Below, piece by piece: positions 1 to 64,000 of a stretch of DNA of 64,000 nt. Source of the DNA: Monosporascus cannonballus (taxonomy: Eukaryota > Ascomycota > Sordariomycetes > Xylariales); NCBI GenBank assembly GCA_004154925.1, contig QJNS01000117.1:125474-189473 (forward strand), given 5' to 3'. The translations under genes were made by a program, and so were the position numbers. Under the pieces are notes generated by a model, which saw only the letters and a list, made by a program, of their open reading frames with translations, ran no database searches and had not been told where the DNA came from. The first letter of the stretch is position 1. Every line of letters starts with the position of its first letter.

Positions 1-570
1 GACGGCCATCCGCGAGGAGCGGAAGGACATCGTCCGTTTCCTGCTTGTAAGGACTCTCCGCCAAACCTACCCCCCTACCGTCCCCACCCTCCCCCCCTGC
101 CCTTCTCCAGTCATTACCTTGGGCACTTCAATATCCTGGGTGCAAGCGAGATTCCCAAGACAAGAAAAAATAAGCAAGTTACTGATGCGGACCGTACACA
201 GGAGGCGGGCGCCGATGTCAACTCGCCGGGCGAGCACCTGCCGATCGTCAAGGCGCTGCGGCGGATGCACGGGGCCGACACGGAGGTGGTGGAGCTGCTG
301 CTGCGGCACGGCGCCGACCCCAACAAGATGTACCGCGGGCACAACGGTTACTTCCAGGCTATCGAGAACGGCGACTCCGACGTGCTGAGCCTGCTCGCCA
401 AGAGCTTCCCCCCGGACCTCGACGCCTGCGACGACGCCGGCATGACCCTACTCCAGGTCGCCTCGAGCCGCGGCTGGGACGAGGGCCGCCAGATTCTTCT
501 CGCCGCCGGCACCAGCGCTAACGGTGGTTCTGCTGCTGCCACTGCTGGTTCCGCGACGGCGCCGCGGTAA
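1..570 (+). CDS. Ankyrin-repeat protein, 3' end (partial)
   Basis: The window opens inside an exon (frame from base 2) that ends at a GTAAGG donor at 47. Splicing to a CAG acceptor at 199-201 (155-bp intron, phase 0) continues the frame at 202 to a TAA stop at 568-570. The second exon carries an ankyrin consensus: ADTEVVELLLRHGADPNK, followed by a weaker repeat (DDAGMTLLQVASSRGWDEGR) and a low-complexity Ser/Ala/Thr tail. Ankyrin repeats are protein-binding scaffolds, so a specific role cannot be inferred. The N-terminal part lies upstream of the window. The split of the repeat across the splice site supports the intron. I am confident of the repeat class and not of any function. Confidence 0.8.
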   Translation, partial: DGHPRGAEGHRPFPACKDSPPNLPPYRPHPPPLPFSSHYLGHFNILGASEIPKTRKNKQVTDADRTQEAGADVNSPGEHLPIVKALRRMHGADTEVVELLLRHGADPNKMYRGHNGYFQAIENGDSDVLSLLAKSFPPDLDACDDAGMTLLQVASSRGWDEGRQILLAAGTSANGGSAAATAGSATAPR

Positions 571-3500
571 AGGCGGGATGCGTTCGGGTATGCACCCGCC
601 ACCCGCCCATGCGCACGCGCGCATGCATTCGATCAGGTTTACGCGCCTATGCGCGGCTACTACGGACTTCACACCTACCGGTGTCACTCCTTATAAACGT
701 TTCTGTCCCCTTTATCGATGTATGCTTTTACATGGCTCTTGATATCCCCTCTTGCTCAGAAGGTCTCGGGGGACGCGGCAGGTAAAGGAAAGTGTGGGGG
801 TTTATTACGGACCGGATAACAAAAAGGCGGATGGGATGGTGCCGTCTGAGTGCTAGGGGACTGTACGCGTCTTCTCTCTTGTACGTTGATAGTTAACCCC
901 CATATACGCGCGGCTGCTAGACGGCCCCCTTGTAATGGTAATTGCGTTAAACGGCCCCACCTCGTTGTTATTCTCGATCTGGCGAAGATGCCCTCCGACG
1001 ACGTCCTTCGATGGGCGGAAACGCCCATTCCATTCATACCTCGATAGTCACGCCCGCGGCAGTCAACAAGGAAGTATCAATAGAGCGGGATCGCTGTGTT
1101 TGGGCAACAGAGACAGCCAAAAACCAGCGGTCTACCTGCTATTAGTGTTGGTTAGGAGAAGAAGGTCTTCGAGTTGAAGATCCCGGCTCGGGATAGCTCA
1201 CGGAAGTAAAGTATACCGGGCGGAAACAGCTACCGGCAGGGATGTGAAATTATTCCTTAGGTTTTAGTCGTCTTCTGGCTAAGACTCTACTTAATTAAGC
1301 ATAAGGCTAACTAATTTGAGTTGAGGTTTAACTATTGTTGTTTTTAGTTAGTCTTCCATATGTTTTTAATAAATTCAATAAATTTAAAATTTATAACGAC
1401 GATATAAACAGGGCAAATACGGGCTTATTACCCTGCCCGAAAGATATTTTTTCTACTTGAATTTCTCTTTAGCGATTAAAAAAAAAAACATATGCTTTTA
1501 ATACTCTTTTCCCAAAGAGCTCTTAATCAGACCTAGTTTTGTCAATCTTTCCTTGGGTTTGGTTTAATTCGTCTTCGTCGAGCAGGTTCCTAATTAAGTC
1601 AGTATTAGTCAAAGAGGTAAAATAGCTAAAGTCACAACTCTGGCGATTGGGGAGAGTCCGGAGGTCGTCCGCAGTGACCTCCCCCACAGTATTCGCGTCT
1701 GTCGAAAACGATGGGATTCCCGCAATCCTGCCTGTCTGTCTGAGTCAGCAGTAGTCGCGTATTAAGCGCGGCATCGGTCAGCGCGACAGCCCAACCAGTG
1801 TAGGAGGAGTAAAACATCGCGGCCCGTCGCCAAAAGGGGGGTTTAGGGGCGCAAACGAAAGTGCGGGTTATACCATGCGGTAATACGGTCGTAAGGGCAC
1901 ATTCCCGTCCCCAACCCGCCCGACGAGCAGCCATTGAGAACTTCCAGCAGAACTGGCGCCGCGTCGGCCTCGTCAAACGGGAACAACCGACCGCGGAGGC
2001 AACACGAGAGACGTTAAAGATAGCGCTCTATGAGCCTTTTTTTTTTCGAACCATACGTGAGGTAGATGTATCGGCCCGGGGTTACCCCTCTCGCTTTTAA
2101 CAGCAATAAGACGCCCGCTGAGGCACGGGCTCGTTAACTCGTTGACAAGGCGTGATGGACTTGTAAGATACGTATACGAGGTTTGCTCGTAGATATTTTG
2201 ATGCGATATGAAGCGCATTACTCCACATCGGACCGCCGTTGCGCGTCAGTCTGAGAAGCGGTGCGGGCATATCAGGGGTTAATAAATTTCTACGTTGTCG
2301 ACAGATTCAAAGTGTTCGGCCCCTGAGATCCTGCGGCGCCGGGTCCGCCAAATACCTTGCCGGTATAGAGTTGTTGTCTATTTTCTGTGTCTCTATCTAC
2401 CTCCTTTCACACTGAGATGGTCTACGCCACATACTCAGTCCGGCTGGTGAGTGGGTTCTTACAGAGTAGCGCCTGACCGGATTATGACGGGTTTCAGGGA
2501 AGCAGCGGAGCGAATCGTAGCCTCGTCTATGTGCATTATTGAGACGCTACAATGCAGATAGAGGCCTAGCCAAGAGCGACATGTTAATGTGATGGATTGG
2601 GCGTGCGGCTGGTCCCTTGACTTATAAGATGTTCTATCGCAGCCCCCCTTTTACGCGACCGCGGCATGCGATATAGGATAATACCACCAAGAGAAGGATG
2701 TTTTCGCCGCAGCAATCAGTCGCTAGAAATCACATCTAATGCCGTCTAAAATGTTGATCCGGTCGATCTGGAGTGTTATCTTGTAACATAGGTTTTACCC
2801 ACTAGTAAGAAGCTTCGGCCCAACTTGGTGGACAAGACCATAAACCTCAAATACATGAATTAATTAACTTCAGAACAAAACCACAGGGGTCCGGGTATAC
2901 CATAATGTGCCATTCTAATATAAAAGGGGACCAATCTACGCCCCCCACGTAATGCTCAGAACCAGCTAGGAACACGTGGAGACGATCACAGCAATATTCA
3001 CAAATGCTAGTCAGCGCAAGCAAAAGTAGAGTAGATAGGCATCGTTAACGTGATGCAACAGTATTATGTACTATTTAAACCCCTTAATCCAGACAGATAT
3101 ATGTACGGATCCGGGATTTGAAGCCAGGCCTCGTACAGCCCAATTCCGCCCGCTCATCTATACGCCTGCCATGCTCCCAGATGCCGTCATCGCTTTCTGG
3201 ACCGTGCTCACTCACGAAAACCGATGGAACGACAACAAGCACGCCGTGATGAGCTTCCCTGGGAGAAATTTCAATGGCAATATTCCGCGCCCATTCGCAA
3301 ACTCCTGTGCACCCCTCCCTCCCGCCCCCCTTCAGCGGCAAGATTGATATTACGTCTAGACATCGTGACTTATCAGAGACAGAATACGTACATGTCGTTC
3401 AAAATCAACCCCATGACGCCGGCCCTATGTGTAGCTGGAAAATATTCTATCAAACAATGCTTGTGTGATCGGTGAACATCTCGCTCAGCGTATGCCAGCT

Positions 3501-3583
3501 GCTTCGATTCCTCGAGTGCCAAGAATGCCGGATTAGCTGTCGTCCCACACGGTAGAAGTCGGATGTGCTGCGGCCAAGTCCTT
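571..3583. other. Intergenic, no supported gene
   Basis: No reading frame here has recognisable protein character. Roughly 1,250-1,620 is AT-rich and TpA-rich and looks like a short RIP-affected remnant. The rest has ordinary composition with scattered short frames that overlap on both strands. Confidence 0.5.
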
Positions 3584-5329
3584 CTATGGCGAAGCCCAGC
3601 CACCAGCAACGTCGACCCACTCGGCCAAGCAAGAACCTTCCTTGCCTTCGACATCGACAATATCCGTATCACAGCGGCAACGGCAGCCGACGCCGTTCTC
3701 CTTCTCTTCATCCCATTGAGCCCAATACTGGTCCTCTTCCTCCCTCTTATTCTCGGGAGTGGTCTTCTCCAAGAAGGGCTCATGGGGAAGCTGGCGGGCG
3801 GGCGCGTTTGCTGGGCAGTGCTGGATAGTCGTGTGTCGGTAACCGAAGTCGCGGAAGTAATGGATGTCTTTGACGCCCAAGAGAATACCGGCGGCGAGGG
3901 AATGGATAGGCGCGTCCCCCCACTAGCTCAAGTCAGTAACCACAGATGTGATAGGCAAGCGGAGACGACATATGGATACATACTCTTTCCATCCAGAAAC
4001 CGCCACTGCGGTCCATCATCTCGAAGAAGTCCTCGTATTCTTTGCTACGGAACCAGCTGAGCTTAGCGATCTCGAAGTTGGACCAGAAATGGCACATGTT
4101 ATACGATTCGCCCTCCATGGCCTCGGGATGGATTTCGGGCAAGCTGGTGTGGCCAGGATCGGTGCGCATGATCTCTTCTGGTAGCGGGGGTTTGTAGTTG
4201 GGGTCATTCTCAGGGACCTCCGGCGGCGGCTGTTCGCGTGGCTCAACAAACATCTCCCAGAGACCCTGGGAAGTGATGTTATTGAGGCGCTTGTAGGCAG
4301 AGGCGTAGCGGAAGATGTTGGGCACGGTCTCGCGGAGTTCTTTGACGGCGATAGTAAAGCCATAGGTCTTATTGTTCTCGATCATATGAAGGAAGGGGTC
4401 GCTAAGCCATGGTTAGTATGATGACCGGGGCACCAGTTCGAGGTAAGAAAAGACGCACTAGGTAATGTCGCAGAAATACTTGATCTCCGGCTCCAGGCGC
4501 CAGTACCATTCGTATTTGGCAAGGAGAGGGTGCTTGTAGAAAAATCCCGAGTAGAAGCGGCACATGGCATGGTAACTCTCCAAGCCACCGTACATGACAG
4601 CAGCGTCGCCCTGCTTCGCGATACCCTCTTTTGCAACCTTGGGGTCGATCCAGTCTGGGTATCCCCACATTTCCGGCCCAACCCTGCCGAACTCGACAGT
4701 ACCCGAAGTGTAGTTGCGGACAATATCCTTGAAGGTTTGGTTGAACTCGCCGTCATTTAGGAAGACGTAGGGGTAGTGGAACCATCGGTTGAAGTGACGT
4801 TCAATGGATTTGACAGACTGGATCACGCCATCAAGCTCCTTGTTCCGGGCGAGGACGACGAAAGCAGCGTTGGCCCGCGGCTTGTTGACTTCCTCTTTGG
4901 GGTCGAGACAGCCGGTGACAAACACCTTATCATGTTCTTCGCTAATTTTCCTATTGGCCGGAATTTCCCGGTCAGCGCCACGGAACGACGGATGCGACAC
5001 AGGTTGCGGTCATGGCCCGCATAACCCACTTACCTGATGGCCGGCGGAGCCCCAGCTGGCATTAATATCCTGCCTGGAGATGCTGGATGCCTCACGAAAA
5101 GCACAAGTATGAGAATGACGACGATGCAGGGGAAGAGCACGACGACGCCTAGCGGAACGGATATGCTCGAGTTCCCCCTTAACCTGAGAGGCCTCCGAAA
5201 GAAAGCGAGGCGCGATACCAGACGAGTTGTAGGTCGCGTCGACGTCCTCTCCTTCTCGTCGGCTAATGGAAGCGGCGAGGTTGATGAGTAGGGCACGCGC
5301 TTATAAGCGCGCCTAAAGAGATCCATCAT
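3584..5329 (-). CDS. GT15 (Kre2/Mnt1-type) alpha-1,2-mannosyltransferase
   Basis: A complete four-exon gene: 5034-5329, 4459-4950, 3984-4401 and 3584-3922. The introns are 83, 57 and 61 bp with donors GTAAGT, GTGCGT and GTATGT and AG acceptors; a tyrosine codon is split TA|C at intron 2. The spliced frame is 514 codons, usual for the family. It starts with a basic cytoplasmic tail and one hydrophobic segment near residues 57-80, giving a type II Golgi anchor. The catalytic domain has NAAFVVLARN, HYPYVFLND, YEWYWRLEPEIKYFCDI, and YNMCHFWSNFEIA, which holds the glutamate implicated in catalysis, then GGFWMER|WGDAPIHS across intron 3. The family transfers mannose from GDP-mannose to O- and N-linked glycans in the Golgi. 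The C-terminal tail after GYRH is longer and more acidic than in the yeast enzyme. The gene looks intact. Confidence 0.94.
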
Positions 5330-7420
5330 GGATCACCGGCTACGTGGCGTGCCCCAGTGCTATGGGAGAGAGGCAGAGCGTTGGAGGTGAGCCCAGCTAC
5401 GGTGGTGCAATGGTCCGATTAATCGCGTATGTGAAGGGAATTCATGTAGGCACTGTATAGGCGGATGGATGTCTGCGAGGGGGATAACAGCAAAGATGGA
5501 GAAGTGGGAAGGTTGATGGATGGATTGTTGATGAAGGCCCTTCCTCTTGTCTTGGCGTTCCAGAAGGCAATTGAAGAAAATTAGGGTCAATAGGGATCAG
5601 GATAGGGGCCACTTGCGGCACAGGCAAGTACAAAACGGTACAAGAGGGCTGGCGCTAAGCATGATCGAGATGTTTTGCCCAGCCGTGCAGGTATTGGACA
5701 GAATCGTTATCTGCCACGGCAAATGGTTGGGACAAGGTTGACCCTAGGTACCTATTAATATGTACTAGCTAATCCGCTGAACCTTCTTTCGAGTTTTTTT
5801 TTTTTTTACAGTACCCGATTTGTACCTGCTTGTACTGCTTAAAGCGTTAGTACCAAGGTTATGAATACGAGGTACAAATACACCTGCCACAATAGTCCGA
5901 TAAGCGCTGACACCGATAACATGCATGGTCCTCTAATTGGGGCTAGAACGGTTACGCGTCCGGGAGAAACACCAAAAACTTGGTGTCCCACTCCATGTGT
6001 TGCCTCCCACGGGGTATTTATCCTCCCTCTAAATCGCTAAATTTTCGGTGTCGACGTGTGGCTTCCGCGATGGTGGTCCTTATCCAAGTCCGGAGGGAAA
6101 CATGACAAGGCCAAACCTCGAGGTAAGGCACAACAAGCACAATTTGTTAACGTAACCTTGCACAGCGTCCATAAAACGTTTAGCCACAATCACCGCTAAT
6201 CGGGGGAGTAAGGCTGGTGCCAGTGGCTGATGGGGACCCCCGCGCTTTGAGAGGCGGTCTGTGCTCATATATATGCCAAGCTTTTGAATGTGTTACTGTA
6301 AGTCACGAGCTTCGTCGGGCTTGTCAGCATAGGTTAAACTCAACTTCACCCAATTGGAAACACCTTCTCCACGCGGCCGAGATGTGCTCTTTAATAGTGT
6401 TGCATGGATTCAAGTCCAAACGCTATATCCTCAAAGGCTCACTCGCAGCCATGTGATCACGCCTAGGCCTACTTATTCTATCCATCTAAGACACATACAC
6501 GTCGAAGCGCCTCAGTAAGGAAAAGAGCAAGACATCACATTTTGAGTTCTAATCCGGCCGAAACTCTCCGGCGTATGGGAACTTGTCTATAAATTCTAGA
6601 AGCAAAAGGTAACCTCAGAGCTTACAACTCACCATCTGATTATGCTGCAGCTACCGGCAATGTTGTTATATATATATATCTGTGGATGATAATGCTCATA
6701 GCCTGAGACGGGTTGATGCCCTTTACTGCACACCTCGACTCCTGAAGGCGTTGTTCAGGTAGCTGGCCATACAGTTTATCAGATACTGGATTCAATTTGA
6801 TATTGCATAGTTCCTCTTATTGGACCAGAATCTGATCTGCTTTCATCAACTCCTGATATTAGCCGGCAAAAGTGGAAAATCCATTCGATGTCCAATCACA
6901 CCCCTTTCCTTTTCGGGCTCCTGGTTTCTCGCCTAATTAGGTCAATTTATGTCCCTCCTTCCGCTACTCAAGAGAGGAGGTTGTTTCTGTTTTTGGATCT
7001 TTAGTAATGCAACTTGTCGTCACGAAGCTACCAGACGGCGACAGGATGTCCTCAGCTTGGCAGACATAGCCAATGAGTGGGAAGCAAGAGCCAATCAGGG
7101 CCATCGTAGCCCTTGCACTTAGAGGGTATAACTGGCCTATGTTCGACTGCCGAACCTTGAGATGGCGATCGGAAGCATGTTAAGACGGCTCTCCGCATTT
7201 TACACCACCACAAAGGCTTGGACTGAAGTGGCATTAGGAAGAGAGGATGAAGTGATGGCGGCGGAGAATATATAGTGCCAGCACTCTCGAGGCCCCGTGA
7301 CGATCCGCTCGGTCTCCCATTCTTGCGCGACCTAACTTAAGCAGCGAATATCTCTGCCGTAGGATCCCAAATCGACCCCCATAGTCATTATCAGGGTTTT
7401 GGGGTTACCAGCGGATCAAA
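5330..7420. other. Intergenic, no supported gene
   Basis: About 2.1 kb of ordinary composition between divergently transcribed genes (GT15 on minus, dehydrogenase-like on plus). It must hold both promoters. I see no conserved frame, repeat pair or RNA gene in it. Confidence 0.5.
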
Positions 7421-8837
7421 ATGCGTTGGATCTCTGCGTTGACAAGCGCGACTGCCCTTCTGGGTACAGGTAAGAGGCCACCTGATCCGAATGCTTGGAC
7501 GAAGCTAATGGATATGGCAAGCTCTCTCTCAGGAGCCACCATCGTTCCCATTCCCGACAAGCTGCTCCGGAGTTTCGGCGCCCAGATATGCAAACACGGT
7601 CAACTCGGGATGGCAGATGACGAAGATTGTGGGCGGCCTCCGCCAACCCAGAACGATTGTCTTCGATCCACTGGGCCATATGCTAGTCCTCCAAGCAACC
7701 ATGGGCATATCGGTCCACACCTTTGGAACAAACGGGTGTGTCAATAGCACGAGGACCCTATATTCCAACGCCGGTCTAAACCATGGACTCACCCTCACCC
7801 CTGACGGAAGAACTCTTTACGCGAGTTCGCAGACCCAGGCGTGGTCATGGACCTATGACCCCGTCGCAATGACGCTGAGCAACCAGAGGGTCGTGATCAA
7901 CGGCATGGCCCAGGGCATCCACTCTACGCGAAGCATCATGGTCTCTCCCACAAACCCGAACCTTGTTATCGTCTCTGTGGGCAGCAACAGCAACTGGGAC
8001 TACGCTACGTCCGACCCCCGCACGGGCCGTTCCATTATCAAGGTCTTCGACATGAGCGCGGTCCCGGGCAATGGCTACAACTACAATACGCAGGGAACTG
8101 TCCTCGGCTTCGGACTTAGGAACTCTGTCGCTATGTCTTTCGACCCCAACGGCCACGTCTGGACATCCGAGAACAGCGGCGACAGCTTCACTCGCAACGG
8201 CCAGGATATCCACAACGACAACCCGGCCGAGGAGCTGAACTATCGTAAGTGTACTCGCCGACAAACCCACGTCCGATCTACTTTCTAACACCGGTGATGC
8301 GCAGTGGGCGATCCCGCGAACCCCCCGGCCAACAACTGGTACGGCTACCCGACCTGCTTCACGGTCTGGAGCACGCAGCCCTTCCCGGGGCTGCAGACGG
8401 GGTCGCAGTTCACCCTGACGCCCAACGCCAGTTTCACGGACGCCACCTGCGAACAGCGGTCGGTGCCGCCGCGCCTCAGCTTCCAGGCGCACATGGCGCC
8501 CATCAGCCAGGCGTTCGACCGCGCCGGGTCAAACCTGTACATCACGTTCCACGGCAGCTGGAACCGACAGCCGGCGAGCGGCTACAAGGTGCTCGAGATC
8601 CCCTTCCGGAGGGACGCCAACGGCAACTACGACCCGGTCCCCGCCCGCAACGCGCAGACCTTCGGCGTCGACGTCTTCGCCGCCCAGAACCCCGGCGGCT
8701 GCAACTCCCCCGGCCTGACCCAGAGCACCTGCATGCGCCTCGCCGGCCTCGCCTGGGACGCCGCCGGCGAGCGCCTCTTCGCCAGCAGCGACAACCAGGC
8801 AGAGGGCGAGATCTTCGTCTTCCGGAAGCGCGCTTGA
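7421..8837 (+). CDS. Secreted glucose/sorbosone dehydrogenase-like beta-propeller protein
   Basis: Three exons: 7421-7469, 7522-8244 and 8305-8837, with introns of 52 and 60 bp (donors GTAAGA and GTAAGT, acceptors CAAG and GCAG). The spliced frame has 434 codons. The first intron was placed so that the signal peptide (MRWISALTSATALLG then ALS) joins the mature frame beginning SCSGVSAPRYANTVNSGW. The body has propeller-type strands: GGLRQPRTIVFDPLGHMLV, HGLTLTPDGRTLYASS, AQGIHSTRSIMVSP, GHVWTSENSGDS and ITFHGSWNR. These match the fungal branch of the glucose/sorbosone dehydrogenase superfamily, related to PQQ-dependent quinoproteins. Whether it binds PQQ or a copper/haem partner, and what it oxidises, cannot be read here. 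Secretion is inferred from the signal peptide. The alternative acceptor CAG at 7530-7532 would break the frame. Confidence 0.88.
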
Positions 8838-10933
8838 GGCGTACCAAGGTCTGCGTCGCCGTGGGATGGAAGATCCCTACCCTTGAGGGAGGCTGCCGCA
8901 AGGGTTTCATGAGTCTGTTGTTCGCTTGCGATTACTGTACCTAGTTCGAGACGTCTTTTGGTTCAATACATGCTGCTCTCTTGAGCTCTTCTTCCCATAA
9001 ATCACATACATTAACCGCCTCCTTTCCTCCCGTGCGAAGGGCTAACGGTGTCGAGAAATGTGACTTCACCTCGATCTATCTCCTGTAGGCCCCTAAAACC
9101 ATAAGCGAGACATCCCGCAGGACGCCATAGCAAGGGCGTTGGCTGATTCGCTTACTTTCCGCCCGAAATATCTTGAAGGCGTCGCGCCAGTCTCAAGCAA
9201 TGGAGAAACCTTAACTTCGAGGGAAATAACTAGCACTGCAGATCAACAAAAAGAAAAAGAATACCAACTTCGCAGCAAATATTTCAGAGCAGGACCCTGG
9301 CCATTCTTCGATTTTTTTTTTTTGGCACGAATGCGGAAATAGCCAGCGCGCATGAAGCGCATGATGTCTATTACGTGTTGTGCTTCTCGGCCCTCGTCTG
9401 GGACGTTTTGCCGGGCATGCTGCGTTCTGAAACCGTGTCCTTGCGGGTACTTCCAGGAAGATGTCAATGAACACCTATACTCCTGCCCCAGGAAGCTACC
9501 GTTTCTCACCATCTCGGCCGCGTTGGCGATCTCCGAGGTCATGATTACGACCCCCGCTTGGGGTGGTGGCAGCGCTTCGACGCGGACGGACCGGGGCACT
9601 TGGCGTGCCTGTGTTATAGCCCCCTCCGGTGGATGGTCGCTGGCGGTTGCCTTGGGTCTTCTTCCTGTTGCAACTCTGGTTCTGCCCTGGCCGGTTCTGA
9701 TTGCGTGGGATTTGCGCGCGGGAGGGGAATAGGGGTCGGAGTGATACCCTTCTGACGGGAAGGGAGTCCGGTTGGTTGGCAATGGGCAAGGTGAATGAGG
9801 GAGGCGATATCATTAACACGCAATGACTAAGTGATATGGACTGCCTAAGACGATGAGAACGCTGGCTTCAAACAACGGGAGGCGAATCGCGATGGTGTGG
9901 CACCTTGCTTGTACATCTACAAGGCGGTTCCGGCTCACCGGTACCTCGAGCTTCGAGTTGGAAAGTTAATACCAGGTGCGCTGCCCTCTAAGTCCCGCTC
10001 TTTTCGCGTCATAGTATCTCTACCGCCTCCAGTCTTATTGTTATCGTCTGTGCAACTTACCGCCCTCAAGTTAGGCATACCTAGTCCATTCAATAAGCAA
10101 TCGATTGTGTACACGTTACATAATTTCGAAGTATGGCCTCAATAACCGTAGGTCCCCATGAAATAAGGTCTTGCGAGTATGGCAATGCCGGGCAATGTTC
10201 GCCCTAACCTAGAGTGATACATTGCCTACAAGCAGTGACAGAACAATCCGTCAGAGTAACGTGAGGTACTGTACTTGCGAAAGCGACTTCGCCAAAAACA
10301 CCAAATGGGGCAATTAAACGCCGAATATCCTGGCGAGCCTGTTGCGTAATCCGATGACTGGTCACAAACGGGTTCTATATTTGCGAAGCAGCTTCTCTAT
10401 ATGAGTTCTCCGGGAAATCCCAGTAAGTCATTTATCGGCAACTCTAGCTATGTCAATGTAATGTCCTACTATCCATTCGGACCATTCCCCCCGATATGAG
10501 CAGCCAGCGAGGCTCCCAAGCAATATCCGATATTGGAGATACCAGGGTGGAATAAACTAGAGTCTCTGTAGGCACCGCTGAGGGCGGAATTTATGATGCG
10601 TTGACGGAGAATTAGAAACCGCTTTCTAACAACGGAAGCCCGGTTCGCGCAAAACTTACCTCCTACAACATCGTGAGTAAGGGGAGTTTTCAGTTGGAAA
10701 GTATCTCGCACCGTCATCGCCACTCAACTTTTGATGCACCCCTGATAGGAGGCTTTCATGTTGGAATAGGGGTTAGAATAGGGGTAAGGCGACTCAACCC
10801 CTCTCCGTAGTACCTAGGGACCTAACGGATATTAGACCTATTTTAGACGACTTATTCAGATCGGCTGACCAGTATCAATTCCAGACTGGCCATCTCAGTT
10901 AAGTCGCTAGGTTGCGCTTCATCCCAGGCTCTG
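8838..10933. other. Intergenic; opposing uncharacterised frames at 9,243-9,782
   Basis: Two long overlapping frames occupy 9,243-9,782, one on each strand (179 codons on minus, 126 on plus). Neither has a domain I recognise. The minus frame ends in a Lys-rich run produced by a poly-A/T tract, and neither has splice signals that extend it convincingly. They may be one real hypothetical gene and its shadow, or nothing. The rest shows no gene. Confidence 0.3.
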
Positions 10934-11139
10934 TGTCAGGTGCCAAGGTGCGGCCCCCTTTCCGGGGCCCAGCGACCCACCAGTGTGGCTCCAGTTTGTG
11001 TATATATAGGGGGGCTTCGCCCCCGAGTAGTTAGAAAAGGGCAGGCATTAATGGTCATCTATTTACTACCCATACTATGAACCACCTGCTGGGCTGCTTC
11101 TTCTGCCTCTCACTCCGTACTTTACCATTTTCCCTGACA
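10934..11139 (+). repeat. LTR copy A of family E3 (206 bp, isolated)
   Basis: Begins TGTCAGG and ends CCTGACA, so it has TG...CA ends inside a 6-7 bp inverted repeat. It matches, in opposite orientation, the LTRs at 15,819-16,023 and 41,879-42,083 over its whole length, including a TATATATA stretch next to a GGGGGCTTCGCCCCC hairpin. The 5-bp flanks are CTCTG (left) and CTGCC (right), which do not match, and no polypurine tract is next to it. It is therefore either an old solo LTR with lost duplications or a recombination product. Confidence 0.8.
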
Positions 11140-11662
11140 CTGCCTTAGGCTCTTTTTAACGCTGGAAGCAACCGAACCAAGATATGCAGGCTGGCTGGAC
11201 ATGATTATAGAAGTTGGACTTCCCTTGAATCTTGCTGCCTATTACCAATGTCACCGAGACCTATGACGTCACGTACATATTATAATTATCATATATAATG
11301 GTGTGTATTGGAGGTGAATCAGGTTTGTGTTCTCCTTCTGTTTAGGGTAAAAATAGGTTCACCGTCTGTAATAGGTTAACAAAGTCTTCAAGAGAAGCAA
11401 TAATATCTTGCCAGCTCCTAGTAAGTACTAGTTTCTTCTGTTTATGGAGCCTGAAATAATGAATTGTTGAGGCAAAATTTTTCTCTTTCTCACCAGCTTC
11501 AAAAGGGTCGCCAAGTAGGGGAAGAGTATCTCACAATCCGCTTGGTCGCATCGGGCAGGGGATACTGCAAATCCAAAATAGTATTAAAGTCTCTATGGTG
11601 GTTAAAGACGAACCTTGTTATGATACCAGAGAAGAATAACCAACGCCAGGCGCATAGTAGCA
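11140..11662. other. Intergenic, no supported gene
   Basis: Ordinary to slightly AT-rich DNA between LTR copy A and the 3' side of the RING gene. No repeat pair or conserved frame was seen. Confidence 0.4.
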
Positions 11663-11814
11663 TTACTCCCATTCATTCGCCTCATTATCTCGTGATCTCA
11701 AGGAGTCATACGCATGCTGGGCCATGGTCATGAATTGGTGTGCCAGGAAGGCCTGGACAGCATCTCTGTGACTGGGATTCAAAGGCTCGCGCGTTTGGTG
11801 AGAGCGATCAAAAA

Positions 11815-12447
11815 TCAGCTGCAGTGTGCCCCGAACACTATCCTCAAACATTCGCGGCGGCACCCGCTGCAATAGGGGTGAACTCTGCCGCCCTGTGGAA
11901 CTGAGATAGGAACTTTACGTGCTAGTCCAAGCAGCTCGTCTGAGCTGAATTCGCGGACGCGGATGAAATGTCCGCATGCGTGGTGTATGAGAGGGAAGCG
12001 ACATGTTGGGCACGCAGGAATTTCCCTGGACATGAATTTGGCGTCGGTCCAGCTACGCAAGCAGCTCGCGCCAAAGATATGGCCACAAGGTGCCACTGTG
12101 AGCTCCTCGACCGGCCAGTCATCGCAATTGCTCATGATGGCATCAGGGAATTTCAATACCGAGCTCAAACAAATCCTACAGGTTAGCTCGAGCCTGGGTG
12201 CTTTCTTCCCGTTAGCGTTTCGGTTCTCGAGGTGGCAGTAGACTTGGGGCCAGTAATCACATTCCGTAATCATCTCCTCTACATGCTCAACTTCTTCGGG
12301 GGCCGCGCCATTCTGGGCGGGCTTGACCGTCTCGGCTGAGGAGTTCTCCTGGTTCATCTTGGGTAGAATTTTCCGGTAACGCCTCGTAGACAGTAGCAGG
12401 GAGCCTGGTTGCTGGTGTTTTCGGCTCGAACGTAGAACGGGAGGCAT
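11815..12447 (-). CDS. RING-finger domain protein
   Basis: A 210-codon frame. Residues about 90-155 carry a RING-type zinc-binding pattern: CRICL, then APCGHIFGASCLRSW and CPTCRFPL, with the two cysteine pairs and the Cys-Gly-His core visible. RING domains usually bind a ubiquitin-conjugating enzyme, so an E3 ligase role is plausible but not shown. The region after the RING (KVPISVPQGGR...CSGCRREC) resembles a short second Cys-rich segment. The frame then ends in a tail of ten unconvincing residues at 11,815, while an overlapping minus-strand frame at 11,663-11,872 stays open for about 69 more codons of better character (FEDSVRGTLQLIFDRSH). A one-base shift or an unrecognised short intron near 11,850-11,930 could join them. 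The start is the first ATG; Met at about 12,357 is an alternative. Confidence 0.75.
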   Translation of the reverse strand: MPPVLRSSRKHQQPGSLLLSTRRYRKILPKMNQENSSAETVKPAQNGAAPEEVEHVEEMITECDYWPQVYCHLENRNANGKKAPRLELTCRICLSSVLKFPDAIMSNCDDWPVEELTVAPCGHIFGASCLRSWTDAKFMSREIPACPTCRFPLIHHACGHFIRVREFSSDELLGLARKVPISVPQGGRVHPYCSGCRRECLRIVFGAHCS

Positions 12448-12906
12448 CTTGCGGGGTGTTGACCGTGACTCAATTAACGTCCGTTGATTGTGGGTTATTT
12501 GCGGCTACCTTTTAGCCTATTGCCTGGGATATATAAGCACCCAGTACGGAAGATATGAACATGATAACGGTACAACACAAAACGCTAACAAAGACAACGT
12601 GCTCACCGAAAAGGCCATTGTTTGACTGAACAAGACGCTCGTTACCACAAGGTAGAAGAGCTTGTTACACTGAAACGAGGAGTAAGACACGAAAGTGTCA
12701 ATGAACAAGAGCATTGTTACAGGGCTGACTTTTTTTCGACAGGTACCACGTGCACAACCTCGGCCACGACGTTGGCTAAAGGCGATCTTGAGGAATGGCC
12801 TACGAATGAACCTAAAAACTGCCGTATGATTGAATAGCTTCGATATAGAAGTTGGCATTGAGGTGTACGATGGTATATAAGCCATGAACTACCCCACTCG
12901 TGTTCC
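12448..12906. other. Intergenic, no supported gene
   Basis: Between the RING gene start and the end of the hydratase-like gene, both on minus. Overlapping short frames only. Confidence 0.4.
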
Positions 12907-13842
12907 TCATGATTTCCATTCCGGCTCTCGCTTCTCAATGAAGGATCGTATTCCCTCTTCTGCATCCGCGCCTTTTGCATGCAGTGCCATTGCTCTGGCA
13001 GCCCACTTAGCAGCATCCTCATAACCATCTCCACCCTGATCATCGCCTTGCATGCCAACCTGCGTCCAATACGCCCACTTTCCAAGAGCCTGGGGCTGAC
13101 CGGCGGTCCGACAGGCCAACTTTTCCACCACTTCAGATACCCGCTTCTCCAAAGCCACATCCTCGTCGGCCACGGTTTCAACAACACCGCCTGGCAACTG
13201 GTCCGCTCTCACTGGCTCCGCTAGAGCCAGCATTCTGTAGGTAAATGCGTTGCCTAACCTCCTAGACAGGACGGTGGAAGGGGAGGTACAAGGAAGCCCG
13301 ATCGAGGCCCCTGGCAATTGAAATTGTGTAGAGGCGCATGCGATTGGCAGGTCGGTCGTCAGCGCAAGCTGTGCGCCAGCAGCCGTAGCTAGGCCTTGGA
13401 CTACACCGACGACGAGAGCTGGCGACCTGCGGATGAGGCTCATGACCTCGGCGCATAGCGCAAACATCTCCGAGACTTCGCCGCGGGTCATGCCGCTGAT
13501 CTCTTTTAGATCGTGTCCGGAACTGAATACGGGCCCCTCGCTGCGCAGGACCAGAACGTTCGGGAGGCCTTCTCGCGCTGCACTCCACATATGGGGATCG
13601 ACCAGCCATCCATGCTGCTTATGGTATGTTGCATATGACGGCTTATGAGGGGATCTCCCTAACTTATCCAGCAAGGATGGCTTAAATCTAGGAAGAAATA
13701 GTTGCTTCCCATCCTTCGACGAGTTGTATTTGATCAGTTGCTCTTTCAAGCTTTTGAGTACGCCAAGGGATAGTGCGTTTCTCTGCTGCGGATTGTCTAG
13801 CACCAGATATGCCGCTTTGGCTGGTAGCTTTGGCCAGCTCAT
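12907..13842 (-). CDS. Enoyl-CoA hydratase/isomerase family protein (ECHDC3-like)
   Basis: A single-exon frame of 311 codons with a crotonase fold. It has an N-terminal AYLVLDNPQQRNALSLG strand-helix, the first oxyanion-hole loop in FSSGHDLKEISG (about residues 105-120) and the second in VVQGLATAAGAQLALTTD. GHDLKE followed by AAGAQLA is characteristic of the ECHDC3-type branch, which is mitochondrial in animals and whose catalytic activity is uncertain. Residues about 40-90 form an insertion relative to bacterial homologues. I see no clear equivalent of the second catalytic glutamate of true hydratases, and no strong mitochondrial presequence at this start. An upstream Met at 13,948 would need a splice that breaks the frame, so I keep 13,842. 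Confidence 0.87.
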   Translation of the reverse strand: MSWPKLPAKAAYLVLDNPQQRNALSLGVLKSLKEQLIKYNSSKDGKQLFLPRFKPSLLDKLGRSPHKPSYATYHKQHGWLVDPHMWSAAREGLPNVLVLRSEGPVFSSGHDLKEISGMTRGEVSEMFALCAEVMSLIRRSPALVVGVVQGLATAAGAQLALTTDLPIACASTQFQLPGASIGLPCTSPSTVLSRRLGNAFTYRMLALAEPVRADQLPGGVVETVADEDVALEKRVSEVVEKLACRTAGQPQALGKWAYWTQVGMQGDDQGGDGYEDAAKWAARAMALHAKGADAEEGIRSFIEKREPEWKS

Positions 13843-15023
13843 GTCTAGGCAGAGGAAATATATTGAGTGGATTTTGATGGGTAAACCTGAAAGTAGGTCC
13901 TTCTTCCGTCGGGAAACGGTGATTAAGTACGTAACGAGATAAAGCCAAAGCTCGTGTTACAATAATGGATGGTTACGTAATTCTCAGTATGGGGAGAGCA
14001 ATGATATTAGGAAACATCCAATTAGGAGAACGTCAAGTAAGAGAACGCTCAATGAGCCCGAGATGGATTTTCTCTGTGAACCTTGCGGACACTCGCTAGT
14101 ACGGAGCTTAAGTTGGCCGGGGGCGTAACTGAGATTGTACTGTATAACACTTTATGTTGGCTTGGTAGAAGGCCGCCTGAAGTGTACCTCCGCTTATGGT
14201 ATGCTGCAGCCACTTGGTGTTTGGCACAGATACCGTTAGGCGGATTGGCAGAAGATTAATATAGGTAATGCGGGGCCCCCGGAACAACGTTATTCCGAGG
14301 TGCTTCAGGGATTCCCGTCTAGGCCTTGATGACTAACCAAGCTACCCCTTTTGTCAACGGTGTTTCAACATCGAATGCGACTCCTCGTATATGTAAATAT
14401 ACTGAGCTTGTCTCCTGAGCTTTCTTATAATATCGAAATAATCTATGAAGGAAGTATCTAGTAAGCTAAGTGGGTTTGAAGAAAGGAGGAAAGGGCTTCA
14501 AGCTTAACAGGTAGCTGTTGCACTTTAGCTAGTTATTTAGCACTTTGCTCTGAATTAACACCATTGCAGGCTTTATTGAAAGTGACGTAAGCGGGTAATC
14601 TAGGATGACCATGGTGCAAGATGCTCATTTACAAAAGGTTGTTACAGCTAAATCCTTTTCGCCACCTGTCTGAGATATAATATAAGCTGAAAAAACGCCG
14701 GTTCCTATTTAAGGCAGCGGGCGTTTTTCAGGTATCGATATAAAAGTTAGCTCTACCCCGCGATATCTTAATGGAATTTTCTTTTCCGAAGGGGACAGTG
14801 AGCATAGATGTAGATATATTCCATGGATCATTTAATAAATACTGAAATGTTGGTATAATAACCAAACGAATGCATTGAAGTTGGATAAAAAGCAATTCCA
14901 TGTACATGGGTTTTGAATTGAAGCCAATTTATATCGACGTCCCACCAAATCCAGACTCTCCAAGAGCTTGTGGTACCATTTGTTCTTGCAGATTCTTTTC
15001 CGTTCCCGCATGTCATCCATAAC
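13843..15023. other. Intergenic with a small inverted repeat
   Basis: No gene supported. A near-perfect 13-bp inverted repeat (CTGAAAAAACGCC at 14,687-14,699; GGGCGTTTTTCAG at 14,719-14,731) with a 19-bp spacer could form a hairpin. Nothing shows whether it is a MITE remnant or chance. Confidence 0.4.
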
Positions 15024-15705
15024 TTAGCGGCGAGCGTCCAGGGCCCTCTGGATCTCCCGAATTTCCTTGTTCGAAAGGTTCTGGAAGAGAACAGAGTCGG
15101 AGCCCATAGGGATCGGGTTGCCCTCTTTGTACTTGCCAGTGATGACGGTGACCAACGCCATACAGGAAGAAGGGACTCCCTTAACGAGAACATCTTGTAG
15201 GAACTATGTGTTAGCTTCCTCTTCTCCCCATTTGTAACGACCGGGTAAAACAACCAAAATGGGATGCGATAGGTAGGATGGGACTCACTTCCAGGCTTTG
15301 GAGCAGAGAAGTGGAAAGTGGCAGAGCCGAGCTGGCTTCGGCAGTGCTTCCAAGCCAGTTCGTTGTGTTGCTGGCGCTGCTGGATGCGGCCTGCGCTGCG
15401 GTAGTTGATTTCCGCGCTGCCGTCGTTGATTTCCATGCTGCCGTCGTCGATTTCCGCGCTGTCGCCGTTGATTTCCACGCTACGGCCCCTGATACCATTC
15501 ATGACGTTTCCTGATACCATTCATGACGGTTCCTGTAACAAGTGCGGCTGCGCTGACAGCGGAGGAGCTGGCAGCGAGGCCGGCAGCAACAGCTGGGGGG
15601 ATGACAGCGAACCGGGGAGCCAGGCAGAATTGCACCAGGGCCAGGGCAGCAAAAGCAGAGATAGCGATCTTTCTGGAACAAGGTATTTTGTTTATCGGGG
15701 GTATT
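15024..15705 (-). pseudogene. Small secreted-protein gene, frameshifted
   Basis: Two exons are visible: about 15,289-15,705 and 15,024-15,193, joined by a 95-bp intron with donor GTGAGT and acceptor CAAG. Exon 1 begins with a signal-peptide-like segment (KIAISAFAALALVQFCLA) and runs through an Ala/Ser-rich stretch into a heptapeptide repeat. Exon 2 ends in a well-formed tail with VPSSCMALVTVITGKYKEG and REIQRALDARR before a TAA stop. Two tandem 22-bp units at 15,488-15,509 and 15,510-15,531 shift the frame and bring a stop; reading with one unit keeps exon 1, the repeats and exon 2 in a single frame. No ATG is in frame at the 5' end. Function is unknown. It lies 114 bp from the edge of the retrotransposon nest. 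Confidence 0.6.
15401..15481 (-). repeat. 21-bp tandem repeat (4 units) in the secreted-protein pseudogene
   Basis: Four near-identical 21-bp units sharing the core TTGATTTCC/TCGATTTCC. In the minus-strand frame they encode a heptapeptide repeat with the pattern (S/A)-x-E-I-N/D-x-x. Confidence 0.85.
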
Positions 15706-15818
15706 GTTAATTGATGTTTGAAAGAGTTGTTTGTGAATAAGTGTAAGTTTTAATAACTAACGTTTAAGGGCTGGGTGCTGGAAGTGATTGTTGATGGATG
15801 TTAAAAACTGACTGTTTG

Positions 15819-16023
15819 TGTCAGGGAAAATGGTAAAGTACGGAGTGAAAGGCAGAAAAAGTAGCCCAGCAGGTGGTTCATAGCATGGGTAGTAAATAAA
15901 TGACCATTAATGCCTGCCCTTTTTTAACTACCCGGGGGCTTCGCCCCCTATATATATACAAACTGGAGCCAAACTGGTGGGTCGCTGGGCCCCGGAAAGG
16001 GGGCCGCACCTTGGCATCTGACA
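15819..16023 (-). repeat. E3 3' LTR (copy B)
   Basis: TGTCAG...CTGACA ends, with a TATA stretch and GGGGGC/GCCCCC hairpin; flanked on the left by TSD GTTTG. It carries almost none of the C-to-T changes seen a few hundred bases further in. Confidence 0.9.
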
Positions 16024-17369
16024 GAGTTACCCCTCCCACCGTACTCCTGTCCTCAGGAGCACTATTAGATGTCCGCCGGGGGGGGGGGTCGAAAAAGGAA
16101 AACCGGTAGTTCGTGATAACCCTTATAAATGAAGGTATCGTAAAATGAAGTTCCAACATAATGCGGGATAAGGTAAGGTATTCCTTTAGGTAACCAGTTA
16201 TTTTGATATGAATTACTTTCCAAACTGCCTTTTCCAAATTGCACTTTTTTGTTTTTTTTTTATTTCTTAATATTAATCTTATTATTATTATTACTGTTAC
16301 CATAATAGTAATAATAGTAGCACCAGTAATAACAACAGTAATAATAATAATAATAATAATAATAATAGCAGCAGTAATATGCCTTCCCGTACCGTGCCGT
16401 ACTGCTGTTATTTCGACGCCATATGTCGGTAATTGTCCGGCCCTGCGCCCGTTTACGCAAACGATAAATATAAGTTATTTTATATCCTTTTACTTGGAAA
16501 AAAAACCGTTGCGGTATAATAATTAAATAATAAGTATACCGGTTAATACGGTTTTCTAACGGTTTTGAACAAATGCGGTTATTATAAGCCTTATATCGCT
16601 GTACGTTAATTCGTACGGTACGTTACCGCCTATTATTTACGTTATTATTAATTTATTATAATAACTTATTAACGTTTTAAAAGCCCGCGCCATTAACTTT
16701 ATTACGGTAATAACCATTAACCTTGGTACTTTTAACGTAAGTTATTTAATTTTTATTATTTATAACGTTATAATTGTAATTCGATTAAAAAATTATTATT
16801 AACGAAATATAGCAAATTATTAAAGTGGCCCAAGTAACCATAAAAAAGCCCTGTAAGGCAAAAAGGCCGTTACCGTTATGCCTGCTGCCAAAAAAACGGA
16901 GGCCAACGCCGTTATTATGGCGAAACGGCAGAAAAGCAAACGTTTTGCTACCGAACGCCTGGCCGCCGCCGCCGAAAAAAACGCCAAGGCGGTCGACGAC
17001 GCGATCGATTACCTTACCGAGCTCGTGGTTATGCAGAAGTATACCGCCAACGCCCTTAAGAGCATCCAGAAAGGGCTGGTTACCCTTTAGGAACTTTACC
17101 GCAAGGTCGTATATATCCTTACGTCTGGTTATTAATGGTACCGTAACCGCTAATTCGCTATTACCTAAAATGCCGATACCTTATAGGCGCCTTTTTGCGG
17201 AAGTTCGACTCCCCCGCTTAAGAACGAAAAGAACGAAAATTTAGAAAAGTAATGGGAAAGGTCGCTATTAAGTCGTTATATAATCTTATCGTTTTTTTTT
17301 TTATTTTTAAGTTTTCAAATACCTATCCGGCGTATTACCGGAGCCTCCCTAATAGCTGGTAGCTTATTG
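16024..17369. other. E3 interior remnant, 3' side, with trinucleotide microsatellite
   Basis: Holds the E3 polypurine tract next to the LTR, a G run at about 16,078-16,088, and an interrupted (ATT/TAA)n microsatellite at about 16,278-16,375. From 16,440 on it is TpA-rich except for a GC-richer patch at 16,830-17,100. I could not find the integrase core or chromodomain expected here on minus. Confidence 0.5.
16878..17090 (+). CDS. Unidentified short frame in a GC-richer patch
   Basis: A 70-codon frame starting MPAAKKTEANAV, rich in Ala, Lys and Glu, with a likely helical or coiled-coil part (ERLAAAAEKNAKAVDD, then YLTELVVMQKYTANALK). Unlike its surroundings it has few RIP-type changes. An overlapping frame at 16,825-17,244 is also open. 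It is on the opposite strand to E3, so it is not obviously part of that element. I do not recognise it. Confidence 0.3.
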   Translation: MPAAKKTEANAVIMAKRQKSKRFATERLAAAAEKNAKAVDDAIDYLTELVVMQKYTANALKSIQKGLVTL

Positions 17370-17374
17370 TCTAA

Positions 17375-17580
17375 TGTGAGAATACAGCCCCTATAAGGAT
17401 GAGACTGGTAGCCGACCAGCCACCGATCAGCTACCGACCCACTTATTAGTATAAATCCACCATCTGGCAACTAATGGAAAATGCCAGATAAAAATAACTT
17501 AATATATTTATTTTTTGGAATTTATTTTACGATTAGTCGAAAATTACTTTGCCCAGCTTATAATTATTTATTATTTTACA
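17375..17580 (+). repeat. E1 5' LTR
   Basis: Begins TGTGAGAATACAGCC and ends TTATTTTACA; recurs at 24,507-24,701 and, inverted, at 33,297-33,502 and 40,511-40,716. Confidence 0.9.
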
Positions 17581-17595
17581 AAATTTTTATTTATT

Positions 17596-20500
17596 ATGAA
17601 AAATAACGCGATAATTATTAAAAGTAAAGTTCGCCAATTATAAAACGAACCTAAGTTATTAATCGAAAAAATCGCCGATCGGAACTTAACCGACGAACGA
17701 TCGATTACGGTACGAAAATAGGCGAAAAAGCTTATAACGAAACTTTAATAAGCAAAGGATTATAGTTCCCAGGATCTCGAATTACCTTATACATATAATA
17801 AAAATATGTCCCGATAACCGTTAATTAAATGGTCGGAAAACGGGCGTAATATAACGAACGTATTCCGGAATTTAAAATAAAAAAAATTATATTTTTTTAA
17901 TAATAATTAAATTTTAAAAATTATTTATTAATAAAATAAATAATATTTAGAATTATTCCGATAATTGGCTAAATAATAAATAATAATATAAATTAAAAAA
18001 TAAAATTTTATAAATTAATTATAATATCGTTATAAAAACCTAAAGGCAATAAATAAATATTGCGTTATAATTACCCGAAATTTTCCGAACGCGTATTAAT
18101 TAAAAAAAATTAAATAAAAATTATTATAAATATTTATACCGAAAAATTAAGGCGAAATATTTTTATTTATATTTAATAAGTTATAAGCCATATAAATATT
18201 TTTATTATAAATGCTTAACGATTATACCGCGTTATACTTAATTATTTTAATTACGAAAAAAAATTAAAAATTAAAAATTTATAAAATTTTATTAAAAAAA
18301 TTACGTAAATTTTAATTTTTTCGATAAAGAATATAAGGAACAATTTATGGAATTACGATAATACTCCGATTAATTATTATTAAAATTTTACGTTATATAA
18401 CAATTTTTAATTTATAAAATAAAATTTATAAATAATTTTAACCCGAAAAATAATCAAAATAATAAACTTTGTTTTTAATTATTATTATAAATTAATATTA
18501 AGGTTACGAAATATTTTATTACGAAAAAACGTTAAATTAAAACAAATTAATAATATGGTAAATAAAGTAAAATGCTATTAAAATATCTGAAAAAAGGTAA
18601 AAAAACTAATTATTTTCCGTTAAAGGTATTAATAAAAATAAATAATTTTATTTTAACGTTTTCGGAAAAAGATATTTTTAAAATAAATTAAAAACATTAT
18701 GTAAAAATAATAAGAATTAAGGGCATTTTTATATTTAAAAAGTAAATAATTGCCGATTTAATTCCGATTGGAATAAATCCATATAATTTAATATCTTTAA
18801 TTTACATAAAAGCTTATTTAAATATTATAATTATAAAAAGCTAAATTATAAAAACGTAAATTATAAATTAAAAAAAATAAAAAACCTTATTATTACGGTT
18901 ATACGAAAATTGATTTTTAAAAGCCGTATAAAATATTATAATATATAACGATAAATTAAATTAATTTTTAAATATAAACCTAAAAAAAAGCCGGAATAAA
19001 CGTATACGTTTAATTTATTTTAGCTAATAACTATAAAACGGTCGGAATAAAACCGCTTTTTAAAAAGAAGGTATTTATTAAAAGAAATACGAGGAATATA
19101 ACGATATAAGTAAATATGGATACCGGAATATAAGTAAATATTATAAATAAAAAATTAACGAAAAAAATTTAACTTTTAATTAATTTTTATAAATATTCCG
19201 GGCTTTATAGGTATTGATAATACGTATATCAAATATTATAAGGTTTACGAAATTCTTATTAATATAATAAATAATAATAAAAACGAACAAAAATTTAAGT
19301 AAATTTATTTTGCAATATGTCGTAATCGGAAAACGCCCAATTTTTTATTATTTAAATCCGGAATAAATAAATTAAACACTTTATTAAATATAATTATATA
19401 TTAATAATTATACGAATCGTTATAAAAAATTAATAAATAAAAAATTATAAATTTAACGTTTTCCGGTAAATAAATTTATACCGTTAATTTAATAAGTTTA
19501 ATTAAAAAAACCAAATATCTCGGAATTCGGGAAATAACAAAAATAAAAATTAATTAATTTCTTCATATGCCTAAAATATTTTCGATAAATATATTCCGAA
19601 AAAATAACGAAAAGAATATCTTAATTATTAAAAGCAAAATATATAATAAATTTAATTTTAAAAAAATACCTTTATTCGCCTTAATTTACCTTATTTCGGA
19701 AACCTAAAAAAAAACTATTTAAAAATATATCCGAAAAATTTAAAAATAAATTAAATACGTTATTCGAAAACGGATATAAAAATATTAATATTATTTATAC
19801 TTAAAAAGGACGGTAATTTCCGATTATACGTTAATTATAACGGATTAAATTAAATAACGTTAAAAAATTAATACCTTTATTTTTAATTTCAAAAATAATA
19901 AATTAATTAAAGTTAATTATAATATTTTCGAAAATTAATTTTAAAAATACATATTATCGTATTAAAATTAAAAAGGGCAATTATTAAAAAATTCTTTTCC
20001 AAACGTAATACGGGTAATTTAAATATATAATTATATTATTTAATTTTATTAATACGTTAATTATATTTTAGACTTATATATATTAAATATTTATTAAATT
20101 AATTAATTATATATACGTAATATACTTAAATAAGATAATTATTTATTTAAATAACCCAAAAATATATAAAATAAGTTTAATTAATTTATAACTAATTATT
20201 ATAATATTAATTATTTATTAAAACGTTTAAATACAAATTTTTCTAAAAAAATTAAATTTTTAAAATTTATAATTAATATTAACGATTTGGAAATAAACCG
20301 CCGACGGGTTAATATTATCGAAATATAATTAAAATTAAAGTTAATTTATAATATTTAAATATATTTAGGATTTTCAAATTTTTATAGGAAATTTATCGCC
20401 TATTATTTGCATATTATCGAACTTATTATTAGGTTTTTAAAAAGGGCGTAAAATAAAGGAAAAAAAAATAATATTCCGATAATTCGAAAAAATTAAAAAA

Positions 20501-23500
20501 ACGTTTTAAAACTTAAAAAATATTTTTTTAATTGGTAACCATTTTCCGATATTAAAATAATGCCAAAAATATTAAGATTAAAATAGACGTTTCGGTAAAA
20601 GCTATATTAAAAATATTTTTACAAAAATACAGAAAGTATTAGCGCCTAGTTATATATTAATTACGAAAATTAAATCCAACCGAAAAACGGTAAATTATAA
20701 AGTAATAAAAATTATTAGCAATTATAAAAAGCTTAAAATATTAACGGTAATACCTTAAAAATACGGAAAATTTTTTCTTAATATTTACCGATTATATAGC
20801 GTTAAAAGATATAATAAAGGCGCCGGCGTATAACCTTAAAGGGAAATTAACCCGATATATTTATTGCCTTATATAACTTGATTTTAAAATCTAATATTAA
20901 CCGGATGCCGTTAATCCGGTAAATAGGTTATTTAAACGCCCGGATTATATATTAAGGGAAATTGCGTATAAAAACGTAATTTTTACGTTATTTAAAAATT
21001 CGGATTTATAAATAATATGCCGGAAAACGTACGGAAAACGGTTACAAACATATAATACAATTTAAAGTATTATAAAAAAAATAAAAGGCTTTATAAAAAT
21101 AGCGTAAAATTCGTTCGTTACAGAATTCCCAAATAGATTTTAAGTTGTAAAAATTTAAATAATTATTATCCGCATAAAAAAAGCGAAAAACCTTTATTAT
21201 ATAATCGTAAAAAAGTTTCGAAAAAAGTAAGAAATTATGTATTTGCCGAATTTATTATTTATAAATAATAATATAAGTACGAATTGTAATAATAATACGA
21301 TTAACGGTTATATAATAATAATCGTAAATTATAATTATATTATAATTGGATTTCGAAAAATCTTAAAAAAGCGAAATTAATATTAAAGTTATTATTTATA
21401 ATTAATACGTTTTATATCCTTTAATAAAAAGGCTATTTAAGGACGAAATGATATTTTAGCCGAAAATTTCTTAATAATTTTATAATTAAATTCGAAAATT
21501 ATAAATTAAAGATTTAAATATTATGAAATTAATACGGATAATTAAACGTTAAGCCGGAATAAAAGAAAAATATTTTTGGGATTTAAATAAGGTTTTATAT
21601 TATCGAAATAAATTTGTAATTTCGTTATAAAATATTTTACGAAAATAATGAATTAATTAATATTATAATAATTCAAAAATAAAATATATAAAATATATTC
21701 GTATGTTAAAATTAATAATTAAAAAGTTTTATTTAGAAAATATAGTAAACGATATTCGAAAATATGTTAAATAATATCCAAATTATTAAGGTATAACAAA
21801 ATTACGCCATAAACCATATAGATAATTATAACCCTTATTATTACCTAAATAATTTTTTTAAAAAATTTCGTTAAATTTTATTACGGGATTTTTTAAAAGC
21901 TTAAGTTTAAATAAATTAAAATACGACGTAATTCTGGTAATTATTAATTATTTTACGACAAAGTTAAATGCAAATTAGTATACCAGCCAAAATTATTAAT
22001 CATAAAAATAAATTATTAATAAATTAATTTTAGGCGGAATTTTTAAAAAAAAAAAAAACAAAAAATAAAACGGCAAATATTAATTATTTATTATCCGTAA
22101 ACTAATAAGCAAACGGAACGTATTTATTAAAGTTTACAATATTATTTCCGTAATTATATTAATAAATATTAAAATAATTAAATAAAATTATTACGAAATA
22201 CAGAAGTCGTATATAATAACGTACGGAACGTATTTACCGGCCGTTTTCCGTTCGAAACCCTATATAAATATTATTTAAAAATAATAAAATACTTTTGATA
22301 AAAATTTAAAAAATAAATATAAAAAATTACAATATTTCTTAAAAAATGGTAATTATTTGTCGAATAATATACGAATATTAGAAAAAAATAATAACAGTTT
22401 AGAAAAAGTATTATAATTAATATTATACGTTTATAGAATTTTAATTAAGGTAATAAATAAATTTATCGATTAAAAATTTTAAATTCAAAAATAAAAAGTT
22501 TATACTTATTTATATTTAGGTTATAATTAAAGAACGAATAAATTTCCAAATATATTATATAATTTTTTTATTAAATATTAATAAATACATAATATATTTT
22601 TAGTATTTTTATTAAAACCGTAACATAACCGAAAACCGAACGACATCCAAATAACGTTACCGGATTTAATAAAAAAAATAAATAATAAAAAATATCATCC
22701 GTTATCGAAATAACCGGAGGTAACGCAAATATCTAATTATATAAGGAAGTTGGCTTACCGAATATAATATATAAAAGCCCCGAAAACATTTTAAATACTT
22801 ATTTAAGATATTATAACGTTACGAAAAAAAATTTAAATATATATATAAAAAATAAAATAACCCAAAAATTATAAGATAATAATAACTTAATCGGAAATTA
22901 ATTATTTAATAATTACAAAACTTACAAAAAATAATTTTAAATAAAATTAAAATATTAATATTAAAATATTATTTAGTTATATAATTATTTTTAAGTTTTT
23001 GGCGAATAATTACCTTATTATATATTAATCGGAAATCTATAAGCAATATAAAAAAAATTAAACCTTTATTTCGAAAACAAAATTTTACGTTTAATTATTA
23101 AGCTTTACGTTAATTAACCTTTAATAAACGTATTAAGGAAATTAATATAAAAATATCGAAAAATAATTAAAACATATATATAATAGCAAAAAACGGATAC
23201 ATTTATTAAATTTATTAAATATAAAATCTGGAAAAAATTTAAAAACGTTTTATTTTTTATAAAAAATAAAGCCCAAATAACCGGAATATAATGTATTATT
23301 AATTAAAAAATAAGGCGCTATCCTTAAAATATTTAACATATTTAAGTTTAATAATAATTTTGCCAAATAAAGCCGTTTTTTAATTATAGTTATTAATAAA
23401 TATTAAAATTTCGTTAAAATATTAAAAAATAAGCGGAAAATATTTATAAATAAAAAGCATAAGGGTATAACGGCTTTCGAGAATCACTTTATTTATAAGG

Positions 23501-24350
23501 GTACCTTAAAATTGCGCCTAATCGGAAATTAATTGCGAAATAATAAGAAAAGGACCGTAATATTTACAAAAAGAACTTAAATTTGCAAATTTATAAAACG
23601 GTATTAAAATTAGATTGCCGTGATTATAACGGATAATCGGAAATCGATTTTAATTATATTAAAAAAAATAATATTCCTTAATAATAACCGTATTAAGGGC
23701 GAATTTGGCTTTATAAAAAACGTCGAATTAATAACCGACCGTAATTACGTCGGAACGTTCGTATTAAATATTCGTAATACGAACTTTTTCGAATTCGTCG
23801 ATTAACTCCTAATTATCGATACCGAATTAAAAAAGTATTTGGGCGGTATTTTTAAAAATAATTAAAATATAAACAAAAATTAAATAACGATATTAATAAT
23901 ATTAAAAATAATTATTTACCGCGCGAAAAATCTTATAATAATAACCAGCTATAACGTAATTTAAAACGCCCAAAATTTAAACGCAAACCGTACGATAATC
24001 GAAATAACGCTATATTACGTAAATATAATATGGCTTATTATTATCTGTAATATAATTAATATCCATTTTACTATCGGCGTCAAAGAAATAACGTTGGAAA
24101 AATTTCTAATTTTCCTTAATATCAAAATATTATTTTTTTTAGAATTCCTTACGAGAAAAAAATTTGGCGAACGGAAATAATACGCAAAATAAACGGAAAA
24201 GGCGAAATAAAAATAAAGAAAAACGAAAAACCAAACGGAACGCGTATATAAAAGGAATAGAAATATAAGCGCGAAAAAAAAGAAAAAAAGGTAAATAAAG
24301 TGGGGTTAAAAACGGATTATAATAAGGAATTAAGCGGAACATAATTAATT
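17596..24350 (+). pseudogene. E1 gag-pol fossil
   Basis: An ATG 16 bp after the 5' LTR starts a frame (MKNNAIIIKSKVRQL) that is then cut by TAA/TAG codons at CAA/CAG/TGG-like positions. Around 19,805-19,850 the frame reads KKDGNFRLYVNYNGLN, the degraded reverse-transcriptase block normally centred on V-D-Y-R-x-L-N. Around 20,110-20,160 the YLDD active-site box is present as VIYLNKIIIYLN, so a catalytic aspartate is gone. Integrase would follow, but I cannot delimit it. A Lys/Arg-rich C-terminal segment at about 24,160-24,290 is conserved in the E4 copy. Reverse transcription is impossible with these changes. Confidence 0.75.
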
Positions 24351-24506
24351 ACGTAATATAATACGTATTAATTATTACGGCAACTATTTACAACATAATA
24401 TAACGGTAAATTATCGGCAACTATACGTAACCAGATTTGCAAAATATGTTATATCAAATTAATAATAATATTATTAAAAACTAATAACTTAAAAAAGGGG
24501 AATAAT

Positions 24507-24701
24507 TATAAGAATATAGCCCTTATAAAAATAAGGCTGGTAACCGACCAGCCATCGACTTATTTACTAATATAAATCCACCATCTAGCAACTAATGGGA
24601 AACGCCAGATAAAAGTAACCTAATACATTTACTTCTTGGAATCTGCTTTACGATTAGTCGGAGATCACCTCACCCAGCTCACAGCTATCCATTATCTTAT
24701 A
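24507..24701 (+). repeat. E1 3' LTR
   Basis: Same LTR as 17,375-17,580 with TG and CA ends changed to TA and TA, and about 11 bp missing around the GCCATCGAC region. Confidence 0.88.
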
Positions 24702-24706
24702 CCTAA

Positions 24707-26411
24707 ATAAATGAAATTATTATTTTTGTTTTATTTTATTTTTAAGGTTTTTTTATTTTTCCTTATATTTTCGTTTTATTTCCTTACTTACGTTATCCGA
24801 CGGCTTTTACGAATTATCCTTATTGCTATATTTTTTTCTACCGCATTAAGTATTGCTTATTACGGCCGTACCCTTTATGGCCAAAGATTTTTTCTACCGG
24901 AATTTCTTGAAAAGGAATCGTAAGTAATAATAAGAAACTTAATTCGCCATAAAGTAAATAATGCCTAGCTTTTATCCGTTAGCAAACTGCATACGTTATT
25001 ACATATTTTTTTACGTTCTTTTTTATATTTTCCCGAAATAACTGGTATTTAACCGTTTAACGATTTTGGAAACCCCCTGGTACTCCGCCGTTAAGCCGTT
25101 ATAAGTATTCCGTACTAGCTTTTTTCGTAACTGGTAATTTTTGAATATATAAACCCGTTCTTTAAACCGTAATAAGGAATTTTCACCTATCTGCCAAATA
25201 TACTTTATAACGGCCCGCTTGTTACGGCGTTGCTTTTATATTAACGACTTTATAAAATCACTTTTCTGTTAAACTATTCGTATAAATTTTATTATAACAT
25301 TTTTCAGCTTATTTTAGTCCTTTAATATAACTAATATTAAAGCGTATCTTAGCTTTTGGGTTATTTTTGAGTAACTGTTTATCCGTTAGCAGCCCCGAAC
25401 TTTTACTGCTTTAATACTTATCGCCAAAGACCTTACAGATATTATCCTAAATTTTTCTAGGAAATAAGATAAAACTTATTTGTTTACCTTTTGCTTTGCA
25501 AATACGTTCTTTAAGTCCGGACGCTTTAATAACCTATTTGCCGCATTTTACCGGCCTTCCTTATAATAAATTTCGAAATCGAAGTTAATTAATTATTTTA
25601 TCTAATTTATTTATTTTATGTTCGGTTTAAACTTAGATATTAAATATTTGTAATTTAAGTGGTCCGTAATTACTTAAATAATTTGCTGCAAATAAGATAA
25701 ATAATGCCGTTATTATTCGAAAGCCTTTATATTTAACTTATTTTTTTCCGATTCGAAACCTAATTATTATTTCGAACCTAGGCCGAAAAGCTAAGGCCCT
25801 TTATTCCGTAACCTAAGCCTCTCGTACCCCGAATAATATGTTATTCGACCTAGTTATTAAGGAACTGCGGCCTTTTAGGCGCTAATTTCCTTTAAATCTA
25901 GGCTCCGTATACTTAAAATACTTTATTTCGGAATAATTAAACCTTATATATTTTTCCTTTCTGCAATTATAATACTATACGGCCGTCGCAAACTTTTTAC
26001 GGCCGTCCAACAAATTCGATATAAGCCCTGTACTGGCCTTTTTTTAATGGCAGTAATAAGGCCAGTAAAGCTAATAAGTTATTAACTCGCCGGTACGTCC
26101 CCGGTCTGAGCTTGGCTATACGCCGGTACAACTCTTTTAATTTCCTTATTCCTCTTTTTTTTTCGTCGAACTTATATCGTATAAAATAATAAAAATTAAC
26201 TTTACTTATTACGCTTTTGTTATTAAATCCTTCTTAATTTCCGAAAAGGTTCTTTTAATAGTTTTATTTTATAATTTAAGGGTAAGCTTAAATGATAATT
26301 ATATTACGCGCATTCTTTCCGGAAAATTATTAAGATTTTCGGCTTTTACCGTTTCGTATCGGTCTAGGAAAATTATAAACTTTTTCCGGGTTATTATTAT
26401 AAGTTCGTTAA
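24707..26411 (-). pseudogene. E3 Gag knuckle and integrase zinc-binding remnant
   Basis: Read on minus, a Gag-like stretch (FLDRYETVKAENLNNFPERM, about 26,300-26,370) leads to a degraded CCHC zinc knuckle at 25,930-25,975 (YYNCRKEKYIRFNY, two cysteines and the histidine replaced by tyrosine). From about 25,190 to 24,960 comes LLRFKERVYIFKNYQL... ending ANG*KLG and GELS, the layout of the integrase HHCC domain of Ty3/gypsy elements with histidines replaced by tyrosine. Only about 750 bp separate the two, too little for protease, reverse transcriptase and RNase H. E1 interrupts the remnant on the left and E2 on the right. Confidence 0.6.
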
Positions 26412-26416
26412 CTTAA

Positions 26417-26604
26417 TGTAAAGGGCTTCACCTAAGCGGTCTGCAATCAGTTGCCAATAATAATTTATTTTCTAGCTAAAGAAAAAAGAAAAAAAAGATG
26501 AAAATATAGTTGTGTGTGTTCGTATATAAGGCGCTGCGCTAGTGCTATTTGGTATCGGCGTTTGTCCGGTGCTCTATAATAGGGCTTTATATAGCCCTAT
26601 TACA
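26417..26604 (-). repeat. E2 3' LTR
   Basis: Starts TGTAAAGGGCTTCACC, contains GGCGCTGCGCTAGTGCT and ends CCCTATTACA; repeated at 41,015-41,192. Confidence 0.9.
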
Positions 26605-29600
26605 TTACTCTCTACTTTTCCCAAAAGGGGTTAGCTTATCGTAAAATTAGTAATTACGCTAATTCTTAGTTTCTAATTAATCCGAAATTCGGAAATTTGT
26701 TAACTTCCGAATTAGGCCTAATTTAGGTAATTAACTGTAAGCTGATTATGCGCTAAACAGGCCCATATATAAAAATACGCTTACGCTTTTACCCGTTTTA
26801 ATTTTTTTTTATAACAATAACTTAATTCGGTAAATTAGTTTTTATTAATACCTATAATAACATTTTGATGCGTTATTCCGTAACGGTTTAAAAACTGATT
26901 AATACGTTATAACGCCGCGAAAATACCCCGCAAAAAAAAACGTTTTTACGGTTTCGGACCCCTTTAATAAGTTAGAATCCGCCAAAGTTTTTCGTATATT
27001 ACGTATTCGCGTCGCCCTAAACGAATATCCTGCCCGTATTCGCAATATGCCCTATTTTACTTATATAGTTCGTTTTGCCGAGAACCCGGACGCATTTTAT
27101 TTAAATTAACGAAATATATAATTCGCTTATATATTACTTATTCGTTATTCCCAAAATGCTTATTATTACAGGTAAAAAAACGATCCATTATTAAACTTAC
27201 GTTAATTATAACTATAAATATTCCGAAATAAGTACTTCCTTTATTTTTATTAATATATTTTTTTAACGTAATTCCCGCGTAATTTGCAAATATTCCTAAA
27301 TTTCGTTAAATAGTTAACGCGTTTTGCAAAATTACTTTTAATTACGATTATCAAAACCCGGGTAAATTTGCTTTTTTTACGTATTTTTTATATTATTTTT
27401 TTGCCGTTAACCCTAATTTGGCGATTATTTATATTTAAAAAAAAACGGGTACCAAAGCTTTATATTTACGCTTTAAGTTTTCGTACGTCGTTCGTTCCGA
27501 AATAAATTTACGTCTTTAATTCTTGGCTTATACGTTACTTGTACGTAAGTTAAATTGCCGGTTCTGCCGGTTTTTCCGCTTAACGTAATAAAGAACGTAT
27601 TAAGCATAAAAATAACAAATTTCATTATATAAGTTTTTTTTGCGATATTTTCGCACCTTTTCTGTACCGTTTATTAATTTACGTTATAAATTTAATTAAT
27701 AGCCGTTAATAATCGTATTATTAACGTTTTCGAAAATTTCGTAATTATAACTTAAACGGTTAAAAAAAGAATTCCGGTTTTACCAGAATTTAATATAAAT
27801 AAAGCCGAATAATCGTACGCTTTAAGTACGTAATTTCCGCATAACGTTAACGTTATAAATTCGTAAAATAAATTATTAAATTTATAAATTTTTAAAAAAA
27901 ATAATTTAATAATTTCGTAACCGGCGTATTATTTCTATAACTTTTACTTTTTTTCTAATACGTTTTATTTGTAAATAACGGAAACGTTATTTTAACGCTT
28001 ATTTGCGAATTACATAAAGTTACTTTTAAACGGCTTCTCCAAATTTCCTATACCGCTTACGCGCCGCCCGGCTGGTACTTTTGGGCTGGATTTTTACCCG
28101 TCCGTTTTCGGATAGCACGTTAGATTTGGGGTCCGTTATTAATGACTATATTGCCGTATTTTTTTTCGAATTGCTGTAAAACCGCCGTATTTACGAACTT
28201 TTCGAACGGTTTTTAAATTAGTTTTGCATAACTTAACTATTTTACCTGGACTTAGCATATAAAGCTTTTCTTTATTTTTTTAATCCGGGTTTAAAAAATC
28301 CTTTCGATTTTAAATTCCGGTTCGTTATTTTTTTTAAAAATAAGAAAAGGTTACGTATTTACGTTAATTTAGGACGGTAAAAGGTCGTAATTCGTACGCT
28401 TTAATAAATTAATATAAAAATAATTATAAATCCCTTTAAATATATTTAATTCGATAACGTAAAAATTAATTATTTTAGTTACCTAGTATTTAACTTAAAG
28501 CCATTTTAATTTTTTCGACGGCTAAAAAATAACGATATTTTTTAAGAATAATTAAATTTTATCGTTAATTTCGTATCTTTCGGCGGGAAAACAATATTTA
28601 TTCGTTATTTTCTTTTAGATCTGCTGGGCCGCCACTATCGGGGCTTAGGTAAATTCTATACTTTTTTGTAATTTCCTAACGAAACTTTCCGTTTTTATAC
28701 GTAAATTTTTCTTAGCTGCCGAATTACTTTTTACTTGGGGAATCGGGTTAACGTAATAGTCGTAAAATAAAAAAAACTTAATCTTACCGAAATCGTATTT
28801 CGGTTATTAATCGCAAATATCGCCCTTAAAAAAAGTTTATTCCATTTTTATTACAAATACGTTACGAAAATTCGCAAATAAATTAATACCTCCTAATTAG
28901 CTCTTTTCGTAACATTATCGGTTTTTAAATAATATATAATAAAAAAGACGTTATTTTATCTTTATTAATTCGCAAAATTTAATCCAGAATTTCCTTATTT
29001 AATTAATTCTTTTATTATTTATAATAACTTTAAAAAACATAAAATGTTTAATATGTTTTTATAAATACCTCCATATATATTTTTATATATATCGTACGTA
29101 TTATCTTTAGAATTATTATTTTAAATAATCGGTTTATTATAATTATAAAAAAACATAAATTATATTTAAAAACGGTTAATAAATTAATTATAAAACCGAT
29201 TAATAATTTGCTATAAAATCGTTCGGGAACCGGGAATAATTTTAATAACCTTTTTTTCTTATTTTTCTATACGTTTTTATAGCCGTATACGTCGTAATTC
29301 CTGCGGAATTATCTTACCATACAATATATACCCAGCCAAAAAAAGGTTTTTCGAAAATACCGTTATCGTAACCTTTTTATTTAGGTAACTTATTATATAG
29401 AAATCGTAAGTATTTTGTATTAAGGCCGTTTTAAGCGGTTTTTAATTTAAAATTTAAAAGCGTTTCCGAAATTAAGGAAAACTCCTAATATCCAAAGTAT
29501 ATTTCGCAATTAATATTAATAACTTTAATTCCGCAGAAAAATTACGTTCTCCTTTTATAATAACTTTAATAATACGGTTGTAATTTTTATTATATTTTAA

Positions 29601-30274
29601 CGTTAGGTTTTAAAACTTTTGAAAGTTTTTATAATATTGAAATATTTACGTTTTTTAAAATAACCTATCGTTTTTAACTTTAATATTATTAATCGTTATT
29701 ACATTTTCGGCGTACCTTTAACGTTTCCTAAATAATATAAATAATTATTTGTTCTTTATTAACTGAAATTTTCGTACGGTTTTCCGGTTATTATTTTTCT
29801 TTATAAATATATTTTGTTTTTTACGTAAAAATATATCGGCCTTAATATTTAAACGGCCGGTACGGAATTCGAAATAAAAATTAAAATAAAATAATTCTTT
29901 TAATTACTTTACTTAACGTTTATTTAACCTTTTAATAATTATAAAATATTTTAAATTTTTATAATCGGTAATAATTTTAAATAAGGTTATTATATTACGT
30001 AATTTTATATTTTACGTTTTTAAATAACTTATTACCGTTAAAAATTCCTTATTATATATTTCGTAATTAACTTTAACAAAATTTAATTTCCTAAAATAAT
30101 AAACGACCGAACGTAATATTTTTAACTTATCAACTTAAGATAAATAATTTCCGTATATTATCCCTAAATAATCTGCTTTTAATATTATAGGTTTTTCGGA
30201 GTCCTATTACGTTAAAATCGGTTCCGTTATAAAAACGCTTTTAAAACGTTCGAACGTTATTTCTTTTTTTTCCC

Positions 30275-31261
30275 TTAACGGAATAAAGTTTCCTTCCGGG
30301 TTAAGGCTATTAACGGTACCGATATATCCGCATAATAAGCTATAAAATCGCCGTAAAAATTTGCAAACCCCAGGAAATTTCGGATTCCCTTAAGCGTTTT
30401 GGAAATTTCCCACTTTTTAATTACGCGTAGCTTTTTAAGGTCCATTCGTATTCCCTTCCCGGCGTCTATAATAAATCCAAGATATTTTGTCGTTTTTACG
30501 GTAAATTCGCATTTAAAAATATCCAAATTTAAACCCGTTTTTTCCAAATAACTTAAAACCTTTTTTATTTTTTGCATATGATCCTCCTTAAATCCGAAAA
30601 AAATAAAGATATCGTCCATATATGCTAAACAGAAAACGTCGAAATACTCCTTTAGGACCCCGTTAACGTATCGCTAAAAGATCGCAAAAACCCCGCATAA
30701 GCCGAACGGTATTATTAGCCATTCGTATAAGCCAAAACGCGTTCGAAATACCGTTTTTTATTTATTTTCCTCCTTAATCCTAATCTTATAAAACGTTATT
30801 CGAACGTCCACCTTCGTAAACCACTTAACATAAGAAAGTAACTTTAGGATTTCCGAAATAAGGGATAAAAAATAACGGTCTTTTTCGGTTATTACATTTA
30901 ATGCCCGATAATCGCAGCAAAAATGCAGCTTTTTTCCGGATTTCTTTATAAATAGGACCGGAATCCTTGCAAGCGAACTGTTTACGTAAATATACCCTTT
31001 ATCCAAAAGCTCCATTAGGGTTTTTTTTAAAGTTAGCAATTTTCCCTTAGTTATATTATATAAAGGCCCCTATAATGCTGGTATTTCCTTCCCTATTTCG
31101 TTTCTGCGTAATAGGATCGCATAATCCATTCCGGGACGGGATAAAAATAAAACGTCGCCTAGTTTTTTATCGAATAGCTTCCGAAACACTTTTAATCTAA
31201 ACGGAAGCTTTTCGTTAATCTTCATTTTTTTAGGCGTTAACGCTTTATTAATATCGGCCAA
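30275..31261 (-). pseudogene. E2 reverse transcriptase fossil
   Basis: Three successive minus-strand open pieces (31,070-31,261; 30,758-31,039; 30,275-30,619) read in order through a Ty3/gypsy reverse transcriptase. The first has RPGMDYAILLRRNEIGKEIPAL. The second has LLDKGYIYVNSSLARIPVLF and HFCCDYRALNVITEKDR. The third begins MDDIFIFF, the Y/F-x-D-D catalytic box with both aspartates retained, and goes on to FLGFANFYGDFI and SVPLIALTRKE, leading towards RNase H. Stops between the pieces are of RIP type. Integrase should lie at about 27-29.5 kb on minus and is more decayed. Confidence 0.88.
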
Positions 31262-31817
31262 AATAACTGAAAACAGCTAAATTTCCTATTTGGTCCCTTT
31301 AATCTTTTTTATTTTCCGAAGCTCCGTCCCGAAAGCGGTAGTTAACATTCTTCTTACTTTGCGAACTATTTGTACGCCATTTTCTTAAGCTTCGTATCCT
31401 TTTTCGTAAACCCTTATACGACCTACTGTACTTATCGTCAAAAGGTGCTTCTGCATTATATATACGACGTCGTAACGCTTTATCTAAAACTTCTCCAAAA
31501 TTAAGGAGTAATTAAAGCTATTAATAATATATGCAAATATCCTGGCCTTAAAACCGTCGATATCTATCTTTATATATGTTATCTCCTTAATTTCTCCTCG
31601 CCGTCGTCAACTTCTTTTTCGAACCTTTTTTAATCCGTATAATTTTATTAAAATACGCAGTAACCGTAAGCGTTTTACGAACGTCTCGCTTACTGCGGCA
31701 AAGCATTTATATCCTTAATTAACAAAATTTTTTACAAATTTTTCTTAATTAATGCACATATCGATAATAAATAAAATACCGTCCATATTCTGCTTTACGA
31801 TTTTTACCTCGGCCTAG

Positions 31818-32232
31818 TGTTATGACCTAACGGTCTTGGCTTCTGAAAACGGTCGGGATCCTGAAGAGCCAGACCCCGACCCGGCCAAGAAGTCACGTGA
31901 CTGGCTCAAAGGGCTCAAGGGCTCTGATTGGTAAAGAGGGCTCGAGCCGGATGAGCACCAGAGGGGGCTTAAAGGGGCTCAAGGGGACTCAACCAGAGAA
32001 GTGTCGTTGAGCCGTAGTGAGCACCTTAAGCCAGAGCAAGGATATATACGCTCATTATTTCCATAGTTTAGATAGCTTCAGCTTACAATACAACATCGTT
32101 ACTTAAGGCACCCTTGGTATTACGAGACGTAACACGTTACTGTATCTATTGCTCAGATTCCCACGATACTCCTGCCAACATAAACCCGTCGACTTAAGGT
32201 TTAATAGTTGGTTAAACCGCATAGCCGTCACA
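31818..32232 (+). repeat. Solo LTR X (415 bp)
   Basis: TGTTATGACC...GCCGTCACA with a perfect 5-bp duplication CCTAG at 31,813-31,817 and 32,233-32,237. No internal domain is present, so this is a solo LTR left by recombination. It lies inside E2 and is only lightly RIP-mutated. A second, heavily mutated and interrupted copy is at 58,276-62,079. Confidence 0.93.
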
Positions 32233-33296
32233 CCTAGGTCGCCTTTTATTCCCAAACGCGCCGATATTCAAAAGTTACTCTTTTTCCTTTTCGCTTTCAG
32301 ATTCCAACCTTTCGTCCTTATACGCTTTTAACGAACTAATCCCTCCTTGCAATTTTTTTGCTAATAAAAACGGGCAACGGTTCGCCCTATAATTAGAACG
32401 CCTACAGCGCAAGTAAAAGCCTTTCGCTTTACGGACGTTCCGTTCCTTTTAAATTACCCATTACGCGTACTGCTTCGGCGTTAAGGGTAAAATTTGGAAT
32501 CCTTACTTTTGCCGTCCCATTACCAAAACACCCGTTATATTTATATCGTCATCTGGGTTACTTTCCGCTTAATTATTACCGCCTAACTGGGCTACTAAAA
32601 ATTATTCGTTCCTTTTTGTTGCACTATTCTTTTAAGGCGTCCGGCGATTTCCATTACCTTATTTACCCATACGTTATAACTTTCAAAAAGGTCCATTAAA
32701 ATTAAAACTTAAGTAAGTTTCCTATTTAATACTTTTTTTAAAAGTATAAATTTTACCTTTATTAACTAGATAATCCTTTTTACGTTTATTAACGTCTTTT
32801 CGAATAAGAGATAAAATAACGAGAATTTCGCGTTATCGGCTTATTTTAAGTTCCGAAAACGTTCGGCTGCCTTTTCCTTTTTATGCCGATTATTATATTA
32901 TTCGTATAACATCTAAAAAAAACTAACGGGGTTATAAATGCTATTTAAGCCTCCGATAATGTAATAAATAATAACCGTACGTTATATATTAGCTTCGAAC
33001 CTTTCATATATAACGCAAAACTGCTTACGAATTTTTTTTACGAAAATAACGTTTATTTCGAGCTTATAAGTCATAAATACGTACTATCCGGAGAACTTCT
33101 TTTTTGTCCCGTCGAACTTCTCCGGCTAAGGCAACGGCTTCCGTTTAGCTCCTGTTATTAATTCGGTCGTTTAAACCGTTTCTGCGGAATGGCCTAATTA
33201 CGTTTCCGATCGTTATTAGGTCGAAAAAAAGTTAATATTCATAAAAGTTATCGCGTTCCGAACTTGCAACTAAATAATAAATTTCTGCTAGATAAT

Positions 33297-36200
33297 TGTA
33301 AGATAATAGATAACTGTGAGCTGGGTGAGGTGATCTCCGACCAGTCGTAAAGCAAATTCCAAGAAATAAATATATTAGGTTACTTCCATCTGGCGTTTCG
33401 TATTAGCTGCCAGATGGTGGATTTATACTAGTAAGTAGGTCGGTAACTAATCGGTAGCTAGTCGGCTACCAGCCTTATCCTTATAGGGGCTATATTTTCA
33501 TAATTATTTTTTCCTTTTAAGTTGTTAATTCCTAATAGTATTATTATTAATTTGATATAATGCGTTTCGCAAGTTTGGTTACGTATATTTGCTAATAATT
33601 TATCGTTATATTATATTATAAATAATTGTCGTAATAATTAATACGTATTATATTACGTAATTAATTATGTTCCGCCTAATTCCTTATTATAATCCGTTTT
33701 TAACCTTATCTTATTTACTTTTTTTTTCTTTTAGCGCCTATATTTTTATTCCTTTTGCGTACGCGTTCCGTTCGGTTTTCCGTTTTTCTTTATTTTTATT
33801 TCGCCTTTTCCGTTTGTTCTACGTATTATTTCCGTTTGCCATATTTTTTTTTCGTAAAAAGTTCTAGAAAAAGTAATATTTTAACGTTAAAAAGGATTAA
33901 GATTTCCTTTAACGTTATTTCCTTAACGCCGATAATAAGATAAATATTAATTGCATTAGAAACGGTAATAAACCGTATTATATTTACGTAATATAGCGTT
34001 ATTTCGATTACTGTATAATTTACGTTTAAATTTTAGGTACCTTAAATTACGTTATAATTAATTATTATTATAAAACTTTTTATACGGTAAATAATTGTTT
34101 TTAATATTATTAATATCGTTATTTGATTTCCGTTCAAATTTTAATCGTTTTTAAAGGTGCCGCCCAAACGATTTTTTAATTCGGTACCGATAATTAGAAG
34201 TTAATCGATAAATTAAAGAAAATTCATATTACGGGTACCTAATACGAACGTTTCGACGTAATTACGGTCGGTTATCGATTTAACATTTTTCGCGAAACAA
34301 AATTTGCTTTTAATTCAATTATTATTAAAAAATATCGTTTTTTTAATCCAATTAAAGTCGATTTCCGATTATTTATTATAGCTGCGAAAATTTAATTTTA
34401 ATACCGTTTTATAAATTTATAAACTTAAGTTCTTTTTATAAGTATTACCATTTTTTTCTTATTATTTTATAATTAATTTCCAATTAAACATAATTTTAAA
34501 GTATTTCCATAAGTAAGATAATTTTCGAAAGTTATTATGCCGTTATATTCCTTCCTTATAAGCATTTTCCGCCCATTTTCTAACCTTTTAATAAAAATTT
34601 AATATTTATTAAAAATTATAATTAAAAAACGGTTTTATCTGGCAAAGTTATTATTAAACTTAAATATATTAAGCGTTTTAAAAATAACGCCCTATTTTCG
34701 ATTAATAACAAATTATATTCCGGTTATTTAGGTTTTATTTTTTATAAAAAATAAAACGTTTTTAAATTTTTTGCGGGTTTTATGTCTAGCAAATTTAACA
34801 AATATACCTACTTTTTGCCGTTATATGTTTTCCGATTATTTTCCGATATTTTTATGTTAATTTCCTTAATATATCTACCAAAGGCTAATTAATATAAAGC
34901 TTAGTAATTAAGCGCAAAATTTTGTTTTCGAAATAAAAATTTAATTTTTTTTATGTTATTTATACGTTTCCAATTGGTATATAATAAAATAATTATTTGC
35001 CAAAAACTTAAAAATAATTATATAATTAAATAATATTTTAATATTAATATTTTAATTTTGTTTAAAATTATTTTTTATAATTTTTGTAATTGTTAAGTAA
35101 TTAATTTCCGATTAAGTTATTATTACCTTGCAATCTTTAAGTCGTTTTATTTCCTATATACGTATTTAACTTTTTTTTCGTAACGCTGCAATATCTTAAA
35201 CATATATTCGAAATACTTTCGAGGCTCCCATATATTATATTCGGCACGTTAGCCTTTTTATTTAATCAGATATTTGCGTTATCCCTGGTTATTTCGATAA
35301 CGGACGATATCCTTTATTACTTATTTTTCTTATTCCTTTATCAAATCTAATAACGCCATTTGGACGTCGACCGGTTCCTAATTATATTACGGTTTTAATA
35401 AGGATATTAAAAATATATTATATATTTGTTAATATTTAATAAGAAAAAGTATTTTATATATTTAGAAATTTATTTATTTCTTAATTATAACCCGGATATA
35501 AATAAATACGAACTTTTTATTTTTAAACTTAAAATTCTTAATCGATAAATTTATTTATTACTTTAATTAAAATTTTATAGGCATATAACGTTAATTATAA
35601 TATTTTTTTGGGTTATTATTATTTTTTCCTAATATTCGTATATTATTTGACGAATAACCGCCATTTTTTCGAAACGTTTTTTAATTTCTTATATTTATTT
35701 TTTAACCCTTTATAAAATTTTTTTATTATCTTTAAATAATACCTATATAGGGTTTCGAACGGAAAACGGCCGATAAACGTATTCCGCGTATTATTATATG
35801 CGAATTCTGCATTTTATAATAACCTTATTTAATTATCTTAATATTTATTAACGTAATTACGGAAATAACATTTTAAAATTTAATAAGTACGTTTTATTCA
35901 TTTATCGGTTTATAAATAATAAACGGTTAATATTTGCCATTTTATTTTTCGTTTCTTATAAAATTCCGCCTAAAATTAATTCGTTAACAATTTATCTTTA
36001 TCGTTAATAATTCCGGCTGGCGTACCGAATTTATATTTAACCTCGTTATAAAATAATCGGACTAATTTAATTACGGTTAAGGTTTTAACCGTAAAAATAA
36101 ATAATTTTAATTTCGTAAAACGGTCGACGATTACCAAGATTACGTCGTACTTTAACCCATCTAAACCTAGGCTTTTAGGAAATTCCGTAATAAAATTTAA

Positions 36201-39200
36201 CGAGATTTTTTAAAAGATTATTTAGGCAACGGTAAGGGCTATAGCTATCCATATGGTTTATAACCTAACTTTATTATGCCCTAATAATTTGAATATTATT
36301 TAATATATTTTCGGATATTTTTTGCCATATTTTCCTAATAAAATTTTTTAATTATTAATTCCAGTATACGGATATATCCGATATATCCTGGCTTTAGATT
36401 ATTATAATATTAATTAATTAACTATTTTAATAAAATACCTTATAATAAAATTATAAATTTGTTCCGATAATATAAAACCTTATTTAAATCTAAAAAAATA
36501 TCCTTTTTTTATTTCGGCTTAATATTTAATTATCCATATTAACTTTATAATATTTAAATTTTTGGTTTATAATTTTCGAACCTAATCGTAAAATTATCGG
36601 AAAATTTTCGATTAAAGTATTGTTTCGTCCTTAAATAACTTTTTTGTTAAAGGACGTACAACCTATTAATTATAAATAATAACCTTAATATTAATTTTGT
36701 CTTTCTTAAATTTTTTAAAATCTAATTATAATACGGTCGCAGTTTGCGGTTGCCGTTATTTAACCGCTAATCGTATTACTGTTATAATTTACGTTTATAT
36801 TATTATTCGCAAATAATAAATTCGGCAAATATATAATTTTTTATTTTCCTTTTCCCCTCGAAAGATTTTTATAATCGTATAACGAAAGTTTTCCGTTCCT
36901 TTTATACGGATAATAATTACTTAAATTTCCGTTACCTAAAATTTATTTAGAAATTTTGTAACAAACGAATTTTACGCTAATTTTATAAAACCTTTTACCC
37001 CTTTATAATACTTTAAATCGTATTATATATCTGCAACCGTTTTCCGTACGTTTTCGGGCATATTATTCGTAAATCCGAATTTTTTAAATAATATAAAGAT
37101 TACGTTTTTATATGCGATTTCCCTTAACATATAATCCGGGCGTTTAAATAACCTATCCGCCGGATTAACAACGTCCGGTCGGTATTAGATCTTAAAATTA
37201 AATTACGTAAAGCAGTAAACCTATCGGGCTAACTTCTTTTTAAGGTTACGCGCCGGCGCCTTTATTATATTTTTTAGCGTTATCTAATCGGTAAATATTA
37301 AGAAATTTTTTTCCGTACTCTTAAGGTATTACTGCCAATATTTTAGGTTTTTTATAATCGCCAATAATTCTTATTATCTTATAACATATTACTTTTCGGT
37401 TGGATTTAATTTTCGCGACCAATATATAATTAAACGCCAATATTTTTCGTATTTTTATAAAAATATCCCTAATATAGCTTTTACTAAGGCGTTTATTTTA
37501 ACCCTGGTATTTTTAATATTATTTTAATATCGGAAAATAATCGCCGATTAAAAAACATCTTTTAAATTTCGGAACGCCTTTTTAACCTTTTCGAGCTACC
37601 GGAATTTTACTATTTTTCCTTTGCCTTATACCCTTTTTAAAAACCTAATAATAAATTCGGTAATACGCAAATAATAAGCGATAAATTTTTAATAAAAATT
37701 CGCAAATCCTAAAAATATTTAAATATTATAAATTAATTTTGGTTTTGGCCATATTTCGATGATATTAACCCGTCGGCGGTCCATTTCCAAACCGTTAATA
37801 TTAATTATAAAATTTAAAAACTTTATTTTTTTTAAAAAAAAATTCGTATTTAAACGCTTTAATAAATAATTAATATTATAATAACCGTTCGTAAATTAAT
37901 TAAAAATATTTCGTATATTTTTTTTATTATCCGAATAAATATTTATATTATTTAAATATATTATATATATACAATTAATTAATTTAATTAATACCTTATA
38001 TATATAAGCTTAAAATGTAATTAATGCGTTAATAAGGCTAAATAATATAACCGTATATTTAAATTATCCGTACCGCGTTTGGAAAACGGTTTTTTATTAA
38101 TCGCCTTTCTTAATTTTAATACGGTAATAAATATTTTTAAAACTAATTTTCGAAAATACCTTAATAAACCTTAGGCGATTTATTAATTTTAAAATTAAAA
38201 GTAAAAAGTATTAGTTTTTATCGTTATTTAATTTAGCCTTTTATAATCGACATATAATCGGAAATTACCATCCTTTTTGAGCATAAATAATATTAATACT
38301 TTTATATCCGTTTTCGAATAACGTATCTGGCTTACTTTTAGGTTTTTTCGGATATACTTTTTAAATATTTTCCTTTAGATTTTCGAAATAAGGTAAATTA
38401 GGTTAAATAAGGGCGTTTTCCCTGGGATCAAATTTATTATATATTTTGCCCTTAATAATTAAAATATTTTTTTCGTTATTTTTTCGGAATACATTTGCCG
38501 GAAATTCTTTAAGTATATAAAAAGGTTAATTATTCCTTATTTTTGTTATTTTCCGAATTTCGAAATATCTAGTTTTTCGGCTAAGTTTATTAAATTAACG
38601 GTATAAATTTATTTACCGAAAAATACTAAGTTTACGATTTTTTATTTATTAACTTTTTATAATAATCCGTATAATTATTTATATATAATTATATTTAGCA
38701 AAATCCTTAATTTATTTATTCCGGGTTTAAATAATAAGAAATCGGGCGTTTTCCGATTATAACATATTGCAAAATAAATTTGCTTAAATTTTCGTTTATT
38801 TTCGTTATTATTTATTATGTTAATAAGAATTTCGTAAGCCTTATAATACTTAATATACGCGCCGTTAACGTTAATAAGGCCCGGAATATTTACGGAAATT
38901 AATTAAAGATTAAGTTTTTTTATTAATTTTTTACTTATAATATTTACCTGTATTCCGGTATCTATATTTATTTATACCGCTATATCTCCCGTATTTTTCT
39001 TAATAAATACCTTTTTTTTTAAAAAAAAAGCGGCTTTATTTTAATTATTTTATAATTATTAGCCGAAATAAATTAAACATATATATTTATTCCAGTTCTT
39101 TTTTTAAGTTTATATTTAAAAATTAATTTGATTTATTGTTATATATTATTACGTTTTATACGGCTTTCAAAAGTTAATTTCCGTATAACCGGAATAATAA

Positions 39201-40716
39201 CGTTTTTATATCTTTTTTTAATTTATAATTTACGTTTTTATAATTTAGCTTTTTATAATTATAATATTTAAATAAGTTTTTATAAAAATTAAAGATATTA
39301 AGTTATACAAATTTATTCCGATCGGAATTAAATCGGCGATTATTTGCTTTTCGATTATAAAAATGCTTACGGTTATTATTATTCTTATATAATATTTTTA
39401 ATTTGTTTTAAATTTTTTTTCCGAAAACATTAAAATAAAATCGTTTATTTTTATTAATATTTTTAACGGAAAATAATTGGTTTTTTTTTCGCTTTTTTCC
39501 AAACGTTTTAATAAGGTTTTATCTTATTTATTACGTTATTAATTTGTTTTAACTTAATTTTTTTTATAATAAAATATTTCGTAACCTTAATATTAATTTA
39601 TAAAAATAATTAAAATAAAACATTTATTATTCCGATTATTTTCCGGATTAAAAACGTTCGTAAACTTTATTTTATAAATTAAAAACCTTTATTTAATGTA
39701 AAAATTTAACGGCGATTAATCGGATCGTTATTATAATTCCATAAATTATTCTTTATATTCCTTATCGAAATAATTAAAATTTACGTAATGTTTCCTAATA
39801 AAACTTTATAAATATTTTATTTTTAATTTTTTTTCGTAATTAAAATAATTAAATATAATACGGTATAATTATTACGTATTTATAATAAAAACGTTTATAT
39901 AATTTATAACTTATTAAATATAAGTAAAAGTATTTTATTTTAATTTTTCGGTATAAATTTCCGTAATAAACTTTATTTAACTTTTTTTAATTAATACGTA
40001 TTTGGAAAATTTCGGGTAATTATAATGCGGTATTTATTTATCATTTTTAAATTTTTATAATAATATTATAATTAATTTATAAAGTTTTACTTTTTTAATT
40101 TATATTATTATTTATTATTCGGCTAATTATCGTAATAATTCCGAATATTATTCGTTTTATTAACGAATAATTTTTAAGATTTGGTTATTATTAATGGATT
40201 TAATTTTTTTTTGTTTTAAATTCCGGAACGCGTTTGTTATATTACGCCCGTTTTCCGACCGTTTAGCTAACAATTATCGGAATGCATTTTTATTATATAT
40301 ATAAAGTAATTCGGGATTCCGAGGATTATGTTCCTTTGTTTATTAGGATTCCGTTATAAGTTTTTTTGCCTATTTTTATACCGTAATCGATCGTTCGTTA
40401 ATTGGGTTCCGATTAGCGATTTTTTTAATTGGTAATTTAAATTTATTTTGTAATTGGCGAGCTTTGCTTTTAATAATTATTATATTATTTTTTATAGTAA
40501 ATGGAAAAATTGTAAAATAATGGATAATTATAGGCTGAATAAGGTGATCTCCGACCAGTTGTAAAGCAGATTCTAAGAAGTAAATGTATTAGGTTATTTC
40601 CATTTAACGTTTCCTATTAGCTGCTAGATGGTGGATTTATATTAGTAAGTGGGTCGGTGGCTGATCGGTGGCTGGTCGGCTACCAGCCTTATCCTTATAG
40701 AGGCTGTATTCTCACA
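33297..40716 (-). mobile_element. E4: second copy of the E1 family, nested in E2
   Basis: LTRs at 33,297-33,502 (3') and 40,511-40,716 (5'), both 206 bp and reverse complements of the E1 LTRs. Flanks are ATAAT (33,292-33,296) and GTAAT (40,717-40,721), a 5-bp duplication differing by one G/A. Length 7,420 bp. The interior is as heavily RIP-mutated as E1. Confidence 0.92.
33510..40495 (-). pseudogene. E4 gag-pol fossil
   Basis: The minus strand parallels E1: the antisense of the Lys/Arg-rich C-terminal segment of E1 recurs at 33,667-33,867, and the reverse-transcriptase region falls near 37.9-38.3 kb. TAA/TAG codons are dense throughout, so no product is possible. Confidence 0.65.
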
Positions 40717-41014
40717 GTAATTAAGCCGTTTTTAAGCTGTTCGGCCGTTTATATCAGCTTCTTATTTGCTCTATGCTGCTCTTTTATATGCTTCCGGAAC
40801 TAGGCTACCTTTCTTTTGCTTTCCTCGAATTAATAACTTATACGCTGCTCCATAACCGCTATCGAGCTTATTAAGGTTTCCGTCATAACGCTAAATACCC
40901 TTTATAACTCTGGATCGATAAGGGCCCCTTGCTAGGCCCCTTAAAAAACGTTCGAAAATCCTAATATTTAATCCCGAACGTTTTCTGCTCTGCTAAATAA
41001 TAAACTAGAAAATA

Positions 41015-41192
41015 TGTAAAAGGCTTTACCTAAGCGGTCTGCAATTAATTGCTAATAAAAGTTTATTTTCTAGTTAAAAAAAAAGATAAAAATACAGTTG
41101 TATATGTTCGTATATAAGGCGCTGCGCTAGTGCTGCTTGATACCGGCGTTTGTCCGGTGCTCCATAATAGGGCTCTATACAGCCCTATCACA
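41015..41192 (-). repeat. E2 5' LTR
   Basis: Starts TGTAAAAGGCTTTACC and ends CCCTATCACA; the right partner of 26,417-26,604. Confidence 0.9.
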
Positions 41193-41197
41193 CTTAA

Positions 41198-41857
41198 CGT
41201 TAATTATAAAATTACGGGTCTTTTTGTTTCCGATATCCTTTTTTAGCTAAATTTCGAACTTTTATTACGTTAATACCGTTAAGTCGTTATTCTTTTTTAA
41301 GATTAGAAATTTCGACCATCTTTTGGCATATAAGTTCTCGAAATAAATACTAACTTATATTACTTTCGTTTTATCCGTAAGGAAATTTAACGTTAATAAC
41401 GTAAAACAAACCTTTAAATTAATAACGAAATTCGCTAGTTTTACCCGGAAAACCTTTTAATACCTTAAGATAAATAATAATACCTTAAAATGGGCCTCGT
41501 TATAATTCCGTTTAGGGGTTTTTTTTCGTAATCTAACCCGTTAACGTTATTTAATTCGAAAAACGGGTTTTCGTCCTTTTTCAAAACTGCTAAATATTAT
41601 TTTTTTTCTGTACTTTTCGTTATTTCTTCTTTTCTTAAATCCTACGGTCCAGTTCTTTTTCTAATAATAAAACGATAGCTTTTAGGATTTAATTCAAAGT
41701 TAACGATTCGGACGGTATTTTTATTTTTATTATCGGGAAATCCTCGGACTAACTGGCTATACCCTGCGAAGTTGTTGTTCCGCGTTTTCCTCCTGCCATT
41801 ATTCGATATTCTGGTACGTAAATCGCTATAACTTATTCTCTGCCTAATAGTCCGCAC
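41198..41857 (-). pseudogene. E3 Gag N-terminal fossil
   Basis: Minus-strand frames from 41,857 give a basic start (MRTIRQRISYSDLRTRISNNG) and later, near 41,330-41,440, FLTDKTKVI*VSIYFENLYAKRW. This matches the Gag segment in which a helix ending in a W-F/K motif follows D-K-x-K-V. RIP-type stops and a change of frame are present. E2 is inserted at its downstream end. Confidence 0.55.
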
Positions 41858-41878
41858 GGATAGATAAAGGCATTAACA

Positions 41879-42083
41879 TATCAGGGAAAATAATAAAGTA
41901 CGGAATAAAAGGCAGAAAAAGTAACCCAGCAAATGGTTCATAATATGGGTAATAAATAAATAACCATTAATGCCTGCCCCTTTTTAACTACTCGGGGGCT
42001 TCGCCCCCTATATATACACAAACTGGAGCCAAACTGGTGGGTCGCTGGGCCCCGGAAAGGGGGCCGCACCTTGGCACCTGACA
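41879..42083 (-). repeat. E3 5' LTR (copy C)
   Basis: Same 205-bp LTR as 15,819-16,023. TG at the inner edge has become TA and several C/T changes are present, more than in copy B. Followed by TSD GTTTG at 42,084-42,088. Confidence 0.9.
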
Positions 42084-42088
42084 GTTTG

Positions 42089-42830
42089 GTTGATGATATT
42101 TTGACTGCTTGATATGGTAAGGAGGACCATCCCTTTATATTCGATCGATAACCTATGGATGTTATGGAATTAGCCTTCTCGCCAGTACTTGTCTATAAGC
42201 GAAACCAAGGATCCTTTCGGCTCTATTGCTTACCTCATTGATCCGACCCATATTTTTTGAAGTGGTTACGCCTGCGGTCCTGCGGAGCAGGTGCGAGACT
42301 ATATCACCACCAACGCCCCATTCTGTTATGTATGGCCTGGCCCCCCGTCCGGCTTCCATATATACAGCTGCAAACGCATAGTTACCTTTACTTTCCTATT
42401 TCGGTCATACCGAGGCCCATAGAGCAAGTTAGCTATTAAGGAGGACTGTTTTCGGCACAATACCCCTCTCATTTCGTTACGAGGGCATCTAGCTATTCAT
42501 CCGCTATTGATTCCTGGGTTTAATGGGGATCGTCAACGTTGTTGAAGCGGATCATAAAACGGCTACAGGAGAAAGCTTGGTGATTAAACTGAGATACCAT
42601 TAGACTGATTTCGTTATAACATGTATATCTGTGGGTCCTGCTGCCTAGAATATCAAGGCGCACCTTGACACTATTAGTTAACCGTGCATCTTTACATATA
42701 TGCTAATAACTTTTAACCCCCGTATTATGTCTTCAGTCGCCACATTACGAAAAAGGGACTTTGCCAAGCACGTTTTGAAGTTGTAAATTACGTTAAATAT
42801 CCGAGGATTTCGAAACGAGTTAACCATGTT
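42089..42830. other. Near-normal DNA downstream of the SEC11 pseudogene
   Basis: Ordinary composition. A 65-codon minus frame at 42,162-42,359 (YITEWGVGGDIVSHLL..., GRINEVSNRAERILGF) looks protein-like but I do not recognise it, and a GTAAGC within it could be a splice donor. Nothing else is supported. Confidence 0.35.
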
Positions 42831-42933
42831 TTATCCGCCCTTAAAGATAGCAATCCTAATGACAATGTAGACAAAGTATTTGAACCAATCCTTCACTTGG
42901 AAGAGGATAACTATCCAGCCCAGAAAGGGGATA

Positions 42934-44867
42934 AGATGACCCCCCCATCCGCGCTCCACCCCATCAACGCGCCACCCCACAACCGCATTACGCGTTGATC
43001 CATTTATTGATTTCTTTCCCTATAAAGAGCTTTTCAATAACGCTTTTAAAAATTGAAAAAATTATCTTCTTATTCGTCAGAATCTGCGCTTTCGAACGAT
43101 ATGCAACTCTTAGCTTAATTCCGTGCGGCGTAGGCGATTAACGAGGTAACACGTGGGAGGTCCTTGCATTCAGCCTTTAAGGGCTACCAGGTTAACAGAA
43201 AATATATCTTACGCCGTATCCAAAGTATACGGACGAAAGAAAAGTTCGATGAAAATCGCCAAAAGCTATTACGAATCCAGGAGGAAACTTTAGCCTATTA
43301 GGTTATCGTATAGGGTTAATTAGGTTATGCGCCACCCTATTCGCGATTCCGTTTATACGCATAACGCCTCCTAATTAATAACGGCAGCCCTAAACGCCTA
43401 GGAAAAAGTTAAGTAGCCCGATTTCTACGTCGCCATCCTAAAATCAGGACTTTTAAGGGTAAAATGATTAATTATAAACGTTTAAATAGCGTTTCCCCGG
43501 TTTCCACTTACGTCCTATTCGAACGTTTCGCTTTACCGGAAGTTAAGGTTATTAAGTAAAAAAACCGATATAACGCAAACAAAATTAAAGTAATGGAAGG
43601 CATGGGTAAAAACTATTTCGTCCTCGGAAAAGCCTTTAGGAAAAGTATTTTCTTAAAGGATACGTTCAAAAGGGGGTGGATTACCATAATTGCGTATATC
43701 AATGCTAACGGGCGTTCGTTATTACCTTTCGTAATCTTTAACGGTATTAACGTATAATAATAATGATTTCCTAATTCGGACGATAAAATATACGAAAGCT
43801 AGTACTTCACTACGTTAAAGAACGGCTGGACGAATACCGAAATCGGCTTAAAATGGTTTCGCAAAATCTTTATTCCCCATATTAAGCCCTAGGACCCGGA
43901 TAAATGAAGGTTATTAATAATTAACGGCCATAATAGCCATACCACCGAGGAATTTATGTAGATATATTTTCAAAATAAGATATACATTATTTTCCTGCCT
44001 ACCTACGCTTCTTATATTTTCCAGCCTTTTAATATAAGTATATTTGTTACCCTGAAGCGGAAATACCGCTACTAATTCCGCAAACGTTATTACGGGCGGG
44101 CTTCCGAAGTTACAAATAAAACCGATTTCCTTTAGGCGTTTGCAAAGGCGTAAGAAAAAATTATAATAACCTTAAAGTATATTATGAAAAGCTAGGAAGT
44201 AACAGGTTTACGTCCTATTAACAAAAGGAAGGTATTAAATAATAAGTACGTTAGGGAAAAGGGAGCGATAACGAATGCACCCGTCCCAAAATCGATTCGT
44301 ACCACAGAACGCCCTGATTTCTTTAGCCAAATGGCTGCTTTAAGTATTAAAACGCCCAAATTATTTAGGGAATTAACCCGGTTCGAAAAATCCCTAGTGG
44401 GAGTTGATCCAACGTACGGGAATCCTACCGTACGCCTTTTGTTCCGCAAATTCGCCAAGGCCCTTAACGATAAAATTGCCAAGCTTTCCGCCGCCGAGGT
44501 TCATAATAGCTAATTAACTGCAGCCCTTGAAAAAACGAAGCCCAAAAAGCGTGGGAAGGTATAGTCCGAGCCAAATAAGGACTTCGTAAAAATGATCTCG
44601 GTCAAGAAGGTAAAGGTAGGGCTGAAGGCCCCTGCGAAGGGACGCTCCACCGTCACTCGGAAATATCAACAGCAAAACGAACCTTCCGAAAGCGAAAAAA
44701 ATAGCGAAATGGAACTGGATTACATCATTATACGCTTTATTTAGTATGGAATCAATTGATTAAGTGGTTGTTAAGATATTGTTATTTGTATGGAGAGGTT
44801 GTTGTGGCGATGGCTTCAAAATTGGGTGGAGCGTTGATAGGGTGGAGCGCGGATGGGGGGGTCATCT
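42934..44867 (+). mobile_element. Fot1/Pogo (Tc1-mariner) DNA transposon
   Basis: A 1,934-bp element with near-perfect terminal inverted repeats of about 44 bp (AGATGACCCCCCCATCCGCG and its complement) and the TA target duplication at 42,932-42,933 and 44,868-44,869. It is inserted in SEC11 and carries a degraded transposase on plus. The inverted repeats are nearly free of RIP changes. Confidence 0.95.
43080..44760 (+). pseudogene. Fot1/Pogo DDE transposase fossil
   Basis: The plus frame around 43,598-44,090 gives EGMGKNYFVLGKAF, KRGWITIIAYINANGRSLLP, FVIFNGINV, NGWTNTEIGLKWF, LLIINGHNSHTTEEFM and IFLPTYASYIFQPFNISIF. These are the ordered blocks of the Fot1/Pogo DDE_1 catalytic domain. TAG/TAA/TGA stand at W, Q and R positions. 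In the second catalytic block D is replaced by N (IINGH). A C-terminal segment (44,331-44,513: FRELTRFEKSLVGVDPTYGNP) is still open. The enzyme cannot be active. Confidence 0.92.
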
Positions 44868-45388
44868 TATAAGCCTTGAGAAAACCTACGACTTCCCCGC
44901 GTAAGACCGTAGTACGTTCTCCAGGATATAATGCCACATCATGAAGTGCATTATTGTCCCCTTTAGTTAAGAAGGTTTCTTTCTTTACAGGGTGGGTCAG
45001 TAAGATTTTGATAGATGATTACTTGATGTTGGTTAATAACTTACGAGTTGGGAAGATCACTATGTCCATGTCCAGAACTTTCCGGGAATACCTGGACTAT
45101 ACGATGGACCATGGGTAACGGGTTGCCCTCGAACTACACGATTGGGATGTTACCGGGTTCGACAGACGATGTCCAGTTCCAAAGGAGCAGGAGGTCGCCC
45201 CGATGGAACGCTGGGGCCATGGATTCGGAGCCGACGCACATAATTGGAAACGATGAGTTGGTTAATATGCAAAGCGCCTTCCACGCCATGAATGTAGTGC
45301 TGAGGGCCAGGAGCAAGTCTAGCGTGGTTATGGCTGATTTTCTAACCGACGCCCAACGTAAGTCTGCCGAATTCTTGTCGGTATGCAT

Positions 45389-46060
45389 TATGATGTTGTT
45401 TAAGCGGTAACGCCTAATGTTTTAAAAGACGCAATTACGGGATATCGATGATGGAGGTGAATAGACGGCAGTAGTTGATGTGACTAACGTCCTAAGCGCA
45501 ATATAGAAGCTAAACAAAGTAGTTGCAATTCGCAAATGGGCTTCTCGATTCCTAAGTCATTTCTAGCAGAACACACGTGGGCTCTTGGTCAGGGTAGCAT
45601 GCGGTAGGCTAGACGAGTATAACGCAGGTCAGACTATCTGCTTGCTATGTAAAGGGGACAATGTGTTAGCGCCAACAATTTTTCGGAAGGTGCTAGGTCT
45701 AAAAGGGGAGTCAATCGGGGCTGAAGCCTATTATAACCGGCTTGAAGTCCAGAAAAGCTTTTTCGGCGGGAAGCCGATTGGGTTAATTTGGACAAATGAA
45801 AAGGGATTGTCGCCCACCTTGGGAGAAAGTGTTGGCGCTAACGTCTTGTTGGCTCCAAGCAGATATTATTGTTGGGCCCGCATTGCCTCATCGCGATCAG
45901 GACGCCATTTTGGAGGTTGTGGCTGCGCCTGCGGCGCAGCAGCCGTAGCCACAGCTATAGCTTTTGATCAAGAAATATCTGTTAGGGGTCCAATATATCA
46001 GCTAAACTCCTTTAAAAATAATACTTACAAAAACAACAAAACCTCCAAAATAAAACCTAA
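45389..46060. other. Upstream of SEC11; inverted repeat and GC-rich hairpin
   Basis: A plus frame of 162 codons (45,585-46,073) has no recognisable domain. The stretch holds a 13-bp inverted pair (GTTAGCGCCAACA at about 45,664; TGTTGGCGCTAAC at about 45,830) and a strong hairpin at about 45,920-45,955 (TGTGGCTGCGCC...AGCCACA). Composition changes sharply to AT-rich at about 46,060. Confidence 0.45.
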
Positions 46061-49000
46061 TGGCAAATTATGATTTTTTCGTTCCATTTGGTGCGTTCCC
46101 ATACAAATTCGCAGAAATTATTAATATTAACTTTGACAATATATATTAATTACGAAATTTCCAGTATTTTAACTTTTATAATTTAATGCCGGATTGAAAT
46201 CTTTATTTTTTAATATAATAATAAGCCTAATTAATACAAAATAAAAATTGTTATAATAAAAAAATGGCCCAAAATCCCGATTAATATATATTATAACCTT
46301 TTACCTCCTTTGGGCTAGTACGATAACAATATAACCCTATAAGTTAAAATAATAATACATAAAATATAAAATCGCTTGTAATAAGGCCTGAAACATATTT
46401 TTTTCCTAATTAACCAAATACGGATAATATATTCGAAAATTTAAAATAAATATTTTTAATTTTCGAACATTTAATTTTTTAAAGCAAAACGTTTATTTTT
46501 ATTTAATGCTTTTATCGGTTTCTTGCCGATATAAACGTAATTAACCTATATGCCAATATTATATATACGGCCGATAACTTTATAAAAACTTTATGCCGTC
46601 AGTTTATTCGCCTTATATTAAACGCCATATTTAACGGGTAAAGCCGTATTTTACGAAAAAAATAAATTAATATGATATATAATTTAATTTTTGGAAAGTT
46701 TAATATTTTTTTTATTATTAAAATAAATTTTAAGAAATTTTTAATTATTTAAACTTTTTCGTTAATAATTAACTTAATTATTATCTAGATCGTATTATTA
46801 ATTAAGCTAGCAGAAAAATAACGAATTTTTATATTAGCAGTTTCATATTTTATTTTTATTTTAATATTTACGGATACGAAAAAGCTTAATTTAAAAATAT
46901 TCGACCATATAGCTGCCGAATAATATAACCATATTATTTTTGGTCCTAAATAAATATTAAACGATTAATTTTAAATTGCCATATTAAATTTTATTTTCGA
47001 ACGACGATATGGTTTAATTATTATCGACAAAATATATTTATTATTAAAATAAAAAGATTTCCGGTCTAAATATGCTAATATCCGCAATTTACGTTTTATT
47101 TTCTCTGCCCATATATATTAATTTATATATATAATAATTATTAATAATATTATAAAGAAAAAAATTACGAAATATAATAATTTTCGCTAAATCGGTGGCC
47201 TAATTAAATATAGTTATAAGGCGAAAATCTAACGTTTTAATATTAATTATTCCGAAATCGATATTATTATTTTTTTATACTTGAAAGTTAACGTTCGAAT
47301 TAAAGGTGTTTAGATTTTTTAATAATTAATATATCTGGGTTATTAAATAATATCCTTTTAATTTAACTTAATAATTTATGTTCCATTATTAAGATTATTA
47401 TTTATGTTAATAATAAGGCGAAAATTATAAATATTTGTAATTATTTAATTAAAATTATAATAAACCGAAAATTTTCGTTAAAAGTTATGAAAAAAATTAT
47501 TAAGTTTTATAATTCCGAAATATTTTACGGGAATTAAATTCGCATATATAATAATTTAAAACAATTAAATAATTTTATTCGTATCGTCATATCTATTATC
47601 GTTTTTGGATTAAATATAAATATCCCGGATATTAATTAAATGGTATAATAAGATATACCGTAAAGTTTTTCGATTAAGGATTTATAATAACGATTCGGTT
47701 AAACGGTTTGTAATTATAAATAATTACATATAATTAACCATAAATACGTTATATTATTTATATCTTATTAAACGTTTAATAAATATAAAATTAAGTTATT
47801 TATTTTAAAAAAGGTTAAAATAATAAAAACGATTTAGGCCCGATAAGCCAAAAACCGTATTACTTATAAGAACATAAAGGTTATAATGAAAAACGACATA
47901 ACGGATTCGGATAATAAAAAAAACGATATATAATTTATCGCGAATAATTTCGATTAAGATAAAATAATTATCAAATTTTAATCTTAACTTTCGGCCGGTT
48001 GAAATATTATCCGTAAATTTTCGAAATAAAGTAATTTTAACCTGCAATACCGGATAAAAATAAGGCTTTAATAATACGTATTATTTAACGGCAAATATGT
48101 ACGTAAGGCGATCTTAATATATTTAAAAAAACGAAATTATTATATTAAAAAAAAACTGTAATAACTTAATTCCGGTTAAATCTTATTGTAAAATATATAT
48201 ACCTAATTTCCTTTATATAACCAAGCCTTTAAATTCGAAAATATTTACATAAAAATAACTAAAAGTTGGTTCGATAAAGGCGGTTACTTAGAAAATAATG
48301 AAATCTTAATATAAACGACGGGCGAACGAATTACTTTTTATATAATCGTTTTTGTTTGGCGGTAAAAAGGTAAAATAAATATTTATTTTATTAAATTTAA
48401 ACGATTTTTATTTAATAAATTCCTAAATAAATTAAATAAAATTAAAAATCCATATTTAATTTAGAACATAATCGAATTAATTAAAGTAATCCCCGGTTTC
48501 GATAAATAATAATATTAAGATATTTTAAAAAACCGTTTATTTTTTGCATTATATATAATATACGAAAAAATTATATTTTTAATTTTACAAAAAATATAAG
48601 TAACTTTCCGCAGGCTGCGGAATTCGCTTAATCGGAAATAACGGCGCTATAATTCCATATTATAAACCAATTTATATAAATTACGGATTATTATTATGTT
48701 ATAAATTTGACAAATATCGGAAAAAATTATAAGAGTGCCTTAAATCGCGTTTTATTTTAATTAAAATATATCGTATACGGTTATTTGGTTTAAATTGATA
48801 ACTAACGGTTTAATAATAATCCTAATAATTTAAATATTAAACCGGCATATAATTTATATGCTTTCGTAACTTAAAGTCGTAATTTCGGTTATGGTAACGC
48901 CTATACCTATATGCGTAATTTGTAATATATTAAGTAATCTTAATTAAAAACTTATTTCGTCCTTTTTATTTATAACGTTAACGCAAAATTTATCGTTCCT

Positions 49001-52000
49001 AAATATTTTTAACCTTTTAGCCCCGTTTTTGTTACCGTATTTATATTCGCATAATTTATTTGTTTTTATATCGTTATTAAAATCGCCGGTATCGCTAGAA
49101 TATAGTAATCCGCAGCCCGATATTATAAATAATATATCGGAAAAAAAATCGAAATAATAATCCTTATCGAAATTAAGGAATTATGCGTTAAAAGTAAACG
49201 GTATTTATCAAATAATAATATTAATAACAAATTAAAAAATAATCGCGATATTAAATTAAAAATTAAAAAACGAAATTTTCCCGGTTTTAATTAAGGCCGA
49301 TAAGAAAAAATACGTTCGGTTTCGGCGCGGTATTGCGGTTATAAAACGTAATAATTATAAAAATTTAAATAATATTAATTAAAATTATTAATATATTATT
49401 TACTTATTAAATTTATTATTTTTATTAATTGTTAATTCGTTAAACCTTATACGGAATATTAATTCGTTTTAATCCAGATTAATTATATGTCGTAATAAAT
49501 ATATAATAAATCTTTTTAATTAAAAAATTAACAGAATTTTATATTATTTAATTCGAATTATAATTTATTGTAATTATTAATAAATTATCTTTTTAATTTA
49601 TAGCCCTTAATTTATAATGCTAAATTAAAATTTCTTAAATCTTATTTTCCGGTGTTTTTTTCGAATTTATTATATTTGTTCCTAAAATATTTTTATTTTT
49701 TTTAATTTTTAAAATATCTTAATTCGGGTCGAATAATTAAGGTAAAAAATCGATTATATAGATAAATAAATAATATAAATAATCTTTTGCCAATATCAAA
49801 AAGGCCATTTTTTCGCTATTAATATAGCTATTCCGGCGTCCGCTTTTCTTTAAATATTAATTCGAAACGTTTAAAATCCCGGGTTTATAATAAATCCTTA
49901 TTAATTACGCTTTATAGCCTTATTTTTTTATAATTAAGATTAATATCTATCGGCATACGGTCTTAATTAATATTTTTCGAAACCGCCCGTATACCTTATC
50001 GTTATTTTGTTAAAAATTTTAATAGTTATTTTCTTTTCGAACTAGGACTTTTTGGTTCCGTTAATAAAGGTCGACGGCCGGATTTAGCTTTCTTTTTTTT
50101 GCCGCGTTTTTCCTTTGTCGGCATAACTGGGTCCCCGGCTGGTTTTAAAGATTCCTTTATTTCTTCCCCGGCTAATTTTAGGAATTCCTTTATATCAAAA
50201 TCTTATATAGGTATAGTAATAGTTAAATATTCCGGGTAACCGCTGAAGTTCTTAATATTAGCACCGAATATGCCGCGGTACCTAAAAATCTAATTTTTAT
50301 ATAAAGTTATTTATTCGGTAATTAATTATATAAAATTACGGATTTTCTTTTTGTTTAATATCATAAAAATAACGTTTATATAATATATATTATAAGATAT
50401 ATTACGGTTTTATATTTTTCTTAATCGGAACCACAAAATTATTATATTTTTAATATTATCCATATTATGTAAATCGTTATAAATTATAAATTCTCGAAAA
50501 CGGTTAATAACCCAAATTATACGGTTTTTTAAAGAATATATGCCGGTAAAATTTATAATATAGAAAATATTTATTTTGCGGTTTTAAAATTTATTATTTA
50601 ATAATCCGTATTATTTATGTCGATAATTTTATTATTATATTTTGGTATAAGGAAAAAAACGAATAATGTTATATATTATTTAATAGCTTTTTCGGGATTT
50701 AAAAAAAACGAAATTTAAAAATTATTAAAATATATAAATATATTTCTGATTAACTTTTTATAAATTATATTTATATAATTAAGGTTCCGGAATATTTATT
50801 TAAATATTATTCCGAAATTATTATAAATAAAATATATGTTAATATATATATAACAATAAATAATTTACATTTTTTAATATATAATAATAAAATCCACCTT
50901 ATAAAAATTTTATAATACTAAGAGTTTATCGAATAATCGTTTAGTTTAAAAAAAGCTTACTTTATAAACTAGGGCAGAATTTAAAAAAATAATATATATA
51001 GTAAAAAATAAAGTACGGAAAATAGCGCCGTAATTGATATAATTCGTATTAAAAGTTAATTTAACGCCGTTACGATTTTTATGTACGTTTTAATCTTTTA
51101 CTAGGTCGCCATATATTTCTCGAATACGATTACTATATTTTACTTTATAAAACGGCGGTAATATTATTATAATAATTATATAATATTAAGCATATATAAA
51201 TAAGCAGTTATAATTAAGAAATTTAATAATATTATAAACTTACCGCTTTAAATTTAACTGAATTAAAATTAAAAATATAAATAAAAAATATAAAATATAA
51301 TAAATAAGGAAAAATTCATGTATTAAATAATTGCCAAATATATTATTAATATAAATAAAAGAATTAACGTTATTCCTTTTCATAACGAAATAATAATATA
51401 TAAGGAAGGAATTTAACAATTCTATGCAAATTATACGAAATTTATATTTTATTATAAATCTTTTAATATAATTTATAAAATTGCTTTAATTTAATATATA
51501 TTAAATATAATTATAATAATTATTTAATATATAATTAATATTATTTACTTAATAATAGTTTTTTATAATTTTAAATATCTGTTATACCTTAATATATAAA
51601 ATTACGTTATTTATAATATAATAATTATTAATTAATTTTCTTTTTATTTAATATCCGAAATCTATATTATAATATATACCTTTATATATTTTACGATATT
51701 ATAAAGGATAAATAAATTTCTTACCGATATAATAAATGTAATTTCCGCTATAGCTCCTAATAATATACCCTAGATAAACCCAAAAAACCTTATTTACCTG
51801 GTTAAAAAACTTATATTCGCTAATAATATCCTCGAAAAATAATTTACTTCCGAAAAATAATCTTAAAAACGGATAACAAAATCTCGGACCAAAAAATAGC
51901 CAGAACCGGTACCAAAATAACCTGCGAAAAGGTAAAAGCAACGGCGTAATCCTAATTAAAACATTTTCGTATTAATTAAATAATATTTAATAATCTTAAA

Positions 52001-55000
52001 ATATAAGATATTCCTTACGGAAAATATATATTATATGTAATAAATTCCAAATATTAAATATATATCATAAAATTATATTAATATAACGGAAAATTGGAAA
52101 AAAATAAGTACTTTACGTTTTAATATTAATACGAATATATATTAATTTGGAAATTTTTATAATTATTAAAAATTTATAAATTTGGTAATATTATAAAAAA
52201 CTTATATTAGGAATAAAATTGTTTATTACGGAAAGGTATAATATTTATATAAGCATTAAATATTAATAATATAACTTAAAATATTTTTCGTAATAATAAC
52301 CGGCAGAATAAAATTTACGTTATAACGGATTATACCGGTTTTACAAATTATTAAATTATTAAGTTAATTACGAATTTTTAATTAATTATAATTTTCGTAA
52401 TTTAACGAAAAAGTTATATAAACCGGGCATTATATAAACGATACGAAAAAAAATTTATAATTTTATAACCCGGATTATCTAACTAAGAAATATATATTAT
52501 ATAATTATTTTATAAATATTATAATTTATAAAATTATACAGATAATAAATATGCAAATTACGTATAAAAACGCAACAAAAAATATTTATATACGATTCCT
52601 AAATATTTAATATTATTATATAATCCGAATAAAAATTTCCAAAAGGACTTAAACGTACATATTATGCCTAAAACGAATAAAGTTTTGGGACCCGAAAACG
52701 TAAAAGGAATTATTAATGCATAAGTTATAATAATACGCAAAAAAAAGCAAAATAAAAAAAACAATTTTAAAAAGTACTTAAAAATATTAATTAATAAATT
52801 AATTACAAACGGAATATACGAATTAACCCGAAATTATACGTTATATTTAATTCCAAATAATGCAATATTTTTATATAATTTTACGAAAAATAAAACGTTT
52901 AAATAAAATATAATTAATTAAAATTACGTAAATTATAAACTTAATTATTTATATTAATTTCGTTAATAATTATGCCGTATACCATATCGTAAAATATTAT
53001 CCTTTTATCCGTAATTCCATTATCGGAAACAAATAAATTACGTTAATATATTAATCAAATAATTATAATAATATATAAAACAATTCCGAAATTAATTAAT
53101 TAAAATTATACAAATACGAAAATTATATTAATATTAAAATTATAATATAAGTACCATATTACTTATAAAAAGATATAAAATAACAAAAAAATAAAAAATT
53201 ATATTAATAACTCGTTTTCGTCTGAAAAATTCTTATTTTACTGATTTAATAATAACGAAAACAATAACGAACCGCCTTAATTAAATTTATTAATTAAGTT
53301 ATTAATAATTTGTACCAGAAAACCATAATTTTTTTCCGTATATAAAATATTACGGTTATCCAGAACCAAATTATTTTTAATAAATTCGGTATTAAAAGCT
53401 TTTCGGATAATTATATTAAAATTATTTACAAATTAATTTTCGTCCTTTGCCGTATTTAACTAATTAAATTTATTTACATTATTAATAATAAGTACAATAT
53501 TATTAAAATCGACAAACTTAATTTTTATAACTTTACGGCCCGTAATCAAAATATTTTCGGAATTTTAACTGTCCTTTTTAATCCGAAACGGATATCCATT
53601 AACAAATTAAAAATTCCGAAATAAAAAATAAACGCGTTCGAAAATTTCGTTACGAAAGTCCCGAATAACATAACGCCTATTTCGCAAAAAAGCATAACGG
53701 GCATAAAATTCGCATTATAAAAATAAACTATACTTAATTAAAAACGTATTTCGGAAAAAAAATAATATTAACATTATATATATTATTTTTCGACCGGCGG
53801 AATTCGTTAATAAGCCATAAATTATAATATTTGCCCTTTCGATTAAATACTTTTTATATTTTTTTTAAAATTTAATCGAAACCAAATTTAATATTAAAAT
53901 CGATTTAATAAATATTTAATTTAATATTGCAAAACGTAATATCTAATCGAAATAAAAATTTTTTTTTGCTATAATTAAATTAATTAACCTTATAAAAAAT
54001 AATAATATCGGTATTAACCACCTAATATAATTAACGTAACCATATTATATAATATATAAAAAACATAAATAAACCTGGGCTTTTTAAAAAAACGGTAATA
54101 ATTTCGATATTTTTTATTAATAAAAACAATATCGATTAACAGTTAATTATTATTTTTAATAAAGTTAAAAGAATTATCGCCCCATAAAATATCGGCCGCA
54201 TTAAAAATATTTCCGGTTCCGTAATTATCTGATAAGAAAACCTTATTCGGTACGTTTTAATTAAAACCGCGCCGCCTAAAAAAAATATAAATAAACCATA
54301 TTCCCGAATTAAAAAATAAAATATTTATAAGTTATCCGTTAAATTATTTATATTATTAAATAACGTATTATTAATAAATAATAACAGAAAAATTTCGTCG
54401 GAAAAATCCTTATTTATTTACATATTTTAATTAAAACCCTATAATACCTCTCTTATTTATCCGGTACGACCAAAATATTTAGAAATTACGTTATACGTAA
54501 TAAATTCAAATTCGGCGACGGTTAACCGGAAGCATATATATTTTATAAATTCGGTAAATTCGGTTTTCGAAAAAAGATTTCGATTAAGGTATTCCGGGAA
54601 ACTTTATATATATTAAAAGTTTTTATTATAAATAGTTCGTATTAAATACGTAATTTCTGCAAAAATAATGCAAATATATAAATATTATATATATAAAGAA
54701 TAAAAGGTTCGAAAAAATAAAATTTCGGTAATTTTTAATATAATTACATTATTTTATTTAAAAATTAACGATCCGTTTTTAAAATTGCTTATATTTTATA
54801 TATCCCGGTTATATTATCGGGCCATTAAATATATATAAATATAAGCAGGAAATTTATTTATATATGGAATAAAATAAAAACCAAAAAAAGGTACCGTTTC
54901 TTATCGTATAAATCGGCTGTTTCGGCTTAATTAGCTTATATTTTCCGAATATAACTAATTATTTTTTAATTTCCATAAATAAAATTAAAATATTCCGAAA

Positions 55001-56313
55001 ACCGATAAAATTATTTTTCTTTAAATTTACATATTTCCTGAAAAAGTTTTCGATAAACGTTATAGATACCGTCGATAATACCTTTATTTTCGTTAATTAC
55101 ATTTAACGAAATCAAACGGTACTTATTATACGGAATACGTTTTAATTTGGAAAAACCGGGAAATTTTTATTTATTACGTTTATAAAACGTATTAATAAAA
55201 ATAAAAAATAAAATCCGGATAATATTAATTACGAATTAACAAAAAATATTAGGTAATACCAGATATTATTATAATATTTTATAAAATCATTTAATTGTAT
55301 AATATTAATTAAGCTAAAACATAAATTATTTTAACTTTCCTTTAAAAATATAACTATAATAATAGGTAAAAGCGGTAATAATATTTCGTATAACGGTATT
55401 ATATTAAAATACCATATTACGAATATAATTTTAAATATTAAAGTTATCGTATTAAAATATGTTATCGCCTTATTATACCTAGTTATAAAACGTACTTTAT
55501 TTTAATTAAAACTATATAATTATAAAAGAATTAAAACGGTTACCTTAATTTCTTCCGTTAACGATATTATATCTTTATTTAACGTATAATAATTTTCGTA
55601 AATACCTAACCTTTTTAATATATTAATACTATTCTGTAATAAACCCGAAAATAATAAAAGTTTGCCTAATAAATAAGGTAGATAATTGCCGTTAATTTTG
55701 GAAATTATCCTAATTATAATAATTAAAATTATAAAAAAAAATATATATAAAAATATCCGGATCGTTATTATTACGAAACCGTTTCGTCTTTTATTTCGCA
55801 TTATACGATTACCACTTTTTTCTAAGGTATATAACTATTTAATTTAAAAACTTAAACCAATTAAAGGTAAACGCTTTTATAAAATATTAATCTTTATTTA
55901 AGGTAATATAAATTATTTTAATTTCGAATAATATCTTTTCCGGCGGGCGACGAAATCCAGGCCTTTTTACGAAAATTACAAGTTTTCCGTATAATATATT
56001 ATAATATTTATATATAACGGGTTCTTAATTAACCGAAATCAGAAATTTTTATTAATTTTCGCATATTAATAGCTTTTTACGTATGCGTTTTTTTTAAGAT
56101 ATTAATTAATCGGTTAATCCGAATAATCGAACTAATAATTCGGCCTAAATCGTCGCAAAAAACCTAATTACGACTAAAATTTTCAAACGTTATGTTAATT
56201 TTTTTATATTAATACCAGAAATTTAAGGTACGCGTATGTATATTTTGTTCTAAGGGCGTGGCCCGGTAAAACTGGAAGAATTCGGATTTATTATGTTCTA
56301 AGAGGGGGGATAA
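46061..56313. other. About 10 kb of RIP-degraded DNA, family unresolved
   Basis: Extreme TpA richness and CpA depletion throughout, with dense stops in all frames. Pieces remain open across RIP-type stops on both strands: for example minus at about 49,000-49,150 and 53,280-53,660, plus at about 51,700-51,960 and 52,560-52,800. I cannot assign them. Near 56,230-56,310 the plus frame ends LEEFGFIMF*EGG next to a GAGGGGGGA tract, which looks like the end of a Ty3/gypsy pol and a polypurine tract, so the last part is probably a plus-strand LTR element. Confidence 0.5.
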
Positions 56314-56935
56314 TAACGCGACGGGCTCGGGTTGTAGTTGTTATACGCGTTACGGTTTAAAAGTGGCAAATGGATCCTAATCAGAACCAGAATAGTATTA
56401 ATAATAAGCTATAACAGAAATAACGATATATATATGTATATATATTTATAAAAAAACGTCTTATTATTAAGTTGTTACGGATTTTCGTTTTTTTGAAAAA
56501 GCCAATATACCAAACGAAACCGTTTTTACGTAATTACAACTTAGGCCTCGCTGGCTCGTTACGGGGATTTAGGATTTGATTGGTTAATATTTAGCGTTAT
56601 GGAGCGGTACTTAAGTGACTTTGAAGAAATTGGGAAAACGAGCCAGGGAGGCCTGAGCTAGCTGAGGTAAAGCTTGTTGAGGTAAGACTCGCAAAGAGCA
56701 TATTGAATGCAGCTTAACATCCTGCATCCCACTTAAGCTGTAACTCCTCCATAAAGCTCTGCCGCTCCAATAAACGATCAAGTTATTCCGGTTTTTAGGA
56801 ATAACCTCAAACCAGCTCTATACCAGCCGCTAGCTGGATATCTCTATCTCAGGACGTGGTCCGTGTACTAAGCTACATAGCTATTCTTCTAGTTTTAAGG
56901 ACACGTTAGCCGATTCTTTTCGAATACAACCCAAC
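56314..56935 (+). repeat. Candidate 3' LTR after a polypurine tract
   Basis: Directly follows AGAGGGGGGATAA and is much less RIP-mutated than its surroundings. It contains an imperfect 16-bp inverted pair (AGGCCTCGCTGGCTCG at 56,543-56,558 and CGAGCCAGGGAGGCCT at 56,639-56,654). No partner LTR was found within the window, so both boundaries are provisional. Confidence 0.4.
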
Positions 56936-58270
56936 TTGTTTTTCTGAACCTTCGCATTTCTGGTGGCTATGAAAAGGTGTGCCCGGAGATTATTTCTATT
57001 CTTGGAATCGTTTCCTTATCCCATTTTTCTAACTAACTATCGAAAATACGAATTGTTTTTATCGAGTACGGCCTTTTTTTGCTATAAAAAAATTATTTAT
57101 TTGCTATCGAGAACGGCCGTTTTTTTGCGGTAATTGTTATATTATTACCTTATTAAATAAATAAGTACCTCCGTATATAACCGAAAAAGATTTATTTTTA
57201 TTTATGTTTAAACTATTAATGTTATTTTTTTGAAAAACTTTTACCATTCAGTTTTGAAAAGACGATTTTTAATTTTCTATCTCGATATTAAAAGTGATGA
57301 ATAAGAATTTTATTTATATTAAAAAAGTAAAAACCGAAAAAATATTGTAATTATTAGATTATTAACGAATATAATTAAAGATATTTTAATATAAAAATAG
57401 GAGTCCTATATTTTAAGAGTTTTAGTATAAAAACTTTTTTTAAAAAAAAACGTTTTTTTTTCAGATATTAGTCAGATTTATATTTATTTTTAAATTTCTT
57501 TTTTAAACAAATCTTAAATTTATTTTCAAATATTTGGTTTTTTTAAATATATATGCATTTTCTAATTCTCGATGTATTTGTTTTACGACAAATTTATAAT
57601 TTGCTGAAACATCTGCTGAAAAAAGCTGTAAGAGATTAGAAAAAACTAGCTACTCCGCTACATAATCCAAAAGATCAGCAGTTCCAACGCTAGGGTGCGT
57701 TAGAAGTCCTTATCCGCGCTTAAGTAAGGAACGTCTCGAGGCTATTTCCTTACAAAAGCATTCCGGATTTAACATTATATAATTATTTCGATAGATTGAA
57801 ATCCGTTAATTTTTAGCTTATTTAATTATAGTAGTAAGTTAAGTAAATAATATAAAAAAATCCAAATATACTTTCCAAAATTATATTTACAATTAATATA
57901 ATTTACAAAAAAATCAGTTATATTTTTAAATTTGAATATTGAAATTTATCGAACTATTAAAAAATCCGTTAAAGGTAAAATAAATAAAGCCTATTTAAAT
58001 TAAGCTAAATAAATATTAAAATAGATTTTCGTACGTTTTTTTAGATATATTAATATTTAAAGTCCATACCTTTCCTCCGTTAAAGCAAAATATTAAAAAA
58101 ACTTTATATATACTGTTTTTTCAAAATTTAAAATATTTTTTACTAAGTTAAAAATATTAAACCCCGTCGTCTTAGAAACGTATTTTCGTTAACTTTCATA
58201 AAAGTTATTGTTTTTAAAAAAATAGTTACTAATAGATTGGTCGACAAACTGAAAAATTATAAGTTGCAAT
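56936..58270. other. AT-rich DNA, nothing identified
   Basis: Mostly TpA-rich with a less mutated patch at about 57,600-57,770. I see no repeat pair or protein remnant. Confidence 0.4.
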
Positions 58271-58509
58271 AAAAATGTCATGGCCCAACGAGCTACGGTC
58301 TCCAGAAACGGTCTGCTACGACCCAACCACGAGTGCGCGGTGGGGCAGGTTACGTGACGGATCACCAACTTACTGGTGGTGAGCCAGTGAGCCGGATCAC
58401 CAACTTACGAGTAGTAAGCCAGTAAATTAAATTAGGATATATACGCTTATTATTTCTATAATTTAAATAGCTTTAGCTTATAATAACAATTCGTTATTTA
58501 AAACGTTTT

Positions 58510-58527
58510 TAATATTACAGCCGTGGT
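58510..58527 (+). promoter_or_regulatory. Left half of the viral-type origin stem-loop
   Basis: TAATATTAC at 58,510-58,518 followed by stem arm CAGCCGTGGT (58,518-58,527). The bases before the inferred nick (58,516|58,517) belong to the LTR target. Confidence 0.8.
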
Positions 58528-58532
58528 ATTTT

Positions 58533-58593
58533 GGTGTCTTATTAGGGTATGCACCAATCGGATATCTGGAATTCCGGTTTTGTTTTGGTGTCC
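58533..58593 (+). repeat. Candidate Rep-binding iterons
   Basis: GGTGTC occurs at 58,533-58,538 and 58,587-58,592, each preceded by TTTT, and in inverse orientation (GGACACC) at 61,940-61,946 beside the stem. In geminiviruses, short repeats near the stem-loop bind Rep. Confidence 0.5.
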
Positions 58594-58872
58594 TACCAAT
58601 GAGAAACGTAGGACTTTTTAGCGCTGGTATCCGTGCATCGGGTATCAGCTCTTCCGGTGCTAGTAGATGCGCTAAGGCTCGTATTTAAATTTAGCTTGCT
58701 TCTTCGGGTTTGGCCTTTTTTGGCTTAATCTTAATGTATGCGCCAAATCTCGTATTTTTGCGCATTAGCATTACTTACTTTATTTACAAATTTTTTTTTC
58801 TTTTTTTTATTTGCTTAATTCTTTTTTTTCTTTATTAATTATATTTCTTTTCTAGCTTCCTTTAATACTATA

Positions 58873-60082
58873 TTCGGTTATCGTCGTCCTTATCGTCCTT
58901 ATTGCCGCTATCGCCGCTATCGCCCCAGGTTATATCTTAATCGTCGGTACGGTACTGTTCGTTATTTTGGATATGTACGTCGTTATTAACGTTTTCTAGT
59001 TAATTTATTTATTTATTTTCCGCGTTAATATATTGCTGGTTACGAGGTTTGGGGTTTTGATTATATTAAAAGGTTTTTACCTTGTTATCGCCATATCCCT
59101 AAAGCTGGTTAATTTATTTTTTCGAAATTATTTTTTCTTTTTCCCGCGTTTCGTATTCGTAGGTTAAATAGGAAACGTTTTGAAAATTTTATTTTGTGGT
59201 ATTCTTTTTTGAATTAATTTTACGACGATTATCTTTTTTGGCCGTATTACGATTTTTCTTATTATTATGTTTAAAGGTTTTTTAGGCAGTTATTACCGGT
59301 ATTTCGATTATCCGTACGTATTTTATCGGTTTGTACGGGTTATACGAAAAATCGCTTTTACTAATTATTACGTTAAAAAATTTATAAAATAATTTAATAG
59401 AATTCGGTATACGCCTATTATTTATGTAAGTAATTCGGATTTTATTTTTTTAGTTCCTAATAATAAGATTTATTAATCCGATAATCGAATTACGCGGATT
59501 ATTATTACTAGCGGCGTTCGGTTGGATTTTGATATTGTCGTATTGCGCAATTATATTATACGCGTTTTAATTATCCGAACTTATGATAGGCCAGGTAATA
59601 ATATTTTTGTTCCTGAGTTTTCTGGCTGTTAACGTTTACTTGATACCGTTAGCCGTTTTTTTGGTTCTATTAGGGCTATCGATATTTGCGTATTTAAGTT
59701 TTTATTTGGCGATAATATTATTTTAAAACGTATAAAACTTAAAGCCCTTGTTTATTGGCCTATTCGGCGTAACGTTAAAAAACGCGTTTTCGTCGACAGG
59801 GTTTATAATAGGTGTTTTATTTATAAGGTTAACGATTTAGAAAATCGACCTTTTAATATTTATATTCGAATATTACGGAAGCTGGAATTTAGAAATAACG
59901 TTAATAATTTTTTGCGCATTATTAAAAATGTTCAGGTTAATTTTAATATTTATTTCCTTATTATGGTTCATATTTCCGCTTTTTTTGTTAAACGTATTTT
60001 TCGGTTACCCGATTTATTTTTAATAGATATTAATTCCGAAAATAAGGGTAAATTATTAATACATAAATATTCGGGCTTTTAA
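58873..60082 (+). pseudogene. Capsid-like fossil of the endogenous CRESS element
   Basis: About 400 codons. The first part, frame of 58,873, opens with a strongly Arg/Tyr/Pro-rich stretch (58,873-58,970; runs such as YRRPYRPY and YRRYRPR). It continues through several TAA codons to a second basic patch (RIRRLNRKRF, 59,150-59,180). Near 59,200 the better frame changes by one base and runs to a TAA at 60,080-60,082 with only a few RIP-type stops. Small CRESS viruses usually have one virion-sense gene encoding a capsid protein with an Arg-rich start, and size and position fit. I recognise no specific capsid fold, so the name rests on position, size and the basic N-terminus. Confidence 0.6.
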
Positions 60083-60249
60083 TTTCGGGTTTTTTTTCGG
60101 CCTAATATTTTATCAAATAATTAATCGGGTTAATCGGAGGTTTTTATTATTATTTTAGATCGTATTACGAAATACGCGTTATTTGCAGTAAAATTTAGGA
60201 ATATTCGAGTTATACTTTATTAGAAAAAATTAAATATTTAATATTAATA

Positions 60250-61714
60250 ATTATCGTCGTTTTCTATATCTTTTAAAAATAAATTTAATGCCTTTATTTT
60301 GTTATCTGGCATTTTTATTCCTTTTATTTTTATTAATAAAGGTTTTTATATTTTTATAAAAATGCCATTTTCTTTTATTTATTTTACATTTATTTTTGCA
60401 TATAAGCGTAGATTTTCGTTCATTAAATATATGCATAATAGCCCCTAGTTAAGAAAATACATTTTCCGTACGTATTTGTCCGTAACGGAAAAATTTTATT
60501 AATAACCGAATATTTATTTATAATATTTTAATATTTATTTATTGTATAAGAGTATATCGTTTACCATTATATATTGATTATATAGAAATAATATAAAAAT
60601 AATATTTTATTTTCTTGCTATATAAATATGGGGTTTTAATAAATGTATTTATGTTATTTTATATATACGTATTTTTCCATATAAACATAGCGATTTCGGA
60701 CGTATTATTTTTCCGTCAGCTTTAAAATTTACTTAATTTACGTTATTACTTTAGGCCCCCGCCAGGGGGGGCCGTTTGCGGCCATTTTTAACTATCGTTA
60801 CGTTATTAACGTTCCTGGGAAAATCCTTTTTCCCCTTTTCCGGTAAGCCTTGGCGAACCTTTAGGAAGGGGGGTATTTAAAGGGGGGTTGGCCCCCAGAA
60901 GTAAGGAAAAGGTGATTTTTAATCAAAATTCTTATTTACGTAAAGGGTTTTTCAAATTTTCTTTAACTTATTCGAAGGTTTTTTCTAATAAATCTTATAT
61001 TTTTTTAAGTTTAGGTAAAATATATGTTGGTACCGGAGGTTTAAAATGGTCGTTTATATAAAAACGTACGTTATCGTAATTAAATATTAACTTTTTAAGT
61101 ACGTCCGACTTAAAGCGAAAAATAATTTTTTTTTAGTTAATAATTATCGTTATTATTAACTAAAAATCTTTTTTGATTTTTTTTTAAAGATTTCGGTTCT
61201 GTTATGTCGCCGCCGATGTGGATTAAACGTTTTTTGTTTTTATGGAAATAACGCCAAGCCGTTAATCTGTTACGTATTTTGGCGATATTTAGGTAAAAGT
61301 TTTTAATGTTAAAATGGCGGGGGTTTTTTAGGTTTTTTTTTGTGCCCATTTTCCGATTACGTGGAAATATAAGGTACCGTTTTTATGTTTTTCGCAAATT
61401 GCGTAATATTATTAAAAATTAAATTTGTTAATCCCTGTAATAAATTTTTATGGGTCCAGGTGGTACTTTGGGTATGTCAAAAAGATATATTTCGCCGTTA
61501 GTCTAAATCGGCCCGTATTGTCGGCAAGTGGGTCCTTTAAAATTAATTTTGGGAAGTTTTCTCGTATGTTTGGTATAGTTTGTGCGGTACTGGTAATTCC
61601 TGCTTCGAGGTCGAAAAAGTTATCTGGTTATTTTTTAAAAAGCCAGTTATTTATAATTACTTTTAGTATATCTAGGATAATAAAATCGAAAAGTGATTTT
61701 AAGTTATTAAGCAT
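60250..61714 (-). pseudogene. Geminivirus/genomovirus-like Rep fossil
   Basis: From ATG 61,714 on minus, about 77 codons precede rolling-circle motif I, seen as FLTYP at 61,469-61,483. Motif II lies at 61,355-61,372 with the first His of HxH replaced by Tyr (LYFHV). One base out of frame, the piece 61,349-61,137 carries the GRS-like segment (about 61,285-61,320) and motif III with its tyrosine and lysine (YFHK, about 61,239-61,250). A linker runs to a stop at about 60,925. A GC-rich block of about 170 bp follows, then at about 60,680-60,720 the KSL-x-L-x-G approach to a Walker A loop, degraded after the glycine. A VND near 60,565 may be the helicase Walker B. RIP-type stops, the frame shift and the lost histidine make it inactive. 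The GRS segment separates this from plasmid and circovirus Reps. Confidence 0.82.
60745..60912. other. GC-rich block inside the Rep fossil
   Basis: About 170 bp with runs of C and G and little RIP mutation, including the near-palindrome GGCCCCCGCCAGGGGGGGCC (60,754-60,773). It falls between the Rep endonuclease and helicase parts. It may be a later small insertion, or a relic of an intron, since some genomovirus and mastrevirus rep genes are spliced there. Confidence 0.5.
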
Positions 61715-61940
61715 TAATGCCTGGGTCGGTATTGTTACCTGGAATAACTAACTTAATAACATAATTTATAATGTTATTTTGTGAATATGGAATTAATGTT
61801 TGTGTTTAACTTATTATGTGATATGGGATATTGGAATTTTTGGTATTCTTATGTACTTTATTTATGTTTATTATTTGTTAGTTCGTTTCTTTATGTTTGT
61901 TTTATGTTATGCGTATTAGTTCTTGTTATTTGGAGTAAGG

Positions 61941-61970
61941 GACACCACGGCTGAAAATTTTTAATATTAC
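61941..61970 (+). promoter_or_regulatory. Right half of the viral-type origin stem-loop
   Basis: GACACC, then stem arm ACCACGGCTG (61,944-61,953), then AAAATTTT and TAATATTAC (61,962-61,970). Inferred nick at 61,968|61,969. Confidence 0.8.
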
Positions 61971-62084
61971 AAGATGCAATACGTTATTATATTGATTATT
62001 TAAAATCTTACGATACTTCTATTAATATAAACCCGTACGACTAAGGTTTAATAGTTAGTTAAACCGCTTAGCCGTTACAAAAAA

Positions 62085-64000
62085 GCTTTTGTTAATAAAG
62101 CAAAAAACGCCGATTTCTTTTAAAAATACTTTAAAACTATTTAAGATAATTAATGAACTTTATCGAATAAGATTCGAGTTGTAAAAAAGAAAAAAAAAGG
62201 CCTATATAAACGTTATTAAGATAATCTTTATTAAAAAATAGGATTGTATTCTAAAAAACATTATGGCGAAATATTAACATATTTTAAGCTTATATAACTA
62301 ATATCTTTTTATATAATATTAATTATTTTTGTAAATATTATAAGTATTTACTTTTATTAAATAATGATAATTATTAATTCGCTTGAATTGTATTTAAAAG
62401 AGTTATATTACTAGACATTATCTAAATTTTAATAGAAAGAATTTCAGGATTGGAAAATCTTAATGCTCGTTTCGAAAAAACGGCATATTAGATTAAGATA
62501 TTACTTGAGCAGATAATCGTATTTCTAGAAAACTTTTACTTAAAAACTTTTCCCTTTATAAAACCTTTAAATATCTCTTTATTAATAGAATAAACATTTT
62601 AAAGCTTAGGTTTGCGGCGTATTTCCGATACGGTAATAAAGAATATAGATAAATATATTATGACGCGCTATTTAACAGATTAAATATTTAATAAAAGTGA
62701 ATTTACCTAAATGCTGTAATTAATCTAATAATTAAATATAAAACTATTTTTGTTTTATCATATCAGATTTAATCGAAATTCATATATTTATATTATAAAT
62801 AATTTATAACTACGGGAAATTATATTTCGGCCTTAAAAAACGTATTTTCTTTTACAACACGCAAGTATTTTATCAATAATATATTCCTTGATAAATATAA
62901 AAATATCTAAAAAAGGTATTAAAATAGGACAAGGTATTACGCCTATAATCAGCCTCAGCTAATCAAAAAGCCTAAACCATACATATATTAATGAGTTCGT
63001 TTTAGCTATAAGTTTAATCCTATTAAATATAACTATTACGACCATTATTTACTATATTTTTCAAAGCTTTAGTAATCAAAGTTTAAGACTATTAATATAG
63101 TCGGATTAAGTTCTTTATTTAGGCAATCTCTTTTTGCATTATAATATAACTTATTTATCTGTATTAATCAGAACTATCTTTTCTTACTCTAATTTATTTA
63201 ATTACTGAAGAAAAAAAACTGGCTTTAATTAATTACTGCAACAATTCTCGATATTTCGATTAATAATCGAAAAAGATAAAGTTTTAATCATAAACGCGGA
63301 TAACTATAATTACGATTATAAAAATACAAAAACGCATATTATACCTTATAAAATAATAAGGATACGTATAACCGACAACGACAAAACGACTTTAGGATAC
63401 TATTAATCAAAAAAGATATTTAGAAATTAAATATTTTAGAAATTTCATCTTAAGCAGAATCTTTAATTAACTAATTTTAAAGAATCGTATGTTTAAAAAG
63501 GCAAAGATGTTAAAATATAATCTAATTACTCATATTATAAATCAATAGTAGAATTTACAATAAAACGTATATTTTTGAAAGATTTTATCTAATAAAACGG
63601 AACTGGGATATTGAAAAATTTAATAATAAATGCGGATAAATTAAGATTAAATACGAAAATCCTATTTATTAAGATTATAAAAACGGAAATACGTTATTAA
63701 TAACCTATTTATACAAATTATAGATGAATTAAAATTATATTAACGTCGATATAATTAATAATATAGATTAAATAATTAACATAAATAAAGAAATAAGGCT
63801 ATAAAGTTTGCAATTTGGATTATAATTAAAAGAATTCGAAAAAATTATTATTCTTTTAATCTAATAAAAATAATAAAGTCGATATATTAAATAACACATT
63901 TTAAAATATTTTTGCTGTAATAAACCAATATTTCGTATAAGCGTCATTTAAAAATAGTTTTTTAGGATTTACAAACATATATTAATAAGATTATTTTCGC
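62085..64000. other. AT-rich RIP-degraded DNA, nothing identified
   Basis: Dense stops in all frames and no LTR or inverted-repeat partner in the window. No protein motif was recognised. Confidence 0.4.

What the first reader, a model, noticed from the sequence alone, without database searches (positions are those of the whole stretch)
58517..61968. A full-length endogenous geminivirus/genomovirus-like genome in a fungal chromosome
One 3,452-bp insertion combines three independent signatures. First, Rep endonuclease motifs appear in order on minus (FLTYP; degraded HxH; GRS-like segment; Y-x-x-K). Second, a second long fossil on the opposite strand has an Arg-rich start. Third, the ends form a 10-bp stem with TAATATTAC in the loop when circularised. 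Fragmentary Rep-like sequences are known in fungal genomes; an apparently complete unit genome with origin, Rep and a capsid-like gene is much less usual and could represent an undescribed fungal CRESS lineage.
Basis: partly seen in the sequence, partly recalled or inferred. Interest (0 to 1): 0.95.

Follow-up and report, generated by a model that had tools for sequence, protein, structure and literature searches.

The report
Geminivirus-like elements dispersed in fungus genome
The finding is one of dozens of dead copies of a geminivirus-like replicating DNA that repeatedly inserted itself, as exactly one genome unit, into look-alikes of its own replication-start sequence in what is probably a fungal genome.

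Summary
In detail: window 58,510-61,970 is one unit-length insert bounded by TAATATTAC, with a 10-bp stem between its ends and a minus-strand Rep fossil. It is not a lone insertion: the 88.8-Mb genome holds roughly 35-40 loci (hand count); 18 of 20 fetched loci keep both ends. Rep is secure: a profile of degraded Rep pieces hits one intact environmental protein (E 1.2e-18), a Pfam geminivirus Rep (E 5.6e-12). The 21 unoccupied host-repeat copies fetched run on across one nonamer-like site: insertion adds one unit and nothing else. Copies at the same site of the same repeat are independent insertions. Mutations shared between lineages fall at third codon positions in the plus-strand gene (40/35/90) and in Rep; mutations private to single copies do not. 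Both genes were thus selected before integration and unconstrained after it. Best reading: a geminivirus-type CRESS replicon integrating by Rep nicking and joining at its own nick sequence, then killed by RIP-like mutation. 'Capsid' rests only on an Arg/Tyr-rich start and gene order; no homologue or fold was found.

The parts
58510..61970 (+). whole insert with a nonamer at each end (3,461 bases; unit 3,452)
58510..58518 (+). left TAATATTAC
61962..61970 (+). right TAATATTAC
58518..58527 (+). left arm of the origin stem
61944..61953 (+). right arm of the origin stem
58533..58538 (+). GGTGTC repeat, iteron-like (name recalled)
58587..58592 (+). GGTGTC repeat, iteron-like
61940..61946 (-). inverted GGTGTCC, iteron-like; the [AG][AG]ACACC form is found in 10 of 18 copies
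58870..60172 (+). broken virion-sense gene, Arg/Tyr-rich start, capsid by position only; end inferred from a longer frame in L048
   Evidence: codon bias tested over 59213-60082
61448..61627 (-). Rep piece with motif I (FLTYP)
61137..61382 (-). Rep piece with GRS-like segment and motif III (Y-x-x-K); frame broken relative to the motif-I piece
60990..61136 (-). Rep central part
   Evidence: weak Gemini_AL1_M in one copy (E 0.061)
60741..60909 (-). GC-rich, variable stretch without codon bias between two Rep parts; possible intron
60247..60740 (-). Rep C-terminal part (helicase not demonstrated)
58429..58509 (+). host repeat R1, left of the insert
61971..62077 (+). host repeat R1, right of the insert

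Best explanation
The window holds one of dozens of dead, RIP-mutated, unit-length chromosomal copies of a geminivirus-type circular ssDNA (CRESS) replicon: an intergenic region with origin hairpin and TAATATTAC, a virion-sense gene to one side, and a complementary-sense Rep to the other, converging. Shown here: the Rep nuclease; ends at the origin; insertion of one unit at a single nonamer-like site without further duplication; repeated independent insertion; selection on both genes between lineages and none detectable on single copies. Inferred: Rep nicked its own circle and the chromosomal look-alike within TAATATTAC and joined them; the source replicated as a circle in the nucleus; RIP killed the copies; the plus-strand gene is a capsid. 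Whether the source was a virus that left the cell or a lineage living by circle-to-chromosome hops is left open.
For: Rep: profile A2 to P0001 E 1.2e-18; P0001 is Gemini_AL1 E 5.6e-12 and matches 6 Rep sequences of the PDB at E 6e-8 to 3e-5; both Rep pieces align to P0001 in order; motif-I profile has five Reps as its best PDB matches, E 0.002-0.005. Ends and target. Empty sites: 21 of 21 fetched. Independence: L039 and L041 sit at the same place of repeat R2, element transversions 10/1000, flanks 48 and 39/1000. Selection: shared transversions by codon position 40/35/90, 8/4/19 and 14/6/31 in the plus gene, Rep N part and Rep C part; private ones and three non-coding controls flat.
Against: Exact TAATATTAC stands today in only 4 of the 21 unoccupied sites (1 of 10 R2, 2 of 10 R1, L086); the others differ at one to three positions, some plausibly by RIP, so the original target letters are uncertain. 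Single Rep pieces match Pfam only weakly (E 0.1) or not, with unrelated families as weak as E 0.02; A2 has no PDB match; one Rep piece alone matches only cytochrome oxidase subunits at E 0.49 or more; PF00799 found nothing in the genome, its controls neither. No helicase, no capsid homologue, no circular form, no tree. Rep-catalysed joining itself is not observed.
Confidence: 0.8

Rival explanations
1. A CRESS-derived transposon without an extracellular stage: Rep copies the element out as a circle and reinserts it at nonamers; the plus-strand gene is not a capsid but another selected helper. This shares the insertion mechanism of the best explanation.
For: Dozens of copies and two tight bursts (A: 6 copies, 5-16/1000 transversions; B: 3 copies, 6-7/1000); no relative found in viral contigs in 5 scans; Tuber precedent (PMC3198968).
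Against: The plus-strand gene has an Arg/Tyr-rich start, lies where a capsid gene would, and was under selection, but this does not exclude another protein.
Confidence: 0.4
2. An ordinary TIR transposon with a strict 9-bp TAATATTAC target duplication that picked up a Rep gene; moved by a transposase elsewhere.
For: Short terminal inverted repeats and identical 9-mers on both sides; the 9-bp duplication and one-nonamer-per-circle descriptions give the same DNA.
Against: The supposed duplication is nearly invariant and equals the CRESS nick sequence; the supposed TIRs form the origin stem; Rep and the plus gene were selected; no transposase in the 25 pieces scanned.
Confidence: 0.08
3. Few chance integrations later multiplied by duplication of the surrounding repeats.
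For: L039, L041 and L047 share both flanks, and L052 the left one; the host repeats are abundant (2,924 and 1,941 first-look candidates).
Against: R2 flanks of L039, L041 and L047 are 36-48/1000 apart in every pair, whereas their elements are 10, 58 and 58/1000 apart, which joint duplication does not give (gene conversion between element copies would be a way out); other copies have unrelated flanks; the fetched unoccupied repeats are intact.
Confidence: 0.04

Closest known systems
Geminivirus-like transposon of Tuber melanosporum (Liu et al. 2011, PMC3198968; passages seen)
   Same: Many dispersed copies (42 Rep genes or remnants) of a geminivirus-type Rep element in a fungus; terminal inverted repeats; no obvious target duplication.
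   Different: That element has 37-bp TIRs and two transposase ORFs; here the ends are a CRESS origin, no transposase was found, a selected opposite-strand gene is present, and the target is read from empty sites.
Whole CRESS genomes integrated in Entamoeba and Giardia (Kinsella et al. 2020, PMC7493932; passages seen)
   Same: Complete Rep-plus-second-gene units in chromosomes; Rep-mediated integration proposed.
   Different: Other hosts and Rep lineages; there Cap is identified and exogenous relatives are known; the passages seen give no nonamer target or empty-site series.
Geminiviridae and Genomoviridae (layout from PMC5014472 passages; genomovirus details recalled)
   Different: 3.45 kb; integrated family; plus-strand protein without detectable relatives.
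Helitrons and Replitrons (recalled; listing only)
   Same: Works like them: HUH nuclease element inserting without target duplication.
   Different: Rep here is of geminivirus type and the ends are a CRESS origin; no Helitron or Replitron protein was tested for.

Membership tests
Geminivirus-type CRESS replicon | Rep with geminivirus catalytic domain (motifs I, II, III) | tested here: met
   motif II is degraded in the copies and intact in P0001
Geminivirus-type CRESS replicon | Origin hairpin with TAATATTAC in the loop | tested here: met
   stem in 16 of 18 copies; nonamers; it exists as a hairpin only on a circle
Geminivirus-type CRESS replicon | Superfamily 3 helicase domain in Rep | tested here: inconclusive
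   C-terminal part has codon bias but no helicase match in 7 pieces
Geminivirus-type CRESS replicon | Virion-sense capsid gene with jelly-roll fold | tested here: inconclusive
   selected gene in the right place; no homologue, model unusable
Geminiviridae or Genomoviridae proper | Rep groups inside the family in a tree | not tested
   no reference Rep set could be fetched; P0001 found only itself in the protein search
Geminiviridae or Genomoviridae proper | Circular ssDNA in particles | not testable with these tools
   needs the living strain
Element integrating at its own origin sequence | Empty site with one nonamer-like sequence; unit-length insert; no further duplication | tested here: met
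   21 of 21 unoccupied copies, 18 copies with both ends; occupied and empty sites are different copies of repeats R1 and R2, not alleles
TIR DNA transposon | Transposase | tested here: not met
   none in 25 pieces; degraded frames limit this test

The most novel reading that the evidence does not exclude
An undescribed geminivirus-type lineage whose normal life includes site-specific, Rep-driven integration: a CRESS provirus or transposon that uses chromosomal look-alikes of its own origin as attachment sites, and that kept a selected virion-sense (capsid) gene while doing so.
Probability: 0.45. Interest if true: 0.85.

Novelty: new variant of a known kind. Interest (0 to 1): 0.72.

Why it matters
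Rep-driven integration of eukaryotic ssDNA viruses has been proposed (for example in PMC7493932) but is hard to read from single fossils. Here many copies with exact ends, 21 empty sites and independent hits on one site of one repeat let the join be read almost to the base. The contrast between selected shared changes and neutral private changes is a clean fossil test that the source lineage was alive with both genes. It bears directly on whether geminivirus-like viruses and rolling-circle transposons turn into each other in fungi.

Tried and rejected
Pfam on single RIP-degraded pieces: weak or unrelated hits. PF00799 over the whole genome: nothing, and nothing in the 14 control genomes either, so uninformative. 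Five IMG/VR scans with Rep pieces, P0001 and a plus-strand piece: none confirmed. P0001 as protein query: only itself; phage records: no match. Plus-strand gene: no protein with E <= 1 among 1,948 candidates, one PDB match at E 9.7, model pLDDT 34. PHROGs: two weak families of unknown function. Model of P0001 with two window pieces: pLDDT 39.8, so no fold search was made. The GC-rich 170-nt stretch as a foreign insert: rejected, all 12 matches are at element loci; its RNA fold is not special (z -0.11). Dating in years: not attempted, RIP dominates and the rate is unknown. Host species: not identified; 'fungus' is inferred from RIP-like mutation and AT-rich compartments. Ten paper searches listed no report, judged by titles and abstract beginnings, of fungal CRESS units inserted at TAATATTAC; passages were seen of PMC3198968, PMC7493932 and PMC5014472, listings only of the rest; the library holds open-licence papers only.

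My first attempt to hand in the report was sent back; it gave global flank divergences, which include unalignable ends; the figures now used are.

Full report
What is there. Window 58,510-61,970 (3,461 bases with both nonamers; 3,452 as a unit) begins TAATATTAC-AGCCGTGG and ends CCACGGCTG-AAAATTTT-TAATATTAC. Its termini pair over 10 bp, which on a circle puts TAATATTA in the loop. GGTGTC-type repeats stand next to the stem on both sides, as iterons do in geminiviruses (recalled).

It is a family. Four probes gave 29, 28, 35 and 24 element hits in the 88.8-Mb genome (one search had 41 hits, 17 of them in host flank only). Joining neighbouring hits of these calls and by hand gives roughly 35-40 loci, a lower bound. 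Of the 20 loci, 18 have both ends: 16 are 3,434-3,561 bases long, and two (L046, L051) are longer through an inserted stretch of about 1.8 and 2.4 kb. No stop-to-stop frame in these 18 exceeds 149 codons; the larger open-frame figures run through stops. Each fetched locus shows one left end and at most one right end, so no tandem units were seen within about 600 bases of flank.

Rep. Single pieces give hints only: Gemini_AL1 at E 0.1 for one of 10 pieces, no Rep family for 8 further pieces, and for one motif-I-to-II piece five PDB matches at E 0.11-0.19, all named Rep. A profile of ten ORF pieces (A2) finds one protein among 3,414 candidates: P0001, 153 aa, from a 643-base ENA contig, E 1.2e-18. 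P0001 has the geminivirus Rep catalytic domain (E 5.6e-12), matches six Rep sequences of the PDB (E 6e-8 to 3e-5; 14 other matches at E 0.02-0.94 are mostly cytochrome oxidase subunits) and 15 phytoplasma plasmid records (E 4e-9 to 8e-4). Both Rep parts align to it in order. The motif-I profile has 13 PDB matches; the best five are Reps at E 0.002-0.005, a sixth Rep is at E 2.6, the rest are unrelated at E 1-3.7. Against: A2 itself has no PDB match, and one Rep piece alone matched only cytochrome oxidase subunits at E 0.49 or more.

How it got in. Outside the nonamer most copies have unrelated flanks. The window copy sits in an abundant repeat, R1; L039, L041 and L047 sit at one and the same place of another, R2. 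Ten unoccupied copies of each, chosen from the listed best hits, and L086 were fetched: all 21 run on across a single nonamer-like site. Three of the ten R1 copies (L098, L101, L106) carry extra bases some way to the left of the site. Exact TAATATTAC is seen in 2 of 10 R1, 1 of 10 R2 and L086; with C or T at the last place 7 of 10 R2. The others differ at one to three positions. So each insertion adds one unit and nothing else, at a nonamer-like site whose original letters RIP partly hides. R2 flanks of L039, L041 and L047 differ by 36-48 per 1000 transversions in every pair and side, while the elements differ by 10 (L039-L041) and 58 (both pairs with L047) per 1000. For L039-L041 the flank excess is clear (P 2e-9 left, 6e-6 right): independent insertions, unless gene conversion evened out the elements. 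For L047 the flanks differ less than the elements, which also fits a separate insertion but was not significant flank by flank. Inference: Rep nicked its circle and the chromosomal look-alike and joined them.

Alive before, dead after. In burst A (L039-L043 and the window copy) pairs differ by 5-16 per 1000 transversions and 130-155 per 1000 transitions. Against the window copy, 18-44 of 503-574 differences are transversions; the transitions lie mostly in TpG/CpA and ApG/CpT contexts, that is RIP-like but not confined to CpA. Burst B (L044, L047, L050) differs by 6-7 per 1000 transversions. Transversions shared by two or more copies fall at codon positions 1/2/3 as 40/35/90 in the plus-strand gene (p 5e-8), 8/4/19 in the Rep N part (p 0.003) and 14/6/31 in the Rep C part (p 7e-5). 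Those private to one burst copy fall 8/8/4, 5/6/3 and 5/5/6; those private to another copy 44/36/39, 18/20/31 and 19/28/29. Three non-coding stretches are flat: 9/10/11, 17/15/17, 7/5/5. The plus-strand and Rep N frames come from ORFs; the Rep C frame was matched to an ORF after its bias had been seen. The first 340 bases of the plus-strand gene (58873-59212) were left out of the test; there the bias is absent or unclear. Sixteen copies were used; the two interrupted ones were left out. So the replicating source kept both genes working while its lineages diverged, and the inserted copies were not maintained.

Layout. A virion-sense gene on plus, Rep on minus, converging near 60.2 kb, with the origin in the intergenic region, as in geminiviruses (PMC5014472 passages). 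A 170-nt GC-rich stretch without codon bias separates two Rep parts; its 12 matches in the genome are all at element loci. Spliced Reps occur in genomoviruses and mastreviruses (recalled), so an intron is a reasonable guess.

What is not shown. The plus-strand protein has no relative found and no usable model; its capsid role is inference from position and an Arg/Tyr-rich start. The Rep helicase is not demonstrated: one of 7 pieces touches Gemini_AL1_M at E 0.061, below cut-off, and the C-terminal pieces match unrelated families at E 0.04-0.41. No tree was built. Whether the source was infectious is open.

Against what is known. Liu et al. 2011 (PMC3198968, passages) list Rep-like genes in ascomycetes and a basidiomycete and describe a Tuber transposon with 37-bp TIRs, two transposase ORFs and no obvious target duplication. 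Kinsella et al. 2020 (PMC7493932, passages) report whole Rep-plus-Cap units in Entamoeba and Giardia and call Rep-mediated integration likely. The present family combines a complete unit, exact origin ends, a target read from empty sites, repeated insertion and a selection test. I rate it a new variant of a known kind.

Noticed in passing
L052 (G000:C207:24766-29569): Left flank resembles host repeat R2 and right flank resembles R1 in register with the window copy: recombination between element copies, or a joining of two target sites.
   Followed up: partly
G000 C606, C601, C163, C100, C148: More distant relatives of the element's ends or genes (about 40-53% protein identity or 70-82% DNA identity), suggesting older subfamilies.
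   Followed up: no
window 58357-58423: Two 31-nt direct copies, 87% alike, in a less AT-rich patch just left of the host repeat.
   Followed up: no
window 1-16000 versus 16001-64000: Abrupt change from about 42-63% GC to mostly 15-35% GC with a few richer patches near 41-46 kb, as in RIP-shaped two-compartment genomes.
   Followed up: no
window 60741-60909: GC-rich run with short hairpins inside Rep that is variable between subfamilies and found only in the element.
   Followed up: partly
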